In this document: positions 1 to 64,000 of the stretch, piece by piece
How the letters are laid out: every line of letters starts with the position of its first letter
How positions within the stretch are numbered: position 1 is the stretch's first letter
Source of the DNA: Terriglobus tenax
GTDB lineage: Bacteria > Acidobacteriota > Terriglobia > Terriglobales > Acidobacteriaceae
NCBI RefSeq assembly: GCF_025685395.1
Contig: NZ_JAGSYA010000004.1
Coordinates: 2,356,001 to 2,420,000 of the forward strand
DNA length: 64,000 nucleotides
Direction: 5' to 3'
Program-made: the position numbers and the translations under genes
The notes under the pieces: generated by a model
Told to the model about the DNA's origin: nothing
Database searches by the model: none
What the model saw: the letters and a program-made list of their open reading frames with translations, nothing else

Positions 1-526
1 CCTGCGTATCCACCAACATCGATCCGCTCATGCCATGCAGAACGCGTTCTTCGTAGTTTTGTGGGGCATAGTCAGGATTCGGCTTGTAGAGAATGCGTGT
101 GTAGCGGCCATCGGTACCGGCCAGTTCAAAGAGAAAGGCGTGAGGCAGCAGCTCCAGCATCTGCTGGGCATGCTTCTCATCGTTCTTGCGTGCCTGTTCC
201 GCGCGGATAAATGCCGCGGGATCGGTGGCGATCTTCTTCAGCTTTGCCAGTTCCGCCTGCTGCCTGGCGGCATCCAGCGGCTTGCCATCTTCTTCCAGAA
301 GGTAGCGCACGCGGCCTTCGGCAACCTCAGCAACGCGCTCCTTCCACAGCTTGCCGCCGGTACGGTCCGACCGTTCAAAGCTGGTGTAAAGATACGGTGG
401 CTTGTGTTGCAGAGCCGCCCGCTCATTGGCGACGACCTGGATCAGTGTCTCCCGGGGCCCCGGCTGTGCAACCACACCGGCCACGGAGAAAATGGCCATT
501 GTTGCAAACGATAGAACGCGCTTCAT
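1..526 (-). CDS. Secreted protein of unknown function, C-terminus cut by window edge
   Basis: The reading frame is open from an ATG at 524-526 to the left edge, so only the first 175 codons are visible. It begins MKRVLSFATMAIFSVAGVVA, a typical Sec signal peptide with probable cleavage after VVA-Q. The mature part is charged and lacks membrane segments; it contains the stretches PYLYTSFERSDRTGG and KLWKERVAEVAEGRVRYLLE. I do not recognise the family. It resembles secreted or periplasmic proteins of unknown function common in Acidobacteria, but that is an impression only. The next gene (HxlR) ends about 70 bp upstream of the start on the same strand. Confidence 0.75.
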   Translation of the reverse strand, partial: MKRVLSFATMAIFSVAGVVAQPGPRETLIQVVANERAALQHKPPYLYTSFERSDRTGGKLWKERVAEVAEGRVRYLLEEDGKPLDAARQQAELAKLKKIATDPAAFIRAEQARKNDEKHAQQMLELLPHAFLFELAGTDGRYTRILYKPNPDYAPQNYEERVLHGMSGSMLVDTQ

Positions 527-595
527 CTGCGGCAGATGCTACCTCGCTAACCTGAATCCTTCCTTAAGACTCCTGCCGCCGGTGGGTGTTATCCC

Positions 596-1024
596 TTATG
601 CGGGATTTCGTTCCCGGTAGGCTGTCCGTGCCTTCTCAATGGCTTTGTAGTTCTTCTCTGCCCAGATCCACACGCTGCAGAAGGCCTCACCCAGGCTGCG
701 GCCCAGCGGGGTCAGCGTGTACTCGACCTTCGGTGGAATGATGGGATGCACGGTGCGTGTCACAAATCCGTCGGCCTCCATCTGCCGCAGGGTCTGCGTC
801 AGCATCTTCTGGCTTACGCCGCCCACCTGCTCCGCCAACTGGGTAAAGCGCAGCGTGCCATGTTGGTCCAGCGCCTCGAGTGTTAAAAGCGTCCATTTAT
901 CGGCAACGCGTGCGATGGTTTGCTGGACCAGGGCGTCTATATCCGCAAGAGCGGAGGACTTGCCGCCCGGCGACTGGAAGGAGAGCGGGGCCTTCGGTTT
1001 CTTTGGTTGTCTGATGGAATCCAT
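596..1024 (-). CDS. HxlR-family transcriptional regulator
   Basis: A 142-residue winged helix-turn-helix protein. The HxlR core lies at about residues 33-125, with IARVADKWTLLTLEAL (helix 1), VSQKMLTQTLRQMEADGFV (recognition helix and wing) and VEYTLTPLGRSLGEAF. HxlR proteins usually act as local, often redox- or electrophile-responsive regulators. It is divergent from the SDR gene at 1122, with about 100 bp between the starts, so that SDR gene is the likely target. The first 30 residues are Lys/Pro/Ser-rich and outside the domain. No cysteine is visible in the core, which argues against simple thiol sensing. Confidence 0.9.
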   Translation of the reverse strand: MDSIRQPKKPKAPLSFQSPGGKSSALADIDALVQQTIARVADKWTLLTLEALDQHGTLRFTQLAEQVGGVSQKMLTQTLRQMEADGFVTRTVHPIIPPKVEYTLTPLGRSLGEAFCSVWIWAEKNYKAIEKARTAYRERNPA

Positions 1025-1029
1025 ATTAC

Positions 1030-1043
1030 TTACCTCGTGGTAA
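1030..1043. promoter_or_regulatory. Candidate HxlR operator in divergent promoter
   Basis: TTACC at 1030-1034 and GGTAA at 1039-1043 form an inverted repeat with a 4-bp spacer, and another TTACC follows at about 1049. The site is just upstream of the HxlR start and inside the intergenic region shared with the SDR gene. An autoregulatory or SDR-controlling role is inferred from position only. Confidence 0.3.
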
Positions 1044-1121
1044 CTGTATTACCGAAAAGTGCCTACTTCCCAAAAGAGAGTGACAATCTTAGAGTAACTG
1101 ATGAAGGGAGCAATCACGGAT

Positions 1122-1886
1122 ATGAACATCACAGGAAACACGATTCTGATTACAGGCGGAGGCTCCGGCCTGGGCCGCGGTCTTGCCGAGGCTTTCCATA
1201 AGAGGGGCAACACGGTCATCATCGCGGGCCGCCGCCAGCAGGTACTGGATGAGGTGGTCGCGGCGAACCCCGGCATCGTGGCCATGACGCTGGATGTGAC
1301 GAGCGAGCAGGCTATCGCCGAGTTTGCAGCGGAGCTGACGGCGAAGTTCCCCGCGCTGAATGTGCTGATCAATATGGCCGGCATCATGAAGCCGGAGAAG
1401 GTTATCGACACCAGGGTCGCCGAGGACACGATCATCACCAACCTGCTGTCGCCCATCCGCCTGACCGCCGCCCTGCTGCCTACGCTGGAAAAGCAGAAGA
1501 GCGCCACGATCATGACGGTCAGCTCTGGCCTGGCCTTTACGCCGCTGGCGCTGACGCCTACCTACTCGGCAACAAAGGCGGCTATCCACTCGTGGTCGCA
1601 GTCGCTGCGCTACCAGTTGCGCGGCACCAGCGTGGAAGTGCTGGAGCTTGCCCCGCCCTACGTGCAGACGGAACTGATGGGTCCGGGGCAGAAGGCTGAT
1701 CCGCGCGCCATGCCGCTCGATGCATTCATCAGCGAGGTGATGCAGATCCTCGAAACGCAGCCTGAGGCGAAGGAGATCCTGGTAAAGAATGTCTACCCGC
1801 TGCGGTTTGCCGGCGACTTCAACGTGGAGAAGTTCGATGAGTGGTTTGACAAGTTCAACGCCATGCTGGCCGCGCCGCACGACTAG
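1122..1886 (+). CDS. Short-chain dehydrogenase/reductase (DltE-like SDR)
   Basis: A classical SDR of about 254 residues from the ATG at 1122; an in-frame ATG at 1101 would add seven residues. The N-terminus has the Rossmann motif TGGGSGLG for NAD(P) binding, followed by the structural motif INMAG (NNAG-like). The catalytic Ser is in VSSGLAF and the Tyr/Lys pair is YSATK. The substrate cannot be told from sequence. The 1122 start is preferred because AGGGAG lies 11 nt upstream and the fold begins immediately after it. The gene is divergent from an HxlR regulator, a common arrangement for inducible oxidoreductases. Its TAG stop lies at the start of a long heptamer-type inverted repeat. Confidence 0.9.
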   Translation: MNITGNTILITGGGSGLGRGLAEAFHKRGNTVIIAGRRQQVLDEVVAANPGIVAMTLDVTSEQAIAEFAAELTAKFPALNVLINMAGIMKPEKVIDTRVAEDTIITNLLSPIRLTAALLPTLEKQKSATIMTVSSGLAFTPLALTPTYSATKAAIHSWSQSLRYQLRGTSVEVLELAPPYVQTELMGPGQKADPRAMPLDAFISEVMQILETQPEAKEILVKNVYPLRFAGDFNVEKFDEWFDKFNAMLAAPHD

Positions 1887-1961
1887 TTGTCCGGCTGGCC
1901 AGATGACTGGATGGCTGGAGCGTGTGGGTTTCTCCAGCCAACCAGCCATCCGGCCAACTAG
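1883..1961. repeat. 7-bp-periodic inverted repeat (GTTGG/CTGG type)
   Basis: The left part reads CTAGTTGTCCGGCTGG and the right part ends ATCCGGCCAACTAG; the two are imperfect inverse complements and both are built from GGMTGG/GTTGG-like units about 7 bp apart. The left arm contains the SDR stop codon. It could fold into a long hairpin between two same-strand genes, but no T-run follows, so it is not a classical intrinsic terminator. Confidence 0.65.
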
Positions 1962-1970
1962 AATATCGGC

Positions 1971-2873
1971 ATGTTTCCCGGCCGGTCCTTTGTCACGCCA
2001 CTCGTTCCCATTACCCTGGGCGATCATCCGCCTATCTGGTGCAAGCTTGAGTTTCTGAATCCTTCCGGTTCCACCAAGGATCGTATCGCCCGCTTCATTC
2101 TTGAGAAGGCCTTTCGCGAGGGCCGCATCCGCGAAGGCGATCTGATTGCCGAGGCAAGCTCCGGTTCGACTTCGATTGCCATGGCGCTGGTCTCAGCGCA
2201 GATGGGCTTCCGGTTTATTGCCGTGATGCCGGAAGGTGTCTCCGCCGAGCGCGCCATGATGATCCGTGGCTACGGCGGGCAGATCATCCTTACGCCGAAG
2301 GAAGAAGGCATCTTTGGCGCTCTGCGTGAGGTGCAGCGCCTGGGCCGCGAGCAGGGCGCGTTTCTTCCACTGCAGTTTGAGAACGAGGACAATGCCCGCG
2401 CACATCGTGTCGGCACGGCGCACGAGATCATCAACCAGATTCCCGGTGGCACGGTCGGCGCCGTGGTCAGCGGTGTTGGAACCGGAGGAACGCTGGTAGG
2501 CCTGTATGAAGGCCTGTGCGATTCCGGCTGCAATGTGACGCCGGTTGTCGCGCGGCCGATCAACAAGACCAGCTTCGGTGATGTGGAATGCTGCAGCTTC
2601 TCCGCGCGCATTCCTGGCGTGGTCGACAGCCTGAGCAAAATCTTTCGCGAGGACCGGCTTCCCGGCCTGATGACGGTTGAAGTGGAAGACGACGAGGCGA
2701 TCGCTGTAACCCGCAAGATCATCGGCAAGGGCTTCCCCGTAGGCCCCAGCTCGGGACTGAACTTCTGTGCGGCGGTCGAAGTGGCGAAGAAAATTGACGG
2801 ACCTGTCGTTACCGTCTTCCCTGACCGCATGGAACGCTACTTTACGACCGAGTTGTTCTCCGTTTACCGGTGA
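1971..2873 (+). CDS. PLP-dependent cysteine synthase-like enzyme
   Basis: A 300-residue fold-type II PLP enzyme of the cysteine synthase/cystathionine beta-synthase family. The PLP lysine is K36 in NPSGSTKDR. The glycine-rich phosphate-binding loop is GVGTGGT (about 167-173), and PSSG near the C-terminus is the Ser that contacts the pyridine nitrogen. The substrate loop is EASSGSTSIA where CysK/CysM normally have TSGNTG, so the reaction may not be standard O-acetylserine sulfhydrylation. It ends MERYFTTELF, as in CysK/CysM. The start lies 10 bp after the repeat following the SDR gene. Reaction unknown. Confidence 0.85.
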   Translation: MFPGRSFVTPLVPITLGDHPPIWCKLEFLNPSGSTKDRIARFILEKAFREGRIREGDLIAEASSGSTSIAMALVSAQMGFRFIAVMPEGVSAERAMMIRGYGGQIILTPKEEGIFGALREVQRLGREQGAFLPLQFENEDNARAHRVGTAHEIINQIPGGTVGAVVSGVGTGGTLVGLYEGLCDSGCNVTPVVARPINKTSFGDVECCSFSARIPGVVDSLSKIFREDRLPGLMTVEVEDDEAIAVTRKIIGKGFPVGPSSGLNFCAAVEVAKKIDGPVVTVFPDRMERYFTTELFSVYR

Positions 2874-2951
2874 TTTTTCATGGAAGGCTTGACAGCGTCA
2901 GCCTTCGTTCTGTAATTAACCGTTAGATTAAATAACTGAGTGGTGAAATAT

Positions 2952-3317
2952 ATGAACGATCAACTCAGCACGACGTTTGCCGCGCTGGCGGATCCCACGC
3001 GGCGGGCGATTCTGGCAAAGCTCTCGCTCGGCGAGACCTCTGTCTCGGAGCTTTCAAAGCCCTTCTCCATCTCGATGCCTGCCATTACCAAGCATTTGAA
3101 GGTACTGGAGCAGGCCGGACTGATCTCGCGCACGCGCAGTGCGCAATTTCGTCCGTGCCGGCTGCAGGCGGCTCCGCTGAAAGATGTGGCGGGATGGGTG
3201 GAGGAGTATCGGCGCTTCTGGACGGAGAGCTTTGACCGCCTGGAAGACTACCTGGCCACGGTGCAGGCAGCGGAGAGCAAAGAGCACAAGAAGAAAAAGA
3301 AGAAACGGAAACACTGA
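2952..3317 (+). CDS. ArsR-family transcriptional regulator
   Basis: A 121-residue winged-helix protein with the ArsR pattern: TFAALADPTRRAILAKL, the recognition helix MPAITKHLKVLEQAGLI, then a wing containing SRTRSAQFRPCRL. It lacks the CxC metal-binding motif in helix 3, so it belongs to the non-metal group that commonly controls SRPBCC/AHSA1 partners. The C-terminus is a run of about 13 mostly Lys/His residues (KEHKKKKKKRKH). A GTG at 2940 is possible, but the ATG at 2952 fits the family start. The SRPBCC gene follows 42 bp downstream and is probably co-transcribed. Confidence 0.9.
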   Translation: MNDQLSTTFAALADPTRRAILAKLSLGETSVSELSKPFSISMPAITKHLKVLEQAGLISRTRSAQFRPCRLQAAPLKDVAGWVEEYRRFWTESFDRLEDYLATVQAAESKEHKKKKKKRKH

Positions 3318-3359
3318 CGAAGACGCGGCATCCGGCCGCCCAACCCAAGGAGCAATGTG

Positions 3360-4301
3360 ATGGCAGCAGTTGTTGGAGAGACCCAGATTGTTGAGAGCCG
3401 TGTCTTGCGCGCGCCGCGTGAACTTGTTTTCCGTATGTTTACTGAAGCGGAGCATGTCAGCAACTGGTGGGGACCGCGCGGATTCCGCACCGTGACGAAA
3501 CAGATGGATGTGGAACCTGGCGGGCTGTGGATTCACACCATGATCGGACCGGATGGGACAGAGTACTTCAATGAGGTGCGGTATGAAGTGGTCGACGCAC
3601 CGCACAGGCTGGTCTACGAGCATGTGAACGATCCGTATTTCCGTGCAACCATCACGTTCACCGAAAAGACCGTCAGCCAAACCGAAGTGAGTTTTGTGAT
3701 GGAGTTTGCCAATCGCAAGCTGCGCGATGCGATTGCCGAGAGCCGCGCACTGGAAGGCCTGGCCGACACCGTGTCCCGCTTTGAAGAGGTGGTATCGACA
3801 CTGGGCGGCGAGGAGTTTGTGCTGACGCGCGAACTGCAGGCGCCGCGGGAGCTGGTCTACCGCTCATGGACGGAGCCGGAACGGCTGGAGAAATGGTTTG
3901 GCCCTGTCGGGTGCAAGCTGATCATCAAGCAGGCCGACATGCGTGAAGGCGGCCATCTGCTGTATGGCATGCAGTTCCCGGATGGCAACCTGATGTGGGG
4001 ACGGTGGAGCTTCCGCGACCTTACACCCTACTCGCGCATCGTGATGGTCAGCTCCTTCGCCGATGAGCAGGGTGAGCCCACCACGCACCCCATGGCTCCG
4101 GACTTTCCGCTTGAAACACTCTCCACAACGACCTTCGAGGAGAAGAACGGAAAGACGCTGGTCACACTGCGGTCAAGAGCTATGTATGCGGGGCAGGCGC
4201 AACAGCAGTTCTTCGCACAGTTCTTTGAAAGCATGACGAAGGGCTGGGGCGGTACCTTTGGCCAGTTGGAAGCCTATCTTGCAGAAGAGCAGAAGGCATA
4301 A
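3360..4301 (+). CDS. Tandem SRPBCC (AHSA1-like) domain protein
   Basis: A 313-residue protein made of two AHSA1/START-like domains. The first (about 10-145) starts RVLRAPRELVFRMFTEAEHV and has NWWGPRGF; the second (about 155-310) starts TRELQAPRELVYRSWTEPE and has KWFGPVGC. Each ends in a helix of the type FFESMTKGWGGTFGQLEAYL. Such domains form hydrophobic ligand-binding cavities; the ligand is unknown. It pairs with the preceding ArsR gene, a recurrent two-gene unit. The internal duplication is clear from the repeated APRELV and the WWGP/WFGP motif. Confidence 0.88.
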   Translation: MAAVVGETQIVESRVLRAPRELVFRMFTEAEHVSNWWGPRGFRTVTKQMDVEPGGLWIHTMIGPDGTEYFNEVRYEVVDAPHRLVYEHVNDPYFRATITFTEKTVSQTEVSFVMEFANRKLRDAIAESRALEGLADTVSRFEEVVSTLGGEEFVLTRELQAPRELVYRSWTEPERLEKWFGPVGCKLIIKQADMREGGHLLYGMQFPDGNLMWGRWSFRDLTPYSRIVMVSSFADEQGEPTTHPMAPDFPLETLSTTTFEEKNGKTLVTLRSRAMYAGQAQQQFFAQFFESMTKGWGGTFGQLEAYLAEEQKA

Positions 4302-4305
4302 CTTC

Positions 4306-7300
4306 TCACCACTCCACACGCAGGCCAAACTGCAACTGGCGCTGCCGTGTGTAGTCATTACCGGCCTGGGTCAGCGTTCCAAAGGGGCGCTGATTCAGGC
4401 CTTCGCTTAGAAGCGTGGCGGCATCCTGAAAGACAAGCTGCGTGACACCATTGCTGGTTGCTCCAACCAGGTACGCGCGCTGGGTCACGTTGATGACGTT
4501 CACATGGTTGGTCGCGTTGTATGCCTCGCCGAGCAACAGCAGGCGTGCCGGGCCATGGAGTGGCAAAGCCTTGCTGAGGCGCAGGTTCAGGTTCAGCGCG
4601 AAGGGTAACCTCAGCGTATTTGGGCCCACCGTTGGCAGATAGCGCAGACCGCCTGCTCCATTGATACTTTCGCGGCCGCCGCTCAAGGCGTCGCCGCCAC
4701 TGATCATCAGGCTGTAGGGGCGGCCCGCGGATGCTGTGAGAATCGGAGCAATACTCCAGCCATTGGCGGCAAGCTGAAGCAGATGCTCGTGCAGGGTCCA
4801 TTGTGGCTGCCACAGGCCGGAAGCAACGATGCGCCAGCGACGCTCAAGCGAAGAAACTCCGCGATCGTAGCCCACTTCGTACGGGTCAAACTGCCCATTG
4901 CGGTCCGGAATCGCGCTGGCGCTCTGGCCAAAATCAAGAGACTTCTGCCATGCCCCGGTTATCCGAAGATCCAGACCCTGGCTCATTCGTCTACGAGCTT
5001 CCACTAACAATGCGTTGTAGGTTCCGGTCACGTTGGAACGGATCGCCGTAACCGTGCCGAAGCTCGCGTTACGGCGTGCTGTGTACAGCGGCACAACGAA
5101 GGTGTCGCCATGGCGCACACCCACCGCGCCTGTGCCCCCCTTCAACTGAAAGGTGCCGCGCGTGTTTGCGGGAGCAATATTGATGTCCACGGAGTTCGGC
5201 AGGTACTGGCTCAGTGCGGTAACGCCGCTGATGCGCAGCAGCATTCCCCAGCCCAGCTGCCGCTCCAGCGAAAGATGTGCCTGCTGCACCATCGGCAGAT
5301 GGAAATCGTTTGCAAACAGCATCGCCGCCGTGGTCCTGGCTGGCACACCGGCAGGGATGCAGCGATAGGTGGCCGGATATCCAAAGCTGGTGCCGGCCGA
5401 GGAACACTGTGGATCAACCTGTGTGCGTGAGGTGACGCGCACACTCACAACGCTGGAGGGCAAACCTGTGTCGGCCAGCGCGGTGCGAAGGGTCGCTCCT
5501 GGCAGACGGCCATACACAATGCCATAGCCTCCACGGACAACGCCCTGTCGCTCGCCGAAGGGCGACCACGCAAAGCCGACACGGGGGCCAAGGTTATTCT
5601 GCGGCGAAGGCAGGGTGCTGGTGGAGCCAACATCGCTGAAGGCAGCGTCCAGAGATGCGTTGGGCCGCTGTGCTGCAGGCAGCTGTAGATGGTCGTATCG
5701 CAACGAGGCATCGACGCTCAGCGTTCCGTTGATGCGCCACCGGATGCCGAGCCATGCAGCCCGCTCGCCCAGCGTGAACCGTGTAGCCTGCTGGCCAAAG
5801 CTTTGCGAGAAGCTTTGAAAGCAGAAGTAGTGCAGCGTTGCATTCTGCCCATTGGTGCACGCCGCGGTGGGGTATGCGTTTACATCGAAGGTGTAATCGG
5901 TGATCCAGTCCACCAGACCGCCCGCGCGTCCGTTGGTGGTGCCGCTGGAGTAAAGGTAGCTGCCGCCTTCGTTGGGCAGATTGTCGACCACCTCCTGCAC
6001 GCGGCTGGTCTCCGCCCCGCCCAACAGGGTGACGTGTCCGTGTGTCCACGTAAAATTTGCGGCAAGCTGCCAGCGACGCTCATCCGGAAAGCCGCGGCGG
6101 TTCAGCGTGGCGGGCTTGCCGAAGTAAAAGTCGCTGGCGATGTTGACCTGCGGAGCGTAGCCGCCGGGCCCGGTGGCCGGCTCCTGCGGCAAGGGCGCGG
6201 GCGCCAGTTGGAACTCATAGTCATGCACCATGCGGGCACGCAGGTCGGTGGTGAAGCGGCTGCCCCATCGTGCTGCCCATTGCACCTGTCCGCCGTCGAC
6301 ATGCATGTTGTCATCGCCAATGCTGGCAAGGCCACGATCGACAACGGGGCGTGTGCGTGAACCGGCTGGCGAGCTCCAGCGCACGCTGTTGTAGCTCAGC
6401 ATCAGCCGATGCCGTGCCGTAAGGTCGAAGTCCAGGCGCGGCATTTGAGACCAGTAATCGGCGCGGCGCGGGAGCTCTCCCATCAGGCTGTCCAGATAGC
6501 GTAGAGCGGAGTTGATGCGTGTATTGGTTACGCCCCGGTTCTGCAGCAGTGCGCGTTGTGTCGATGTCAGCAGGAAAAAGTTCGGGTCAGCCGGCGTGGA
6601 GACAGCCGGGAAGCTGCGGCGCTGCCATTCCGATGACCAGATGCCGTAGAGCCTGCCACGCCACAGTGGCCCGCCAAGCCGCAGGCCCCATTGCTGCCGC
6701 GTATCCTTGGGCTTCACCAGCGAGCTGCTGACCAGCCCGTTGTTGTAGCGCGTGACGATGGCCGTTGGGTCGAAGGCGTCCAGCGCGCTTTCGCGCCACA
6801 GAAAGAACATCGCGCCATGGAACTGCTGCGTGCCGCGACGCGTGGTCACGTTGACGGAACCGCCCGCGGCGCGGCCGATGCTGGCTGGAGCGCTGGTGGC
6901 GTAAACCGTCATCTCCTCCACCGCCTCGCGCGGTGCAATGCTCGCCGAGCGTCCGGAGGCGATCGCATCGCCGCGCAACGCCTGCGTGTTCTCGGCTCCA
7001 TCCAGAAGCGCTGCGTTCTGAGCAGTGGGCACAGAGCGATAACTGATCGTCGGTGTTTCGACAGCTTCACTGGTTGTACCGGAGGTGCTGAGGATCGCCG
7101 GCAACATCTCCGCGCGGCGATCAAGAACGGGCAGTGCGTGCGCCTCGGTGTCGCTGATGCGCTCCCCTGCGGCTGGTTCCATGGAAAGCGGCACAGGAGG
7201 GGCATAGGCAAGATCGATCTGTACGATCCCCGAGGTGCTGACCAGGATGTGTGAGCGCGTCTGCGGCGCATGGCCTGCGGCGGTGATGGTTACGGTGTAC

Positions 7301-7554
7301 TCGCCGGGGAGCAGGTGGACGATCTGAAAGCTGCCGGAAGCGTCGGTGCGGGTGAGCAACTGCTGCGCGGAGCCGGTCTGCTGGGCAAGCACCAGTGCCC
7401 CGGCAACGGGAGATCTGCCATCCATGACATGCCCCGCGATGGCATTGTCCGTCTGGGACACGATCTGGGAAGCCGCTTGTGAAAGGGCCTGTCCATGGAC
7501 CGCGAGCGCATACAAAACCATGGCGCGCACGGCTGCCTGCATCATCCGCTGCAT
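4306..7554 (-). CDS. Oar-like TonB-dependent receptor (carboxypeptidase-regulatory domain + plug/barrel)
   Basis: A 1082-residue outer-membrane protein. Signal peptide about 1-25, then a CarboxypepD_reg-like beta-sandwich (about 38-115, with AIAGHVMDGRSPVAGALVLA and GSFQIVHLLPGEYTVTITA). A plug region (about 180-240) contains GGSVNVTTRRGTQQFHGAMF, and a long beta-barrel follows with terminal QLQFGLRVEW ending in aromatic Trp. These Oar/CarbO-type receptors are abundant in Acidobacteria and are presumed to import oligosaccharides or peptides. The downstream paralogue at 7696-10989 is on the same strand. It ends 4 bp from the convergent SRPBCC gene. Confidence 0.88.
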   Translation of the reverse strand: MQRMMQAAVRAMVLYALAVHGQALSQAASQIVSQTDNAIAGHVMDGRSPVAGALVLAQQTGSAQQLLTRTDASGSFQIVHLLPGEYTVTITAAGHAPQTRSHILVSTSGIVQIDLAYAPPVPLSMEPAAGERISDTEAHALPVLDRRAEMLPAILSTSGTTSEAVETPTISYRSVPTAQNAALLDGAENTQALRGDAIASGRSASIAPREAVEEMTVYATSAPASIGRAAGGSVNVTTRRGTQQFHGAMFFLWRESALDAFDPTAIVTRYNNGLVSSSLVKPKDTRQQWGLRLGGPLWRGRLYGIWSSEWQRRSFPAVSTPADPNFFLLTSTQRALLQNRGVTNTRINSALRYLDSLMGELPRRADYWSQMPRLDFDLTARHRLMLSYNSVRWSSPAGSRTRPVVDRGLASIGDDNMHVDGGQVQWAARWGSRFTTDLRARMVHDYEFQLAPAPLPQEPATGPGGYAPQVNIASDFYFGKPATLNRRGFPDERRWQLAANFTWTHGHVTLLGGAETSRVQEVVDNLPNEGGSYLYSSGTTNGRAGGLVDWITDYTFDVNAYPTAACTNGQNATLHYFCFQSFSQSFGQQATRFTLGERAAWLGIRWRINGTLSVDASLRYDHLQLPAAQRPNASLDAAFSDVGSTSTLPSPQNNLGPRVGFAWSPFGERQGVVRGGYGIVYGRLPGATLRTALADTGLPSSVVSVRVTSRTQVDPQCSSAGTSFGYPATYRCIPAGVPARTTAAMLFANDFHLPMVQQAHLSLERQLGWGMLLRISGVTALSQYLPNSVDINIAPANTRGTFQLKGGTGAVGVRHGDTFVVPLYTARRNASFGTVTAIRSNVTGTYNALLVEARRRMSQGLDLRITGAWQKSLDFGQSASAIPDRNGQFDPYEVGYDRGVSSLERRWRIVASGLWQPQWTLHEHLLQLAANGWSIAPILTASAGRPYSLMISGGDALSGGRESINGAGGLRYLPTVGPNTLRLPFALNLNLRLSKALPLHGPARLLLLGEAYNATNHVNVINVTQRAYLVGATSNGVTQLVFQDAATLLSEGLNQRPFGTLTQAGNDYTRQRQLQFGLRVEW

Positions 7555-7643
7555 CTCTCTGTACCTTGCTCAACGTGAGAGAAATCAACTTCCTTCTGAC
7601 TTGCAGCCTACGCAGCTTTTTGCGGTTTGGGAAGTAGTTTTGG

Positions 7644-7682
7644 GCAAAGAAAAAGGGCGGCGGCCGAAGCCGCCGCCCTTTG
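7644..7682 (-). terminator. Intrinsic terminator downstream of the second Oar-like receptor
   Basis: Read on the minus strand, AAGGGCGGCGGC, loop TTCG, GCCGCCGCCCTT is a perfect 12-bp stem followed by TTTTTCTTT. It starts about 15 bp after the stop codon at 7696 and should separate this gene from the next receptor downstream. Confidence 0.88.
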
Positions 7683-7695
7683 TGGGTTGTTCAGG

Positions 7696-10600
7696 TTAGA
7701 AGGTAACGCGGCCAGAGAACTGGAACTGACGCACCTGGTAAGCATAGTTGCCGTTCACACCCGAGCTCGACGGCGTTCCGAAGTTCGTCGTCGCGGTCAG
7801 GGTGTTGTTGGCCAGTGAGAACGCACCGCTGTTCACACCGGTGATGTTGCGGTGATTGGCGAGGTTGAACGCCTCAGCCATGAGCTGGAAGCTCACGCCT
7901 TCCTTGATGCGGAAGTCCTTCTGCAGGCGCGTATCGATAACGATGTTGCGCGGAGCGAAGAGCTGGTTACGTCCGAAGAACGGGATGAACGAGCTGACGC
8001 CCGTACCAGCCACGCCGGAGGAGTAAGCCTGCAAGCAGGCCGTGCCGCTGGTGCACTGTGCGCTGGGCGAACCAGAGCTGGTGCCTACCGAGTACGGAAG
8101 ACCCTTCTGCATCTGGATCAGCGGCTTGATGGACCAGTCGTTGAGAAGGTAGCTAAGAGCACCATTGCTCTTTACACCCGGCAGATTGATGTTCGCCCAG
8201 CCCACGAGGCGGTGAGGAACGTTGATGTTCGAGTTTCCGTAGTTGGAGCGCGGGTTGTACGGATCCAGCCAGTTGTTGCCGGGGCTGAAGCTGGTCGACG
8301 AGCTCGGGGCGTAATCCAGAGCGTGTGCCCAGGTGTAGTTCACGTCGTACGAAATGCGCTTCCACTGGCGGTTGGTAACGTCGACCGTCAGGGCGTTGTA
8401 GCTCGAGTTTACGTTGCTGATCAGCGGCGTGATCTGGTTGTACGCCGGGTTCAGCGTGTTGGAGGTCGTGGTGTTGGCGACGGTGTTCCGGACGCTCGAG
8501 GAGTAAACCTTCTGCGTGAAAGTGGTTCCGCACGCAGCCACAAGGCAGTTCCCCGGAGCCGTAGCATTCGCCGCCAGCGTGTAGGTCACGTTGTAGGTCT
8601 GTGTCGGGTCCAGATTCAGATTCAGGAAGTTCGGTAGCTCACGTCCCAGCGATCCGATGTAGGAGACCGACAGAACATTGCGCTTGCCAAGATCCTGCTG
8701 GACCGTCAGATCAAACTGCTCGGTGTAGGGGTTCTGCAGGTTCTTGTCCAGATACAACACACCCAGCAATACATTTCCGCCAGGACGCGCGCTCAGTGTC
8801 TGTGGGAACTTGATGGTCTGCGGGGCGGAGGTCGTTCCGACGTTGGTTCCGTTATAAGCGGTGATCTGCAACTGTCCGCCCGCGCCACCGGTGGTGGTGT
8901 AAGCGCTCATCAGCGAGGCATTGATGATGCGGCCGTAGTAGATGCCGAATCCGCCGCGGACAACCGACTTGCCTTTGCCGAACGGATCCCACGCAAAACC
9001 GATACGCGGAGAGATATTGTTCTTGTCCGTAGGGTGGTTTGTTTGCTGCGGAACAGCAGAGTTGACAGCAGAAGCGTACGGCCCCGGGTAGGACTCGTAG
9101 TCATACCGTGCACCGAGATTGAGGGTCAGTGACGGCGTGACCTTCCAGTCGTCCTGGACGAAGTAGGCGGAGTCCAGCGTGGCCAGGTCGAAGGCCTGTG
9201 GTCCGAAGCCCTGCGACAGACCGCTGTGGCATCCGGCGGTACCGGTCGCGCTGAGGGTGGGAGTTCCGGAAGAGGTCAGCGGGTTGCAAGCGCCCGAGGG
9301 CTTCAGGATGTCGGCCAGATACAGACCTACGTTGGCATAGCTGTAGGAGCCGTTGCTCTGGTAAAGGTTGTTCTGAATGTCGTAGTTATGAACGAAGTCC
9401 ACACCAAAGCGAAGGGTGTGTTTGCCGAACTGGTAGGAAGCCGTATCACCGATCTGCCACTTGCGCTCATCAGGATAGGCGGTGCGATAGCTATAGTAGG
9501 GCGATCCAAGGTTGAAACCACCAGCGGAGGCCGTGATGGACGCATACGTCGTCACACCGTTCGCGCCGACCAGGTGGTTCTTGGAGTAGTCGGTGTAAGG
9601 CTGCTGACCTTCCCAGTTCAGTTCGCGAGCGTACTGGTAACGCAGCTCGTTCGTCATGTGGTTGTTGATCAGCGAGCTGAGACGGGCGATGCCGTAGTCC
9701 AGCTTGACGAAGTCGGTACCGAAGGAGTCGCGGGCGTAGGAGAGAGCTGCCTGCGTCTGCACGCCGCCGGGCGAATCCCAACGCAGACGGTGGTAGTAAA
9801 CGTCCAGCGTGTGCTTGGGCGAAATGACCCACGACAGCTTCGGAGTGTTGATGTTCTGGTGGCCGTAACGCGGCACCGAACCCAGGTCAGTGTTCAGGTC
9901 AGCCAGGGCAGCGTTGCACTGCGCCAGGCTGGCGCCAGTAGCGGTCAGCAAGCCGGAGGTCTGGCAGGGGCCGGCTGTCGCCGAGTAAAAGGTGGAAGGG
10001 TTACCCGAAACTGCGATGCCCGGGAACTGACGGTCGAAGACGTCGAACGCGTAGAACCAGAAGAGCTTGTCCTTGATGAGCGGACCGCCTACGCCGAAGC
10101 CGTACTGATTACGCTTGTCCTTGGGACGGATCACCTGCGGAGTGTAGGTGTTGGTCGTCGGGTTCAGCGTGGTCAGCGTCGTCTTCTCGTTCTTCGAGCT
10201 GGTCTTGTCGTTGCGGTGGAAGAAGTAAACCTCGCCATGCAACTGGTTTCCGCCGGACTTGGTGACTGAGTTCACCACGCCGCCTACGGCGCGGCCATAT
10301 TCCGCGGAGTAAACGCCGGTCATCACCTGGAACTCGCGCACTGAAACCTGCGAGATCGAGTAGCCTGCGCGCGTACGTCCACGCTCTTCGGAGAAGAAGG
10401 CCTGGTTGTCGTCAGTACCGTCAATCTGAACATTGTTCAGGACCGAGGGGATGCCGCGGAAGCTGAGCAGGCCGAAACCCGAAGCATCGTTGGTGACGCC
10501 CGGGGTGGTCAGCGCAAGCGAGGACCAGCGGCGGTTGTTGATCGGGATGTTCGCGATTTCGCTGGTGCTGAGGTGGCCGCCAAAGGTCGCCGAGGAGAAG

Positions 10601-10989
10601 TCGATGGCCGGGATGTCGGCGACCACTTCAACGGTCTGCTCGGTGCTGCCGGTCGCCAGGTGCGGATTCAGCGTGGTGACGTTGCCGACGGTAACAATGA
10701 CCTGGGTGGTTTTCGACGCCGAGAAGCCAGTTGCGTCGACGGTGACGGTGTAGGTGCCAGGGGGCAAAAGCGGGGCCTTGAACTCACCGCCGCCGGCGCT
10801 GGTCAAAACGACGTCCTGGTTGGTTCCGTCGTTATGGATGGTGATCTTAGCGTTGCTGATAGCCGCGTCCGTCGCGTCAAACACGGTACCGGAAATGGCA
10901 CCTTGCGTGGTCGACTGGGCCACTGCGTTCAGACTTAGACCAAGTGTGGCCACAGCGGCCAAACCAAGAAAGCCTCTCAATTTACTCAT
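7696..10989 (-). CDS. Oar-like TonB-dependent receptor
   Basis: About 1097 residues from the ATG at 10987-10989, which has GGAGG six bases upstream; the frame is open for 18 more codons, but those do not look like a signal peptide. Signal peptide about 1-24 (LAAVATLGLSLNAVAQ), CarboxypepD_reg domain about 27-110 (GAISGTVFDATDAAISNAKI, GTYTVTVDATGFS), plug with GRAVGGVVNSVTKSGGNQLH, then a large beta-barrel ending QVRQFQFSGRVTF. This is the typical acidobacterial Oar organisation. The mature protein is rich in Asn/Thr/Ser/Tyr as expected for barrel loops. The substrate is unknown. Confidence 0.9.
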   Translation of the reverse strand: MSKLRGFLGLAAVATLGLSLNAVAQSTTQGAISGTVFDATDAAISNAKITIHNDGTNQDVVLTSAGGGEFKAPLLPPGTYTVTVDATGFSASKTTQVIVTVGNVTTLNPHLATGSTEQTVEVVADIPAIDFSSATFGGHLSTSEIANIPINNRRWSSLALTTPGVTNDASGFGLLSFRGIPSVLNNVQIDGTDDNQAFFSEERGRTRAGYSISQVSVREFQVMTGVYSAEYGRAVGGVVNSVTKSGGNQLHGEVYFFHRNDKTSSKNEKTTLTTLNPTTNTYTPQVIRPKDKRNQYGFGVGGPLIKDKLFWFYAFDVFDRQFPGIAVSGNPSTFYSATAGPCQTSGLLTATGASLAQCNAALADLNTDLGSVPRYGHQNINTPKLSWVISPKHTLDVYYHRLRWDSPGGVQTQAALSYARDSFGTDFVKLDYGIARLSSLINNHMTNELRYQYARELNWEGQQPYTDYSKNHLVGANGVTTYASITASAGGFNLGSPYYSYRTAYPDERKWQIGDTASYQFGKHTLRFGVDFVHNYDIQNNLYQSNGSYSYANVGLYLADILKPSGACNPLTSSGTPTLSATGTAGCHSGLSQGFGPQAFDLATLDSAYFVQDDWKVTPSLTLNLGARYDYESYPGPYASAVNSAVPQQTNHPTDKNNISPRIGFAWDPFGKGKSVVRGGFGIYYGRIINASLMSAYTTTGGAGGQLQITAYNGTNVGTTSAPQTIKFPQTLSARPGGNVLLGVLYLDKNLQNPYTEQFDLTVQQDLGKRNVLSVSYIGSLGRELPNFLNLNLDPTQTYNVTYTLAANATAPGNCLVAACGTTFTQKVYSSSVRNTVANTTTSNTLNPAYNQITPLISNVNSSYNALTVDVTNRQWKRISYDVNYTWAHALDYAPSSSTSFSPGNNWLDPYNPRSNYGNSNINVPHRLVGWANINLPGVKSNGALSYLLNDWSIKPLIQMQKGLPYSVGTSSGSPSAQCTSGTACLQAYSSGVAGTGVSSFIPFFGRNQLFAPRNIVIDTRLQKDFRIKEGVSFQLMAEAFNLANHRNITGVNSGAFSLANNTLTATTNFGTPSSSGVNGNYAYQVRQFQFSGRVTF

Positions 10990-11194
10990 GCTGCCTCCGA
11001 AAAACATCAATGCGCCCTCAGCCAGCGGTAGCTGGCCGGGCATGCCTCTTACAGAACTTTCAGGAAAAGGGCACTACTTCCAACATGGCACACCACCATG
11101 AATGGCTTGTAAACAGAAAATTCAAGGTGTTTTTCATGCCGATGAACCTTCGGTACACTAGTAAGTCGAGGAAGTTGAGGAAAAGCGCAGCGTA

Positions 11195-12289
11195 ATGTTT
11201 ATCGATGAGGCAAAAATCCGGGTCAAGGCGGGCGATGGCGGCAATGGCTGCATGGCCTTCCGCCGTGAGAAGTTCGTTCCCCGGGGAGGCCCGTCAGGCG
11301 GCGATGGAGGTCATGGCGGCAATATCTACATGACCAGCTCGGCCAGCCACAACACGCTGGTCCACTTCCGGTTCAATCCTGAGTACAAATCGGGCCGTGG
11401 AACTCACGGCGAGGGTTCCAACTGCTCCGGCGCCGCCGGCAAACCCATCACGCTCGAAGTTCCTGTCGGAACGCAGATCTACGACACCGACACCGGCGAA
11501 CTGATCCACGACTTCACCCGCGTCAATGAGACCATCTGCATTGCCCGCGGAGGCCGTGGCGGACGCGGCAACCAGCACTTCGCCACCTCCACCCACCAGG
11601 CTCCGCTGGAGCATGAGCTGGGCCGCGCCGGCGAAGAGCGCCACTACCGCCTGGAGCTGAAGCTGCTGGCCGATGCCGGCCTGGTGGGCTATCCCAATGT
11701 GGGCAAGTCCACGCTGATCTCCCGCCTGAGCGCCGCCAAGCCGAAGATCGCCGATTACGCTTTCACCACGCTGGAGCCGAATCTTGGCGTCGTCAAGATC
11801 GGTGAGTACCCGCATACCTCGTCGTTCACCATTGCCGATGTGCCGGGACTGATTGAAGGCGCATCGCAGGGTGCGGGCCTCGGTATCCAGTTCCTGCGCC
11901 ACATTGAGCGCACCTCGGTCCTTGTGCACCTGGTCGATGTCTCCGACGCCAGCGGCCGCGAGAACCCGGTCGAAGACTTCAAGACCATCACCAAGGAACT
12001 GGCCGAGTTCGGCCATGGGCTGGATTCGAAGCCGACGATTGTCGTCGCCGCGAAGATTGACTCCGCCAACCCGGACAAGCTGAAGAAGCTGCAGGCCTTC
12101 GCCAAGCGCCGCAAGCTTCCCTTCTATTCCATCTCGGCTGTCACCGGCGAGGGTCTGGATCCGCTGAAGTACGCGATCGCCAAGCTGGTTGAGGAGCACC
12201 GTCCTGACCCGGCGAGCGAAGAAGAGTACGTGCCTCCGGTCCTGCCGAAGCCGTTCCCTCCCCCTCCGCCAAGTTCCAGGACACGGTAA
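11195..12289 (+). CDS. obg: GTPase Obg/CgtA
   Basis: A 364-residue ribosome-associated GTPase acting in 50S assembly and stress control. The glycine-rich Obg fold is residues 1-158 ([31 protein letters not shown]). The G domain has G1 [10 protein letters not shown]2 TTLEPN, G3 DVPGLIEGA and G5 SAVTGEG. At G4 the expected NKxD reads AKID. There is no OCT domain: after the G domain comes an acidic linker and a Pro-rich tail ([14 protein letters not shown]). obg often sits next to nadD and rsfS; here those are 10-13 kb away. It is convergent with the lipoprotein gene, with 4 bp between stop codons. Confidence 0.97.
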
Positions 12290-12293
12290 GTTT

Positions 12294-12758
12294 CTACGGC
12301 ATGACAGCGGCGCGCTGTTCCAGAAGGAACTGCGCCCGCTCCGGATCACTGCCTGGCACTGGCTTTAGCGGAGCTCCTTCATACTTCGTGTAGCTGCCGC
12401 CCGCTCCGTTGGAAACCACAATCTCCACCCGCGCCACCTGGCCGGGGATGCGGCCGCCAAACCAGCGCGGATCCTCCTGCTGCTTCCAGGTCACGGCACC
12501 CAGCTTTGCTCCAAAGGGATATTTGCCGTCGGCGTGCGAGCGGGCGTAGTTCACGGCGGTGTCGTCGCCATAAAGCGTGGTCATGGATTGTCCCGGGTTG
12601 ATCCACGAGGTAATGACTCGTCCGCTCCGCGGGTTCCACGGCAGTGATCCGTTCAGAGTGGCAGTCTCGTTTAATTCCGGGTAGGCGGCCTTCGGTGGCT
12701 TCGGGCCGCAACCACCCAGCAGAAGAGTCAGCGGAAGTAGGGCAAGAATTCGCTTCAT
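12294..12758 (-). CDS. Lipoprotein partner of the haem-binding cytochrome
   Basis: A 154-residue protein beginning MKRILALLPLTLLLGGCG, a lipoprotein signal with the lipobox Cys at about residue 17. The rest is soluble and contains GRVITSWINPGQSMTTLYG, AVNYARSH and GAVTWKQQEDPRWFGGRIPG. The latter pieces resemble the cytochrome P460-type beta fold, but no CxxCH is present. The start overlaps the stop of the upstream cytochrome gene (ATGA), so the two are translationally coupled. It probably acts in the same periplasmic complex; the function is inferred from context only. Confidence 0.75.
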   Translation of the reverse strand: MKRILALLPLTLLLGGCGPKPPKAAYPELNETATLNGSLPWNPRSGRVITSWINPGQSMTTLYGDDTAVNYARSHADGKYPFGAKLGAVTWKQQEDPRWFGGRIPGQVARVEIVVSNGAGGSYTKYEGAPLKPVPGSDPERAQFLLEQRAAVMP

Positions 12759-13702
12759 TGGGCACCTGCAATCGGCATGGTGAAGACGTGGTCGGCATGG
12801 CGCACGGGTTCGTGGCAGCTGATGCACTCGTTCTGGAAGTGAGCATCCTTGCCATAGGGTTTCAGGTCGTCTCCGCGCCAGCGGCCCCAGCCCCAGCCTT
12901 CGGTGGAGGCGTATTTCCTGCTGTCCTTGATCATCAGTTCCACCTGCTGGAAGGCGCCGGTTGTAATGCCTCCCTTGCCGTCGGGCTTCTGGTACCAGGC
13001 CACCTTGGCAAAGACGGTGCCATCGGGCCAGTCGTCGATCTTGCCTTCTGCGATCGCCTTTAGTGCGATCTCGTTGCCAAGAATCTGCCGCATGGTGTGG
13101 TTGTCCCAGCGGTCGGTGCTGCTGATGGGCTTCCAGTCCTTGTACTCCGGCATGAAGGGAACGCCGTTCCATTCGGGCTGCACACGCAGCGGCATCTCGC
13201 CGGCCACAAGCCAGTGTTTGTACTGCGCCTCATCATCCGGAGCGGCCGCCGTGGTCTGCGGTGCCGCAGGAGGTGGCGTCTCAAGATAATGCCGCAGCGT
13301 GGCCAGCTCGGCCGGTGTTACCCCGGCTCCGCGATGCACGGCGAGGTAGCTCGGCAACGGCATGGCGCCGAGCTGAATCATGTTGACGCCTTCAAACAAC
13401 GCTGCGCGCTGGGCAGCGGCGGGCTTTGATCCAAGGGTGGAGAAGTTCAGGTGCTCACGGCCTTCGGTCACATCGTGCTGCACAATCCAGTACGCCGGGG
13501 CAACCTTGTCGTACCAGGGCAGTTGCGTCTCGTTGGAGTGGCAGCTGTAGCAGCGTTGCCGAAGGATGTGTTTGACCTCGTCCGGTGCCTGGACCTCCGC
13601 CGTAACGGGTGGGTTCTCAAGCTTCGGTCGATATGCCTGCATGGCGCAGCCCAGAACCAGAAGAACTGCGCCCGTGCCTGCCAGAAAGTGCATGCGGGCC
13701 AT
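12755..13702 (-). CDS. Haem-binding domain / cytochrome P460-like lipoprotein
   Basis: A 315-residue exported protein. The N-terminus MARMHFLAGTGAVLLVLGCA looks like a lipoprotein signal. An N-terminal haem-binding domain (about 40-140) has CYSCHSNETQLPWYDKVAP and a downstream MPLPSY; the C-terminal half (about 160-310) has cytochrome P460 features (FAKVAWYQKP, GWGWGRWRG) with a second haem motif CISCHEPVRHADHVFTMP. Both CxxCH sites are intact, so two c-type haems are expected. A role in periplasmic electron transfer or small-molecule oxidation is plausible. It is the first gene of a two-gene operon with the overlapping lipoprotein gene. Confidence 0.85.
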   Translation of the reverse strand: MARMHFLAGTGAVLLVLGCAMQAYRPKLENPPVTAEVQAPDEVKHILRQRCYSCHSNETQLPWYDKVAPAYWIVQHDVTEGREHLNFSTLGSKPAAAQRAALFEGVNMIQLGAMPLPSYLAVHRGAGVTPAELATLRHYLETPPPAAPQTTAAAPDDEAQYKHWLVAGEMPLRVQPEWNGVPFMPEYKDWKPISSTDRWDNHTMRQILGNEIALKAIAEGKIDDWPDGTVFAKVAWYQKPDGKGGITTGAFQQVELMIKDSRKYASTEGWGWGRWRGDDLKPYGKDAHFQNECISCHEPVRHADHVFTMPIAGAQ

Positions 13703-13931
13703 CTTGTTTTGTACCTCTCCCCAATTCTGATGCGAGGACAGGAGAGACGTCCGCCCCCATTTGGGGGTGTTCTCAGTATGTTTCTCTTTTCGGGACAGGC
13801 CTGAAACCTTTCTTCAAAGTGGTACGTCCAGTGGGATATCTGTACATCTCTGGCATTGTCCGCGCGGGTTTCCCGCAGCGAACAAAGATCCTTCTATCGC
13901 TGTTTCAGAACAACACTTGATGAGGCTTTCG

Positions 13932-16457
13932 ATGATCCGATCGTTTGTCCGCCGCGGTGTCTCTGCGGCTCTGCTGTTCTCCACTCTTCCCATGGCGGTT
14001 GCGCAACGGCGCGCAGCCGGCGGAGATGCGCCGGCTGCCGGAGGCCCTGTGCCCACCCTTGCGCAGCGCACGGCATCGCTGGAAAAGAAGGATGGTTTCC
14101 TTCCTCTCTATTACGACGCCAAAACCGCGCATCTCTACCTTGAGATCAAGGAATGGGACAAGCAGTTCCTCTATATCAAGCACAGCGCCTCCGGTACCGG
14201 AGCAGGCGTCAATCGCGGAGCCATCCAGCAGGGACAGCTTGTTCACTTTTCGCGTCTTGGCCCCAAGGTGCTGCTGACGGCCGAGAACACGCGCTGGCTG
14301 ACCAGGACGGGCGAACCCGCGCAGGAAGAGGCCTATCGTGAAGGCTTCCCGCAGTCGGTCATTGGCGGCTTCACCATCGCGGCCGAGGATGAGAACGGCG
14401 CGGTGCTGGTGGATGCCACGGACTTCCTGATGCGAGACGCCATTGGCTACGCCTCGCGCCTGGGGACCGGCTTCCGTCTTGACCCGTCGCGTTCCAGCAT
14501 CATCGACGCGCACACAAAGAACTTCCCGAAGAACACCGAGATCGAAACGCTGTTGACCTTCGGCAAGGAACCTTCCGGTGGAGGCTTCTTTGGCGGTGAG
14601 GGTGGCAGCGGTCTGGCTGCTGTTTCGCCTGACGCCAACAACGTCAGCCTGACCGTTCGCCAGTCCTTGATTGAGCTGCCGGACAACCAGTACAAACCGC
14701 GCATCTGGGACCAGCGTGCCGGCCAGCTGGTGAACAACGCCTACTCTGACTGGTCAAAGCCGTTGGGCGAGTCGCGCGAAACGCGCTACATCACGCGCTT
14801 CCGCCTTATCAAGAAGAACCCCAACGCCGAGGTCTCCGACCCCGTTGAGCCGATCCACTACTACGTGGACCGCGGCGCTCCGGAGCCGGTCCGCACGGCG
14901 CTGCTGGAGGGGCTTCGCTGGTGGTCGGACGCGTTTCTCGCGGCAGGCTTCTCCAATGCCCTGAAGGCTGAGCTTCTGCCCGAAGGTGCTGACCCGTATG
15001 ACATTCGCTACAACGTCATCATGTGGGTACCGGAGGAGCAGCGTGGCTTCTCCAACGGAGCCTGCGTCTATGACCCGCGCACGGGTGAGTCCATCAAGTG
15101 CGAGGTCACGCTGACCAGCGGCCGCGAGCGGCAGGACTACCTGATCACTGAAGCCTTGCTCTCGCCCTACAAGACCAGTGACAAACCCGACCCGCAGCAG
15201 CTTGCCACCGTGTTGCAGCGTATGCGGCACCTGGCTGCGCATGAGAGCGGTCACACCATCGGGCTGGGCCACAACCATGCATCGTCGGCCTTTGGACTGG
15301 GTAGCTCGGTAGACGACTATCCGTTCCCCAACATTCAACTGGATGCCAAGGGAAACATTGACCTGTCACACGCCTACGAGCCCGGCCTGGGCCAGTGGGA
15401 CAAGCAGGCCATCAACTACCTGTACCACCAGTTCCCGCCCAGCTATACAGCGGAGCAGGAGAAGGCTGGTCTCGAGAAGATCCTGCAGGACGGCATCAAG
15501 AAGGGCATGTACTTCCTGACGGACAACGGCCCCTCGACCATCCATCCGCACTCGTCGCAGTGGGACAACGGCCCCGACTCCGCCAAGGAACTGGAACGCC
15601 TGTGGAAGGTGCGCGCCGTCGCGATGAAGAACTTCTCTGACGCCGCCATCAAGCATGGACGTCCCATGGCGGAGCTGGAAGACACGCTGGTTCCCGTCTA
15701 CCTCATCCACCGCTACCAGGTGGAAGCCGCGGCGCAGTCCGTCGCCGGTGAGGACTACCGCTACGCTGTTCGTGGCGATGGTCAGCAGATCGCACCGATG
15801 GTTTCTCCGGAGGCGCAGCGCGCAGCGGTGAAGGCGATTCTGTCGACGCTGAATCCGGCGGAGTTGACGCTGCCGGAGTCGGTCATCGGTCTGATGCCGC
15901 CTCGTCCTCCGTCCCTGCCGCGCACCCGCGAGAGCTTTACCGGCTACGCCGGCGATGCGTTTGATCCCATCGCTCCGGTTCGTGTTGCGGCCACCATCAC
16001 GCTCGATGCCCTGCTGGACCCGGCACGCGCAGTGCGCCTGACGCAGTTCCACGCCCGCGATGCGAAGATGCCTTCGCTGGGCGAGGTGCTGGATGCGACT
16101 ATTGACGCGACCTGGAAGTCGTCTGCGCAGACAGGCCTGGCCGAGCAGTCGAAGTTCGCTATCGACTACGCGGTGCTGGAACATCTGCAGGCGCTGAGCA
16201 CCAGCAGTGACGTAACGCCTGAGGTGAAGGGACTTGCCGCGCAGGCGGTTGCCAAGCTGCGCGGCTATGCCGCGGACCAGGCAAAGAATGACAGCTTGAG
16301 TGCTGAAGCGAAAGCCTTCTACTCCGCCGCCTTTGCACCGGCGGGTGGAGCAGGCGGCGCTCGCGGTGGAGCTGCCGTTCCGGCTGCGGCTCCCGCGGCT
16401 CCGGGCCGTCGCCCCAGTGTCGATCACAACCAGATTCCGGCAGGAGCTCCAATCTAA
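13932..16457 (+). CDS. Zinc-dependent metalloprotease (DUF5117/DUF4953 type)
   Basis: About 841 residues from the ATG at 13932, which has GAGG six bases upstream; an ATG at 13920 adds four residues. Signal peptide 1-25 (FVRRGVSAALLFSTLPMAVAQ). The catalytic motif HESGHTIGLGHNH (about residue 437) is the extended metzincin zinc site HExxHxxGxxH. The N-terminal region contains the DUF5117-type stretch FLPLYYDAKTAHLYLEI. The C-terminus is Ala/Gly/Pro-rich. It is probably a secreted or periplasmic peptidase; the substrate is unknown. It is a single transcription unit ended by a strong terminator. Confidence 0.9.
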   Translation: MIRSFVRRGVSAALLFSTLPMAVAQRRAAGGDAPAAGGPVPTLAQRTASLEKKDGFLPLYYDAKTAHLYLEIKEWDKQFLYIKHSASGTGAGVNRGAIQQGQLVHFSRLGPKVLLTAENTRWLTRTGEPAQEEAYREGFPQSVIGGFTIAAEDENGAVLVDATDFLMRDAIGYASRLGTGFRLDPSRSSIIDAHTKNFPKNTEIETLLTFGKEPSGGGFFGGEGGSGLAAVSPDANNVSLTVRQSLIELPDNQYKPRIWDQRAGQLVNNAYSDWSKPLGESRETRYITRFRLIKKNPNAEVSDPVEPIHYYVDRGAPEPVRTALLEGLRWWSDAFLAAGFSNALKAELLPEGADPYDIRYNVIMWVPEEQRGFSNGACVYDPRTGESIKCEVTLTSGRERQDYLITEALLSPYKTSDKPDPQQLATVLQRMRHLAAHESGHTIGLGHNHASSAFGLGSSVDDYPFPNIQLDAKGNIDLSHAYEPGLGQWDKQAINYLYHQFPPSYTAEQEKAGLEKILQDGIKKGMYFLTDNGPSTIHPHSSQWDNGPDSAKELERLWKVRAVAMKNFSDAAIKHGRPMAELEDTLVPVYLIHRYQVEAAAQSVAGEDYRYAVRGDGQQIAPMVSPEAQRAAVKAILSTLNPAELTLPESVIGLMPPRPPSLPRTRESFTGYAGDAFDPIAPVRVAATITLDALLDPARAVRLTQFHARDAKMPSLGEVLDATIDATWKSSAQTGLAEQSKFAIDYAVLEHLQALSTSSDVTPEVKGLAAQAVAKLRGYAADQAKNDSLSAEAKAFYSAAFAPAGGAGGARGGAAVPAAAPAAPGRRPSVDHNQIPAGAPI

Positions 16458-16488
16458 ACCCTTGGTCTCCGCCTGAATAACCCGATAG

Positions 16489-16515
16489 GCCGGTCCTCAC
16501 GGACCGGCATTTTTT
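16489..16515 (+). terminator. Intrinsic terminator after the metalloprotease
   Basis: GCCGGTCC, loop TCAC, GGACCGGC forms a perfect 8-bp stem, followed by ATTTTTTC. It lies 31 bp after the metalloprotease stop and directly before the convergent LysR stop at 16518. Confidence 0.92.
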
Positions 16516-16517
16516 CG

Positions 16518-17444
16518 TCAGGAAGCAGGCCGCCCGGTGGGCCGCGGAGCGAGCTCCGCCGCATGGGTCAACACCAGGTCGCAAAAGCTCTGGGCCGTCT
16601 CCGGCAGTGCAGGCCCGGCCACGGTTGCCAGCGAGAAGGTCCGGCGCAGGGAAAGCCCATCCATATGTGCCAGCTTCAGCGTGCCCAGGGTCAACTGGTT
16701 CCGCACTGCCCAGCGTGAAACAAAGGCGATGCCTAAACCAGCTTCGACGGCCGAAAGCAGTGCTTCGGTCGAGGAAAAGATCAGCCCGTTGTTCAGGCCG
16801 GTCAGCTTTACGCCCGCGACCTTCAATGCGCGCTCCACAATACGGCGTGACCCGGAGCCGAGTTCGCGGCGCAGAAGCACCGCATGCGGCAGGTCTGACA
16901 CGGGAATCTTCTTGTCGGCCCACGCATGGTGAGGCGGCACAATGCAGACCATGTGATCTTCCAGGAAAGGCGTGATCTTCAGGTCATGTCCCGTTGCCGG
17001 ACCTTCAATCAGAGCGACCTCAATCTTCCCGGCGCGCAGCTCTTCCAGCATCTGCTGCGTGTTGCCGTAGCTCATTTCAAGGTGCGCGTACGGCGACCGC
17101 TTCAGAAATGCGGCAAGGAAGCCGGGCAGAAGGTACTGCCCAATGGTCTGCGACGCCCCCACCGACAGATTGCCCGCGACAATGCCGGTGGTGGCCGCGA
17201 CGGCGGCCTGTGCCTCCTGCGCCAGGTCATGCAGCCGCTCCGCATAGGGGACCAGAGCCTTGCCCGCAGGCGTCAGTGTCACACGACCGGCAGAGCGGTC
17301 AAACAGCGAGACACCCAGCTCCGTCTCCAGCGCCTTGATCTGTTGCGTGACGGCGGGCTGCGTCAGCAGGAGCTCTTCGGCGGCCAGGCGGAAGTTCAAA
17401 TGCCGGGACACGGAACGGAAGACGCGCAGGCGAAAGTTTTCCAT
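16518..17444 (-). CDS. LysR-family transcriptional regulator
   Basis: A 308-residue LTTR from the ATG at 17442-17444; the frame runs on upstream but overlaps cobO. The HTH is at about 1-60 (FRLAAEELLLTQPAVTQQIK, ETELGVSLFDRS). The effector-binding domain runs 88-295, starting GNLSVGASQTIGQYLLP. CysB/CbbR-like regulators share the motif QTIGQYLLP. The inducer is unknown. It is the last gene of the minus-strand cluster rlmH-cobO-lysR, starting 5 bp after cobO; being downstream of its neighbours rather than divergent is unusual for a LysR gene. Confidence 0.9.
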   Translation of the reverse strand: MENFRLRVFRSVSRHLNFRLAAEELLLTQPAVTQQIKALETELGVSLFDRSAGRVTLTPAGKALVPYAERLHDLAQEAQAAVAATTGIVAGNLSVGASQTIGQYLLPGFLAAFLKRSPYAHLEMSYGNTQQMLEELRAGKIEVALIEGPATGHDLKITPFLEDHMVCIVPPHHAWADKKIPVSDLPHAVLLRRELGSGSRRIVERALKVAGVKLTGLNNGLIFSSTEALLSAVEAGLGIAFVSRWAVRNQLTLGTLKLAHMDGLSLRRTFSLATVAGPALPETAQSFCDLVLTHAAELAPRPTGRPAS

Positions 17445-17449
17445 GGGAG

Positions 17450-17995
17450 CTAGAACTCGATTCCCCGCTGCGCCAGGATGCCCTTCTGATAGGCGTGCTT
17501 CACCTCGCGCATCTCGGTGACGGTGTCGGCCAGCTCTACCAGCGACGGGTGCGCATTGCGCCCCGTCAGGATGACATGCACCATCTCCGGGCGCTGCTTC
17601 AGGGCTTCCACGACCGGCTCGGGGGCCAGCATCCCATAGCTGATCACGTAGTTGATCTCGTCCAGAACGACCATGTCCCAGTCGCCGGAGAGAAGTGCTT
17701 CCCGGCACATTGCCCAGCCCTCTTCCACCATGCGCAGGTCTTCCGGATCGGTCTCCGCCCCGCCTACCTTCACAAAGCCGCGGCCCAACTGCCTGATCTG
17801 GAAGTCTTCGCCAAAGGTGGCAATCGAGTCCTGTTCGCCATGGTGCCAGCTTCCCTTCAGGAACTGCAGCACCAGCACCCGCATACCGTTTCCGGCGGCA
17901 CGCAGCGCTGTTCCCAGGGCTGCGGTGGTCTTGCCCTTGCCCGGGCCGGTGTTAATGAGGACCAGACCTCGTTTCGAGGAGGCGTCTTCGTTCAT
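17450..17995 (-). CDS. cobO: Cob(I)yrinic acid a,c-diamide adenosyltransferase
   Basis: A 181-residue BtuR/CobO-type enzyme that transfers the adenosyl group of ATP to the cobalt of corrinoids, giving adenosylcobalamin. The P-loop is NTGPGKGKTTAALG near the N-terminus, followed by VLVLQFLKG, the acidic DMVVLDEINY and VILTGRNAHPSLVELAD, all characteristic of the family. The ATG at 17995 fits the gap after rlmH; an upstream start at 18031 would overlap it. It could serve the adenosylcobalamin-dependent EutBC encoded 38 kb away. No other cobalamin synthesis gene is in the window. Confidence 0.95.
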   Translation of the reverse strand: MNEDASSKRGLVLINTGPGKGKTTAALGTALRAAGNGMRVLVLQFLKGSWHHGEQDSIATFGEDFQIRQLGRGFVKVGGAETDPEDLRMVEEGWAMCREALLSGDWDMVVLDEINYVISYGMLAPEPVVEALKQRPEMVHVILTGRNAHPSLVELADTVTEMREVKHAYQKGILAQRGIEF

Positions 17996-17999
17996 ACTG

Positions 18000-18443
18000 C
18001 TAGTGTCCGCTGTGGTACGGGTGCCCGGCAAGGATAGTGAAGGCGCGGTACACCTGCTCCGCCAGCACCAGTCGCGCCAGCTGGTGCGGCAGTGTCATCC
18101 GGCCCAGGGAGAGCGTCATACCCGCCAGCTTCAGTGTGGCCGGCGACCAGCCGTCCGGAGGCCCAATGGCCAGCAGCGCCCGTCGCTTGCCGCCGTCGCG
18201 TGCCTGCCCCAGTTCGGCGGCAAATTCTTCTGATGTCAAGAGCTTTCCCCGGCTGTCCAGCAGGATGACAAGCACGGCGCCATCGCGCCTCTCACGCTCC
18301 ACCCGCTCCACAAACTCTTTTTCTGACTTCAGCGCGATCTCATCCACGGGGGCAAACCGGGTGGTGCGGCGCAGATATTCCGCCACCTGGGTGTCCACGG
18401 TGCGGTCAGAACCGGCGGCGATCGTGACAAAAGAGAGCTTCAC
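18000..18443 (-). CDS. rlmH: 23S rRNA (pseudouridine1915-N3)-methyltransferase RlmH
   Basis: A SPOUT methyltransferase of about 147 residues that methylates pseudouridine 1915 in helix 69 of 23S rRNA on the assembled 70S ribosome. I place the start at the GTG at 18441-18443, giving MKLSFVTIAAG, which matches the family start; a TTG at 18461 would add six residues. The SAM-binding trefoil-knot signature is visible: LLAIGPPDGW, LSLGRMTLPHQLARLVLAEQ and the terminal GHPYHSGH. The usual GG before the proline (IGGPDG) reads GP here. It is first in a tight cluster, with cobO starting 4 bp downstream. Confidence 0.95.
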   Translation of the reverse strand: MKLSFVTIAAGSDRTVDTQVAEYLRRTTRFAPVDEIALKSEKEFVERVERERRDGAVLVILLDSRGKLLTSEEFAAELGQARDGGKRRALLAIGPPDGWSPATLKLAGMTLSLGRMTLPHQLARLVLAEQVYRAFTILAGHPYHSGH

Positions 18444-18575
18444 AATTGCGGATTCATCCAATTTTCAATAGCAGGAATTGTGAACATTCCATAAATCATA
18501 TAACCAAGGGTGAATTTGCTCATCGTTTTGGATGGGAAGCCCCGTGTATGCAAGCGTTTGCAGCTTTCCGCGGGA

Positions 18576-18593
18576 TTGGCATAAGTATTGCTA
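18576..18593 (+). promoter_or_regulatory. Candidate sigma-54 promoter for the third Oar-like receptor
   Basis: TTGGCATAAGTATTGCTA has GG and GC separated by exactly ten bases, as in the -24/-12 element of sigma-54 promoters. It lies about 120 bp upstream of the receptor start, in an AT-richer spacer (18444-18711) that contains no other gene I can support. Confidence 0.55.
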
Positions 18594-18711
18594 CACCGAT
18601 GTCCATCTAAAAATCTGGCGAGTGAGCCCAAATTAAGCACGACCTAAGACTAATAAAAGCTCACAAAAACAGAATTTCCCATAACCCCATTTCGGGAGAT
18701 GCGCTGAACCT

Positions 18712-21700
18712 ATGAAGAAGCTTTTCACTTTTGTAATCCTCTTTGGGCTGGTCCTCTGCACAGGCCCCTTGAAGGCCCAGACAACTGCTGGTCTGGGTAC
18801 GATCGTTGGAACCGTAACGGACCCCTCCAAGGCGGCGGTTACCGGTGCCACGGTTACGCTGACTAACACGCTTACGGGCGAGACCCGTACCGCTACCACC
18901 AATTCTCAGGGTGGTTATCAGTTTCTGAATCTGCGCGTTACCTCTGGTTACAACGTCAAGGTTGAAGCTTCGGGCTTCTCCTCGTCCGAGATCAAGAACA
19001 TTACGACCTCTGTAGGCACCGCGACCAGCGAAGATGTAACGCTGTCGGTCGGTTCGGAGTCGGTTGTTGTCTCCGTAGAAGGCGGAAGCGCCGAGCAGGT
19101 GCAGACCGAGACCTCCGCAATGTCGCAGGTCGTCGATTCTTCTGTCTGGAAGAGCTCCCCGCTTGAATCGCGTACCCAGAACGAGTTTGTTTCGCTCGTA
19201 GCCGGTGCAAGCCCTGACAGCGGTGCAACCGGCCGTGGTTTCGCCGTGAACGGCGCCCGTACGGGTACCGGTAACTTCCTCGTCGATGGTTTTGATAACA
19301 ATGACCAGGGCCAGGGCGGGGGCGGCTTCACCTTCGGCCGCGGCGGCGCTGTGACCTCCATCTCCCCGGATGCCATCCAGGAGTATCGCGTTCTGACGCA
19401 CGTTCCTCCCGCAGAGTATGGCCGCGCAGGCGGTTTCGCGACGGATACCGTGCTGAAGTCCGGTACCAACCAGTGGCATGGCTCGCTGTTTGAGTACAAC
19501 CGTATTCAGACGCTGGCGGCTAACAGCTACTTCTCCAACCAGAACGGCCTGCGCGATCACCGCGTCCGTAACCAGTTCGGCGGCTCCATTGGCGGACCGA
19601 TCTTCAAGGACAAGACCTTCTTCTTCGCGACCCTGGAAGTTCACCGCTTCCGCGAGGGAACTCCCTCGGTCGTAACCGCCACCACGCAGCAGTTCCTGAA
19701 TTTTGTCGGCAGCGGTGCGTACCGCACCTTCATGGAAGGCACCACGCAGCAGAACACCGCGGTTACGACTGACAGCGACGGGAATCACTTTGCTCAGGTG
19801 GGCGCATGCCCTCTGAATCTGGGCAGCCCTTCGGGCTCCAATTGGGTAGGTGGAAACTGCGCCGGAGCGCTGACGAATTCCGGTACACAGGGTCCTGTCT
19901 TTAGGGCGCTGCTGGCGAAGTATCCCAGTTCGTTCCCTCTTGCTACGTCTGGTTTCAGCAATATCGCGCAGGGTCTTCTCTCGTCGAACGGTTGCTACAA
20001 CGCTGCCTGCGACCAGACCATCACCACGTTGTTCCCGGTTCCGGTGTATGGACTTGCCGGCATTGTGTCCTCGCAGACTACGAACCAGAACCGCGGCAGC
20101 ATGAAGATCGACCACAAGCTGACCGACAAGGACCAGCTGGCGTTCACCTACATTGTTGATCTGTACAACAGCGCCTTCAACAATGGCGGTGGCGACTCCA
20201 CGCCTGGACCGGCTTATAACAATATCGGCGGTTCGCAGATCTTTGGCACGACCTGGACGCGTACCTGGACTCCGCGCCTGATCACGATGGCAAAGGCCAG
20301 CTATCTCCGTCACGTGTCTAACTTCTCTGCCCCTGGAACAGAGGGCGTTCCTTCCATCTACGCCGCCGATTCGCTGTCGACCGGCTTTGGTGCAACGGCT
20401 GGCTTCCCGCAGTACTTCACGGATAACCAGTTCGCCTATGAAGGTTCCGTAACCCGCAGCGCAGGAACGCATACCATCAAGGGCGGTTTCCGCTTCGTTC
20501 GTACACGGAACGGTTCGTCGTTCTATAACGATGTGAACGGAACCGTGATCCCATGGTCGGTGGAAGGTCTTGCGACCGACGGCCTGGCGGATCAGGACCA
20601 GTTGAACGCTATCCTGGGTGGCCCGTCGACTCTTGGCAGCCTCTACATGGCCAGCGCCTCGCTGGATCCAACCACCAATTCTGCTCCGGATCCGTATCGT
20701 GGCTATCGCGCGAAGGAGTTTGCGGCCTACATCCAGGATGACTGGAAGGCCAACAGCCGCCTGACCCTGAACTATGGCGTCCGTTGGGAGTACTTCGGAC
20801 CGCCGCATAACTTCAAGAAGGGCTTCGATTCCAACGTTTACTTTGGAAACTTCGGAACCCCAACGGCGACCGGCAACCCCAACCTGCCGAACACACCGCT
20901 GCTCGCTGCCACACAGGGCGCATCCTTCATCCAGAAGGACAGCGATATCTGGAACAAGGACACGAACAACTTTGCCCCGCGTGTTGGTCTGGCGTATGAC
21001 ACCATGGGCAACGGCAAGCTGGTTCTGCGTGCCGGCTTCGGTATCGGCTACGACCGCCTGTACAACAACGTCTATGAAAACATCCGCTTCAACGCTCCTC
21101 GCTTTGTCGATAACGCGTATGGCTATGGTGCGGGTTCGGGTGTTATCGGCTCCACGCTGCGCAGCCAGGTCTACCAGGCTCCGTTCACTGGCAATGCTGC
21201 CCTGGCCGTCGCCGGCGCCAAGCCGGTACCGCGTCACATTGACCAGCGCCTTGTAACCGCTTACTACGAGCAGGCTCACCTGAGCGTAGAGACGGGCTTC
21301 AAGGGCTATGTCCTGGAAGCTGCGTATGTTGGTACATTCGGCCGCAAACTGATTGGCCTGATGAACATCAACACCTTTGAAGGCCGCGTTGCCTGCCCCG
21401 CCGGTGTTACCGGTACGCAGCAGACGAAGTGCGCCGCACAGGGTTACCCGAACGGTTACAGCACGGCTCGTCCGACTTCCGTCTTCAACAACGACAACTT
21501 CCGTACGAACCTGTTTGGCTCCAACTACAACGGTGGCCAGGTCAGCCTTCGTAAGAGCTACGCGAAGGGCGTCCAGCTGTTGGCGAACTACACCTACTCC
21601 AAGGCGATGGACCAGATCTCGGATGTGTTCACCGTCAAGGGTGGCGCAACCGGCATCGTTTCGCCTTACAATCCGCGCTACCAGTATGGCGCGGCTGACT

Positions 21701-22245
21701 TTGACGTTCGCCACAACCTGGTTGTGACCTCGAACATCGAGTCGCAGTGGAAGAAGAACAACCTACTGCTGGGTGGCTGGGCTGTGTCGCCGATCTTCAA
21801 GTGGCGCAGCGGTACGCCGATCTACATCAAGAACGGTTCGAGCACCTACGATCCGAACAAGGATGGCGTGACCGGTGTGGAACTGGCGGTTTATCGTGGC
21901 ACGGGCAATCCGCGCAACTCGATCAACCACAATGTCAGCCCGGCAGAAGGCTTCATTACGGCCGGAACCTGGGGCCAGTACACCTGCCCGACTACCTGGT
22001 GCGATGTTCCGGTGCAGCGTAACAGCATCTACGGACCGCGTTACATCAACCTGGACCTCGGTGCAATCAAGCGCTTCCACATCACGGAGCGTCACACGTT
22101 CACCTTCCAGGCGAGCTTCTTCAACATCTTCAACCACACCAACTTCGATAACCCGATTGGCGACACCAACAACGCCAACTTCGGTAAGTCCACCTCGGCC
22201 GCTGATCCGCGTATCACGCAGATGAGCCTGCGGTACGATTTCTAA
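18712..22245 (+). CDS. Oar-like TonB-dependent receptor
   Basis: A 1177-residue outer-membrane receptor, the longest of the three. Signal peptide 1-23 (LFTFVILFGLVLCTGPLKAQ), CarboxypepD_reg domain about 30-110 (GTIVGTVTDPSKAAVTGATV, NVKVEASGFSSSEI), plug about 125-260 with ARTGTGNFLVDGFDNNDQG and GRAGGFATDTVLKSGTNQWH, then the barrel ending RITQMSLRYDF with terminal Phe. The plug has a Gly-rich insertion (GQGGGGFTFGRGGAV). Unlike the other two it has a sigma-54-like promoter, so it may be turned on by a specific activator. A bidirectional terminator follows the stop. Confidence 0.92.
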   Translation: MKKLFTFVILFGLVLCTGPLKAQTTAGLGTIVGTVTDPSKAAVTGATVTLTNTLTGETRTATTNSQGGYQFLNLRVTSGYNVKVEASGFSSSEIKNITTSVGTATSEDVTLSVGSESVVVSVEGGSAEQVQTETSAMSQVVDSSVWKSSPLESRTQNEFVSLVAGASPDSGATGRGFAVNGARTGTGNFLVDGFDNNDQGQGGGGFTFGRGGAVTSISPDAIQEYRVLTHVPPAEYGRAGGFATDTVLKSGTNQWHGSLFEYNRIQTLAANSYFSNQNGLRDHRVRNQFGGSIGGPIFKDKTFFFATLEVHRFREGTPSVVTATTQQFLNFVGSGAYRTFMEGTTQQNTAVTTDSDGNHFAQVGACPLNLGSPSGSNWVGGNCAGALTNSGTQGPVFRALLAKYPSSFPLATSGFSNIAQGLLSSNGCYNAACDQTITTLFPVPVYGLAGIVSSQTTNQNRGSMKIDHKLTDKDQLAFTYIVDLYNSAFNNGGGDSTPGPAYNNIGGSQIFGTTWTRTWTPRLITMAKASYLRHVSNFSAPGTEGVPSIYAADSLSTGFGATAGFPQYFTDNQFAYEGSVTRSAGTHTIKGGFRFVRTRNGSSFYNDVNGTVIPWSVEGLATDGLADQDQLNAILGGPSTLGSLYMASASLDPTTNSAPDPYRGYRAKEFAAYIQDDWKANSRLTLNYGVRWEYFGPPHNFKKGFDSNVYFGNFGTPTATGNPNLPNTPLLAATQGASFIQKDSDIWNKDTNNFAPRVGLAYDTMGNGKLVLRAGFGIGYDRLYNNVYENIRFNAPRFVDNAYGYGAGSGVIGSTLRSQVYQAPFTGNAALAVAGAKPVPRHIDQRLVTAYYEQAHLSVETGFKGYVLEAAYVGTFGRKLIGLMNINTFEGRVACPAGVTGTQQTKCAAQGYPNGYSTARPTSVFNNDNFRTNLFGSNYNGGQVSLRKSYAKGVQLLANYTYSKAMDQISDVFTVKGGATGIVSPYNPRYQYGAADFDVRHNLVVTSNIESQWKKNNLLLGGWAVSPIFKWRSGTPIYIKNGSSTYDPNKDGVTGVELAVYRGTGNPRNSINHNVSPAEGFITAGTWGQYTCPTTWCDVPVQRNSIYGPRYINLDLGAIKRFHITERHTFTFQASFFNIFNHTNFDNPIGDTNNANFGKSTSAADPRITQMSLRYDF

Positions 22246-22267
22246 CTCGAAGTCATCAACCAACAGA

Positions 22268-22294
22268 AAGGCCGCCCGAAAGGGCGGCCTTTTT
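22268..22294. terminator. Bidirectional intrinsic terminator
   Basis: AAGGCCGCCC, loop GAAA, GGGCGGCCTT is a perfect 10-bp stem with a T-run on the plus side and an A-run on the other. It sits between the convergent stops of the receptor (22245) and rsfS (22318) and can serve both. Confidence 0.9.
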
Positions 22295-22317
22295 GCTTTC
22301 TGGAGCCGGAAATCAGC

Positions 22318-22881
22318 CTAGCGCTTCTTCGCGGCTTTCTTTACAGCTTTCCTGGCAACTGTCTTCTTCACAGCAGCCTTTTTCACCACGGCCTTCTTGG
22401 CAACAGTTTTCTTTGCTGGAGCCTTCTTCGCCGCGGCCTTTGTTGCCGTTTTCTTTACGGCTTTCTTGGCTACGGTCTTTTTCGCGCGTACAGCCTTCGA
22501 CTTCGCCGCCAGATCCTCGTGCATCTCCGCAACGGAGATCGTCGTGGCCGACTTGCGCAGCCGCTCCAGGCCGTAGAACTCACGCTTCTCCGGGGAGAAG
22601 ATGTGGACGATGAAGTCCACATAATCCATCAGGATCCATTCGGCCTGCTTGCGGCCTTCGACCGAGTTCGGATACACACCGAACTGGCGCTTCAGCTGCA
22701 GCTCAATCTCGTCTGAGATGGCGTCGTTCTGGCGCTCGTTGGTGCCGTTGCAGATCAGGAAGTAGTCGCACAGACCGCTCTCTGAGGGGTCAAGCTCGAG
22801 GATACGGATGTCCTCAGCCTTCTTGCTGTCGGCCGCTTCCGCTGCGGCCAGAACCAATTGCTTGCTCTCGTTGGTCGCCAT
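22318..22881 (-). CDS. rsfS: Ribosomal silencing factor RsfS with histone-like Lys/Ala tail
   Basis: A 187-residue protein. Residues 1 to about 118 are a complete RsfS/Iojap domain (ILELDPSESGLCDYFLICNG, KQAEWILMDYVDFIVHIFSP, YGLERLW-like YGLERLR), which binds L14 and blocks subunit joining in starvation. The last 60 or so residues are a low-complexity tail of KKAVKKT, KKAPAKKTV and KKAAVKK units resembling histone H1 C-termini, unlike the usual 105-130-residue RsfS. The tail has strong positive charge and could bind rRNA or DNA. It is the last gene of the minus-strand run that includes nadD, its usual neighbour. Confidence 0.93.
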   Translation of the reverse strand: MATNESKQLVLAAAEAADSKKAEDIRILELDPSESGLCDYFLICNGTNERQNDAISDEIELQLKRQFGVYPNSVEGRKQAEWILMDYVDFIVHIFSPEKREFYGLERLRKSATTISVAEMHEDLAAKSKAVRAKKTVAKKAVKKTATKAAAKKAPAKKTVAKKAVVKKAAVKKTVARKAVKKAAKKR

Positions 22882-22941
22882 TCTTCTCCTTCAGTACATC
22901 CTCAAGGATAGGACATCGTACCGAATCGCGCAGGTTTCCTG

Positions 22942-23406
22942 CTAGCCATGTTTTGGTGGCTGGTAATTGCCTGCCGGTGGACGAAAGGCAATGGCCAGCC
23001 GGTTCCAGGTATTGATCTGGGTGATCGCCAGGGTCAGCCGGACAATCTCGCCCTCAGTGAACTGCGCCTTCACCTGCGCGTAGACGGCATCGGGAGCGTG
23101 TCCCTGCTGGATATTGGTGATCGCCTCGGTCCAGGCCAGGGCTGCCTGCTCGCGGGGGGTGAAGAAGGTGGTCTCGCGCCATGCGTCCAGGGCGAATAGC
23201 CGCTGCGTGGTCTCGCCGGCGGCCATGGCGTCCTTGCTATGCATGTCGATGCAGAAGGCGCAGCCATTCAGCTGCGATGAGCGCATCTTCACCAGCTCCA
23301 TCAGGCTGGCTTCCAGCCCGCTGTTGTTGATCACGTGTCCAAGCTGCGTCAGGGCCTTCAAGCCTTCAGGAAACGCTGCCGGGTAGTTGATGCGTTGTTC
23401 GTGCAT
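22942..23406 (-). CDS. AhpD-like carboxymuconolactone decarboxylase family protein
   Basis: A 154-residue alkylhydroperoxidase AhpD-core protein. The redox motif is GCAFCIDMHSKDA, with the CxxC and following His typical of the peroxidase subgroup, preceded by LMELVKMRSSQLN. The C-terminal half has FTEGEIVRLTLAITQINTWNRLA, the usual helix ending in N-R. It would reduce peroxides or act as an oxidative-stress protein, probably as an oligomer. It lies 12 bp downstream of the phosphoesterase gene and is likely co-transcribed with it. Confidence 0.9.
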   Translation of the reverse strand: MHEQRINYPAAFPEGLKALTQLGHVINNSGLEASLMELVKMRSSQLNGCAFCIDMHSKDAMAAGETTQRLFALDAWRETTFFTPREQAALAWTEAITNIQQGHAPDAVYAQVKAQFTEGEIVRLTLAITQINTWNRLAIAFRPPAGNYQPPKHG

Positions 23407-23418
23407 GGGTGTTTCTCC

Positions 23419-24465
23419 TTACTTCGCCGGCGGTACGACTGTCTGCGAGGTGTACCAACTGGCATCTACACTCTGGATGCCGGCCGGGCTGATGGTGACT
23501 CGCAAAAATCCGCGGGCCTGGTCTGCCGTGTTCAGCTGGTATTTGCCGCTGAGCGGAGGCGCAACGCGGGTCTTCGCGGCAACGCAGGGATTGACCGCCA
23601 GCGCATTGTCGACGCCAGCATACGTCGACAATGCGCTGTCATGGAAGTGCCCGGTGAAGATGCCGATGACCTTCGGCCCGCATGCGGTCTGCTCCCAGTC
23701 CTTGCGCAGCGCGTCGTCAATGTCCCACACGGGATGCTTGCGGTAGGGATCGATCAGGTCAGGCGCATGGGTGAAGATGACCAGAGGCTGCGGCGAGTCG
23801 TCAGCCAGATCGCCGATCAGGCTGATCTGCTCGTGCGGGCAGTTGATCGGCTCTGGCGCTATGCCGCAGGGCGAGGCAAAGTTGTCCTTTGACTTGATGC
23901 TGACCGTATCCATGCCTGCAAACCGCAGGCCGCGGATGACAAAGGCGTTCCTGGTCAACAGAGGATAGACCTCCGCACCATGCTTGACCTTCATACGCTC
24001 CTGCAGCAACGCCAGGAAGCAGCTGAAGCGGCTGGCGTCGGCGATGCGTTCGTGGATGACGTCGTTGTTGCCGGCGACGAAGAAGATGCGTGTGACCTTC
24101 AGCGGCGCCAGCAGGTCGGCCACCTCCTCCACGGCGTTGTCCAGGCGAAACGGCGGCAGCCCCTCGGCGTCCAGCGGCACGGGTGTTGCCGCGCAGCGTG
24201 ACTGCGAAAAGTCCACATTCTGCAGGCCAAGATCGCCGGTGAAGACGGCGAAGTCCGGATGGAAGTCACTGGCGTTCATAGCGGCGATGGCCCAGCGAAA
24301 GGCGCGGCGATCGTCGGCGGCTACCTTGAAGGCCTCCTCGCGCGGCATCTTGTCGCCGTCGTCGAACAGGTGCGCGTCCGTGAACTGGAAGAAGCGTACC
24401 GGCTCCTGCGTGTGGAGCGTTGAGCAGGCGAACACGAGCAGCAGCAGGGAGAAAAGACGTTTCAC
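23419..24465 (-). CDS. Secreted calcineurin-like metallophosphoesterase
   Basis: A 348-residue protein with signal peptide 1-19 (LFSLLLLVFACSTLHTQ). The metallophosphoesterase motifs are all present in order: DAH in QFTDAHLFDDG, GDLG in VFTGDLG, GNND in VAGNNDVIH, an internal His in IFTHAPDL and GHFH in GIFTGHFHDS. A dinuclear metal centre is therefore expected. The substrate is unknown. It sits 9 bp after nadD and 12 bp before the AhpD-like gene, interrupting the common nadD-rsfS adjacency. Confidence 0.9.
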   Translation of the reverse strand: MKRLFSLLLLVFACSTLHTQEPVRFFQFTDAHLFDDGDKMPREEAFKVAADDRRAFRWAIAAMNASDFHPDFAVFTGDLGLQNVDFSQSRCAATPVPLDAEGLPPFRLDNAVEEVADLLAPLKVTRIFFVAGNNDVIHERIADASRFSCFLALLQERMKVKHGAEVYPLLTRNAFVIRGLRFAGMDTVSIKSKDNFASPCGIAPEPINCPHEQISLIGDLADDSPQPLVIFTHAPDLIDPYRKHPVWDIDDALRKDWEQTACGPKVIGIFTGHFHDSALSTYAGVDNALAVNPCVAAKTRVAPPLSGKYQLNTADQARGFLRVTISPAGIQSVDASWYTSQTVVPPAK

Positions 24466-24474
24466 AACGTCAGT

Positions 24475-25074
24475 CTATCGGTAGAGCGCCTGCTCTTCGA
24501 TGAACTTAAGTACCCTGGATGGAATGGCCACAGGTCGCTCTCCACGGGCCAGTGCTTCGCGTAGCGCGGTGGCGGAGACAGGCACGTCCACCTCGGCCAG
24601 CAGGTGAACCCGCTCGCGCTGCCGTGGCGTAAGCCCCATGGAAGCGATCTTCGAAAGCTCAAATCCCGGGCGCGAAACAACAATCCATTCGGCCAGCTCC
24701 AGCAGCCGCTCGGGCTGCTTCCAGCGGAGAAGGTCCAGAAAGCTGTCCGCGCCGACAATGTTCCACCATGCGCAGTCAGGGTGCTCCGCCGCCAGCGCCT
24801 GCAACAGGTCAACGGTGTAGTTTGCCTGCCCGTCGCTGCGCGGAGCGTCGGCGTTACTTGCGGAAAAACGCGGATCCATCTCGCAGGTGAGCTGCACCAT
24901 GGCAAGCCGTTGCGCATAGCTCGCCGAAGGAGGGCGGGACTTCAACGGTTGATGGCCGACAGGCATCCACCAGACAGCATCCAGGGCAAAGGCATCCACG
25001 GCAGCGCACGCCACGGCGACGTGACCAATGTGCGGAGGATCGAAGGTTCCACCGAAGATGCCGATGCGCTGCAT
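24475..25074 (-). CDS. nadD: Nicotinate-nucleotide adenylyltransferase
   Basis: A 199-residue enzyme that adenylates nicotinate mononucleotide in NAD synthesis. The nucleotidyltransferase motif GGTFDPPHIGH is at residues 8-18, WWMPVGHQPLK follows, and the second signature is VPVSATALREAL (the ISST/SR motif, here SATALR). IVGADSFLDLLRWKQPERLL is the typical substrate region. Full length for the family. It is upstream of the phosphoesterase, AhpD-like and rsfS genes on the same strand. Confidence 0.96.
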   Translation of the reverse strand: MQRIGIFGGTFDPPHIGHVAVACAAVDAFALDAVWWMPVGHQPLKSRPPSASYAQRLAMVQLTCEMDPRFSASNADAPRSDGQANYTVDLLQALAAEHPDCAWWNIVGADSFLDLLRWKQPERLLELAEWIVVSRPGFELSKIASMGLTPRQRERVHLLAEVDVPVSATALREALARGERPVAIPSRVLKFIEEQALYR

Positions 25075-25130
25075 GGTATGGAGAGTTTATCCGGTGTGGA
25101 AGGTTCCCGAAGAAAAGGGGATGGAGCCCG

Positions 25131-27137
25131 CTACCAGACCCTGCACTTCTCCTCGCGCACCATGGCATTGCCCTTCCTGCAGCTCCATGCCTTTTCAAAC
25201 TCCGGCATGTTGCTCAGCGGCCCCAGCACGCGCCACTTGCCCAGCGGATGCGGGTCCACCTGCACCTGGCTGCGGGCCGCCTCAGGGCGCACCAGAGCGC
25301 CGCGCCACTGTGCCTCTGCCAGGAAGAACTGCTGCTCCGGTGTCAGGCCGTCGACTGTTGGTTCGGGGCCTTTGCCTTCGCGCGATTTTTCATACGCGCG
25401 ATACGCAAGATTCACACCGCCCAGGTCGCCCAGAGCCTCACCCGTCACCAGTTTGCCGTTGTGGTGGATACCGGGTTCGATGAAGTAGTTGTCATACTGC
25501 TGCGTGGTGCATGCGGTCTTTGCCTTGAACTTCTCAAAGTCCTCCGGAGTCCACCACATGGTCAACGATCCATCGGCGGCAAACTGCGCGCCTTCGTCAT
25601 CCACGCCGTGGCTGATCTCGTGGCCAATTGTCACGCCGATGGCGCCGTAGTTGATGGCGTCCAGCCCCTTCGGATTGAAGCCCGGCGGCTGGAGATAGCC
25701 GGCCGGCACCACCACCTCGTTCATCTGCGGATTGTAGTAAGCGTTCATGGTGGGCGGAGTCATCTCCCAGCGGCCACGGTCGAGCGGCCTGCCAATCAGC
25801 GCCAGGTCGTCGCGCACCGCAAACGCCTGTGTGGACATCACGTCTCCCAGAAAGCTGGCGCGGCTGATCTTTATGCTGGAGTAGTCCTTCCACTTGTCCG
25901 GATAACCCACCTTGATATTCAGCGCGCTCACCTTCTCAAGCGCTTTAGCCTTGGTGGCCGCGGTCATCCAGTCGTTGCTGGTGATGCTCAGCTTCAGCTG
26001 CTCCGCAATGTTGACGGCCATCTCGCGCGCACGGGCCTTGGCCTCGGGCGAGAAATACACCTCAACATACTTCTTGCCCAGCGCCTCGCCAAGCTGTGCA
26101 TCCACCAGGCGGCTGCAACGCTGCCAGCGCGGCCTCTGTTCCTTCACGCCGGTCATCACGGTGCCAAAGAAAGCGAAGTTCTCATCCACAAACGCGGCAG
26201 GCAGGTACGCGGCATTGGCATGCAGCACATGCCAGCGAAGGTAGGCCTTCCACTCCGCAACCGAGGTGCCTTTCAGGTCTGCCAGAAATGCAGAGGTCAG
26301 CTTCGGCTGGCTAAGATTCAGCTTGCCCGCTGGAACGTTCAGCGCCTTGTACATCGCCGCCCAGTCGAAGCCGGGGTACTGCTTCGCCAGCTCCGCAAAC
26401 TGCATGGGATGGTCCGTGTTCTTCGGCTCGCGCAGCTCCACGCGCGACAGCCGCGCCTCGGCCAGGCTGGTCTCAATCTTCAGCACGGCATCGGTCGCAG
26501 CCTGTGCCTGTGCCTCGCTATAGTCTGCCAGCACAAACATCTTCTGCACATGCGCCATGTACTTCTCGCGGATGGCCTTGTAGCGCGGCTCGTTCCGCAG
26601 GTAGTAGTCGCGGTCCGGCAGGCCAAGTCCGCGCAGGCTGATGTCGGCAATCGTATTCAGCGGAGCGTGCGGGTCCTGCGAGGAGCTGATGTTGAGCGGT
26701 GCATGAATGCCCACCTTCATCAACTCAATCATCTCCGCCTGCACGGCTCGCGCGTCCTGGAGTGCATCAATCTTTGCCAGTGTGGGCTGCAGCGGCTTAA
26801 GTCCCGCGGCGTTCACCGCCGCCTCATCCATGCACGAACCGTAGAAGTCGCCGATCAACTGCTCTGTGCTGCCCGTGGTCTGCTTCTTCGACGAGGCTTC
26901 GTCCAGCAACCCGCGCAGCTTGGCGGTGGTCTCTTCCTGCGTAACCGTGCGCAGCGCCCAGCTGGTCTGGATGGCGGGCATGGCATTCTGCTTGCGCCAC
27001 TGGCCGTTGGCATAGTTATCGAAATCGTCGCAAGGGGAGAGCGACTTATCGATATCCTGCACACGCGCGCCCTGCTGGGCGAAGGTGGAAACGGGCAGTA
27101 AGACACAGCTCAGCAATACCGCGGCAAAACGTTTCAT
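25131..27137 (-). CDS. M13-family metallopeptidase (neprilysin/PepO-like)
   Basis: About 668 residues from the ATG at 27135-27137, which has AAGGAG eight bases upstream. Signal peptide 1-22 (FAAVLLSCVLLPVSTFAQQ). The M13 landmarks are all present: SLSPCDDFDNYANGQW at the N-terminus, NAYYNPQMNEVVVPAGYL, the zinc site GHEISHGVDDEG (about residue 505), the third ligand region ALGDLGG, and the terminal CRVW. It should be a periplasmic or secreted zinc endopeptidase acting on short peptides. It is divergent from the beta-propeller gene, with about 75 bp between starts. Confidence 0.95.
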   Translation of the reverse strand: MKRFAAVLLSCVLLPVSTFAQQGARVQDIDKSLSPCDDFDNYANGQWRKQNAMPAIQTSWALRTVTQEETTAKLRGLLDEASSKKQTTGSTEQLIGDFYGSCMDEAAVNAAGLKPLQPTLAKIDALQDARAVQAEMIELMKVGIHAPLNISSSQDPHAPLNTIADISLRGLGLPDRDYYLRNEPRYKAIREKYMAHVQKMFVLADYSEAQAQAATDAVLKIETSLAEARLSRVELREPKNTDHPMQFAELAKQYPGFDWAAMYKALNVPAGKLNLSQPKLTSAFLADLKGTSVAEWKAYLRWHVLHANAAYLPAAFVDENFAFFGTVMTGVKEQRPRWQRCSRLVDAQLGEALGKKYVEVYFSPEAKARAREMAVNIAEQLKLSITSNDWMTAATKAKALEKVSALNIKVGYPDKWKDYSSIKISRASFLGDVMSTQAFAVRDDLALIGRPLDRGRWEMTPPTMNAYYNPQMNEVVVPAGYLQPPGFNPKGLDAINYGAIGVTIGHEISHGVDDEGAQFAADGSLTMWWTPEDFEKFKAKTACTTQQYDNYFIEPGIHHNGKLVTGEALGDLGGVNLAYRAYEKSREGKGPEPTVDGLTPEQQFFLAEAQWRGALVRPEAARSQVQVDPHPLGKWRVLGPLSNMPEFEKAWSCRKGNAMVREEKCRVW

Positions 27138-27213
27138 GAAAGCTCCTTGATGGGCCAAGGATACCGTCTTCCCCGGCGCCAGGGATACGGTTTTCCTGCT
27201 ATCCTTGGCTCCC

Positions 27214-28191
27214 ATGAAAATCGCTCTTGCCGCTACGCTCTTCGCTACCTCTGCCCTGGCCCAGTCCACCCTGCTGGTCACCAATCAGACGGACCGCAGC
27301 CTGGCTTACATTGACACCGCGACCGGCAAGGTGACCGATACCATTCCGGAGAACGGTGTCACCGGGCATGAGATCACCACATCGCCCGACGGCAAGCTCG
27401 CCTACATTCCTATGTACGGCAACGCGGGCGTCGGGAAGCCGGGCACGGACGGTTCGACGATCCAGGTCGTCGACATCGCCTCGCACAAGATTGTTCACAC
27501 CATTGACCTTGGCCATGGCGTACGACCGCACAAGCCGGTTTATGACACGCATCGCAACGTGCTTTGGGTGAGCACCGAGCTTGACCACAGCATTACGGCC
27601 ATCGACCCCAAAAGCTACAAGGTGCTCTACTCCGTTCCCACCGGGCAGGCGGAGTCGCACATGTTCGTACTCTCGCCTGACGGCAAGCGCGCCTACACCG
27701 CCAATGTCGGTCCTGGCACCGTGTCCGTGCTTGACCTGGATGCGAAGAAGCTGGTCACCATTATTCCCATCTCGAAGAACACGCAGCGCATCACCATTAC
27801 CAGCGACGGCAAGTACGTCTTCACCTCAGACCAGGAATCTCCCCGTCTGGCAGTGATTGATACAGCGACCAACAAGGTGAAGGAGTATGTCCCGCTGCCC
27901 AGTGAAGGTTACGGCGGCGCCATTACCGCTGACGGCAAAACTCTGCTGCTGTGCCAGGTCCATGCCAACAAGCTGGTCTTTCTGGATCTGCCCACCATGA
28001 AAGTGACCAAGACCATTGCGGTCGGCGAGTATCCGCAGGCGGTGGTCATTGATCGAGACGGCAAGCACGCCTATGTTTCCAGTCTGCGGTCGGGCACCAT
28101 TGACGTGATCGACATGGCCACGCGCGAGCCGGTGAAGAGCATCTTCGCGGGCAAGGGCGCTGACGGCATGGTGCTGGTTTCAGCAAAGTGA
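27214..28191 (+). CDS. Secreted YncE-like beta-propeller protein
   Basis: A 325-residue protein with a short signal peptide (MKIALAATLFATSALAQ). The mature chain consists of about seven 40-residue repeats with the YVTN/NHL-type pattern, for example TTSPDGKLAYIPMYG, VLSPDGKRAYTANVGPGTV, ITSDGKYVFTSDQ and DRDGKHAYVSSLRSGTI. It probably forms a seven-bladed propeller in the periplasm for binding. The upstream frame adds three residues (MAP), but the ATG at 27214 fits the signal peptide. It is divergent from the M13 peptidase gene. Confidence 0.9.
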   Translation: MKIALAATLFATSALAQSTLLVTNQTDRSLAYIDTATGKVTDTIPENGVTGHEITTSPDGKLAYIPMYGNAGVGKPGTDGSTIQVVDIASHKIVHTIDLGHGVRPHKPVYDTHRNVLWVSTELDHSITAIDPKSYKVLYSVPTGQAESHMFVLSPDGKRAYTANVGPGTVSVLDLDAKKLVTIIPISKNTQRITITSDGKYVFTSDQESPRLAVIDTATNKVKEYVPLPSEGYGGAITADGKTLLLCQVHANKLVFLDLPTMKVTKTIAVGEYPQAVVIDRDGKHAYVSSLRSGTIDVIDMATREPVKSIFAGKGADGMVLVSAK

Positions 28192-28238
28192 CCGGTGCGT
28201 CAGCACGGCTGCTCCTGCTCTGCTAGCCTTTTAGAAGC

Positions 28239-28919
28239 ATGGACGTTACCTGCCACCGGTGCCACCAGTTATTCCCGGGCGATTCAGCCTTCTGCCCGCA
28301 CTGCGGCGCTGCACAGTTGTATGTCTCGGCCGACCAGGTAGAGGAGCAGGGGATCGCTTCCGTTCTTCCTGCCGCGCAGAGCCTTGCTCGTATTGACTGG
28401 CACCGCGCCCTGCTGTCGGCGCTGATGGTTGCCGCGGCGGCGGCGGTTCTATCCGCGCTTGCCGTGCTGGTGCCCGTGCTCAGCGTGGCGCGCTTCCTCT
28501 GGATTCTGACGGCGGCCACCACCACGCTCTGGTTCTACCTGAAGCCGGCTCCCAATCGGCCCATGGATGGCGGCATTGGAGCGCGCATCGGCCTGGTTAC
28601 CGGGCTTGCCATCTCGTTTCTCTCCACGTTTTCTACGGCGCTGTTCATGGTGATTCAGCGGTATGTCCTGCACCGTGGAGACGTCCTGGATACGGCTTTC
28701 GCGGCCATGCTCACGGCTCTGGCAGACTTCTACAAAAAACTCGGCATTGACGCGAAGCAACAGTACCTGATCTTCTCCCTGTTGCGCTCGCCCGAGGGGC
28801 ACGCCGGGCAGATGCTTTCCGAGTTCGCCATGCGCGCCATCTACATCACGTTGTTTCTTGCTTTGATGGGCGGTATCTCCGGCATGATGCGGCGGGGACG
28901 CCAGCGCGTGGCCCGGTAG
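28239..28919 (+). CDS. Zinc-ribbon membrane protein of unknown function
   Basis: A 226-residue protein with an N-terminal zinc ribbon (CHRCHQ at 5-8 and CPHCGAAQL at about 24-27), a linker, then four probable membrane helices (about 55-80, 84-104, 118-140, 190-210). It ends with a basic stretch (MMRRGRQRVAR). No enzyme motif is seen. accD follows on the same strand after about 50 bp. It has the same plan (two CxxC at the N-terminus, then membrane helices) as the protein at 63048-63554. Confidence 0.75.
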   Translation: MDVTCHRCHQLFPGDSAFCPHCGAAQLYVSADQVEEQGIASVLPAAQSLARIDWHRALLSALMVAAAAAVLSALAVLVPVLSVARFLWILTAATTTLWFYLKPAPNRPMDGGIGARIGLVTGLAISFLSTFSTALFMVIQRYVLHRGDVLDTAFAAMLTALADFYKKLGIDAKQQYLIFSLLRSPEGHAGQMLSEFAMRAIYITLFLALMGGISGMMRRGRQRVAR

Positions 28920-28971
28920 CTGCACCGAAACGGGCGCTCCGGTAAAATACACAAGGCGGTTTCCTACACAG

Positions 28972-29814
28972 ATGTCCTGGTTTAAGCGCGAAGAGAACGA
29001 GATCATCAACGAGTCGGAGAAGACGGTCCGCACGGAAGGTCTGTGGATCAAGTGTGACGGCTGCCGTCAGGTGATCTGGAAGGCCGATCTTGAGGCCAAT
29101 CAGTATGTTTGCCCCAAGTGCGGCAAGCATTTCCGTATCGACGCACGCACGCGCATTGCGATGCTACTGGAGCCGGGCTACGAACTGGTGGACCTGGAAC
29201 TGCGCTCGACCGATCCGCTGCAGTTCACTGATCTGAAGAAGTACAGCACCCGTCTGGACCAGGCCCGCAAGAAGACCGGCCTGAACGACGCCATCATCAA
29301 CGCTGTCGGCCAGATGGGTCCGCATAACGTGGTGCTTTCGGTCATGGAGTACGGCTTTATCGGCGGCTCCATGGGTTCCGTCGTGGGTGAGACGATTGCC
29401 CGCGCCGTGGACCGCGCCTACGAGACGAAATCGCCTCTGGTCATCGTCTCGGCCTCCGGCGGAGCGCGCATGATGGAAGGCATTGCCAGCCTGATGCAGC
29501 TTGCCAAGGTCTCCACTGCGCTGACGCGGCTGGACGAGGCAAAGATCCCCTTCATCTCGCTGATGACCGACCCGACCACGGGCGGCGTCACGGCCAGCTT
29601 TGCCATGCTGGGCGACCTGAACATCGCCGAGCCCGGTGCCCTGATCGGTTTTGCCGGCCCGCGCGTTATCGAGCAGACTATCCGCCAGAAGCTTCCCGAA
29701 GGCTTCCAGCGCTCCGAGTTCCTGCTGGAGCATGGCTTCCTGGACGCGGTCGTCCCGCGTACCGGCCTGAAGGACTACCTGATCCGCGCCTTCAGTTTTA
29801 TGAAAACCAGCTAG
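28972..29814 (+). CDS. accD: Acetyl-CoA carboxylase carboxyltransferase subunit beta
   Basis: A 280-residue subunit that with AccA transfers the carboxyl group from biotin to acetyl-CoA in fatty acid synthesis. The N-terminal four-Cys zinc ribbon is KCDGCRQ and VCPKCGKHF. The crotonase-like core has NAVGQMGPHNVV, FIGGSMGSVVGETIARAVD, SASGGARMMEGIASLMQ and the oxyanion segment TDPTTGGVTASFAMLGD. Complete and of normal length. accA is not in the window. Confidence 0.97.
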   Translation: MSWFKREENEIINESEKTVRTEGLWIKCDGCRQVIWKADLEANQYVCPKCGKHFRIDARTRIAMLLEPGYELVDLELRSTDPLQFTDLKKYSTRLDQARKKTGLNDAIINAVGQMGPHNVVLSVMEYGFIGGSMGSVVGETIARAVDRAYETKSPLVIVSASGGARMMEGIASLMQLAKVSTALTRLDEAKIPFISLMTDPTTGGVTASFAMLGDLNIAEPGALIGFAGPRVIEQTIRQKLPEGFQRSEFLLEHGFLDAVVPRTGLKDYLIRAFSFMKTS

Positions 29815-29896
29815 CCTCTGTCAGTAGGACTTTCGTATCCTTGCGGGACGGTTCCGCCAGTTGGAACCGATCCCCCGCAAAAGGATCTTCCCTCTG

Positions 29897-30289
29897 ATGT
29901 CCGTAACTGAAGGCACCTCCAAGGCAGCACTCTGGACCGGTCGCATCCTGGTCTGGATTCCCTCACTCTTCATCCTCTCCGGCGGCATCAACTCCCTGCG
30001 TCACGCGCAGATGGTGGTTGAGGGCCTGAAGCAGTTCGGCTTTCCGGAGAGCCTGCTTCCCTTCATGGGCACGGTCGCCCTGCTTGGCGGTTTGATGGCG
30101 CTGATCCCTGCCACAGAGGTTGTGGGCGGCATCCTGCTCACCGCCTATCTTGGAGCGGCCGCCATGGCGCACATCCTCGCGCATCAGCCGATGCAGTGGC
30201 TTGCTCCGACGGCTTTCGGTATCGCTGTCTGGATCGGGCTTTATCTGAAGGAGCCGCGCCTGCGCACGGTCTTTCCCGTCAAACGGTAG
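29897..30289 (+). CDS. DoxX-like membrane protein
   Basis: A 130-residue protein with four probable membrane helices (LVWIPSLFILSGGINSL, LLPFMGTVALLGGLMALIP, VVGGILLTAYLGAAAMA, WLAPTAFGIAVWIGLYL). This matches the small DoxX_2-type family, including the G-G-I-L-L-T-A-Y-L-G-A-A core. The function of the family is not settled; some members act in redox or quinone-related roles. I chose the ATG at 29897 since the 12 codons upstream are polar and precede helix 1. An REP-like palindrome follows the stop. Confidence 0.8.
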   Translation: MSVTEGTSKAALWTGRILVWIPSLFILSGGINSLRHAQMVVEGLKQFGFPESLLPFMGTVALLGGLMALIPATEVVGGILLTAYLGAAAMAHILAHQPMQWLAPTAFGIAVWIGLYLKEPRLRTVFPVKR

Positions 30290-30300
30290 CCTTGGAGGGG

Positions 30301-30335
30301 CCGGGTGCCCCATCCATCGCGCAGCGATGGGTGGG
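30301..30335 (-). repeat. REP-like palindrome, family A, copy 1 (inverse orientation)
   Basis: CCGGGTGCCCCATCCATCGC followed by GCAGCGATGGGTGGGTG is the reverse complement, with a few changes, of the repeats at 59065, 61115 and 61911. The inner part pairs as CCATCGC/GCGATGG. It lies between the convergent DoxX-like and response-regulator genes and may serve as a terminator-like hairpin. Confidence 0.75.
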
Positions 30336-30342
30336 TGTCTCG

Positions 30343-30990
30343 CTAGAGCTGCGACCGGTAGCGTTCAATCGCCAGCAGCACCAGCTGCGACCGCGTCCGT
30401 ACGCCGGTCTTTGAGAACAACTGCTGCAGCGTTGCCTTCACGGCGCTCTCTGAGATGTTGAGCTGCGATGCAATCTCCTTGTTCGCCAGTCCCTGCAGCA
30501 GGTAGCGCAGCGTCGTGCGTTCGCGTTCGGTAAACCGCGGAGCGTCCTGCGGTGTGCTGGCGGCAACAATCGTCTGCAGGTACTGCTGATCAATGAGCAC
30601 GCGCCCCTGCGAGACCTCGAAGATTGCCCTTTGCAGCGACTCGGGCGAGTCCTGCTTATGGAAGATGCCTGAGATGCCAAGCCGGATCAGGGTGAGCGCA
30701 TCGTTGTCCGGCAGGCCCGCGGTGACCAGCAGAACGCGTCCTTCAAAATCCGTACGCTTCAACTGCTGCATAAAGTCCAGCGCTGTCTGGCTGCCCAGGT
30801 CGTAGTCCAGGATCAGTACATCCGGAGCGGCGGTGACGATCTGCTGCAGTGCCGTGGCGGGCGTTCCGCTGTGGCCCGTTATCTCAAAGCGGCTGTCGCT
30901 CTCCAGCAGCCGCAGCAGGCCTTCGCGGAAGAGTGCATGGTCGTCCAGGATAAACAGGCGGACGGTCTTTGTACCGGTGGCTGTGCTCAC
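30343..30990 (-). CDS. NarL/LuxR-type response regulator
   Basis: A 215-residue two-component regulator. The receiver domain (about 9-125) has the acidic pair in FILDDHALFREGLL, the phospho-acceptor Asp in VLILDYDLG, the switch Thr in LLVTAGL and the Lys in IFHKQDSPE. The C-terminal LuxR HTH (about 148-210) has FTERERTTLRYLLQGLANKE and QLNISESAVKATLQQLFSKT. The kinase start codon region overlaps its own start by 4 bp, so the pair is translationally coupled. Targets are unknown. Confidence 0.93.
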   Translation of the reverse strand: MSTATGTKTVRLFILDDHALFREGLLRLLESDSRFEITGHSGTPATALQQIVTAAPDVLILDYDLGSQTALDFMQQLKRTDFEGRVLLVTAGLPDNDALTLIRLGISGIFHKQDSPESLQRAIFEVSQGRVLIDQQYLQTIVAASTPQDAPRFTERERTTLRYLLQGLANKEIASQLNISESAVKATLQQLFSKTGVRTRSQLVLLAIERYRSQL

Positions 30991-32465
30991 TGCGCTTCTA
31001 CCTCCTGTGGCTGGTCCAGTTCGATGCTACGCGAACCCGCAAAGCGCAGGGTTATCTCAAAGGTCACGCCGGTAACGGTAGGTACATGCTGCAGCTCGCC
31101 TCCAAAGTTTTTGACCATGGCGCGCGCCACATACAGGCCAAGCCCGGTGCCGTTGGTCGACGCCGTGCGAAAAGGCTGGAACAGCGCCGACGGATCGGCA
31201 ATGGCGGGCCCGTTGTTGGAGATCCGCAGAACGGCGCGGCCCTTGCGGTCAAAGGCGCGAATCGCCAGCTGCGGAGCCTCGATCTGCTCCGAGGCGCGCA
31301 GGGCATTCTGTGTCAGGTTCAGCAGCACCTGCAGCAGTCCATCGCGCTCGGCCTGCACGCTGGGAAAGTTCACGGGGACATGCCACTCCAGCGTGCCGCC
31401 AATCTCTTCCCAGTCCTGCCCGATGATGACGCGAAGCTCATCGGCCAGCGCCGCCAGGGACACCGGCGGATGCTGCGTACGCGCCTGGTTGCGCAGGTCA
31501 AACGAGGCCATGTTGCTCAGGCCGGAGACAAGGTTCTTCAGCGCGTCGAAGTCCGCATCCCCCGTCAGGTTCCTGTGCCGCTCCAGGTTGGACGACACCA
31601 CCGCAATCGCCGAGCACAGGTTGCGAATCTCATGCGAGACAGCTCCTGCCAGCACGCGATTGTGCTGGGTCAGTTGCTCGAAGTGGGCCTGCTCGCGTTC
31701 CCGTACGTCGTTGGAGTTGTCCACGAGAATGGCCGCAAGCCTGCGGCTGTCCGCATCGCCGTAAATGGAGAACCACGCGCTGGCCGGAAAGTGCGTTCCA
31801 TCCGCGCGGGCCGCCCAGGTGCTGGTGTTGGTGCGTATGCGGCCAAGGTCAGACGGCAGCCGCAGAGCTTCATCGAAGAAACTGACAAAGTCGCGGATAG
31901 GCCGCTGCGTCAGCGACTCGTGCTCGCTCAGGCCGAACATCTCATGTGCCGCATGGTTGGCGGCAAGAATGCGGCCATCGGCAGACAGTGTCAGGATCGC
32001 GGCCGGGCTGCTTTCGGCCATCAGGCGAAGCTGCTCTTCGGCGCGGCGGCGCAGCTTCTGCTCAAAGCGGATGCGTGCATAGTGCAGCAGAACCACCCGG
32101 CGCGAGTCGTTGATCTGGTAGATCAGCAGGCCGCAGCCGGTATAGGCAATGGTGGCCATGCAGAAACGAAGGATGTGTTCCAGGTGCGTTTCATCCGCGG
32201 TAAACAGGCCGCGTGTCCATGCACAGAAGATAGCCGCCGCCACAATCTGCCAGCGGTTCAGCACGGTGGCGGCCACAATCACCGGGAAGATGTACAGGAT
32301 GCCGAGCGAGAAGTCGAAGTCGTAGACCCATTCCAGCGCCGCCAGCAGGGCCACCACCGTCGCGGCCAGCGTGAGCATGTGCCGGCGGCTGGAGGCAAAG
32401 CCGCGGATCCGGTTACTGATGCGGATGCGGCGTCTTCTTCTACGGCGTGCTGCGGCGGTAGGCAT
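30987..32465 (-). CDS. Membrane PAS sensor histidine kinase
   Basis: A 492-residue kinase. A very basic N-terminus (ARRRRRRRIR) precedes about four membrane helices (30-125) resembling a MASE-type sensor. A PAS domain follows at about 146-260 (LMAESSPAAILTLSADGRIL, NHAAHEMFGLSEHE). The phospho-acceptor His is in GAVSHEIRNLCSAI. The ATPase domain has the N box NLTQNALRASE, a modified G1 ISNNGPA and G2 NGTGLGLYVARAM. It shares a 4-bp overlap with the response regulator downstream. Bestrophin and UspA-like genes are divergent and could be its targets. Confidence 0.92.
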   Translation of the reverse strand: MPTAAARRRRRRRIRISNRIRGFASSRRHMLTLAATVVALLAALEWVYDFDFSLGILYIFPVIVAATVLNRWQIVAAAIFCAWTRGLFTADETHLEHILRFCMATIAYTGCGLLIYQINDSRRVVLLHYARIRFEQKLRRRAEEQLRLMAESSPAAILTLSADGRILAANHAAHEMFGLSEHESLTQRPIRDFVSFFDEALRLPSDLGRIRTNTSTWAARADGTHFPASAWFSIYGDADSRRLAAILVDNSNDVREREQAHFEQLTQHNRVLAGAVSHEIRNLCSAIAVVSSNLERHRNLTGDADFDALKNLVSGLSNMASFDLRNQARTQHPPVSLAALADELRVIIGQDWEEIGGTLEWHVPVNFPSVQAERDGLLQVLLNLTQNALRASEQIEAPQLAIRAFDRKGRAVLRISNNGPAIADPSALFQPFRTASTNGTGLGLYVARAMVKNFGGELQHVPTVTGVTFEITLRFAGSRSIELDQPQEVEAQ

Positions 32466-32511
32466 GGCGTACTTCCATTAGACGCCAGCATATCCGCGGA
32501 CGAGCCCCCTC

Positions 32512-32584
32512 GCTATCAAAAGATAGCCTCGCCCTCTATCCCGTGATGCGTGCAAAAGAGTACCGGAAGGATAGGGCGGGATAG
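32512..32584. promoter_or_regulatory. Cluster of CTATC/GATAG motifs in the kinase-bestrophin divergent region
   Basis: GCTATCAAAAGATAGC (32512-32527) is a perfect 6-bp inverted repeat. CTATCCCG at about 32536 and GGATAGGGCGGGATAGCG at about 32569-32586 repeat the same core in both orientations. The region separates the histidine kinase from the bestrophin gene and lies where regulator sites would be expected. The assignment to any regulator is a guess. Confidence 0.35.
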
Positions 32585-32633
32585 CGCGCGATCTTGAGTC
32601 AAATCGAGCAATAGAGAGGAAACACATCCTTCC

Positions 32634-33566
32634 ATGATTGTTCGTGATCGACTTCCACTGAAGAGGATCTGGCCGCAGGCCTGGCGCCGCCTGCTGATCC
32701 TGTTGTTCTTCGACTGCACGGTCGCCATCGTCTACACGGTCTTCCATCACCACTGGATGTCTCTGGATGGCTTGCCCGTGGCTCCGCTGGCCTCGGCGCT
32801 CACCATCTTCCTTGCCTTCCGCACCAACTCGGCTTATGGCCGCTGGTGGGAGGCGCGTTCCTTGTGGGGATCGCTGGTCAACACCTCGCGCGCGCTCGGC
32901 CGCCAGTTCCTGACCATGCTGGACGATGAGCTGGAACCGGAAGACCGCATCCCGCTGCGCAATCAGTTGGTGCTGCACCAGATTGCGTTCCCGCACGTGC
33001 TTCGCTGCCACCTGCGCAAACAGACGCCCTTCCCCGAACTGCAGTCCATTCTTGGCAAAGAGATTGCCGATGAGCTGCGCCAGTACAAGAACGTTCCGGC
33101 CGCCCTTCTGGTACGCATGGGCCGGCTGCTGAAGCAGGCCCGCAATGAGGGCATGATTGACAGCTTCCGCTGGACGGCCATCGACGAGAACCTGACCACG
33201 CTGGCCAATATCCAGGGCGCCTGCGAGCGCATCAAGAACACGCCGCTGCCCCGCCAGTTCGACTACATGCCAAGCCTGTTGGTCAGCATCTTCTGCTGGC
33301 TGCTGCCGCTGGCCCTGGTGGAGAACCTGGAGCTGCTGACCCCGGTCGCCAGCACGCTGATCAGCTTTACGTTTATCGCGGCTGACCTGATGAGCAAAGA
33401 GATCTCTAACCCATTCGAGAACACCATTCACGACACGCCGATGACCGCCCTGTCGCGGACGATTGAACTGAACCTGCGCGAGCAGATGGGCGAGGTTCAC
33501 CAGCTGCCCAGCGAGCAGCGCAAGAAGCTGGGCGACCTGCAACCGGTCGATGGAATTGTTTTCTAA
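32634..33566 (+). CDS. Bestrophin-family (YneE-like) chloride channel protein
   Basis: A 310-residue membrane protein of the bestrophin/UPF0187 family, pentameric anion channels. Typical features are WRRLLILLFFDCTVAIVYTV (helix 1), LASALTIFLAFRTNSAYGRW, the family's most conserved stretch, RWWEARSLWGSLVN, and a late SNPFENTIHDTPMTALSR. Hydrophobic segments are at about 18-38, 50-65, 215-235 and 240-258. AGAGAGGAAA is upstream of the start. The UspA-like gene starts 7 bp after the stop, so the two are an operon. Confidence 0.92.
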   Translation: MIVRDRLPLKRIWPQAWRRLLILLFFDCTVAIVYTVFHHHWMSLDGLPVAPLASALTIFLAFRTNSAYGRWWEARSLWGSLVNTSRALGRQFLTMLDDELEPEDRIPLRNQLVLHQIAFPHVLRCHLRKQTPFPELQSILGKEIADELRQYKNVPAALLVRMGRLLKQARNEGMIDSFRWTAIDENLTTLANIQGACERIKNTPLPRQFDYMPSLLVSIFCWLLPLALVENLELLTPVASTLISFTFIAADLMSKEISNPFENTIHDTPMTALSRTIELNLREQMGEVHQLPSEQRKKLGDLQPVDGIVF

Positions 33567-33572
33567 AGGAGT

Positions 33573-34463
33573 ATGGCGATGCTGCAAAACACGAGACACA
33601 TCATCTTCGCTACCAATTTTTCTGATGCTTGCCACGCGGCTGTTCCTGCCGTGGCGCGCTGGGTGGACATGCTCCAGTGCAAGCTGACCCTGCTGCACGT
33701 GTACAACGCGGATCGCATGCTGTATCGCGATGCCAACACGCAGTTGCAATCGTTTTTCGCCGAAGCCGATAACTATCCTCAATGCCAGCGGGTGTTGATG
33801 AGCGGAAATCCGGCGGAGGGTATCGCGGAGTTTTGCCAGAGACACCGCGATGCCCTACTTGTATTGCCCCCCAGCGACCAGTCCGGCCTTCCCCGCCCCT
33901 GGCACCGCTCCATGCGCGCGCGCATGATTCAAACCCTGCCTATCCCGGTCTGGACCCTGGGACGCACCATGGTCGGCGGAACTCCGCCGGCAACCATGGA
34001 CCGCCATCTCGGGGTGTGGGTCAGCAGCCCGGAAGAAGGTCTTGCGCACGTCCGCCAGGCCGCACAGTATGCCTCGCAGACCGGCTCCACGCTGCACCTG
34101 CTGCACGTGGTGCCCGATGTGAATGAAGGCTCGCTGGCACATACCCTGCGGACCAAGGCTCCCCTGGGCGAAGAGTACGCCGAGGACTGGCTGACGCAGG
34201 TCGCCTCCAGCCTGGACATCGCTCAGCGCGTCGAGATTCACGTCGGCCAGGGCAAGGCACGCCGCGAGCTGCCGCGCCTGATCCGTACCAGTGGCGTGGA
34301 GATGTTGATGGTCAGCCAGGGGGCCGCCGTCGAACGCGGCGTCTTCCGCTCCGAGGTCAGCTCCATCTTTCGCGAGTGCTGCTCGGGCATTGTCAGCGTG
34401 CCGCTGGCCACGCACGGCCTCACCGTCACCGCACCGGCACCGGTGCTGGAAGAGGTCGCCTAA
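33573..34463 (+). CDS. Tandem universal stress protein (UspA-like)
   Basis: A 296-residue protein with two Usp-like domains. The first (about 8-135) starts RHIIFATNFSDACHAAVPA and contains TLLHVYNAD; the second (about 145-285) has HLGVWVSSPEEGLAHVRQAA and LHLLHVVPDVNEG. The ATP-binding signature G-2x-G-9x-G(S/T) is degenerate in both, so nucleotide binding is doubtful. An AGGAG lies a few bases before the ATG. It is co-transcribed with the bestrophin gene, hinting at a role in ion or envelope stress. A strong terminator follows. Confidence 0.85.
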   Translation: MAMLQNTRHIIFATNFSDACHAAVPAVARWVDMLQCKLTLLHVYNADRMLYRDANTQLQSFFAEADNYPQCQRVLMSGNPAEGIAEFCQRHRDALLVLPPSDQSGLPRPWHRSMRARMIQTLPIPVWTLGRTMVGGTPPATMDRHLGVWVSSPEEGLAHVRQAAQYASQTGSTLHLLHVVPDVNEGSLAHTLRTKAPLGEEYAEDWLTQVASSLDIAQRVEIHVGQGKARRELPRLIRTSGVEMLMVSQGAAVERGVFRSEVSSIFRECCSGIVSVPLATHGLTVTAPAPVLEEVA

Positions 34464-34495
34464 GAGGGTTTTACTTGGGAACCTCTCGAACCCAC

Positions 34496-34532
34496 CCCGC
34501 CCCCCTCGCATCAGCGGGGGGCGGGATTTTTT
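34496..34532 (+). terminator. Intrinsic terminator after the bestrophin-Usp operon
   Basis: CCCGCCCCCC, loop of ten bases, GGGGGGCGGG forms a perfect 10-bp GC stem followed by a T-run (ATTTTTTC). It lies 33 bp after the Usp stop. Confidence 0.9.
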
Positions 34533-34576
34533 CTTTGCGGTGATTTTTTTGCCGGAGAGCTTTAGCCAGAGATAAA

Positions 34577-34694
34577 AGGGCTTAGCCCCGGTTCTTGTCA
34601 TAAAGAACCCGGGGCTTGAGCCCTCTTCGTCACGCGCTCTTTCAGTGGCTTGAAGGGCCACTGCTTAATCTGTTTGAAAGCTAAAGCTCTCAAA
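34577..34694. repeat. Composite of GGCTNNAGCC-type hairpins
   Basis: Three successive inverted repeats fill the spacer between the Usp terminator and the next gene: AGGGCTTAGCCCCGGTTCTT with AAGAACCCGGGGCTTGAGCC, then CAGTGGC TTGAAG GGCCACTG with CTTAATC, then GAAAGCTAAAGCTCTC. The second and third resemble the pair at 59009-59064, both in order and in the CTGCTTAATC joint. No coding potential is visible. Confidence 0.65.
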
Positions 34695-34730
34695 CACCGG
34701 CTTCCAGGGAGAAGCGACTGGAAGACACCC

Positions 34731-35936
34731 TTAGAGAAGCGCCAGCTTCAGGGTGACGACCGAGATCAGTGCCTGCGTCAGCAGTACGGTTCCGGCCAGT
34801 ACCAGGAACAGCTTGCGGTACTTTGTTTCCAGCGCATCGGCAAACACGCCGCCGGTAAAGGTCAGCAGAAACGGTACGGCCCACAGCCAGGGCTCGGAAC
34901 GTACGCCGGTGGAGGCAAGCGGCAGCAGAAGGAGCGCCACCAGCAGCGGCACCGTGTTGCCAAAGTAGCGTGAGCGCCGCACGGTCGCCCACAGCACCAG
35001 CGCCACCAGCAGCGCAATCTCAAGCGCGGCGTTCTCCATCCAGTTGCCAAAGAAGAGCGACAGGCCCTGCAGCGAAAACCAGAAACGCGCCGCGCCCGCC
35101 GTGAAGACATAGCTGAACGGGCCGATGCGGAAGGCGAAGAAGGCGAAGACAATCGCCATCGCACCGGCGCCCGCCAGAACCATGGCCTGCATCACGTTGC
35201 CGCGGCGGCGTTCGCCCAGGTACAGCATCAGCACAAACGAGACCAGGAAGCCGAAGATGGCGGCCAGAATATGCGCGGTCGCCGTCAGTCCAAGCGCCAG
35301 CGTCAGCAGCAGAATACGTGGCTTCCACTTATGCCGCGGACCCTGCATGGCATGCGCCACGCCAATGCTGGTGTAGATCAGCCCGAACAGGCCCCACGCC
35401 GCCAGAATCTCGTTGTTCGGCGTGGTGGAGGCGCGCAGAATCTCCGGGCAGAAGGTATACAGGCCCAGTGCGAAAAAACCGCCTTCATTGCCGAACAGGC
35501 GGCGGGCTACCCACCACAGAGCTCCGCCCAGCCACAGGCCAAAGCCCAGGAAAGGCAGGCGCAGCAGCCAGTTCACATAGGAGAGCTGGTGGCGCGATTC
35601 CCACGTGGAACCATTCAGCGTATCGCCGGGATACAGGCGGTCTTCCGGCTTGCGGAAGTGGTCGACCGTCAGCAGGGCCCAGCGCTGGACGGAGAGCGGC
35701 AGACCGGCGGCGCGGTAGGCAAAGGTGCCATCGCCCTGCATGTTGCCGCAGGAGGTGAAGTAACCCAGCAGCGGCGACGGACGCTCCCACATCTCGCGCC
35801 CGCAGCGGGCGTAGCGATAGTCGGTCTCGGTCAGCGGGGCATGGGCAATGCGGTACAGCCCCTGCACGAAGAAGACAAGCAACAGCAGCGCAGCCAGTTG
35901 CTGCGGACGTCCAAAATGAATACGTGGCAGGGTCAT
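34731..35936 (-). CDS. GT-C fold membrane glycosyltransferase (GT39/ArnT-like)
   Basis: A 401-residue polytopic protein with about ten membrane helices, starting with LAALLLLVFFVQGLYRIAHA. The first periplasmic loop carries the acidic motif LTETDYRYARCGREMW, in the position of the catalytic Asp/Glu of PMT/ArnT-type enzymes that use lipid-linked sugars. Other conserved-looking stretches are WWVARRLFGNEGGFFALGLY and RASTTPNNEILAAWGLFG. Donor and acceptor are unknown. It may be a hypothetical dolichyl-phosphate-mannose-type transferase. It is divergent from the DUF2251 gene. Confidence 0.75.
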   Translation of the reverse strand: MTLPRIHFGRPQQLAALLLLVFFVQGLYRIAHAPLTETDYRYARCGREMWERPSPLLGYFTSCGNMQGDGTFAYRAAGLPLSVQRWALLTVDHFRKPEDRLYPGDTLNGSTWESRHQLSYVNWLLRLPFLGFGLWLGGALWWVARRLFGNEGGFFALGLYTFCPEILRASTTPNNEILAAWGLFGLIYTSIGVAHAMQGPRHKWKPRILLLTLALGLTATAHILAAIFGFLVSFVLMLYLGERRRGNVMQAMVLAGAGAMAIVFAFFAFRIGPFSYVFTAGAARFWFSLQGLSLFFGNWMENAALEIALLVALVLWATVRRSRYFGNTVPLLVALLLLPLASTGVRSEPWLWAVPFLLTFTGGVFADALETKYRKLFLVLAGTVLLTQALISVVTLKLALL

Positions 35937-36001
35937 TGCGATGGCGTCCCCAGGCCCGTTTCCGGGGTTCCGGGACTGCTTTGAGTGTATCGTGAAGGGG
36001 T

Positions 36002-36418
36002 ATGGATTCCGTTTCGTTCCGCCCAGGCAAGGCCTATCTCTCCTCGCTTTCCCCCACCGTCCCCTGGGCAGTAATCTTTGAAGATGAAGGCGACACGGCG
36101 TATTTCTACGCCGTCGACACGCGTTTTGGCGACTCCGATGAGCGCATCCAGGACGCCATGCTGATCTACAACGTGAAGCACATCCCCGACGCTGAGCGCG
36201 AACACCTGGCCAGCATCGTCTGGTCGCCGGACGGCCTGAAAGCCGTGCTCTACCTGAACGGCTACGCCCACGCCATCGCGGACTTCGGCCAGCGCTGCGG
36301 CTACTGCCGTACCAACTTCCCCAACTTCATGGAAGGCCAGCAGAGCAGTTGGCGCAGCAGCAGCCATGCATGGAGCGACGAGCTTCTGCAGCAGTTCGAG
36401 GCTGCCCTGTACAACTAG
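36002..36418 (+). CDS. DUF2251-family protein
   Basis: A 138-residue soluble protein. The segment VPWAVIFEDEGDTAYFYAVD followed by ERIQDAMLIYNVKHI is the hallmark of DUF2251; KAVLYLNGYAHAIADF and GYCRTNFPNF follow. There is no signal peptide, membrane helix or catalytic motif. Function unknown. It starts 66 bp from the divergent glycosyltransferase and ends before a weak spacer. Confidence 0.8.
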   Translation: MDSVSFRPGKAYLSSLSPTVPWAVIFEDEGDTAYFYAVDTRFGDSDERIQDAMLIYNVKHIPDAEREHLASIVWSPDGLKAVLYLNGYAHAIADFGQRCGYCRTNFPNFMEGQQSSWRSSSHAWSDELLQQFEAALYN

Positions 36419-36484
36419 CGTTACCTGTCTCCGGGGAAATAGACGCGTTACACTTGGATTCCCCAAAAATTAGGGAGATGGGCC

Positions 36485-36856
36485 ATGACTGCATTCTTCA
36501 GAAATATTGAGATGGTGTTGAACCTGATGAGCCTACCGGTCATCGTGCTGGTGCACCTGTTCCTCAGCCCTCATTTCAGCAACCCCTGGAAGATGACCGC
36601 CGTGGCCGCCATGGCCGTGGCCCTGCTGCATGGCTCGCTCGGCTGGCTGGTACGCCGCCGCCAGCGCTCCGTCCGCGACCAGATTCTTGGCCGCATGTAC
36701 ACAACGCTGGCCGGCGTCCGCAACCCGGCAGATTCCACTGAGATGGCGGAACGCATGCGCATCGCCCTGGCCCAGCTTCCCCTGCTGCGCCGCGAGCCCC
36801 TGGGAGAGGTGGAAGAGGGTGAGCTCCGCACCTTCCCGCAACAGGAAAGGGCATGA
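36485..36856 (+). CDS. Small two-helix membrane protein
   Basis: A 123-residue protein with two hydrophobic segments (about 11-28, NLMSLPVIVLVHLFLS, and 36-54, MTAVAAMAVALLHGSLGWLV) followed by a basic RRRQRS and a soluble tail containing AERMRIALAQLPLLRRE. TAGGGAGATGGGCC precedes the ATG. The family is not recognised. Its TGA overlaps the ATG of the 45-residue ORF that follows (ATGA), so both are probably translated together. Confidence 0.65.
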   Translation: MTAFFRNIEMVLNLMSLPVIVLVHLFLSPHFSNPWKMTAVAAMAVALLHGSLGWLVRRRQRSVRDQILGRMYTTLAGVRNPADSTEMAERMRIALAQLPLLRREPLGEVEEGELRTFPQQERA

Positions 36857-36990
36857 TCTCGCCCGAGAACAAGACTGTTGCCATCGCCCTGTTCTCTCTG
36901 CTGGCGGTGCTGATTTGCGCGAAGCTGGCGCTCTGGCCCTGGGTCATCCGTCGAAGGACGCACCGTTATCGCGGCATCGCAAAACGGTAG
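36853..36990 (+). CDS. 45-residue single-pass membrane protein
   Basis: A short frame starting at the ATG that overlaps the previous stop. It reads MISPENKTVAIALFSLLAVL at the N-terminus, continues with one membrane helix (about 9-30), then WVIRRRTHRYRGIAKR, a strongly basic cytoplasmic end. The positive-inside rule fits an N-out topology. Overlap coupling and the clean helix support it as a real gene; there is no known family. Confidence 0.5.
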   Translation: MISPENKTVAIALFSLLAVLICAKLALWPWVIRRRTHRYRGIAKR

Positions 36991-37010
36991 CTGATGGGAA
37001 GGCCGGGAGT

Positions 37011-39074
37011 CTATCTGGCACCATGCAGCGCCAGCCGCATGGTGACTGTCTGCGGAGCCGCCAGCGTCAGCACGCCGGTGCGTCCCGCATCGATGGACCG
37101 GTCCAGCAGGTTCTGCACGGCGACTGACGCCGTAAACCGCCGCGCGAAGTCGCGTTCGGCCTGCACATCAAACCGTACATAGCTTCCCAGCTTCAGCGTA
37201 TTCAGCGTGTCGTCGTACTGGCGGCCGCTGGCATAGGCAATCACGTTCAGCCGGCCAATGTGGCGGCTCTCTGCCTGGGTGGTCAATGTGAAGGAGTGGC
37301 GTGGCACCTGCGGCGCCCACTTGTTGACAAGCTGCGGCTGCTGATCGAAACGCGTCACGGTGGCCACTGCAAGCTGGTAGGCCCCGGTAATCACCAGCGG
37401 GCGGATCGGATGCACGCGTGTCTCGATCATCATGCCGCGGCTGCGAAGCTGACCCGCGTTGAAGCGTTTGTCCGTCGTGGCGCTGGAGGTCTGTGTCTGG
37501 ATCACGGTCGTAATCGGCCGGTTCACCATCGTCCAGAAGCCCGAGGCGCGCACCTGGATATCGTGTGCCAGCGTCATATTGCCGCCCAGCTCAAATCCGG
37601 TCGCACGCTCCGAACGCAGATCCGGGTTGGCCAGCGTCGTGGTGGTTCCCACCGTGCTGGTGCGGTACAGCTCGTTCAGCGTGGCTCCACGGAAGGCGCG
37701 GAAGACGGACCCCGTCAGCGAAACGCCACGTCCGATATCCCGCACCACGCCCAGCCGCGGGCTGAAGACATTCTCATCGCGTCCGGTCAGCGCAACGGCA
37801 GGCGTTGAGATCTGTCGCGGGTCAAGGATGGAGAAGCGGTCATAGCGGCCCGAAAGCTGGATGGTCCAGTGCCGCGGCTGCCATACTCCCAGGCCATACA
37901 CTCCGGTGTCGCGCTGCCGCGCGCGGGTATTGGTCTGCGGCTGCGGAACGTTCAATGCGTTGTACGGTGTCTCAATGTTGGTCGCGCGAATGTCCCGCAT
38001 GTCCGACCCGAGGGCAATTGTTACCGGAGCCCCCGCGAATCCCCGCGCCCACTGCGTGGCATAGCCGCGCTCCTCTGAAGGAACCTTCTGCGTGCGCACC
38101 ACGCGCTCTGAACTGCGTGCTGCTCCGCCCAGCACCGTGCTGAAGCTCTGGCGATAATTCTCCTCTGACCCATACAGCCGCAGGAAGGCTCGGCCATAGT
38201 CGGCTGAGTTCCAGTCGCCGCCCGCCGCATAGCGCCATATGCGCGTGGCGTTGGTCGTCAGCGGCGTGCCGTTGCCGCGATTCTCATTCAGCAGGTTGCC
38301 ACGCAGAAAGCCGTCCAGCTCCTTGGTGAAACGGTGCCGCAGTTCCGTGCGCCCGCTCTGCCAGTGCACAAACGCAGGCACATCCACCGGTCCGCGCGCA
38401 GCAGGAGCGGTAAGCTTATAGCCATCGGTCTGGAACAGCGTGATCGCGCCCAGGCCGCTCCACGGGCCACTGGCTGCGGTCAGCAGGCCATCGCCGTTAA
38501 GCGTGTTCAGCCCGCCGCCTTCCAGCGAAGCTCCATAGCGCAGCGGCCCAGCCTCTTCCGGAGTCACGTTGATCGCTCCGCCGATCGCAGAGGAGCCGTA
38601 CAGGTCCGAAGCTCCGCCGCGCATCAGGTCCACCTGGCGCAGCGCCAGCCGCGGCACTTCGTTCCAGTGCACCCAGCCGCCAAAGGCGTCGTTCAGCGGC
38701 ACCTGGTCGCTCAGCACCAGCGTGCGCGAGGCCGCCGTCGATCCAAGTCCGCGCAGCGAAATACCCTGCGAGGTGGGGTTCGCCACCCACGATGAGGTGC
38801 GGCGGAAGAGCTGAAAGCCAGCCACCTGCTTCAAACGGTCATCCAGCGTAAAGCCGGGTGTGCGGTTCAGGTCTTCGTCTGAGAGCACACGTACGCTCGA
38901 TGCGCCGGCATCCAGCGTCAGCGCCTGGCGCGATGCTGTTACCGTCACCTGCTCATTCACAGCAGGCCGCGACGGCGGCTGCTGGGCTGCGGGCTGGGGT
39001 GCTGCGGTTTGCGAAAAGACCGGGGCAGAGACACAAAGGACTGCAACGGCTGCGGCATGCCGGACGTGCTTCAT
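37011..39074 (-). CDS. TonB-dependent receptor (classical plug/barrel)
   Basis: About 687 residues from the ATG at 39072-39074 (an ATG at 39086 adds four). Signal peptide 1-22 (HVRHAAAVAVLCVSAPVFSQ). A Pro/Ala-rich linker is followed by NEQVTVTASRQ, the TonB-box region, then the plug (about 55-160) with GISLRGLGSTAASRTLVLSD and MRGGASDLYGSSAIGGAINV. The barrel ends VTMRLALHGAR. Unlike the other three receptors, it lacks the carboxypeptidase-regulatory domain and resembles siderophore or cobalamin receptors; the ligand cannot be read. It is divergent from hslR. Confidence 0.9.
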   Translation of the reverse strand: MKHVRHAAAVAVLCVSAPVFSQTAAPQPAAQQPPSRPAVNEQVTVTASRQALTLDAGASSVRVLSDEDLNRTPGFTLDDRLKQVAGFQLFRRTSSWVANPTSQGISLRGLGSTAASRTLVLSDQVPLNDAFGGWVHWNEVPRLALRQVDLMRGGASDLYGSSAIGGAINVTPEEAGPLRYGASLEGGGLNTLNGDGLLTAASGPWSGLGAITLFQTDGYKLTAPAARGPVDVPAFVHWQSGRTELRHRFTKELDGFLRGNLLNENRGNGTPLTTNATRIWRYAAGGDWNSADYGRAFLRLYGSEENYRQSFSTVLGGAARSSERVVRTQKVPSEERGYATQWARGFAGAPVTIALGSDMRDIRATNIETPYNALNVPQPQTNTRARQRDTGVYGLGVWQPRHWTIQLSGRYDRFSILDPRQISTPAVALTGRDENVFSPRLGVVRDIGRGVSLTGSVFRAFRGATLNELYRTSTVGTTTTLANPDLRSERATGFELGGNMTLAHDIQVRASGFWTMVNRPITTVIQTQTSSATTDKRFNAGQLRSRGMMIETRVHPIRPLVITGAYQLAVATVTRFDQQPQLVNKWAPQVPRHSFTLTTQAESRHIGRLNVIAYASGRQYDDTLNTLKLGSYVRFDVQAERDFARRFTASVAVQNLLDRSIDAGRTGVLTLAAPQTVTMRLALHGAR

Positions 39075-39156
39075 GCCAACGATCATGGCATAGCGAAGAT
39101 ACGTTTGGCTCGTCCTTACTGGCGAAAGAAGGTTTCGACGCGAGAGAATAATCACC

Positions 39157-39543
39157 ATGGCTGTACCTGCACATGTGCGCATGGATAAATGGCTGTGGGC
39201 GGCCCGTTTCTTCAAGACCCGGTCGATCGCCGTCAAGGCCTGCGACCTCGGCCGCGTTCTTCTCAACGGACAGAACGCCAAGCCCTCCCGCGAGGTAAAA
39301 CCCGGCGACCGGCTGCGGATCACCAACGACGGCGGCACCTTTGAGGTGAACGTACTCGCCCTCAGTGAGATCCGGGGCCCTGCCGCCGCCGCGCAGGCGC
39401 TCTACCAGGAGAGCGAAGAGAGCAAGGCCGCGCGCGCCCTGGTGGCAGAGGCTCGCAAGTCCATGCCCGTCTTCGAGTTCGAGCACGAAGGACGGCCCTC
39501 CAAGCGCGACCGCCGTCAGTTAAGCAAACTGCGCGGAAGGTAG
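39157..39543 (+). CDS. hslR: Heat-shock protein 15 (S4-domain ribosome rescue factor)
   Basis: A 128-residue RNA-binding protein. The S4 domain (about 8-70) begins RMDKWLWAARFFKTRSIAVK and has GRVLLNGQNAKPSREVKPGD, matching Hsp15, which binds free 50S subunits carrying peptidyl-tRNA after heat shock. The C-terminus is basic (RPSKRDRRQLSKLRGR), as in the family. The ArsR gene follows 12 bp downstream and is probably co-transcribed. Confidence 0.93.
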   Translation: MAVPAHVRMDKWLWAARFFKTRSIAVKACDLGRVLLNGQNAKPSREVKPGDRLRITNDGGTFEVNVLALSEIRGPAAAAQALYQESEESKAARALVAEARKSMPVFEFEHEGRPSKRDRRQLSKLRGR

Positions 39544-39555
39544 AATAAATTCCGC

Positions 39556-39846
39556 ATGGTTACCCGCAAAGCAACGCTCACACCCAAGGAATTCGCGCGC
39601 ATTGGCCGCGCCCTGGCAGAGCCGCGCCGCGTGCAGATGCTGAAGGACCTGGCCGCCCGCGAAAGCTGCATGACCTGTGGCGAACTGCAGGAGACGCAGA
39701 ACATCACGCCGCCCACCCTCTCCCACCACATCAAGGAGCTGGAGGTCGCCGGCCTGATCGAGGTCCGCCGCGAAGGCCGCTGCGGCTACCTCTCCGTCAA
39801 CCGCGATGTGCTGAAGGCCTACCTCGACGAACTCTCGCAGATTTAG
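39556..39846 (+). CDS. ArsR-family transcriptional regulator
   Basis: A 96-residue winged-helix regulator. The pattern is IGRALAEPRRVQMLKDLAAR, CMTCGELQ, the recognition helix PPTLSHHIKELEVAGLIEVR and the wing REGRCGYLSVNRDVLKAYL. The pair of Cys in SCMTCGEL lies before the recognition helix, near the classical metal site, but the family ELCVCDL pattern is not kept, so metal sensing is uncertain. A 314-bp non-coding stretch with a structured RNA candidate follows. Confidence 0.9.
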   Translation: MVTRKATLTPKEFARIGRALAEPRRVQMLKDLAARESCMTCGELQETQNITPPTLSHHIKELEVAGLIEVRREGRCGYLSVNRDVLKAYLDELSQI

Positions 39847-39919
39847 AGTCGCCGAGATGTTCCGCGGAATGCTTCTCGGGCCCTGGGAAGCCACATCGTT
39901 GGAAACAAGCAAGCTTTAA

Positions 39920-40068
39920 AAGCAGACGTCCTCCGCATTTAATGCATCGCCCCCGAGGATCGCCGCGTCTGCTTAAGTACTTCGATGACCGTCGAAGTAC
40001 TTAAGGCGAATCCATTCTCCGCGCCAGCGCCCGGCGGCCATCCCTCATGCGGCCACGGGCGCTTTTTT
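39920..40068 (+). ncRNA. Candidate structured RNA ending in an intrinsic terminator
   Basis: The gene-free stretch 39847-40160 contains nested pairing. AAGCAGACG (39920-39928) pairs with CGTCTGCTT (39966-39974), enclosing TCCTC (39929-39933) with GAGGA (39955-39959) and a small GCAT-TTA-ATGC hairpin. Next, CTTAAGTACTTCGA (39972-39985) pairs perfectly with 39992-40005 and competes for three bases with the first stem. Then AGCGCCCG (40026-40033) pairs with CGGGCGCT (40056-40063), followed by six Ts. It could be a small RNA or the long 3' end of the arsR transcript. No known family recognised. Confidence 0.45.
40026..40068 (+). terminator. Intrinsic terminator of the arsR/RNA transcript
   Basis: AGCGCCCG at 40026-40033 pairs with CGGGCGCT at 40056-40063, with an inner GGCC/GGCC pairing, and TTTTTT follows. 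It is 180 bp past the arsR stop. Confidence 0.8.
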
Positions 40069-40107
40069 GTTGCTTGTCATCCGGATGCTTCTGTCGTGCA
40101 GAAACAA

Positions 40108-40135
40108 CAACGGCCACCCCGAAGGATGGCCGTTG
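40108..40135 (-). terminator. Terminator-like hairpin after rpsA
   Basis: On the minus strand CAACGGCCATCC, tetraloop TTCG, GGGTGGCCGTTG forms a 12-bp stem (one G-U) with a stable UUCG loop, followed by TTGTTTC. It lies 25 bp beyond the rpsA stop; the T-run is weak. Confidence 0.7.
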
Positions 40136-40160
40136 CTTGTTTTTACTGCGGAAGCGAGGG

Positions 40161-42038
40161 TTACTCGCGCTCCGAGCGCTTCCAGTTGATCAGGTCGCCC
40201 AGCGTGGTGCCGGAGGAGGAGGTGGAGCTGGAGGAAGAAGCTGCCTTCTTGTAGCTCTCGACCTCGTCGCGGCTGGCATCTTCGCCGATACCGCGCAGGC
40301 TCAGGCCAACCTTCTTCTCTTCCGGGCTCATCTTGACGATCTTGAACTCCTTCTCGTCACCGATGTCCATCTTCACCGGCGCGCCGATGTCGTCGACCAT
40401 CTCAGAGATGTGGCACAGACCTTCAACACCTTCGGCGATCTCAACAAACGCGCCGAACTGCGCGGTGCGGAGGATCTTGCCCTTCACCACATCACCGGTA
40501 CGGTGCTGCGCGAAGAAGGTATCCCAGACGTCCGGCTCCAGCTGCTTGATGCCCAGCGACAGGCGGCGGTTCTCAGGCTCAACACCCAGAACAACAGCCT
40601 TCACCTTCTCGCCCTTCTTCAGGACTTCCGAAGGATGCTTCACGCGCTTGGTCCAGCTCAGGTTCGATACGTGGACCAGGCCGTCGATGCCGTCTTCAAT
40701 CTCGATGAAGGCGCCGAAGTCGGTCAGGTTGCGGACGCGGCCTTCCACGGTCGAACCGACCGGGAACTTGTCGTCCAGCTGCTCCCACGGATTCTCCTGC
40801 AGCTGCTTCATGCCCAGCGAGATGCGGCGGTCGCTCGGATTCACCTGCAGAATGATGGTGTCCACTTCGTCGCCAGGTTTAACCAGCTTCGAGGGGTGCT
40901 TCAGACGCTTGGACCAGCTCATCTCACTGACGTGGACCAGGCCTTCGATGCCCTGCTCCAGCTCAACGAACGCGCCGTAGTCGGTTACCGAGAGAACGCG
41001 GCCACGAACCTGCGCGCCAATCGGGTAACGCTCCACAGCGTCGAGCCACGGGTCAGGTGTCAGCTGCTTGAAGCCGAGCGAAACGCGCTGCTTGTCCTTG
41101 TCGAACTTCAGAACCTTTACCTGGATCTCGTCGCCAACCTGGACCAGGTCGCGCGGATGCGTCAGGCGGCCCCAGCTCATGTCGGTGATGTGCAGCAGGC
41201 CGTCCAGACCGGACAGGTCGACAAACGCGCCGTAATCGGTCAGGTTCTTCACCACGCCGGTCAGCACCGCGCCCTCTTCCAGGGTCTCCAGGGTCAGCGA
41301 CTTCTTGCTGTTCTGCTCTTCTTCCAGGATCTCCTTGCGGGAGACAACCACATTGCCGCGCTTCTTGTTCAGCTTGATGACGCGGATGTCGATCGGCTGG
41401 CCAACATAGGCGTCCAGGTTACGGACAGGGCGGATCTCAACCTGAGAGCCAGGGAGGAATGCCTTGATGCCGATGTCGACGGTCAGGCCACCCTTCACGC
41501 GGCCAAGAACGGTGCCGGTGACGATTGCCTTGTCGTTGCAGGCCTTCTCGAGCTCGTCCCAAACGCGCAGGCGCTGGGCCTTCTCGTAGCTGGCCAGATA
41601 TCCGCCCTCGGGCTCCTCGCGCTCGACGACCACATCCACCGTATCGCCCACCTGGAACTTCGGTGCGCCGGTGTGATCCACAACCTGATCCAGCGGAATC
41701 AGGCCCTCGGACTTCAGTCCGATGTCCACAACCACGTGCTTATCGGTGATCTTGACCACCGTGCCCGTTGTAATGGTGTCGTCGGACATAACCGACTGAG
41801 CTGCTTCCTTCTCGGCTGCCTGCTCGCGATCAAAGCTCTCGAGCGCGGTCGCGAAGTCTGCCATGTCGTAATCGACATCGTCGGCTTCATCAGCGTTGGT
41901 GGTGTGCGTGGTGTCGGTGGCGGCCGCAACGGCGGTCGTCTCTTCAGGTACGAGGGTTTCCAGTTCGGTGTTCAGGGTTTTGCTCTCTGTTAAAGGATTT
42001 TGGGATTCAGCCATTGGACGAGTTTGGGATTCCACCAT
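40161..42038 (-). CDS. rpsA: 30S ribosomal protein S1
   Basis: About 625 residues. After an acidic, Thr/Glu-rich N-terminal extension of roughly 65 residues there are six S1 RNA-binding domains; GTVVKITDKHVVVDIGLKSE opens the first, and later ones show GRVLSVTDYGAFVELEQGI, GRVRNLTDFGAFIEIEDGI and GKILRTAQFGAFVEIAEGV. S1 brings mRNA to the 30S subunit. The C-terminus is a Ser/Thr tail (SSSSTSSSGTT). The start is uncertain: the ATG at 42038 has GGGAG ten bases upstream; ATGs at 42014 and 42095 are in frame. It is a monocistronic unit with a terminator hairpin downstream. Confidence 0.96.
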   Translation of the reverse strand: MVESQTRPMAESQNPLTESKTLNTELETLVPEETTAVAAATDTTHTTNADEADDVDYDMADFATALESFDREQAAEKEAAQSVMSDDTITTGTVVKITDKHVVVDIGLKSEGLIPLDQVVDHTGAPKFQVGDTVDVVVEREEPEGGYLASYEKAQRLRVWDELEKACNDKAIVTGTVLGRVKGGLTVDIGIKAFLPGSQVEIRPVRNLDAYVGQPIDIRVIKLNKKRGNVVVSRKEILEEEQNSKKSLTLETLEEGAVLTGVVKNLTDYGAFVDLSGLDGLLHITDMSWGRLTHPRDLVQVGDEIQVKVLKFDKDKQRVSLGFKQLTPDPWLDAVERYPIGAQVRGRVLSVTDYGAFVELEQGIEGLVHVSEMSWSKRLKHPSKLVKPGDEVDTIILQVNPSDRRISLGMKQLQENPWEQLDDKFPVGSTVEGRVRNLTDFGAFIEIEDGIDGLVHVSNLSWTKRVKHPSEVLKKGEKVKAVVLGVEPENRRLSLGIKQLEPDVWDTFFAQHRTGDVVKGKILRTAQFGAFVEIAEGVEGLCHISEMVDDIGAPVKMDIGDEKEFKIVKMSPEEKKVGLSLRGIGEDASRDEVESYKKAASSSSSTSSSGTTLGDLINWKRSERE

Positions 42039-42368
42039 TGGACGAAGACTCCCGAGGCCAGGATTCACTCGCTCTGCCGATTTCTGGCAAGCCATCAAGT
42101 CGGCTCACGTTTTTTCGTGTCCGGCTCAACTACTTGTCACACTTCCCAATGGGAGGCTCGGCAGGCAGGAGCAAATCAGTTGTTGCAGGGTCCCCCCGCT
42201 GGTCTCGTAGAGCAGAGGGGCTCGACTTCTATGGTAGCAACGTGGATAACGCGCGTCAAACTAATGCGGCACATCATTTACATACATTTGACGCGGTTTT
42301 GGCGCGATCTGCGGTGGTTACCTACCTGTAGGGTTACTCCAGCGCGATGACCCTATCGTTAGATAGCC
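42039..42368. other. Gene-free spacer upstream of rpsA
   Basis: About 330 bp between the rpsA start and the Rieske gene stop, both on the minus strand. It should hold the rpsA promoter and leader. I see no convincing ORF, tRNA or strong terminator here; short A/T-rich stretches near 42250-42300 could be promoter elements for rpsA. Confidence 0.4.
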
Positions 42369-43460
42369 TTAACTGCGCCAGTGCAGCTCCACCGGACCAG
42401 GCAGCGGATGCTCCCCTTCTCCGCTCAAACGCCGCTGTTTCAGGGCAAAGTACCATTTGGCCGGTTTATCGGCGTCGTCGATCAGCATCATCGCCGGCCG
42501 GAAGCGCAGCCCCTCGGCCTGTTCCATCATCGTTTCCTGGTCCTGGCGGACGAACCGTTTGCCGAACCACATTGCGATGGGCCGCACCACCGGCAGCCAG
42601 TGCAGCATGCTCCAGGCGGCGATGACATCAATGCGGCAGGTGGAGGCCGTCACCGGCGTTACGGTTGTCAGCGACGCGAACCAGTGCACAATTTCGCCGT
42701 TTTTACGGGCTAAAACCGTCTCGAAACGCCGATTTGGCAGCACAAAATCGATCGTTGTCTCCGGTTTTCCGATCAGCTTGTACGGCGCGGAGTTGGACGA
42801 CGGCACATGCGGCGACATCCGGAAACCCTCCGGAATCGGCTCAAAATGCTTTGTTTTCTCGTGGATACTGGCCGCCGAACGCCACCACCACGCACGATGC
42901 ACAAACGGTCCATGCGCCGGGTCCATCAGGCCAATAATGCCGTGGTCCACATTGCACGGAAGATCTGCCGAAATATGGGCGTAAGTAAAGTGTTTGCCGA
43001 ACTTTGGCAGCTCGGGAACAGGCGGCAGGCTGGCCTGGACGCGGCTGGCGCCTGGCTCCGGCATGTACACCCAGGCATAGCCATCCTGCTCCACGCAGGG
43101 ATAGGCGCCGGCGTAGATTTTGCCGGGCTGCAGGGTGTCAAACTGCGTCAGCGAAGGGATTTCGGCGCACTGGCCGCCGCAGGGCTCGAACTTCCAGCCG
43201 TGGTACTTGCACTGCACATGCTCGCCATCAAACCAGCCCGCGGAGAGCGGAATGCCGCGGTGGGGGCATAGATCCCTCATGGCAAAGATTCTGCCGTCAT
43301 TCTTGCGGCCCAGCAGGAGAGGCACGCCCAGCAGAAGGGCGGTCGTGGTTTTGCCCTTGCGCAGCAGGTCGCTGCGCAGCGCCGGGTACCACTCGCCAAA
43401 AATCATCTCTGTCGGAGGGCCTTCAACCCCCTCCATCAGCTTGTCGTTGCGCAACTTCAT
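42369..43460 (-). CDS. Rieske non-haem iron oxygenase (aromatic ring-hydroxylating type)
   Basis: A 363-residue oxygenase subunit. The Rieske [2Fe-2S] site is CPHRG (about 65-69) and CKYHGW (about 84-89). The mononuclear iron site appears as NVDHGIIGLMDPAHGPFVH, with the two His and following Asp region as in VanA-type demethylases and related oxygenases. No reductase or beta-subunit gene is adjacent, so an electron-transfer partner must be elsewhere. The substrate is unknown; vanillate, sterol or phenoxy-type compounds are options. Start MKLRNDK at 43460, with heptamer repeats just upstream. Confidence 0.9.
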   Translation of the reverse strand: MKLRNDKLMEGVEGPPTEMIFGEWYPALRSDLLRKGKTTTALLLGVPLLLGRKNDGRIFAMRDLCPHRGIPLSAGWFDGEHVQCKYHGWKFEPCGGQCAEIPSLTQFDTLQPGKIYAGAYPCVEQDGYAWVYMPEPGASRVQASLPPVPELPKFGKHFTYAHISADLPCNVDHGIIGLMDPAHGPFVHRAWWWRSAASIHEKTKHFEPIPEGFRMSPHVPSSNSAPYKLIGKPETTIDFVLPNRRFETVLARKNGEIVHWFASLTTVTPVTASTCRIDVIAAWSMLHWLPVVRPIAMWFGKRFVRQDQETMMEQAEGLRFRPAMMLIDDADKPAKWYFALKQRRLSGEGEHPLPGPVELHWRS

Positions 43461-43482
43461 CCGAGCCTGAGACTACAACAGA

Positions 43483-43566
43483 AGTTGCGAGATGTGCGTT
43501 GCGCGTTCTCTGTGGTGTGACGAAGAACACACGCCACCCAACTCGCATCGCGCAACTGCACCTACA
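43483..43566. repeat. 7-bp-periodic inverted repeat (AGTTGCG type)
   Basis: The left arm reads as heptamers AGTTGCG AGATGTG, then CGTTGCG CGTTCTC; the right arm is CCACCCA ACTCGCA, then TCGCGCA ACTGCAC. The right arm is roughly the inverse complement of the left. It occupies the divergent spacer between the Rieske oxygenase and the glycosyltransferase gene, so it may affect both promoters. Confidence 0.6.
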
Positions 43567-43576
43567 CTGATCTCAC

Positions 43577-45490
43577 GTGAGAGCCCTTCCTCCATCGACG
43601 AGAAGAGTTTTGTGGCTGCTGGCCTTGTGGGCCGTGTTTTATGCCAGCTTTACGCTGTTTTCGCCGCCACTGCTGGACGATGCGGATTCCGTTCACGCCG
43701 AGGTGGCGCGTGAGATGGTGCAGCGCGGCGACTGGGTGACGCTGTATGCCAATGGCATCCGCTACCTGGAGAAGGCGCCGGTGCTGTACTGGTCCATGGC
43801 GGCGTCCATGAAGGTATTGGGGGCCTATGCCGCCGCGGCGCGCGTGCCCATGGCGTTGATGGTGCTGGCGCTGGCGGCGATCGCATGGATCTTCGGGAGC
43901 AGGCTGAACGGCGAGCGGGCTGGGTTTTATGCGGCGATCGTGCTGCTGAGCTGCTTCGGGATCTTTATCTTCAGCCGCATTCTGTTGCCGGATGTGGCGG
44001 TGTGTCTGTGGTTGACGGTGGCGATGTACTGCTTCTGGAGGGTGGAGAGTGCCTTGCCACCTACCCTAGAGTTGCGAGGATGGAGCACCCGTGGATATGA
44101 AACAGCGTACTGCTGGGGCTTTGCCGTCTTTTGTGCGCTGGGCGTTCTGACAAAGGGACTGATCGGTCTTGTTTTCCCGGGGGCCATTGCCGTCGTCTAT
44201 CTGCTGCTGGCCCATGGGTGGCGAGGCATGCCGCGGCGGGTGTGGCAGATGCGGCCCATCAGCTCTCTGCTTGTCTTTCTCGCAGTGGCCGCGCCGTGGC
44301 ATGTGTTGATCGGGCTGGCGAATCCGGACCACGGTCACCCGGTTGGCCTGATACGGCAGAACGGCCACTGGTTTGTACCGGAGCCCACGCTGGGCAATGT
44401 GCATGGGTGGACGTGGTTCTACTTCATGAACGAGCACGTGCTGCGCTACATGAACCTGCGGGTGCCGCGGGATTACGACACGGTTCCTCTGTGGCTGTTC
44501 TGGGCGCTGCTGCTGGTGTGGCTGTTGCCGTGGTCGGCATTTGTGTTGCCGGCGCTGAAACGGGTGCGGTTCCGGGACGCGACGAAGGCCGGCCGCGAGC
44601 GGCTGTTCCTGGCGGTGTGGGCGGCGGTGCCAATGCTGTTCTTCAGCTTCAGCACGCGGCAGGAGTATTACGTTCTTCCTGCGCTGCCCGCCCTGGCGTT
44701 GTTGATTGCCTGCTGGCTGCAGGAGGAAGCCGTCGAGGCCGAAAGCTTTGCCGTGCCGCAGCCATTGGTGGCTACCGGACAGCGCGTGGTGACGGTGATG
44801 TTTGTCCTCGGTGTCCTGATCATGATGGTCTGCGGACTTCTGCTGCTGAATGCCAAGGAGCCGCCGCCGGGCACGGACATTGCGGCGCTGCTGCAGCAGA
44901 ATCCCGGGGAGTACGCTCTGTCGTTCGGGCACTTTCTTGACCTGACCGGGCCGGCGATGGGCATGTTTGAAGGCCCGCTGGGGCTGACGGCCGTGGCCTT
45001 TGGCGTGGGCACGGCAATGGCGTGGTGGAAGCGGCGGCAGTTTGAGCCGCATGTGTCGAACCTCTGGATCGTGGGGATGGCGTTTACCTTTCTGCTGGCG
45101 GCGCATACGGGGCTGCGCTTCTTTGCCCCGGCACTGACCTCAAAGCAGCTTGCGGACGCAATCAAGAACGATGTAACTCCGAAAGACCTGATCGTGATTC
45201 ACGGCGAGTACGAGGCCGGGTCGACGCTGGGTTTCTACCTGCGGCGCAATGACATTCACATCTACGAAGGGCGCAGCGCGAACCTCTGGTACGGATCGTT
45301 CTTCACGGACGCTCCGAAGATCTTTGAAGACGAGGCATCGCTGAAGGCGAAGTGGCTGAGCCATCAAAGGGTCTTCCTGTGGACGGAGAGCGGCAAGGTG
45401 CCGCCGTTCCTGGGGAAGGATTACTTCGTGGTTCTGGAGAGCGGCGGGAAAGCACTGATCTCGAACTATGGGAATGTGGTCCCGAAGTAG
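43577..45490 (+). CDS. GT-C fold glycosyltransferase (ArnT/GT39-like)
   Basis: A 637-residue polytopic membrane protein with about 11 helices and a GTG start. The first loop has the acidic motif LLDDADSVHAEVAREMVQRG, the catalytic-site signature of ArnT/PMT enzymes, followed by the ArnT-like stretch YLEKAPVLYWSMAASMKVLG. A soluble C-terminal domain of about 120 residues contains VIHGEYEAGSTLGFYLRRND. It probably transfers a sugar from a polyprenyl-phosphate donor to lipid A, protein or another envelope acceptor. The neighbour HpnI-like gene is convergent. Confidence 0.9.
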   Translation: MRALPPSTRRVLWLLALWAVFYASFTLFSPPLLDDADSVHAEVAREMVQRGDWVTLYANGIRYLEKAPVLYWSMAASMKVLGAYAAAARVPMALMVLALAAIAWIFGSRLNGERAGFYAAIVLLSCFGIFIFSRILLPDVAVCLWLTVAMYCFWRVESALPPTLELRGWSTRGYETAYCWGFAVFCALGVLTKGLIGLVFPGAIAVVYLLLAHGWRGMPRRVWQMRPISSLLVFLAVAAPWHVLIGLANPDHGHPVGLIRQNGHWFVPEPTLGNVHGWTWFYFMNEHVLRYMNLRVPRDYDTVPLWLFWALLLVWLLPWSAFVLPALKRVRFRDATKAGRERLFLAVWAAVPMLFFSFSTRQEYYVLPALPALALLIACWLQEEAVEAESFAVPQPLVATGQRVVTVMFVLGVLIMMVCGLLLLNAKEPPPGTDIAALLQQNPGEYALSFGHFLDLTGPAMGMFEGPLGLTAVAFGVGTAMAWWKRRQFEPHVSNLWIVGMAFTFLLAAHTGLRFFAPALTSKQLADAIKNDVTPKDLIVIHGEYEAGSTLGFYLRRNDIHIYEGRSANLWYGSFFTDAPKIFEDEASLKAKWLSHQRVFLWTESGKVPPFLGKDYFVVLESGGKALISNYGNVVPK

Positions 45491-45494
45491 GGGG

Positions 45495-45593
45495 AGTTTT
45501 CAGTGCTCTGTTGTCAGGTGTCAGAGAAGCAGATCGCTGCGGGATGACAGATCGGTGGAGATAACTCACAACTGAGAACTAAGAACTAACAAC
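45495..45593. repeat. 7-bp-periodic inverted repeat (AGTTSTC type)
   Basis: Left arm AGTTTTCAGTGCTCTGTTGT, right arm CACAACTGAGAACTAAGAAC then TAACAACT; the reverse complement of the right arm is AGTTGTT AGTTCTT AGTTCTC AGTTGTG. The arms are partly complementary across about 45 bp. The right arm overlaps the last codons and stop (TAG at 45579-45581 on the minus strand) of the HpnI-like gene. Confidence 0.75.
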
Positions 45594-46748
45594 TGTCTTC
45601 ACAAGTTTGCCCTTGTTCAGCTTGAAGGTTTCGCCTCGCCATTCAATGGTGTCGTCGGTCAGACCGAAGAGCCAGAGCAGGAGGCAAACCGAGTCCTTGA
45701 ACGGGATGAGCCACAGGTCGCGCAGCACCTGTCCGTCGCGCAGTACGCCGACTCCAACGGTGAGGCACATGGCCATGCGGGCCAGCAGTGCCATGCTCAG
45801 CAGCGAGAAAGCCCAAAGGTCAAAGCCTGAGGCGATGACGGTAGCCAGAGCCCACGGTACGCAGTAGGTGGTGGGCAGGCCGAAGTAGCCGCCGGGGCGC
45901 GCATCGCGCACGGTGCGGTACCAGCGGATCTGGTGGCTCCAGTAGTCCCGGGCGGTGTATTGCGGGGCGGAGGTGTCGACAACCTCGTCTGAGAGCACAA
46001 CCTGGTAACCGGCCTGGCTGATGCGCAGGCCAAGCTCGTAGTCATCGGCAAGGTACTCGACGATGGCTTCCAGGCCGCCGATCTCGGTGAGGATGCGCTT
46101 GCGCGTGGCCAGCGTTGCGCCCAGGCCGAAGTGGATGCCTTTCTCCATACGCCGCGCGACCATCAGGCCGGGAACGAAGTCGCAGGCGATGCCGAGAGCT
46201 TCGAGTTTTGCCCAGACCGTGGCTCCGCGCTGTGTGGTGAGTGCGCGATAAGCGCAGGTGACCATGCCGGTGCGGGCATCGTCAAAGGGCGAGAGCACGC
46301 GCGCCAGGTAGCGCGGCGAGACGAGGATGTCGGCATCGTTGATGACGATGTACTCATGCGCGGCGTGCGGCAGCATCTGGGCCAGGTTGCTGACCTTGCC
46401 GCTGGTGCCCAGCCGCTGTGGCGTGTGGACCAGGAGGATGTCCATCTGCGGGAACTCGGCCTGCAGACGATGGACTTCGGCGACGGCGGGGTCGGCCATG
46501 TCGGAGACGCCGAAGAGAAGCTGTACCGGCCCCTCGTACTGCTGGGTGCAGTGGCTGGCGAAGGCGGCGTAGAGATGCGGGTCCATGCCCTTGAGGGGCT
46601 TCATGACGGTGACGCCGGGCGCGAAGTCCGGGCGCTGTGTTTTGCGCCATGTGCGGACGAAGTCCCGCGTTCCCCAGAGCGACATCAGGCAGAAGGCGAT
46701 TCCCGCGAGGGTGAGCAGAGCGAAGAAGATGGCAATCCCGAGGGCCAT
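45579..46748 (-). CDS. hpnI: HpnI-like GT2/GT21 ceramide-glucosyltransferase-family enzyme
   Basis: A 389-residue membrane glycosyltransferase. Helix 1 (about 3-25) is followed by VTVMKPLKGMDPHLYAAFAS, FGVSDMADPAVAEV, the metal site NDADILVSPRYLARVL, LADDYELGLRISQAGY, and QIRWYRTVRD, the Q/RxxRW motif of GT21. The order and motifs match HpnI, which adds N-acetylglucosamine to bacteriohopanetetrol; a glucosylceramide synthase role is also possible. No other hopanoid gene is in the window. The C-terminus ends inside a heptamer repeat (VVSS-stop). Confidence 0.8.
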   Translation of the reverse strand: MALGIAIFFALLTLAGIAFCLMSLWGTRDFVRTWRKTQRPDFAPGVTVMKPLKGMDPHLYAAFASHCTQQYEGPVQLLFGVSDMADPAVAEVHRLQAEFPQMDILLVHTPQRLGTSGKVSNLAQMLPHAAHEYIVINDADILVSPRYLARVLSPFDDARTGMVTCAYRALTTQRGATVWAKLEALGIACDFVPGLMVARRMEKGIHFGLGATLATRKRILTEIGGLEAIVEYLADDYELGLRISQAGYQVVLSDEVVDTSAPQYTARDYWSHQIRWYRTVRDARPGGYFGLPTTYCVPWALATVIASGFDLWAFSLLSMALLARMAMCLTVGVGVLRDGQVLRDLWLIPFKDSVCLLLWLFGLTDDTIEWRGETFKLNKGKLVKTVVSS

Positions 46749-46770
46749 TGCTTCTAGGGTAAATGGAGCG

Positions 46771-46859
46771 GAGTTGCGAGTTACGAGTTGTGTGGTGTGA
46801 GTTGGGCCCTCAGGCCATTTCTACACACAATGCACAACTCAGCACGCACAACTTATTAC
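46771..46859. repeat. 7-bp-periodic inverted repeat (GAGTTGY type)
   Basis: The left arm is GAGTTGC GAGTTAC, then GAGTTGT GTGGTGT GAGTTGG; the right arm is ACACACA ATGCACA, then ACTCAGC ACGCACA ACTTATT ACTCGTA. The repeat unit is 7 bp in both arms and the arms are inverse complements in part. The right arm runs over the stop codon (46856-46858) of the ABC permease gene. Confidence 0.7.
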
Positions 46860-48103
46860 TCGTAACGAAGGGCTTCGATGGGGTTCAGGTTGGCGGCTTT
46901 CCAGGCTGGGTAGATGCCGAAGACCAGGCCGATGCCGCAGGAGCCGATGAAGGCGGCGATGATCCAGACCACGGAGATGCTGACCGGCAGGAGGAAGTGC
47001 AGCAGGCCGGCGAGAATGCCTCCGACGGTGATGCCGATGAAGCCGCCGACGGCGCACAGGGTGATGGCCTCCAGCGTGAACTGCGAGAGGATGGTCTGCT
47101 TGGTGGCTCCGATGGCCTTGCGCACGCCGATCTCGCGGGTGCGTTCGGTGACGGAGACCAGCATGATGTTCATGACGCCGACGCCGCCCACCATCAGGCC
47201 GACGGACGAGAGGCCGAACATCAGGGCGAACAGGCCGCCGGTGATCTGCGACCACAGGCGGGTGATGGAGTCGGACGAGAAGATGGCGAAGTTGTCGTCC
47301 TTGTTGTTAGGCACCTTGCGGCGGCGCCGCAGCAGGTCGCGCAGCTCGTCTTCCACCAGAGAGCGGTTCTTCTGCTCGTCGTACTTCACGCTGACCCAGT
47401 AATCGAGGATCTCGGGGTGGATTTTGTGAAAGGTGGCCAGCGGCATGTAGGCGTAGTTGTCCTGCGGGTTCTTTCCGCCGCCTACCAGGGACTTCTGCTT
47501 GTCCATGACACCGATGACGGTGAAGAAGCGGTTGTCGAGGGCGATCTCCTGGCCGATGGGGTTTTCCGCAGGGAAGAGGCCGGCGGCGGTGTCGTAGCCG
47601 AGTACGACCACGTCGGAGGCGCGCTGTTCTTCGGTCTCCGTGAACATGCGGCCGGCGGTCAGGTTGTAGTCATACACGTCCTTGACAGAGGCGGTGTCGC
47701 CTTCAATGGAGACGGACTGTACCTTGCGGCTCTTGAACTTGGCGGTGACGTTGCCTTCGTTGAACTGCATGTTGGCATAGCGCAGGCCGGGTGAGACTGC
47801 GACGACGTGCGGCAGGTCTTTCATGGCCATGGCATCGTCATAGGTGAGCTGCTTGCGGGTCAGCATCTCGGTGGTGGGACGACCGAAGCCGAACTCGAAG
47901 CGGAAGACCCAGAGCACGTTGGTGCCGAAGCTGGAGACAGCCTCTGAGACCTGGCCGTTGAGGCCGTTGATGACCGACGAGATCAGGATGACGGTGGAGA
48001 CGCCGATGACGATGCCAAGGATGGTGAGACCGGAGCGCAGCTTGTTGGCGCGCAGCGTGTCCATGGCCATGGTGACGGTTTCTTTGAAGTCGGCGAGTTT
48101 CAT
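46856..48103 (-). CDS. MacB-type ABC transporter permease
   Basis: A 415-residue permease with the MacB/FtsX topology: helix 1 after NKLRSGLTILGIVIGVSTVI, a periplasmic MacB_PCD domain (about 45-265), then three helices starting LFALMFGLSSVGLMVGGVGV. The stretch VMNIMLVSVTERTREIGVRK is the coupling region to the ATPase. The C-terminus has GIYPAWKAANLNPIEALRYE. It follows the second permease gene by one base and is presumably its heterodimer partner. No ATPase or membrane-fusion gene is adjacent. Confidence 0.92.
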   Translation of the reverse strand: MKLADFKETVTMAMDTLRANKLRSGLTILGIVIGVSTVILISSVINGLNGQVSEAVSSFGTNVLWVFRFEFGFGRPTTEMLTRKQLTYDDAMAMKDLPHVVAVSPGLRYANMQFNEGNVTAKFKSRKVQSVSIEGDTASVKDVYDYNLTAGRMFTETEEQRASDVVVLGYDTAAGLFPAENPIGQEIALDNRFFTVIGVMDKQKSLVGGGKNPQDNYAYMPLATFHKIHPEILDYWVSVKYDEQKNRSLVEDELRDLLRRRRKVPNNKDDNFAIFSSDSITRLWSQITGGLFALMFGLSSVGLMVGGVGVMNIMLVSVTERTREIGVRKAIGATKQTILSQFTLEAITLCAVGGFIGITVGGILAGLLHFLLPVSISVVWIIAAFIGSCGIGLVFGIYPAWKAANLNPIEALRYE

Positions 48104-49330
<1,227 letters not shown>

Positions 49331-49425
49331 ATAGGTGATTCTTGCTGGTGATAAGGGTACGTCAGAAAGAGGACAGAAGTTTCCCCGGAAGAATTTTGCG
49401 GGAGGAGGGAACTTTGTGAATCGCG

Positions 49426-49439
49426 ACCTACTAGTAGGT
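49426..49439. promoter_or_regulatory. TetR operator (perfect palindrome)
   Basis: ACCTACTAGTAGGT is a perfect 14-bp palindrome 13 bp before the tetR ATG. Related sequence occurs upstream of the next gene (50063-50082). It is between the tetR and permease genes, so it may also affect the permease promoter. Confidence 0.7.
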
Positions 49440-49452
49440 AGTCTATTTGGAT

Positions 49453-50028
49453 ATGCAGAACGACACCGCAGAGCGAATCAAGAGGGTCACCCACGAGCTG
49501 CTGATTGAGCGTGGATATTCCGCTTTCAGTTATGCCGACATCGCCGAGGCGATCTCCATTCGCAAGGCGAGCATTCACCATCACTTTCCAACGAAGGCGG
49601 AGCTGGTGGTTGCCGTGCTGCAGCAGCATCGCGAGGCGCTGGAAAGGAACACAGCCCTGCTGGACGAGAAGTTGCCGTGGGCTTCCGATCGCCTTCGCCA
49701 GTACCTGGGCTATTGGGAGGCATGCATCCGTGAACAGAAGGAGCCGTTCTGCATTGCGGCCCTGCTAGCGGTGGAGTTGCCAAGCCTGCCCGAGGAGGTA
49801 CAGCGCGCTGTGAAGCAGCACTTTGAGGTGCTGCTGGGCTGGCTGATTCGGCTGCTGAAGGCGGGTGCCCGGGATGGGTCTCTCCGACTGGAGCAAGGCG
49901 CGGAAGCCGAGGCCGAGATGCTGATGGCCGTGGTGCATGGAGCGATGAGCTCGGCACGGGTTGCGGGCTCGGGACAGGTTTACCAGGTCATAACCAACGG
50001 GGTGTTGCAGCGGCTGCTTGCGGGCTGA
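49453..50028 (+). CDS. TetR/AcrR-family transcriptional regulator
   Basis: A 191-residue repressor with an N-terminal HTH (about 10-55): AERIKRVTHELLIERGYSAF and IAEAISIRKASIHHHFPTKA, followed by a ligand-binding helical domain. I take the ATG at 49453; a TTG two codons earlier is in frame. The perfect palindrome ACCTACTAGTAGGT lies directly upstream, and a relaxed version precedes the membrane protein at 50096, so it probably represses itself and that gene. The ligand is unknown. Confidence 0.92.
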   Translation: MQNDTAERIKRVTHELLIERGYSAFSYADIAEAISIRKASIHHHFPTKAELVVAVLQQHREALERNTALLDEKLPWASDRLRQYLGYWEACIREQKEPFCIAALLAVELPSLPEEVQRAVKQHFEVLLGWLIRLLKAGARDGSLRLEQGAEAEAEMLMAVVHGAMSSARVAGSGQVYQVITNGVLQRLLAG

Positions 50029-50062
50029 CGCACGACTCTCCTTCAACATTTTTCGCTTCACA

Positions 50063-50082
50063 ACCTACCAACTAGAAGGTAG
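50063..50082. promoter_or_regulatory. Second TetR operator-like site
   Basis: ACCTACCAACTAGAAGGTAG shares ACCTAC, TAG and AGGT with the palindrome upstream of tetR and has CTACC/GGTAG as inverted arms separated by 8 bp. It is 14 bp before the ATG of the downstream membrane protein gene. Confidence 0.6.
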
Positions 50083-50095
50083 AAAAGGTGCCATC

Positions 50096-50647
50096 ATGAA
50101 TGCCAATCAAAACCTCCGTAATCTCTATGCCACACGTGCCGCCGTGCAATCGCTCTGGGCTGCCACCTACCTTGCCCTTGCCGTCAAGACTCCCGCCTTT
50201 GGGGCGGTGATGCTGGTGCTGTACCCGCTGTGGGATGTTGCCTCGACGATCTACGACCTCAGAACCAACGTGGGCGCGGCCTCCTCGACGCTCAGCGTGC
50301 AGTATGCGAATGTGCTGATTGGACTGGCGACGGCGGTGGCCCTGGCTGTCTTCGGCTTGCGGAACGAGGCTTATACCGTGGCCAGCTTTGGAGCGTGGGC
50401 TCTGACGGCGGGAGTTCTGCAGCTGGCCGTCGGGGTCCGTCGGCGCAGCCAGACGGGAGGCCAGTGGGCGATGATCCTGAGCGGAGCGCAGTCCACCCTT
50501 GCCGGCGGCGCTTTCATCCTGGGTGGCCTGGGCGGCAAGCTCCACGGGAAAGATCTGGGAGGCTACGCGGTCTTCGGTGCGGTCTACTTCCTGGTGGCCG
50601 CCGCGCTGCTGACGCGGAGGCTGGCGAAGGCTCCCCTGGCCGATTGA
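50096..50647 (+). CDS. DUF308/HdeD-like membrane protein under TetR control
   Basis: A 183-residue protein with about six membrane helices (30-48, 52-70, 86-104, 112-130, 140-160, 163-180). Helix features include SLWAATYLALAVKTPAFGA and AALLTRRLAKAP at the end. It resembles small HdeD/DUF308 proteins, but the match is weak. The gene lies 68 bp after tetR, with a TetR-like operator directly upstream, so it is the probable regulated target. Export or stress-related function is inferred from this arrangement. Confidence 0.7.
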   Translation: MNANQNLRNLYATRAAVQSLWAATYLALAVKTPAFGAVMLVLYPLWDVASTIYDLRTNVGAASSTLSVQYANVLIGLATAVALAVFGLRNEAYTVASFGAWALTAGVLQLAVGVRRRSQTGGQWAMILSGAQSTLAGGAFILGGLGGKLHGKDLGGYAVFGAVYFLVAAALLTRRLAKAPLAD

Positions 50648-50668
50648 TGGTTAGCCGGGGAGCCGGTT

Positions 50669-51532
50669 CTAAAGCAGCGATTTCACCTCGATGCGGCGGA
50701 TCCAGATTTCGGAGTACTCAATTTCGATGGCGATTTTGCCGCGGGTGAGAGGGAGGAAGCTGCCGGGTTTTTGGGGATCGGGAGCTTCCAGCCTGTTCAC
50801 GACGTTTACGGCGCGGCCATTGACAATGTTCACGGCGCGATCCCCCTGGTGGATGACCTCGACCGTATTCCAGCCGTCGAGAAGCTCGAAGTTGCCATCC
50901 TTGACCATGCGTCCGGTGGAGGGTTCGGTGGTGGAAGGCTTCCCGGCGGCGCGCTCCATGGCGCTGCCGGGGGCGGGCCAGCCATGGGTGGGGCTGATGC
51001 CCTGCCCGAAGAGTCCCGCGGAGTGATTGCCCTGCACGCCGCGAACGCCGCCGACGAGGAAGAAATCTCCGACATCGCCTTCTTCAATCTGACATTCGAC
51101 GCAGGTGGGCCAGACCTTGTCCTCGCCGATCAGTGCGTAGAGCAGGCCGTTATCGCGTTTGGAGAGAGTGCGCGGGGCAAAGGTCTTCTGGCCCCACTTG
51201 TACTCCATGCGGATGCGGACGTTCTCAAACTCCTGGTGCGTGGCCAGGTAGCCGGGCTCGAATTCTTCCTCGGTGACCTGGCTGCCCATGATGTGCAGCA
51301 TCTCTTCCTCGATGGTGACCATCTTCTTGGCCTCGGCAACGCCTTTGCCGGATTTCTGCAGCATGGTGTACCAGCCGGAGAGGTCGCGGTCGTTCAGAAG
51401 CGAGACCCAGCCGTTGGCACCGGCGGGCGGCAGAGGCGGTGCGGAGCTTTGCGCCAGCAGCGAGGCATGGGGCAGAAGGGCGGGGGCAAGTGCAAGGGAG
51501 GCACCGTTTCTGAGGAGTTCGCGGCGATTCAT
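50669..51532 (-). CDS. DUF1080 (3-keto-disaccharide hydrolase-like) Tat-exported protein
   Basis: A 287-residue protein from the ATG at 51530-51532, which has AGGAG six bases upstream. The N-terminus NRRELLRNGASLALAPALLP is a twin-arginine signal. The DUF1080 jelly-roll fold is recognised by WVSLLNDRDLSGWYTML at its start, DNGLLYALIG and WNTVEVIHQGDRAVNIVNGR, then IEIEYSEIWIRRIEVKSL at the end. Family members act on keto- or glucan-type sugars in the periplasm. The gene is alone; rnpB follows upstream in the opposite direction. Confidence 0.88.
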   Translation of the reverse strand: MNRRELLRNGASLALAPALLPHASLLAQSSAPPLPPAGANGWVSLLNDRDLSGWYTMLQKSGKGVAEAKKMVTIEEEMLHIMGSQVTEEEFEPGYLATHQEFENVRIRMEYKWGQKTFAPRTLSKRDNGLLYALIGEDKVWPTCVECQIEEGDVGDFFLVGGVRGVQGNHSAGLFGQGISPTHGWPAPGSAMERAAGKPSTTEPSTGRMVKDGNFELLDGWNTVEVIHQGDRAVNIVNGRAVNVVNRLEAPDPQKPGSFLPLTRGKIAIEIEYSEIWIRRIEVKSLL

Positions 51533-51595
51533 GGGGTCTCCTGGAATGCGCACCAAGCCTAAGCCATGGGTGTAGATACGCGGTAGACTAAAGGT

Positions 51596-52032
51596 GCAGA
51601 TGGGGCCGGATGGTCGCTGCCAGCTTCGGCTGGGAGAGGAAAGTCCGAACTCCGTAGGGCAGTGTGCCGGATAACGTCCGGGATGCCGGTTTCAAGACCG
51701 GTAGACGGCAAGTGCCACAGAGAAGATACCGCCGCAGGACGCGAATGCAGCTTGCGGTAAGGGTGAAAAGGTGCGGTAAGAGCGCACCGCGCAGCTGGTA
51801 ACAGTTGTGGCAGGGTAAACCCCACACGGAGCAAGACCAAATAGGCGGGAAGATGGTCCTCGACCCTGATGGGGCCATCGCGTATCGGCCCGATGCGCCA
51901 AGGGGGGTTCCTGAAGCGGCTTGCCGCAACAGGCCGGAACTCGCGGGTAGGTTGCTGTTGAGTGTCCGCAGTAATGCGGCGCCTAGAGGAATGACCGTCT
52001 AGAACAAAATTCGGCTTACGAGCCTTGTCTGC
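51596..52032 (+). ncRNA. rnpB: RNase P RNA (bacterial type A)
   Basis: The P1 stem is GCAGATGGGGC at 51596-51606 pairing with GCCTTGTCTGC at 52022-52032, with G-U pairs. Conserved regions are in order: GAGGAAAGTCCGAACTCC, CACAGAGAAGATACCGCC, AAGGGTGAAAAGGTGCGGTA, and GAGGAATGACCG near the 3' end followed by ATTCGGCTTAC. About 437 nt, as expected for a type A catalytic RNA that trims tRNA 5' leaders. Boundaries are set by P1 pairing. Confidence 0.95.
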
Positions 52033-52037
52033 AAGTA

Positions 52038-52069
52038 CGGCCCCGGGATGCGCATGCATCCCGGGGCCG
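52038..52069 (+). terminator. Perfect GC hairpin at the rnpB 3' end
   Basis: CGGCCCCGGGATGC, loop GCAT, GCATCCCGGGGCCG is a perfect 14-bp stem starting 5 bp after the RNase P P1 stem. No T-run follows, but position and stability suggest a termination or 3'-end processing signal. It also lies just downstream of the membrane protein gene on the other strand (52077). Confidence 0.6.
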
Positions 52070-52076
52070 CCAACGT

Positions 52077-52352
52077 TTATGTCTTTGCACGCTTCCGATT
52101 CGCTCGTCGCCCTTTGAGAATCCACAAAATTGGCAACGAATAAATGGCTATATCGCATATTGCGGCAAGAACCATAAAACCTATCCCTGAAGAAGAATGA
52201 ATTCCTTCCGGAAAGAAGAGGGCGGCCGGTAATACTCCCGGAAGCAGTGCAAAGATGACGAAATTAAGGCCAGGAATGCTGGCGATACCAGCAAATATGC
52301 CGACGATCAACACTGCAATCAGAAGAGACCAAAGATATACGTGCTTTTGCAT
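52077..52352 (-). CDS. Small membrane protein of unknown function
   Basis: A 91-residue protein starting MQKHVYLWSLLIAVLIVGIF. Three probable membrane helices (about 6-25, 29-45, 55-78) are followed by the basic GRRANRKRAKT. Codon use is less GC-rich than its neighbours. No family recognised. It is divergent from bioY and convergent with the rnpB hairpin. Confidence 0.5.
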   Translation of the reverse strand: MQKHVYLWSLLIAVLIVGIFAGIASIPGLNFVIFALLPGVLPAALFFPEGIHSSSGIGFMVLAAICDIAIYSLPILWILKGRRANRKRAKT

Positions 52353-52410
52353 TGCAAAGCATCATATTGGAGACTTTCGTCTGAACCAGAAAAGAGAGAC
52401 AATCAAGCCC

Positions 52411-52980
52411 ATGGAACTTCGCGTCCGTCTTTCGTCTTTTGTCTTTGCTGAGAACACTTCGCTGACCCGCAATGTTGCGAAGGTCGCGTTGGGAACGCTG
52501 TTCCTGGCGGCTTCGTCGTGGATGGCTGTGCCCATGTTCCCGGTGCCGATCACCATGCAGACCTACGCGGTGCTGGTGGTGGGTGCTCTGTTTGGCGCGC
52601 GTATGGGCGTGATCACTGTGCTGGCGTGGCTGGCGGAGGCGCTGATCGGCCTGCCGGTGCTGGCGCACGGTTCGGCTGGTGCAGCGGTGTTCCTGGGGCC
52701 GACGGCGGGCTACATTGCCAGCTTCCCGGTTACAGCCGCTTTTATCGGCTGGCTGGCTGACCGCAAGGCGCTGAACGGCGTTGCTGCCAACTTTGGCGCG
52801 ATGCTGGCCGGCAATGCCATCAACCTGGCGATGGGCGCGGCGGTTCTGGCCGGATTTGTGGGCGGCAGCAAGGCGATCGCCATCGGTGTGGTTCCCTTCC
52901 TGATCGGCGCGGTGGTCAAGGCTGTTCTGGCTACTGGAACCTGCTTCGCCGCCAAGCGCAGTTTCAAGCCAGCGAACTAA
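52411..52980 (+). CDS. bioY: Biotin transporter BioY
   Basis: A 189-residue S component for biotin uptake (ECF type or solitary). Six membrane segments include AKVALGTLFLAASSWMAVP, VPITMQTYAVLVVGALFGAR, the conserved motif of the family, and VFLGPTAGYIASFPVTAAFI with GPTGGY-like GPTAGY. The start ATG at 52411 is preferred over the longer upstream frame, which is not membrane-like. No ATPase or EcfT genes are nearby. The DUF1284 gene follows 2 bp downstream, so the two are co-transcribed. Confidence 0.93.
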   Translation: MELRVRLSSFVFAENTSLTRNVAKVALGTLFLAASSWMAVPMFPVPITMQTYAVLVVGALFGARMGVITVLAWLAEALIGLPVLAHGSAGAAVFLGPTAGYIASFPVTAAFIGWLADRKALNGVAANFGAMLAGNAINLAMGAAVLAGFVGGSKAIAIGVVPFLIGAVVKAVLATGTCFAAKRSFKPAN

Positions 52981-52982
52981 CG

Positions 52983-53405
52983 ATGATTCGCCTGCGTCCG
53001 CATCACCTGCTGTGCATGCTGACCTATAAGGGCGAAGGCTACTCGCAGGAATTTGTGAAGAACTTCGACCGGCTTACCCGGCAGCTTGCTGCCACGGGAG
53101 AGCCGGTCGAAGTCGTTTCCGGGCCGGATGATGTGTGCGCTCCGCTGCTGGAGAGCGGCGAGTGTCACTGCTTCAGCCCGAGCGTAGTGGAGCGCGACCA
53201 GAAGGCGGCGGAGGAGTTGTCTGCTCTGCTGGGCGAGGTGGTGGCTCCCGGTGCAACGCTGCGGCTGACCCCGGCAAGGCTGGCCATGATGAAGACAGCC
53301 TTCCGCAATGGGGATATCCGGTCGGCGTGCGTGGAGTGCCCCTGGAAGGATCTGTGTGACGGGATTGCCGCGCGGGGATTTGCCGGGACACGTCTGCCGG
53401 GGTGA
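52983..53405 (+). CDS. DUF1284 Cys-rich protein
   Basis: A 140-residue soluble protein. It begins MIRLRPHHLLCMLTYKGEGY, the signature of DUF1284, and has further Cys in DDVCAP, ECHCFSP and ACVECPWKDLCDGI. The family has several conserved Cys likely to bind an iron-sulphur cluster or zinc; the function is unknown. Two bp after bioY, so a role connected to biotin or its use is possible. A large hairpin terminator follows. Confidence 0.9.
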   Translation: MIRLRPHHLLCMLTYKGEGYSQEFVKNFDRLTRQLAATGEPVEVVSGPDDVCAPLLESGECHCFSPSVVERDQKAAEELSALLGEVVAPGATLRLTPARLAMMKTAFRNGDIRSACVECPWKDLCDGIAARGFAGTRLPG

Positions 53406-53417
53406 GATCTGAGATTG

Positions 53418-53466
53418 CCGAAAAACAGAGACACCGGCCATCGAGGCCGGCGTTCCTGTTTTTCGG
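53418..53466. terminator. Bidirectional terminator containing hairpin family B
   Basis: CCGAAAAACAG at 53418-53428 pairs with CTGTTTTTCGG at 53456-53466, and inside lies CACCGGCC-ATCGA-GGCCGGCG, a member of the family seen at 57851, 58967 and 60605. The T-run favours termination of the bioY-DUF1284 transcript. Confidence 0.85.
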
Positions 53467-53533
53467 TGGAGTTTTTCAGGACTGCATGGCAGGTAGAGTT
53501 GCAGGAGAGACTTGACGGCATACACTGTGTCTC

Positions 53534-53551
53534 GTACAGTATGTGATGTAC
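53534..53551. promoter_or_regulatory. Candidate PadR operator
   Basis: GTACAGTATGTGATGTAC has GTAC at both ends and lies 6 bp upstream of the padR start; GTACAG occurs twice 14 bp apart, and a related CTGTGTC precedes. A site for the regulator's own promoter is inferred. Confidence 0.4.
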
Positions 53552-53556
53552 AGGAT

Positions 53557-53919
53557 ATGACAAACCTTCTTCCACCTCCCGATGTTGCCGAAAGCCTGAC
53601 GCTGGAGCTGCGGCGCGGATCGCTGGTGCTGGCCGTTCTGGCGGCCCTGCGGCAGGAGCATTACGGTTACACGCTCCGGAAGACGCTTGCCGAGCAGGGT
53701 CTGGAGATGGAGGAGAGCACGCTTTATCCGTTGCTGCGACGGCTTGAGAGCCAGGGACTTTTGACCAGTGAGTGGCGCGAGGAGGAGAAGCGGAAGAAGC
53801 GCTTCTACCGACTGTCGGCGGCTGGCAGCCAGGTCTTTGAAGCGCTGGTGGCGGAGTACGCCGGAATTACGGCTGCGCTGAAACGCATTCTTGCACGGGA
53901 AGCTGTCCTGAAGGGGTGA
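53557..53919 (+). CDS. PadR-family transcriptional regulator
   Basis: A 120-residue winged-helix regulator. It has LELRRGSLVLAVLAALRQEH and GYTLRKTLAEQGLEMEESTL with YPLLRRLESQGLLTSEW as the recognition segment, then the wing RFYRLSAAG and a C-terminal dimerisation helix. I take the ATG at 53557; the 15 codons upstream overlap likely operator sequence. The HAAS-domain membrane protein follows with the start 6 bp after the stop, a common PadR operon. Confidence 0.92.
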   Translation: MTNLLPPPDVAESLTLELRRGSLVLAVLAALRQEHYGYTLRKTLAEQGLEMEESTLYPLLRRLESQGLLTSEWREEEKRKKRFYRLSAAGSQVFEALVAEYAGITAALKRILAREAVLKG

Positions 53920-53924
53920 CTGGG

Positions 53925-54944
53925 ATGACCGAAACCACGAACAATTCGCTACTGCATCGCTATCTGGCCGCCGTGTCGCGGCACCTTCCGGCAGACCGGA
54001 AAGAAGACATCCTGGCGGAGCTGAGCGCCAACCTGCAGGCCGGTTTCGACGACCGCGAGGAAGAGCTTGGACGTCCGCTGAGCGTGGAGGAGCAGGCCGC
54101 TGTGCTGAAGCGGCACGGGCATCCGATGGAGGTGGCGCTGCGATACCAGCCCCAGCGGTCGTTGATAGGGCCGGCGGTATTTCCGCTGTATGCGTATGTG
54201 CTGAAGCGCGCGGCTCCGATGGTGGTGCTGGTGGTTATGGTTGTGGGGCTGGCGATGAGCATGGCCACGGACGGCACTGGCGCACTGCTGGCGCAGCTGG
54301 GCCGCCTGCCAAGGGTATTGTTCTTCTTCTGGGCGGTGACGACGCTGGTGTTCGCGGCGCTGGAGTACGCCATGACGCATTACGGGGTGAAGCTTCCGCG
54401 GATGCGCGACTGGGATCCGGCGAAGCTGCCTGCGGCGGACCGTACGGAGCCGTTGCGGGGCATTGCTCCAAAGCATCCCATGGCGGACCTGGTGTTTGAG
54501 GCGTTGTTCCTGGCGTGGCTGGTGGCTGTGCCGCGTTTTCCTGTGCTGCTGTTCTTCGGGCCGGCGGCACAGTGGCTGGATGTGACTGCCGCGCCGGTGT
54601 GGCAGCGGATGTTTGTCCCGGTGATGGCTCTGCTGGTGACACGGATGGTGTTGAAGGCGATGGCCTTCGACAGCCGCTACTCGGCCCGCCGGACAGGGCT
54701 GCTGTATGTGGCAGCGGATGCCTGCTCGGCCATAGCGCTGGCGTTGCTGGTGTTGCCGGGAGAGCCTCTGTTTACCCTGCACGGAATGCTGCCGTTGCGT
54801 GCGGAGCAGGGCATGCAGACGGGGATTCTGCTGAGCCTGCGGATAGCGCTGGCGGTTGCAGTGGCATGTGCCGGATGGAAGCTGTGGCAGACGCTGCGGC
54901 TGCGTGGAGCGGCCGGCGCAACGCCGAAGGCAGTGATGCTTTAG
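53925..54944 (+). CDS. HAAS-domain membrane protein (PadR partner)
   Basis: About 339 residues; a GTG at 53916 would add three. The N-terminal HAAS/DUF1700-type helical domain (about 8-75) reads LLHRYLAAVSRHLPADRKED and ILAELSANLQAGFDDREEEL. After YQPQRSLIGPAVFPLY come about six to seven membrane helices. Such proteins are probable signalling or anti-PadR partners in the envelope. It overlaps the 3' end of the convergent NAD(P)H-quinone reductase gene by 4 bp. Confidence 0.8.
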   Translation: MTETTNNSLLHRYLAAVSRHLPADRKEDILAELSANLQAGFDDREEELGRPLSVEEQAAVLKRHGHPMEVALRYQPQRSLIGPAVFPLYAYVLKRAAPMVVLVVMVVGLAMSMATDGTGALLAQLGRLPRVLFFFWAVTTLVFAALEYAMTHYGVKLPRMRDWDPAKLPAADRTEPLRGIAPKHPMADLVFEALFLAWLVAVPRFPVLLFFGPAAQWLDVTAAPVWQRMFVPVMALLVTRMVLKAMAFDSRYSARRTGLLYVAADACSAIALALLVLPGEPLFTLHGMLPLRAEQGMQTGILLSLRIALAVAVACAGWKLWQTLRLRGAAGATPKAVML

Positions 54945-55513
54945 GCAGCACGCCTGCCCAGGGCCGCGGCTTTCTGCAGCCATCGGGTACGGCCTGCCTC
55001 GCCTGCGCCCATTACGTTGCCGAAGAGGGTGGAACGCACTTTGGCAATCCCCAGGAAGCCGAGGATATTGCGTTCCAGAAGTTTGAGAGCGTGGGCGCGG
55101 AAGTACCAGCGGAAGACAAAGGCGGGCATGCCCATGGTGAGAAGGATGCGGGCGCGCTTGCCCTCGAGCAGCCTGGGATATTTGCCTTTGCGGGACGGCT
55201 CAGCGAGGTCGGGCTGAAAGACACGCTCGAAGAAGCCTTTCATCAGCGCGGGCATATCGCCCAGCCAGAGCGGGAAGACGAAGACCAGGAGGGTGGCCTG
55301 CAGGATGGCGTCATGGGCCGCCTGCAGATCGGGCTCCAGGGGCTGCACTGCTTCAAAGCCGCTGTGAAGTATGGGGTCAAACGACATCTGGCCGAGCGGG
55401 AAGATCTTCACTTCATGCTGGGCGGAGCGCGCTCCCACGGCATAGGCCGCGGCAAGGGCTTCGCAAAGAGTGTTCTGCCGGGGGTGCCCGACGATGACGA
55501 CGATGCGTTCCAT
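54941..55513 (-). CDS. NAD(P)H-quinone oxidoreductase, flavodoxin-like fold
   Basis: A 190-residue FMN/FAD protein of the NQO1/YwqN-type family. The N-terminus MERIVVIVGHPRQNTLCEAL holds the phosphate-binding loop, followed by LVFVFPLWLGDMPALMKGFF, typical of this family's flavin site, and ILLTMGMP. I take the ATG at 55511-55513, since the family starts just before the first strand. Divergent from eutB, about 115 bp apart. Confidence 0.85.
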   Translation of the reverse strand: MERIVVIVGHPRQNTLCEALAAAYAVGARSAQHEVKIFPLGQMSFDPILHSGFEAVQPLEPDLQAAHDAILQATLLVFVFPLWLGDMPALMKGFFERVFQPDLAEPSRKGKYPRLLEGKRARILLTMGMPAFVFRWYFRAHALKLLERNILGFLGIAKVRSTLFGNVMGAGEAGRTRWLQKAAALGRRAA

Positions 55514-55630
55514 GCTGCCAGAGTGCGCCATGGCGCAGCGTGATGCAGTGATGCAAGTCACGCGTGGCGCGGGATGTCACAGTGGTTTCATGCCGGGCGT
55601 GGGGCCGCGGTTGCTACACTCAGGTCAATC

Positions 55631-56983
55631 GTGCGGCTGGAACATACTATTAGCGGCGTGCGGCATGGCTTCCGCGATCTGAAGGATCTGCTGGCGAAGG
55701 CATCGCCGTTGCGCTCGGGCGATGAACTGGCCGGGCTTGCCGCGGGTTCGGCGGTGGAGCGCGTAGCCGCGCAGATGGCTCTGGCTGACCTGCCGCTTGA
55801 GGTATTTCTGGGCGAGGCGCTGATTCCGTATGAGCAGGATGAGGTGACGCGGCTGATCGCCGATGAGCATTGTCCGCTGGCGTTTGGCCCGGTCAAGAGC
55901 CTGACCGTGGGCGGCTTTCGTGACTGGTTGTTGAGCGAAGAGACGACCGGCGAGGTGCTGGCCGCGCTTGCCCCGGGGCTGATGCCGGAGATGGTAGCGG
56001 CGGTGAGCAAGCTAATGCGCGTGCAGGATCTTGTCGCTGTGGCGCGCAAGGCGCAGGTGGTCACACGCTTCCGCACGACGATCGGGCTGCCGGGCAGGCT
56101 GTCGACGCGGCTGCAGCCGAACCATCCTACGGATGATGCGGTGGGTATTGCGGCGTCGATGCTGGATGGCTTGCTGCTGGGGTCGGGTGATGCGGTGATC
56201 GGCATCAACCCGGCGACGGACAACGTGGAGACAACGACGCGCCTGCTGCGGTTGATCGATGCCGTGCGCGAGCGGTACCAGATCCCCACGCAGAGCTGCG
56301 TGCTGGCGCATGTGACCACGCAGATGGCGGCGATGGAGCGTGGCGCTCCGCTGGACCTGGTGTTCCAGTCGATTGCCGGGACGGAGAAGGCGAATGCCTC
56401 GTTCGGCATTACGCTTGGCTTGCTCGACGAGGCGTATGAGGCAGCGCGCGCGCTGGGCCGCGGCGGCGAACACCTGATGTACTTTGAGACCGGGCAGGGC
56501 TCGGCCCTGAGTGCCAATGCACATCATGGCATGGACCAGCAGACGTGCGAGGCACGCGCCTATGCGGTGGCCCGCCGGTACAAGCCGCTGTTGGTGAACA
56601 CGGTCGTCGGCTTCATTGGGCCGGAGTATCTGTACAACGGCAAGCAGATTCTGCGCGCGGGGCTGGAAGACCACTTCTGCGGCAAGCTGCTCGGCCTGCC
56701 CATGGGCTGCGACGTCTGCTACACCAACCACGCCGAGGCCGACCAGGACGACATGGACACGCTGCTGACTATGCTGGGCGCGGCGGGTGTGAACTACATC
56801 ATGGGCGTTCCTGGCGCTGACGATGTGATGCTGCAGTACCAGAGCACCAGCTTCCACGATGCACTGTACCTGCGGCAGGTGCTGGGGCTGCGGCCTGCTC
56901 CGGAGTTTGAGGCGTGGCTTGCCAGCAGCAACGCGGCGCGGCTGGCGGAGGCCTCTCCGCTGCAGTTGGGGAGCGGCGCATGA
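55631..56983 (+). CDS. eutB: Ethanolamine ammonia-lyase large subunit
   Basis: A 450-residue subunit of the adenosylcobalamin-dependent enzyme that converts ethanolamine to acetaldehyde and ammonia. I choose the GTG at 55631 since MRLEHTISGVRHGFRDLKDL matches the known start of EutB; an ATG at 55574 adds 19 residues. Conserved parts include LRSGDELAGLAAGS, GIAASMLDGLLLGSGDAVIG, GINPATDNVE, FETGQGSALSANAHHGMDQQ and MGCDVCYTNHAEADQDDMD. eutC overlaps it. No shell protein, eutA, eutH or eutE genes are here. Confidence 0.96.
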   Translation: MRLEHTISGVRHGFRDLKDLLAKASPLRSGDELAGLAAGSAVERVAAQMALADLPLEVFLGEALIPYEQDEVTRLIADEHCPLAFGPVKSLTVGGFRDWLLSEETTGEVLAALAPGLMPEMVAAVSKLMRVQDLVAVARKAQVVTRFRTTIGLPGRLSTRLQPNHPTDDAVGIAASMLDGLLLGSGDAVIGINPATDNVETTTRLLRLIDAVRERYQIPTQSCVLAHVTTQMAAMERGAPLDLVFQSIAGTEKANASFGITLGLLDEAYEAARALGRGGEHLMYFETGQGSALSANAHHGMDQQTCEARAYAVARRYKPLLVNTVVGFIGPEYLYNGKQILRAGLEDHFCGKLLGLPMGCDVCYTNHAEADQDDMDTLLTMLGAAGVNYIMGVPGADDVMLQYQSTSFHDALYLRQVLGLRPAPEFEAWLASSNAARLAEASPLQLGSGA

Positions 56984-57723
56984 TGCGCGAACTGAGCACG
57001 CTGCGCAGGTTCACCCCGGCGCGTGTCGCCTTGCCGACGGCTGGTGTTTCGCTGGCAACGGAAGAGGTGCTGCAGTTTCAGCTTGCGCATGCGCAGGCGC
57101 GCGATGCGGTGCATGTCCCGTTGCATTTACCCACACTGGCGATGCGGTTGAAGGATGAGGCGGGTGTTGCCCAGACACTGCAGCTTGCCACCCGTGCGAA
57201 GGACCGCGCGACGTATCTGCGCAACCCCGGTCTGGGACGCGGATTGAACGATGCCTCACGCGCGCAGCTTGCGAAGGGTGCGTACGACCTGGCGATTGTA
57301 GTGGCCGATGGCCTCTCCGCGCTGGCGGTGGAGCGCAATGCGGTGCCGGTGTTGGCGGCCCTGCTGCCGATGTTGTGGGAGTGGGTGATTGCTCCGGTGG
57401 TGCTGGTGACGCAGGCGCGGGTCGCCGTGGCGGATGAGGTGGGCGAGGCGCTTGGGGCGAAGCTCGCTTTGATTTTGATTGGGGAGCGGCCGGGGCTGTC
57501 GTCAGCGGATTCGCTGGGCGCTTACCTGACCTGGCAGCCGCGTGTGGGACTTACGGATGCGGCGCGGAACTGTATCTCGAATATCCGCAGTGGTGGGTTA
57601 GAGCCGGTGGAGGCTGCGCGGAAGATTGCCTGGTATTTGCAGGAGGCGAAGGTGCGGGGTTTGACGGGGACGGGGTTAAAGGAGAGTGGTGTAGTGGGGC
57701 TTGGGTTCGGTAAAGCGGAGTAA
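56980..57723 (+). CDS. eutC: Ethanolamine ammonia-lyase small subunit
   Basis: A 247-residue subunit. It overlaps the eutB stop (ATGA) and shows AHAQARDAVHVPL, the conserved small-subunit start, RAKDRATYLRNPGLGRGLND, DLAIVVADGLSALAVERNAV, a contact region for the corrin, and VLIGERPGLSSADSLGAYLT-like LIGERPGLSSADSLGAYLTW and RNCISNIRSGGL. Shorter than the usual 290-300 residues mainly at the N-terminus. A short spacer with hairpins of two families follows. Confidence 0.95.
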   Translation: MMRELSTLRRFTPARVALPTAGVSLATEEVLQFQLAHAQARDAVHVPLHLPTLAMRLKDEAGVAQTLQLATRAKDRATYLRNPGLGRGLNDASRAQLAKGAYDLAIVVADGLSALAVERNAVPVLAALLPMLWEWVIAPVVLVTQARVAVADEVGEALGAKLALILIGERPGLSSADSLGAYLTWQPRVGLTDAARNCISNIRSGGLEPVEAARKIAWYLQEAKVRGLTGTGLKESGVVGLGFGKAE

Positions 57724-57807
57724 GAGATTGGATGACGGTCAGCTCTCGTTACATAGAATGACATTTCTGATCTAACCGATGTTCGCCCCGCTGCTGTCTT
57801 GCTTAAG

Positions 57808-57827
57808 GACACGGCTTCAGCCGTGTC
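57808..57827. repeat. GGCTNNAGCC hairpin (family C)
   Basis: GACACGGCTTCAGCCGTGTC is a perfect palindrome (9-bp arms, TC centre), 84 bp after eutC. Same core as the hairpins at 34577-34694 and 59009-59064. Confidence 0.7.
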
Positions 57828-57850
57828 GAATGAAACATCCCGAAGAACAT

Positions 57851-57877
57851 CACCGCCGGCCTCGATGGTCGGCGGTG
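57851..57877. repeat. Hairpin family B, copy 2
   Basis: CACCGCCGGCC TCGAT GGTCGGCGGTG gives an 11-bp stem with one G-T pair. It is the reverse-complement form of the copies at 53430 and 58967. It lies between eutC and the orphan gene. Confidence 0.75.
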
Positions 57878-57983
57878 CCTGCATTGTTCATAACTTACGA
57901 GAACAGCGTTATCGGGACCAACCCGACCAGCGATCGTACGTCGTACCCTAATCATTGAAGCGCGGGCGTAGGCTCCCCTTACA

Positions 57984-58901
57984 ATGACCGAAAATCAGAA
58001 ACAGCAAAAACCGCTTCGCGAGTTTGATTACTCACTGATAGCAAAGAAGATCGACGGTCTTCATTTCAACATAAATCGTAGTCTCGAACGTGAAATTGCG
58101 AATGCCATCGCGAACGGTCATGTACAGCACGAACGGTCGCTCTCTGTTTTACTTGTGATGCTGAGATTCGCCTGGAATTCATATGAGGCTGTGAGGTACC
58201 TGAGCGCAGATACCCCGCCCGACCCGGCGCGAAAGGCGAACTATACGATTGTCTTGCCAGCCATCGATCGACAACTCCTCGATCTTTTCTTCAGTCTGGT
58301 CTACATGCTCGACGATCTGATTCCGAGATCACTCGATTATCAAAAGGCTGGCTGGAGAGATTGCGTTGAAGAACGCGACGAGCGCAAGGCGCAGTATGAT
58401 GGTCGCGATGAATGGGCGGATTTCCTGAAATCAATGGACAGCCAGATCGACACGATGGTGGATCGATTCAAGTTGACGCCGGAAGAGCAACAGAATCCAA
58501 AACTGGTTGATTATTGGAAAACCCCGTTCAAACTTGCTAAGCGAAAGGGTCCATGCCAAAGCTTCCTTCAGTTCTTAGAAAAAGAGCTATATAAAGATAT
58601 CTCCGCTCAAGCGCATCTGACGTTTGCGGGTCTTATCAAAGTATCCGGCTTTCTCGTTGCAGATCTGTTGGGCGATCAAGTTCCCGAAACGAATCGCGTA
58701 CGGGCGATGCAGTCGTTCCACTTTCAACAAGTGTCGCGGACTGTCATTATCTATTTAGCCGTGGCGACCGAGATCGACACATATCTAAAGTTACACAATC
58801 AAACTACGATTGATTATCTCTGGGTAATCCTCTCTGAGTTCGTCGTTGAGGCGAAGGAAATGTATGAGATCAGGTATCAAGACCGGAAGCGATATGAGTG
58901 A
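57984..58901 (+). CDS. Orphan protein of unknown function, GC-poorer than its surroundings
   Basis: A 305-residue, probably all-helical soluble protein (no signal peptide). It contains RSLSVLLVMLRFAWNSYEAV, LPAIDRQLLDLFFSLVYMLD, an acidic/basic mid-section DERKAQYDGRDEWADFLKSM, and LYKDISAQAHLTFAGLIKVS. The region uses many A/T-ending codons, unlike neighbours on either side. It sits between spacers rich in repeats. I do not recognise the family; it may be distantly related to DUF5677-type proteins. Signs of horizontal transfer, but no mobility gene is near. Confidence 0.7.
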   Translation: MTENQKQQKPLREFDYSLIAKKIDGLHFNINRSLEREIANAIANGHVQHERSLSVLLVMLRFAWNSYEAVRYLSADTPPDPARKANYTIVLPAIDRQLLDLFFSLVYMLDDLIPRSLDYQKAGWRDCVEERDERKAQYDGRDEWADFLKSMDSQIDTMVDRFKLTPEEQQNPKLVDYWKTPFKLAKRKGPCQSFLQFLEKELYKDISAQAHLTFAGLIKVSGFLVADLLGDQVPETNRVRAMQSFHFQQVSRTVIIYLAVATEIDTYLKLHNQTTIDYLWVILSEFVVEAKEMYEIRYQDRKRYE

Positions 58902-58966
58902 AGCATCCTGCCGTGAATAAAAGGTAACTCCTGAGAAGTTGGCTTATCGGCAATTAGCAGTAAGAG

Positions 58967-58989
58967 ACGCCGGCCATCGAGGCCGGCGT
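58967..58989. repeat. Hairpin family B, copy 3
   Basis: ACGCCGGCC ATCGA GGCCGGCGT is a perfect 9-bp stem with a 5-base loop, followed by TCATCGTTAT; the tail is shared with the copy at 60605 (CCTTCGTTAT). Confidence 0.85.
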
Positions 58990-59008
58990 TCATCGTTATT
59001 TAGAGAGG

Positions 59009-59064
59009 TTAGTTCAGCGACCTGAAGGCCGCTGCTTAATCCGGATCGAGGACTGAAGTCCTCG
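59009..59064. repeat. Family C hairpin pair
   Basis: TTCAGCGACCTGAAGGCCGC then TGCTTAATC, then ATCGAGGACTGAAGTCCTCGAT. The first matches the element at 34642-34670 in layout and in TGCTTAATC; the second is a perfect hairpin with a CTGAAG centre. Confidence 0.7.
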
Positions 59065-59101
59065 ATATCCCACCCATGCTGCGCGTGGATGGGGCACCCG
59101 G
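59065..59101 (+). repeat. REP-like palindrome, family A, copy 2
   Basis: ATATCCCACCCATGCTGC followed by GCGTGGATGGGGCACCCGG. The centre CCATGCTGCGCGTGG is a near-palindrome; almost identical copies are at 61115 and 61911. Confidence 0.85.
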
Positions 59102-59197
59102 CAAAAGAGAGCGCTGGCGATGCTCGAGATACCCACAGAAGCTCTACAGATATAGGGCACCTGGCTGGCGGAATGCTAATAGGCGTCGGGGCTTTGC

Positions 59198-59581
59198 CTA
59201 ACGGAGGTCCGCTTTGCGGCCGCGCGCGAGGGACCTCTTTCGAGGTACGGTCTCTCCGTACGTTTGCCACCATGCCGTAAGCGCTTCCATCGTAGGCCCG
59301 AGTCCGCGAGCCTTCAGCGTGATCTCGTACTCAACCCGCGGGGGCACTTCAGCGAAGACAGTGCGCGTTACCAAACCATCCTCTTCAAGCTCGCGAAGCT
59401 GCGCCGTCAACATATGTTGCGTGATGCCTGGAATGGCCCGTCGCAGCTCTCCAAAGCGATGAAGCCGTTGATTGAGCAGCCAAAGAATTTCTAATTTCCA
59501 TTTGCCCGAGAGAAGTGCGAATGCTCGCCGCATCTCTTCGTGCATGTTGATAGGACGATTTTCCTTAGTCTTCTTTTCCAT
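59198..59581 (-). CDS. HxlR-family transcriptional regulator
   Basis: A 127-residue winged-helix regulator. The HxlR core is RRAFALLSGKWKLEILWLLN, FGELRRAIPGITQHMLTAQL, REL-EEDGLVTRTVFAEVPP and VEYEITLKARGLGPTMEAL. I choose the ATG at 59579-59581, where the family usually starts; the longer upstream frame reads into the divergent spacer. Divergent from the SDR gene at 59768, the same arrangement as the pair at 0.6-1.9 kb. Confidence 0.92.
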   Translation of the reverse strand: MEKKTKENRPINMHEEMRRAFALLSGKWKLEILWLLNQRLHRFGELRRAIPGITQHMLTAQLRELEEDGLVTRTVFAEVPPRVEYEITLKARGLGPTMEALTAWWQTYGETVPRKRSLARGRKADLR

Positions 59582-59767
59582 ACTAAGTGTCGCTATTTCA
59601 TCCTTCTTGTTGGATTCGATGCTAGCTCGCATGATCAGGATAAGCCGCGTCCTTGAACTCTTTGGACCGAGACTAGTCGTCGAGCCACACCTCGTACGCA
59701 CCACATTGCTCTGTTGGGCAGGAGGAATGGGGAATGCAGGATGCCCGCGTATGGATTGGAGATCAAG

Positions 59768-60514
59768 ATGAACCGCCTCAATGGAAAAGTGGCAATCGTC
59801 ACTGGTGCTGGCCGTGGTATCGGTCGCGCTACTGTAAAACTGTTTGCCGCAGAAGGTGCGAAGGTAGTTGTTCTTTCGCGGACTGCTAATCATGTGGACA
59901 CCGTCGTTGCCGGTATCCGTGCCGCGGGTGGTACGGCGCTAGGCATCGTTTGTGACGTCAGCGATGCTGCACATATCAAAGCGGCGGTGGACAAGGTTAT
60001 CGAAACCTATGGCGGGATCGACATCCTGATGAACAACGCCTTCGATCCATCCGTAGTTACGTCGTCGATCATGGAACTGTCGATCGAAAAATTACAACGC
60101 AACTTCGAGATGGGGCCGATCTCTTATCTGCGCATGATGCAGGCCTGCTATCCCCATCTGAAGGCCAGCGGAGAAGGCCGAGTCATCAACGTAGCCTCTC
60201 TTGCGGGTATTACCGGATTACTGCCTTATGGCCCTTACAACATGGCGAAAGAGGCCGTCCGTGCCCTGACCCGTACGGCGGCGCGCGAATGGGGCGCTGA
60301 CAATATCACTGTGAACAATCTCCTGCCAGTCGCTGACACCTGGGGCGCGGCAGCCTCCAATATTCCAGCGCCGACTACCCCGCTCGCCCGCTTTGGATCG
60401 CCGGAGGACGACATTGCGCCAGTGGCCTTGTTCCTCGCAAGCAAGGATGCACAGTTCCTGACCGGCTACAGCCTTACGCCAGATGGAGGCCAGATCATTG
60501 ACAGCGCGCGCTGA
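59768..60514 (+). CDS. Short-chain dehydrogenase/reductase
   Basis: A 248-residue classical SDR. It has the cofactor motif VTGAGRGIGRATVKLFAAEG, MNNAFD in place of NNAG, VINVASLAGI with the catalytic Ser, YGPYNMAKEAVRALTRTAAR with Tyr/Lys (YNMAK) and the C-terminal TGYSLTPDGGQIID. RT after the second strand (LSRTANH) suggests NADP(H). Substrate unknown. I take the ATG at 59768; the upstream 18 codons are not SDR-like. Likely regulated by the divergent HxlR gene. Confidence 0.93.
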   Translation: MNRLNGKVAIVTGAGRGIGRATVKLFAAEGAKVVVLSRTANHVDTVVAGIRAAGGTALGIVCDVSDAAHIKAAVDKVIETYGGIDILMNNAFDPSVVTSSIMELSIEKLQRNFEMGPISYLRMMQACYPHLKASGEGRVINVASLAGITGLLPYGPYNMAKEAVRALTRTAAREWGADNITVNNLLPVADTWGAAASNIPAPTTPLARFGSPEDDIAPVALFLASKDAQFLTGYSLTPDGGQIIDSAR

Positions 60515-60604
60515 GCGGAAGGGGGCGAAGGTGGAGGCATCTTCGCTTCCCCCCAGCCAGCAAACTGGCCGGGGACTTCGATGCGCTCAGGATGACACGC
60601 TTGA

Positions 60605-60627
60605 ACGGCGGTCTCGATGGCCGGCGT
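60605..60627. repeat. Hairpin family B, copy 4
   Basis: ACGGCGGTC TCGAT GGCCGGCGT (one mismatch, one G-T) followed by CCTTCGTTAT. It lies between the SDR gene and the convergent membrane protein gene. Confidence 0.65.
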
Positions 60628-60646
60628 CCTTCGTTATCAGGTGAGT

Positions 60647-61057
60647 TCAAGGTGCTTTGCATGGGATCAGCCGGCGAAAGAGTTGGGCGGTCAATCCCGT
60701 AATCGGCACCAAGTAGGAAAGGTACGTGACGTGATACCAGACTGGATAATCGTTCCATGCGTATCCCGGATAGATATGATCAGGGACCGACAGAGCAAAA
60801 AATAGCCCTCCGAGCCACCACGCTGCCCGGCCGTTGTCACCCGCCACGGCTGTCGTGACGCACGCTGCCATCGCCGCCCCCAAGGCTCCAACGGCCAGTC
60901 TCACGAAGAGCATCCCGAGCGTGTAGTGTTTCTGCGGCTCCGCGGCAGCGTATTCCGGCCAAAGCGCCCGCGCCGTCAGAACCGCAACAGCGGCAACTGC
61001 GACTGCCCCAGCACAGCCAACGATCAGGCTGAGAGTTGTACGAAGAATGCTTTTCAT
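60647..61057 (-). CDS. Small polytopic membrane protein
   Basis: A 136-residue protein with four probable membrane helices: about 6-28 (TLSLIVGCAGAVAVAAVAVL), 46-68 (LGMLFVRLAVGALGAAMAAC), 76-90 and 106-128 (YLSYLVPITGLTAQLF). The loop PDHIYPGYAWNDYPVWYHVT is aromatic-rich. Family not recognised. A family A repeat lies just upstream of its start. Confidence 0.6.
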   Translation of the reverse strand: MKSILRTTLSLIVGCAGAVAVAAVAVLTARALWPEYAAAEPQKHYTLGMLFVRLAVGALGAAMAACVTTAVAGDNGRAAWWLGGLFFALSVPDHIYPGYAWNDYPVWYHVTYLSYLVPITGLTAQLFRRLIPCKAP

Positions 61058-61114
61058 CCGTCACCGGACCTTTGGGAGCTGCCTGGAATCCTCTCTACAG
61101 TAACGGATCAAGCT

Positions 61115-61151
61115 ATATCCCACCCATGCTGCGCATGGATGGGGCACCCGG
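61115..61151 (+). repeat. REP-like palindrome, family A, copy 3
   Basis: ATATCCCACCCATGCTGC followed by GCATGGATGGGGCACCCGG. Identical to copy 2 except one base in the centre (A for G); CCATGCTGCGCATGG is the near-palindromic core. Confidence 0.88.
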
Positions 61152-61161
61152 CACAATGCTG

Positions 61162-61758
61162 CTATCGCTCGGTCTCTTTGGCTGAAGCTACCGACCCCGG
61201 CGGCTCCTTGAAGGGTTCTACCGCGATGCGTTCGTAGCGGACGTCCACCACAATCAACTTCTCTGCGCCGCGGGGGGCGTGGAGGGTGATCTGGTCGCCT
61301 GCTGCGGCTTTCATCAGGGCGCGGCCCAGCGGGGATTGCCAACTGATGTGGTTGCGGTCGAGGTCGACCTCGTCGACGCCGACGATGCTGACGACGCGCT
61401 CTTCTCCGGCGGCGTTTTCGTAGCGGACGGTGGCTCCGAAGAAGACGCGCTCGGCGCGCTGGCCGCTTCTGGGGGCTTCCGGGTCGACGACCTCGGCGGC
61501 TTCAATGCGTTTGCTCAGGAAGCGGATGCGGCTGTCGATCTGGCGCAGGCGGCGCTTGCCGTACTGGTAGTCGGCGTTCTCGCTGCGGTCGCCGTTGCCG
61601 GCGGCCCAGGCGACGACTTCCACCACGGCGGGGCGGTCTTTGGTGAGCAGGAAGTGGTGCTCGTCCTTCAGCCGCTGCAGGCCGCCGGGGGTGATGTAGT
61701 TCCTGACCTGGGGTCCGGGCTGATCGGCCTGCGGTTGTCGGGTATAGCCTTTGCGCAT
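61162..61758 (-). CDS. greB: Transcription elongation factor GreB
   Basis: A 198-residue Gre factor that stimulates cleavage of backtracked RNA in RNA polymerase. The N-terminal coiled coil begins at about 20 (NYITPGGLQRLKDEHHFLLT) and carries NGDRSENADYQYGKRRLRQI, the acidic tip DRSENAD and the GreB-type sequence. The C-terminal FKBP-like domain has FFGATVRYENAAGEER and ISWQSPLGRALMKAAAGDQI. Longer than E. coli GreB by about 40 residues, in the N-terminus (Gln/Pro-rich) and in the C-terminal tail. Confidence 0.95.
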   Translation of the reverse strand: MRKGYTRQPQADQPGPQVRNYITPGGLQRLKDEHHFLLTKDRPAVVEVVAWAAGNGDRSENADYQYGKRRLRQIDSRIRFLSKRIEAAEVVDPEAPRSGQRAERVFFGATVRYENAAGEERVVSIVGVDEVDLDRNHISWQSPLGRALMKAAAGDQITLHAPRGAEKLIVVDVRYERIAVEPFKEPPGSVASAKETER

Positions 61759-61954
61759 TGTTGAGGTCCTTCTAGGCTAAAAGCAGATTCCTTCGCTCCG
61801 CTGCGGAATGACAAGCAAGAAATGCAGGTCCCTCCGCTTCCCCTTCCCTGCGGTCAGGGTTCGGTCGGGATGACAAGCAGAAGAGCAAAGGCGGGTCTCG
61901 CTTCGCTCGATATCCCACCCATGCTGCGCATGGATGGGGCACCCAGATTGATGG
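61759..61954. other. Spacer with repeated GGAATGACAAGCA-like text and REP copy
   Basis: It holds two degenerate direct repeats (GCGGAATGACAAGCAAGAA near 61803 and TCGGGATGACAAGCAGAAGA near 61866), then the family A palindrome. No gene is seen. Short GGATGACA pieces also occur at 60588. Confidence 0.55.
61911..61945 (+). repeat. REP-like palindrome, family A, copy 4
   Basis: ATATCCCACCCATGCTGC followed by GCATGGATGGGGCACCC, as at 61115 but ending two bases sooner. Lies 10 bp downstream of the hemB stop (61955) on the other strand. Confidence 0.88.
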
Positions 61955-62944
61955 CTATTTCAGCAGCTTTGCGGCTTCCTTGGCGAAGTAGGTGAAGATA
62001 AAGTCGGCGCCGGCGCGGTGGATGGCCAGAAGGCTTTCGAGGATGGTGCGCTCGCGTTCGAGCCAGTCTTTTTCGAAGGCGGCACAAAGCATGGAGTACT
62101 CGCCGGAGACCTGGTAGGCGCCGATGGGCACTTCGAAGCGCTGGCGGGCGGCGAGGATGATGTCCAGGTAGGGACCGGCGGGCTTCATCAGCAGCATGTC
62201 CGCGCCTTCCATCAGGTCCAGTTCGATTTCGCGCATGGCTTCACGCGGGTTGGCGGCGTCCATCTGGTAGGTGCGGCGGTCGCCGAACTGCGGGGTGGAG
62301 TCGGCGGCTTCGCGGAAGGGGCCGTAGAAGGCGGAGGCGAACTTGGCGGCGTAGCTCAGGATGGGCACTTCGGTGAATCCGGCCAGGTCCAGCTCCTCGC
62401 GAATGGCTTCGACGCGGCCGTCCATCATGTCCGACGGTGCGACGATGTCTGCTCCGGCGCGTGCGTGCGATGCGGCGGTTTTGGCCAGCAGCTCGATGGT
62501 GGCATCGTTGTCGATGCTGTAGTGGTCGCCTTCGCGGGCCACGATGCCGCAGTGGCCGTGCGAGGTGTACTCGCACAGGCAGACGTCGGAGATGATGAGC
62601 AGGCTGTCGAGCGCGGGCTCGGCCTTGAGGGCGCGGATGGCTCGCTGGACGATGCCATCTTCCGCGTAGCCGCCGGTGCCGGTCTCGTCCTTGCTTTCGG
62701 GCAGGCCGAAGAGCAGCAGGCCACCGATGCCGAGTTCGGCGCACTCGCGGGCTTCCTTCAGGGCTTCGTCAATGGAGAGGTTGTAGACGCCGGGCATGGA
62801 CGAGATGGGCTTACGTACGCCCTCGCCGGGGCAGATGAACAACGGGTACAGCAGCATGCCGGGGCGAAGGTGGGTTTCGCGCACCAGTGAGCGCATGGCC
62901 GGGGTGCGGCGCAGACGCCGCATGCGAGTGATCGGGAACTCCAT
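61955..62944 (-). CDS. hemB: Porphobilinogen synthase (delta-aminolevulinic acid dehydratase)
   Basis: A 329-residue TIM-barrel enzyme that condenses two 5-aminolevulinates in haem and cobalamin-precursor synthesis. The two Schiff-base lysines are in [15 protein letters not shown] and [20 protein letters not shown] carries the three-Cys zinc site, so this is a zinc-type HemB. It begins [18 protein letters not shown] and contains GLFPLPE-like [12 protein letters not shown]. Complete. A REP-like copy follows its stop. Confidence 0.97.
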
Positions 62945-62976
62945 GGGGTAATTCTACGGCTGGCGGATGGTGGAAG

Positions 62977-63050
62977 GTTGTCAGTGCTCTGTTCTCAGAG
63001 GGGTCTCGGCTTATTCCGAGTTCTTACTGACAACTGAGCACAGAGAACTA
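62977..63050. repeat. 7-bp-periodic inverted repeat (AGTTSTC type)
   Basis: Left arm GTTGTCAGTGCTCTGTTCTC, right arm CTGACAACTGAGCACAGAGA then ACT; the reverse complement of the right arm is AGTTCTC TGTGCTC AGTTGTC AG. The arms are about 20 bp each, with a 28-bp centre. The right arm starts at the stop codon of the zinc-ribbon gene (63048-63050). Confidence 0.75.
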
Positions 63051-63554
63051 GTCCTCGGCGATGGAGTCGTACTCCAGGCCGGAGGCCGCGGGGGCCAGCA
63101 CCCAGAGCGTGTAAACACCGAGGGCGGTGCCGAGCGGAAACTTGAGTAGTGCCAGCACGCCGAAGACGATGGCCAGCGTACGTGCCCAGCGCTTGCGCTG
63201 CATCAGTCCCCAGGCTACCAACGCGGCCGCGCCGGCCATGACAAGCGTGGTGGCGAAGATGAAGGGTATGAGGGCGTGCAGGAAGGGCAGCTCCGCGCCG
63301 GAACCGCTCCAGCGGAAAAAACGCCGGCCGAGTACGGCATTGGCAAAGGCCATACCGAGGAAGACGCTGACGACGCGATAGGCTGCGAAGATGGCCCACA
63401 GGATGCTGAGGGTCTGCAGATGCTTTTGTACGCGGGGCAGATAAGGCAGGCTGTACGCGGCGGAAATGCCGGAGGGCATGGGTTGCCGGGTGCCGCAGCG
63501 CGAGCAGAAGCCGCCATCGGCGGCGGTAGGAGAACCACAGGTAGCGCAGGTCAT
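63048..63554 (-). CDS. Zinc-ribbon membrane protein
   Basis: A 168-residue protein from the ATG at 63552-63554. The N-terminal zinc ribbon has CATCGSPTAADGGFCSRCGT, then four probable membrane helices (about 48-70, 83-105, 108-125, 135-155). It has the same plan as the protein at 28239-28919, but the sequences differ. Function unknown. Its C-terminus EYDSIAED ends directly at a heptamer repeat. Confidence 0.75.
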   Translation of the reverse strand: MTCATCGSPTAADGGFCSRCGTRQPMPSGISAAYSLPYLPRVQKHLQTLSILWAIFAAYRVVSVFLGMAFANAVLGRRFFRWSGSGAELPFLHALIPFIFATTLVMAGAAALVAWGLMQRKRWARTLAIVFGVLALLKFPLGTALGVYTLWVLAPAASGLEYDSIAED

Positions 63555-63658
63555 TGGAAGCGCCTCCTTTGTGAACCAGAGATATCTACGCAAAGGGCCC
63601 GTGACTGGTTCCGTCAGGCGGAATTTTACGCCCGCCCGTCCGGCTACGATAGAGAGAT

Positions 63659-64000
63659 ATGGCGGAGTTGGATCAATTGCGCGAGACCAGTGCGGTGTCA
63701 CTGGAGTGGCCGCGGCTGCGGGAGCAGATTGCGCGGCAGACGGGGTCGTCTGCAGGCCGTGACCATGTGCTGGCCCTGGAGCCACGTATGGACGCGGCGT
63801 GGATTGCGCGCCAGCACGACTCGGTTGCCGAGGTGCGTACGTACCTGGCGACGGGGGCGGTGTTCTATTTCAGCCAGGTCTTCGCGCCGGAGTCGATGCT
63901 GGAAAAGGCACGTATCCCCGGCGCTTCGCTGGAGCCGGAAGAACTGCTGCGGCTGCTGGCGCTGACGGAGACCATGGAAGAGTGGCGGTCGGTGGCGCAG
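63659..64000 (+). CDS. mutS2: Probable endonuclease MutS2, N-terminal part
   Basis: Frame open from the ATG at 63659 to the right edge: 114 codons. It reads MAELDQLRETSAVSLEWPRL, LREQIARQTGSSAGRDHVLA and LEPRMDAAWIARQHDSVAEV, like the N-terminal clamp region of MutS2 (LEFDKILEQLA, GRELALALEP). The MutS-like ATPase and Smr nuclease domains would be beyond the window. ATP-binding and Smr motifs cannot be checked here, so the name is provisional. Confidence 0.6.
   Translation, partial: MAELDQLRETSAVSLEWPRLREQIARQTGSSAGRDHVLALEPRMDAAWIARQHDSVAEVRTYLATGAVFYFSQVFAPESMLEKARIPGASLEPEELLRLLALTETMEEWRSVAQ

Follow-up and report, generated by a model that had tools for sequence, protein, structure and literature searches.

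The window analysed here is a stretch of 64,000 nucleotides (G000:C4:2356001-2420000) from a genome of 4.36 Mb in four contigs. On direct reading, all five of the inverted pairs of short repeats listed by a first-pass annotation are present in it, each formed by two close rows of tandem 7- or 8-base units on opposite strands (Table 1), and its statements that the units differ by locus and that the pairs lie in spacers are likewise borne out. The arms had also been called inverse complements of each other; they are indeed inverted, but the repeats are imperfect. The spacers concerned are short intergenic ones, which the elements fill, and at four of the five elements (1, 3, 4 and 5) an adjoining ORF has its stop codon inside an arm. 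The left arm of element 1 contains the TAG stop (1884-1886) of an SDR gene at 1101-1886, the right arm of element 3 that of a minus-strand glycosyltransferase gene (45579-45581; flanking genes convergent), and the right arm of element 4 that of a minus-strand MacB/FtsX-like gene (46856-46858). Element 5 adjoins an ALAD gene, and its right arm ends in the stop codon (63048-63050) of a minus-strand ORF, 63048-63785, without a Pfam match. Element 2 is flanked by divergent genes, namely a Rieske gene on the minus strand and a PMT-like gene on the plus strand.

Table 1. Inverted pairs of tandem short units in the window
Element	Coordinates	Strand	Period	Unit type	Left arm	Loop	Right arm
1	1883..1961	.	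8		1883-1920	1921-1931	1932-1961
2	43483..43560	.	7	AGTTGCG	about 43483-43519		about 43528-43560
3	45495..45595	.	7	AGTTSTC	45495-45524		45563-45595
4	46771..46866	.	7	AGTTGYG	about 46771-46805		about 46823-46866
5	62976..63050	.	7	AGTTSTC	62976-63000		63026-63050

A bacterial RNase P class A RNA lies on the plus strand at 51598-52034 (261 bits) and is the only match in the window at Rfam gathering scores, so that the elements do not belong to a known RNA family. A match to the Acido-Lenti-1 RNA was seen in the congener G002. Near the window, L020 3088-3216 (G000:C4 about 2303088) contains two TGTTCCACGTGGAACA sites, which resemble parS.

Period, unit and polarity of the arms

A hairpin score combining lag matches in both arms with complementarity recovers, at lag 7, the stretches 43483-43557, 45501-45588, 46772-46867 and 62976-63049 out of 48 spacer stretches in the window, with scores of 38-42 that none of 200 dinucleotide shuffles of each attained. 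The pair at 1883-1961 scores 44 at lag 8 (0/300 shuffles) as against 31 at lag 7, a value reached by 6 of 300 shuffles; the proposal that a period of seven is kept at all five loci thus stands for four, and element 1 has a period of eight. A 400-kb sample of the same genome beyond the window yielded two single arrays in spacers at lag 7, one at lag 8 and four each at lags 9 and 12, and the only high-scoring lag-7 hairpin of the family (L018 8688-8807) was classed as 'CDS' by the script, whose ORF calls are greedy and crude and placed some true elements in that class of the hairpin scan. In a close relative (G002, 1.216 Mb), 20 spacer arrays fall at lag 7 and 17 at lag 8, the remaining lags between 4 and 12 having 0-7 apiece; within ORFs it is lags 6, 9 and 12 that predominate, the pattern expected from codons. 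Spacer hairpins of G002 scoring 39 or more number six at lag 7, six at lag 8 and none at lags 5, 6, 9, 10, 11 and 12, one of the six at lag 7 (L118) being a different palindrome and other lags also appearing below score 39. Hence, the genome-wide test at lag 7 suggested by the first-pass annotation gives a clear signal in the window and in G002, and a thin one in the sampled remainder of the genome itself. No hairpin at lag 7 or 8 with a score of at least 36 was found in samples of G035 (140 kb; same family), G007 (120 kb) and G005 (80 kb), the last two of the same genus; an initial 22-base pattern had no match in the genome under study, and a strict hairpin pattern none in 99 loci. The shuffles and the lag counts in the window, in G002 and in the cross-phylum loci considered below rule out a chance origin of the arrays. 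The palindromes around GGGCTTTAGCCC at L118 4843-4901 and L123 14119-14181 constitute a separate intergenic family that also scores at lag 7.

Inspection of the arms shows that they are rows of mostly RGTTNNN, or 8-base, units which point inwards. RGTT is part of the consensus of 27/30 arrays detected without a motif in G002, 6/6 in G009, 3/7 in G000, 22/37 in G336 and 15/44 in G178, as compared with an expected 10.9% of uniform 7-mers. Variability peaks at the base following RGTT in four of the five array sets, and in G009 this base ranks third; within arrays of G002, the constancy of G, T and T is 0.88, 0.85 and 0.86, against 0.61 for the following base, and 0.84 for the last position. This favours, to some degree, a reading in which the paired rows are bound by a nucleoid or regulatory protein recognising RGTT every 7-8 bases, the inverted pairs allowing two arrays to be bridged; for pairs of this kind in Geobacter, the available part of the original report likewise proposes IHF/HU or another global regulator (PMC2700814). 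However, unit and period (7 or 8) switch at the same slot between related species (see below), the samples (80-140 kb) of G007, G005 and G035 contain no such hairpin, and units lacking RGTT are in use in other phyla, all of which makes such binding arrays unlikely.

Of 297 genomes in the phylum, 99 contain the AGTTNNNRGTTNNNRGTTNNNRGTT pattern, among them 17 of the 31 that share the family of G000. G002 has 84+96 matches, G009 62+35 and G000 4+7; the reversed control of the pattern has none in these three genomes and is high in several others. Across 17 array-rich genomes a step-7 pattern gave 2233 matches against 159 for its reversed control, and a step-8 AGTT pattern gave 28, in 6 of the 17, against 209. 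Both counts include overlapping matches in genomes picked for step 7, and the reversed step-8 control also catches TTGAATGG-type octads, such that the step-8 AGTT pattern does not provide a fair octad count.

With respect to polarity, three AGTT units followed, across a gap of 5-35 bases, by three AACT units occur in 11 of 16 array-rich genomes, and the opposite order (AACTx3..AGTTx3) in one; the genomes of the polarity, Y1 and step-8 counts were hand-chosen, mostly for their richness in step-7 arrays. The sole genome with outward AACT..AGTT pairs, G313, has a related inner part around GAAAGTAACTT and is the exception to an otherwise fixed inward polarity. The strict AGTTx3/AACTx3 forms are absent in both orders from G002 and G009, whose loops are longer. 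Neighbouring RGTT arms with gaps of up to 200 bp, counted in local sequence of G002, G336, G178 and the cross-phylum loci (matches masked), are inward in 19 cases, outward in none and on the same strand in one. Further, among 88 motif-free lag-7 hairpins (score >=40; cross-phylum loci, G336 and G178 pooled), the 5' arm is more than half G+T in 64, tied in 7 and below half in 17 (sign test on 81, p 1.4e-7, for loci that are not independent of each other). Integron attC sites have a single RYYYAAC..GTTRRRY core pair, and are excluded as a counterpart by the tandem rows in the opposite order, GTT..AAC, seen here.

Folding and compensation between the arms

Four of the five elements fold better as RNA than their shuffles (1880-1964, z -4.4; 43480-43570, z -2.9; 46765-46865, z -3.9; 62970-63054, z -3.7), whereas element 3, the one that the first-pass annotation put forward as 45495-45593, does not (45490-45598, z -0.35, with 66 of 200 shuffles at least equal). 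Action in RNA, as transcript ends or as stabilising or regulatory hairpins, would accord with the folding of the four, with the terminator-like hairpins within some cores, and with an over-representation of convergent spacers, in that the flanking genes of 22 elements of the clade are convergent in 9 cases, tandem in 10 and divergent in 3, as compared with 124, 271 and 146 of 541 background spacers of 100-600 bp. The GGGCTTTAGCCC palindrome matches, L100 (no context), and L014 and element 1 of the window (both called within an ORF) had been dropped before this count of 22, and L084, a weak match, was retained. However, the neighbours in this set thus include all three orientations, element 2 itself being situated between divergent genes, and a scan of 43301-47000 for a stem followed by a T run found no terminator-like site, and hence no intrinsic terminator, at elements 2, 3 and 4.

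Additionally, the arms were compared by shuffling the order of units within one arm and asking whether variants are mirrored in register. The test, which is weak for any single pair given that the arms hold 3-5 units, left out pairs without unit variation in the right arm, arms outside 22-80 bases and gaps above 120. Shuffled orders score about as well as the real order: at lag 7, the mean z is 0.11 for 138 cross-phylum pairs (4 with p <=0.05), 0.0 for 15 pairs of G336, 0.11 for 13 of G178, 0.67 for 5 of G002 and 1.42 (p 0.19) for the one pair of the same genome (45503-45598); at lag 8, it is -0.08 for 12 pairs of G178, -0.23 for 5 of G002, 0.36 for 2 of G336, 0.32 for 2 of the same genome and 2.14 for 5 cross-phylum pairs (1 with p <=0.05). 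The arms therefore have the unit in common, but not clearly the order of its variants. That unit variants are not mirrored between the arms speaks against selection for a precise RNA stem, and precise RNA pairing under selection is rejected on this account. The suggestion in the first-pass annotation of a transcript-end structure or regulatory RNA hairpin is accordingly weakened by the uncompensated arms, the lack of a terminator at 43483, 45495 and 46771 and the occurrence in spacers of all orientations, and we regard a role in RNA as very unlikely.

The same comparison bears on the possibility that replication slippage generates the arrays where they stand and strand switching writes the second arm, the 7-base step stemming from the replication machinery and no mobile element being involved. 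Period 7 does dominate across unrelated units (see the lag counts in 587 kb below), long pure arrays exist (e.g., L074 18039-18250), and heptamer over-representation together with the polymerase-footprint idea of Mrazek 2007, as told in the available part of PMC4679880, would fit such an origin. However, concentric copying predicts mirrored variants, which the above-mentioned 138 pairs do not display; at one slot the type of arm changes together with that of the core, and one junction is present at places far apart. Hence, synthesis in place by slippage appears doubtful as an explanation of the elements.

Differences between species at orthologous slots

Orthologous spacers were compared in G002, G009, G016 and G013, where DNA was at hand. 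The slot of element 1 is occupied in G009 and G013 by other octads in a row and in G002 by a one-sided heptad row, and that of element 3 contains heptads in G000 and octads in G002 and G009. The slot of element 4 bears heptad pairs in G000, G002 and G009, with differing units and cores. Element 2 is present in G000 and has no counterpart in G009; in G002 its slot contains another inverted-repeat insert (L051 about 9650-9810), which has ends like GAGTAGTTCTCC..GGAGAACTGCTCT and is absent in G009. At L066 13945, within DNA that is 85-91% identical across species, each of the four has an element of its own: G002 and G013 carry two different octad pairs, G009 has GTTGCTR heptads and G016 AGTTGAA heptads, and no core is common to any two of them. 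At L066 10051, G002 and G013 have an octad element with a common core, and G009 and G016 an AGTTGAA heptad element with another common core. L066 12856 has AGTTGCC in G002 and GTTGCTR with a common core in G009 and G016; L074 15853 has GTTGCTR in G002 and G009 and long AGTTGCC rows in G016 and G013; and at L074 17942 the element of G002 runs to about 28 units, that of G009 has mixed arms, and G013 shows a near-empty remnant (L333). In the aligned pairs, the element borders fall near the same points beside gene ends. The comparison of relatives that the first-pass annotation had advised thus reveals different types, different cores or absence at the same slots, and, since related species can carry different versions in the same gaps, the elements look like small mobile or fast-swapping ones.

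The arm-core junction GTTRAAGNGKTANTGCA occurs at 18 places (3 in G002, 7 in G009, 4 in G013 and 4 in G016), with none for its reversed control, and is absent from the other 16 of the 20 genomes searched, including G000. Copies with nearly identical arms carry different cores (L064, L066), other arm types enclose unrelated cores, and inside some of these lies a terminator-like hairpin or a different repeat family. When 35 kb of G009 were set against G002, the stretch contained no RGTT-type array and six weak arrays of other kinds.

In light of the slot and junction evidence, together with the inward polarity and the RGTT consensus of the arrays, the five features might best be understood as small non-autonomous elements of mobile type, MITE- or REPIN-like and with high turnover, a reading to which we would give about an even chance; among the origins offered by the first-pass annotation, a recombination product fits best. 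In each element, two inward rows of 7- or 8-base units, mostly built on RGTT in this clade, enclose a variable core, which measures about 10 to 190 bases among the copies examined; the elements lie next to gene ends, in the little non-coding sequence present there. An element could be replaced by one of another type, such that the slot stays filled while unit and core change. Copies would move or be copied between loci, a protein would probably recognise the arms, and arm length would vary by gain or loss of whole units, slippage being the likely cause of changes in unit number. Exchange of spacer alleles among species is another process by which types might be mixed. Inward pairs in the array list of G002 span about 310 bp or less. 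REPINs and MITEs likewise have two inverted ends, a variable spacer, an intergenic location and many copies; however, in the available parts of these reports, REPIN ends are a single palindrome, as opposed to the tandem short units here, for which no linked transposase was found (PMC3116915, PMC3733652). As for the shared core of a MITE, the GTTRAAGNGKTANTGCA junction is present at 18 places, yet other copies have arms in common without cores. No clean target-site duplication was seen and no excision product was found, and clear empty sites are few, comprising that of element 2 in G009 and the remnant L333. The search for a transposase partner, which covered the Y1 family (PF01797), found none, and the many units used in other phyla are not explained by a single mobiliser.

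Y1 transposases (RAYT/TIRYT) could in principle mobilise the elements as REP/REPIN or TIR repeats, and TIR-flanked acidobacterial Y1 genes are mentioned in the available part of PMC3733652. Their genes are commoner in array-rich than in array-poor genomes (present in 23/25 versus 20/29; Mann-Whitney p 0.0007), in a comparison of hand-chosen genomes unmatched for kinship or size, 5 of the 54 (G001, G005, G007, G013 and G016) being outside the array count and G001 never examined for arrays. However, there is no PF01797 match in G000 and G313, and G000 (98% complete) is perhaps already a case of a complete, array-active genome that lacks Y1 genes. Further, none of five Y1 genes examined has adjoining heptads, with two of them having other inverted repeats, and the arms are without an evident GTAG tag. 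The tandem, mostly RGTT arms are thus distinct from the GTAG-tagged palindromes associated with RAYTs, and mobilisation by Y1 transposases is highly improbable.

Several other features were observed beside the elements. The ALAD gene is inverted in G002 (L063 2105-3575) relative to window positions 61955-63050; there it lies between two heptad-bearing spacers, the nearest arms of which face away from the gene, and recombination between inverted arms is a possible route to the inversion. L074 16936-17053 of G002 is an element of roughly 116 bp with inverted ends GAGCATTTTCCCTG..CAGGGAAAATGCTC, and dozens of its kind, mostly at 90-96% identity, are among the matches listed in G009, G013 and G016. 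The repeat TCATCCTGAGC..GAAGGAYCTGC was seen in 7 of 99 loci, two of these being the same place (L051 11838-11864, L063 3448-3475, L068, L079 and others), and is nested between heptad or octad arms in two spacers.

Related repeats and distribution across bacteria

The STRR heptamers of cyanobacteria were reportedly described by Mazel in 1990. The inverted, hairpin-capable arrangement had struck the first-pass annotation as unusual; however, there are precedents in Xanthomonas (PMC4692102), Geobacter (PMC2700814) and cyanobacteria (PMC2670836), the comparisons with which draw on the available parts of these reports. In Xanthomonas, two genomes have 70 and 75 inverted convergent pairs of GGGAATC heptamers, and, as here, there are heptamer rows whose length differs between relatives; in contrast to the present elements, with their many mostly RGTT-type units, the unit is a single G-rich, G-quadruplex-forming one, and the kind (single or pair) is usually preserved between the two species (PMC4692102), whereas here the type changes at the same slot. 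Classes 1-3 of Geobacter metallireducens comprise GTTGCTYN octamers and MTYCTGA heptamers in opposite-strand pairs at variable distance, comparable to the present elements in their tandem, paired 7-8-base units and with a GTTGCT core close to the GTTGCTR found here; they have been interpreted, in that one species, as sites for a regulator or IHF/HU (PMC2700814). The STRR heptamers are likewise 7-bp, hairpin-forming and intergenic, and were described in filamentous cyanobacteria (PMC2670836); AGTT heptad hairpins were also found here in Nostoc, Rivularia and Calothrix. TAACTGA repeats of Beggiatoaceae, Cyanobacteria and Bacteroidetes, the reverse complement of which reads AGTTATC and hence is one AGTTNNN unit, comprise 169 direct-repeat sets and one indirect, and, unlike the elements here, are direct repeats of one exact unit mostly just upstream of start codons, according to the available part of the report (PMC4679880).

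The first-pass finding is real, if partly misdescribed as regards the period of element 1 and the poor RNA fold of element 3, and belongs to a scattered and poorly explained kind of intergenic repeat; heptamers are over-represented among the simple repeats of many bacterial genomes without a settled explanation, as stated in the available part of PMC4692102. Inverted heptamer and octamer pairs have already been described, the newer parts being the polarity, the slot replacement and the breadth; among the open-access matches listed (titles and abstract starts), there was no report of RGTT heptad pairs in Acidobacteria, slot replacement or cross-phylum polarity. A polar inward pair that is seen in many phyla and changes type at fixed slots between species whose DNA is 8-15% apart has a turnover measurable in strain collections, and its architecture is a concrete object whose maker can be sought by genetics.

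A scan of named species for AGTTx3..AACTx3, run without a control pattern, found at least 114 stretches. Among the 80 loci listed are Acidobacteria, Bacteroidota, Planctomycetota, Desulfobacterales, Nitrospiraceae, Nitrospinota, Gemmatimonadota, Cyanobacteria (Nostoc, Rivularia, Calothrix, Oscillatoria), Chloroflexi, Elusimicrobia, Verrucomicrobia, Clostridia, candidate-phylum MAGs and one Thermoplasmata MAG, many of these genomes being MAGs that may hold misbinned contigs. Period-7 hairpins of many other units are abundant in the 587 kb around these matches, which were chosen for holding an AGTT pair and do not constitute a random survey: with the match masked and at a score >=46, there are 31 at lag 7, as against 0, 1, 2, 1, 0, 0 and 1 at lags 5, 6, 8, 9, 10, 11 and 12. 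AGTT is in the consensus, on either strand, of only 40 of the 152 lag-7 arrays of these loci, which indicates that the period is more general than the motif. Tentatively, inverted pairs of period 7 (at times 8) whose 5' arms are rich in G+T might all be members of one pan-bacterial intergenic class, made or spread by a shared, as yet undescribed machinery with a 7-base step and fixed polarity, the Xanthomonas, Geobacter, cyanobacterial and Beggiatoaceae repeats then being local dialects of that class; this is possible, though we think it less likely than not.

At the same threshold (score >=46), G336 has 9 hairpins at lag 7 and 4 at lag 9, and G178 has 10 at lag 7 and 5 at lag 8. In a Chloroflexaceae MAG (L204, 219-4546), 13 period-7 hairpins of several unit types with scores >=41 lie within less than 5 kb, beside the masked AGTT pair.
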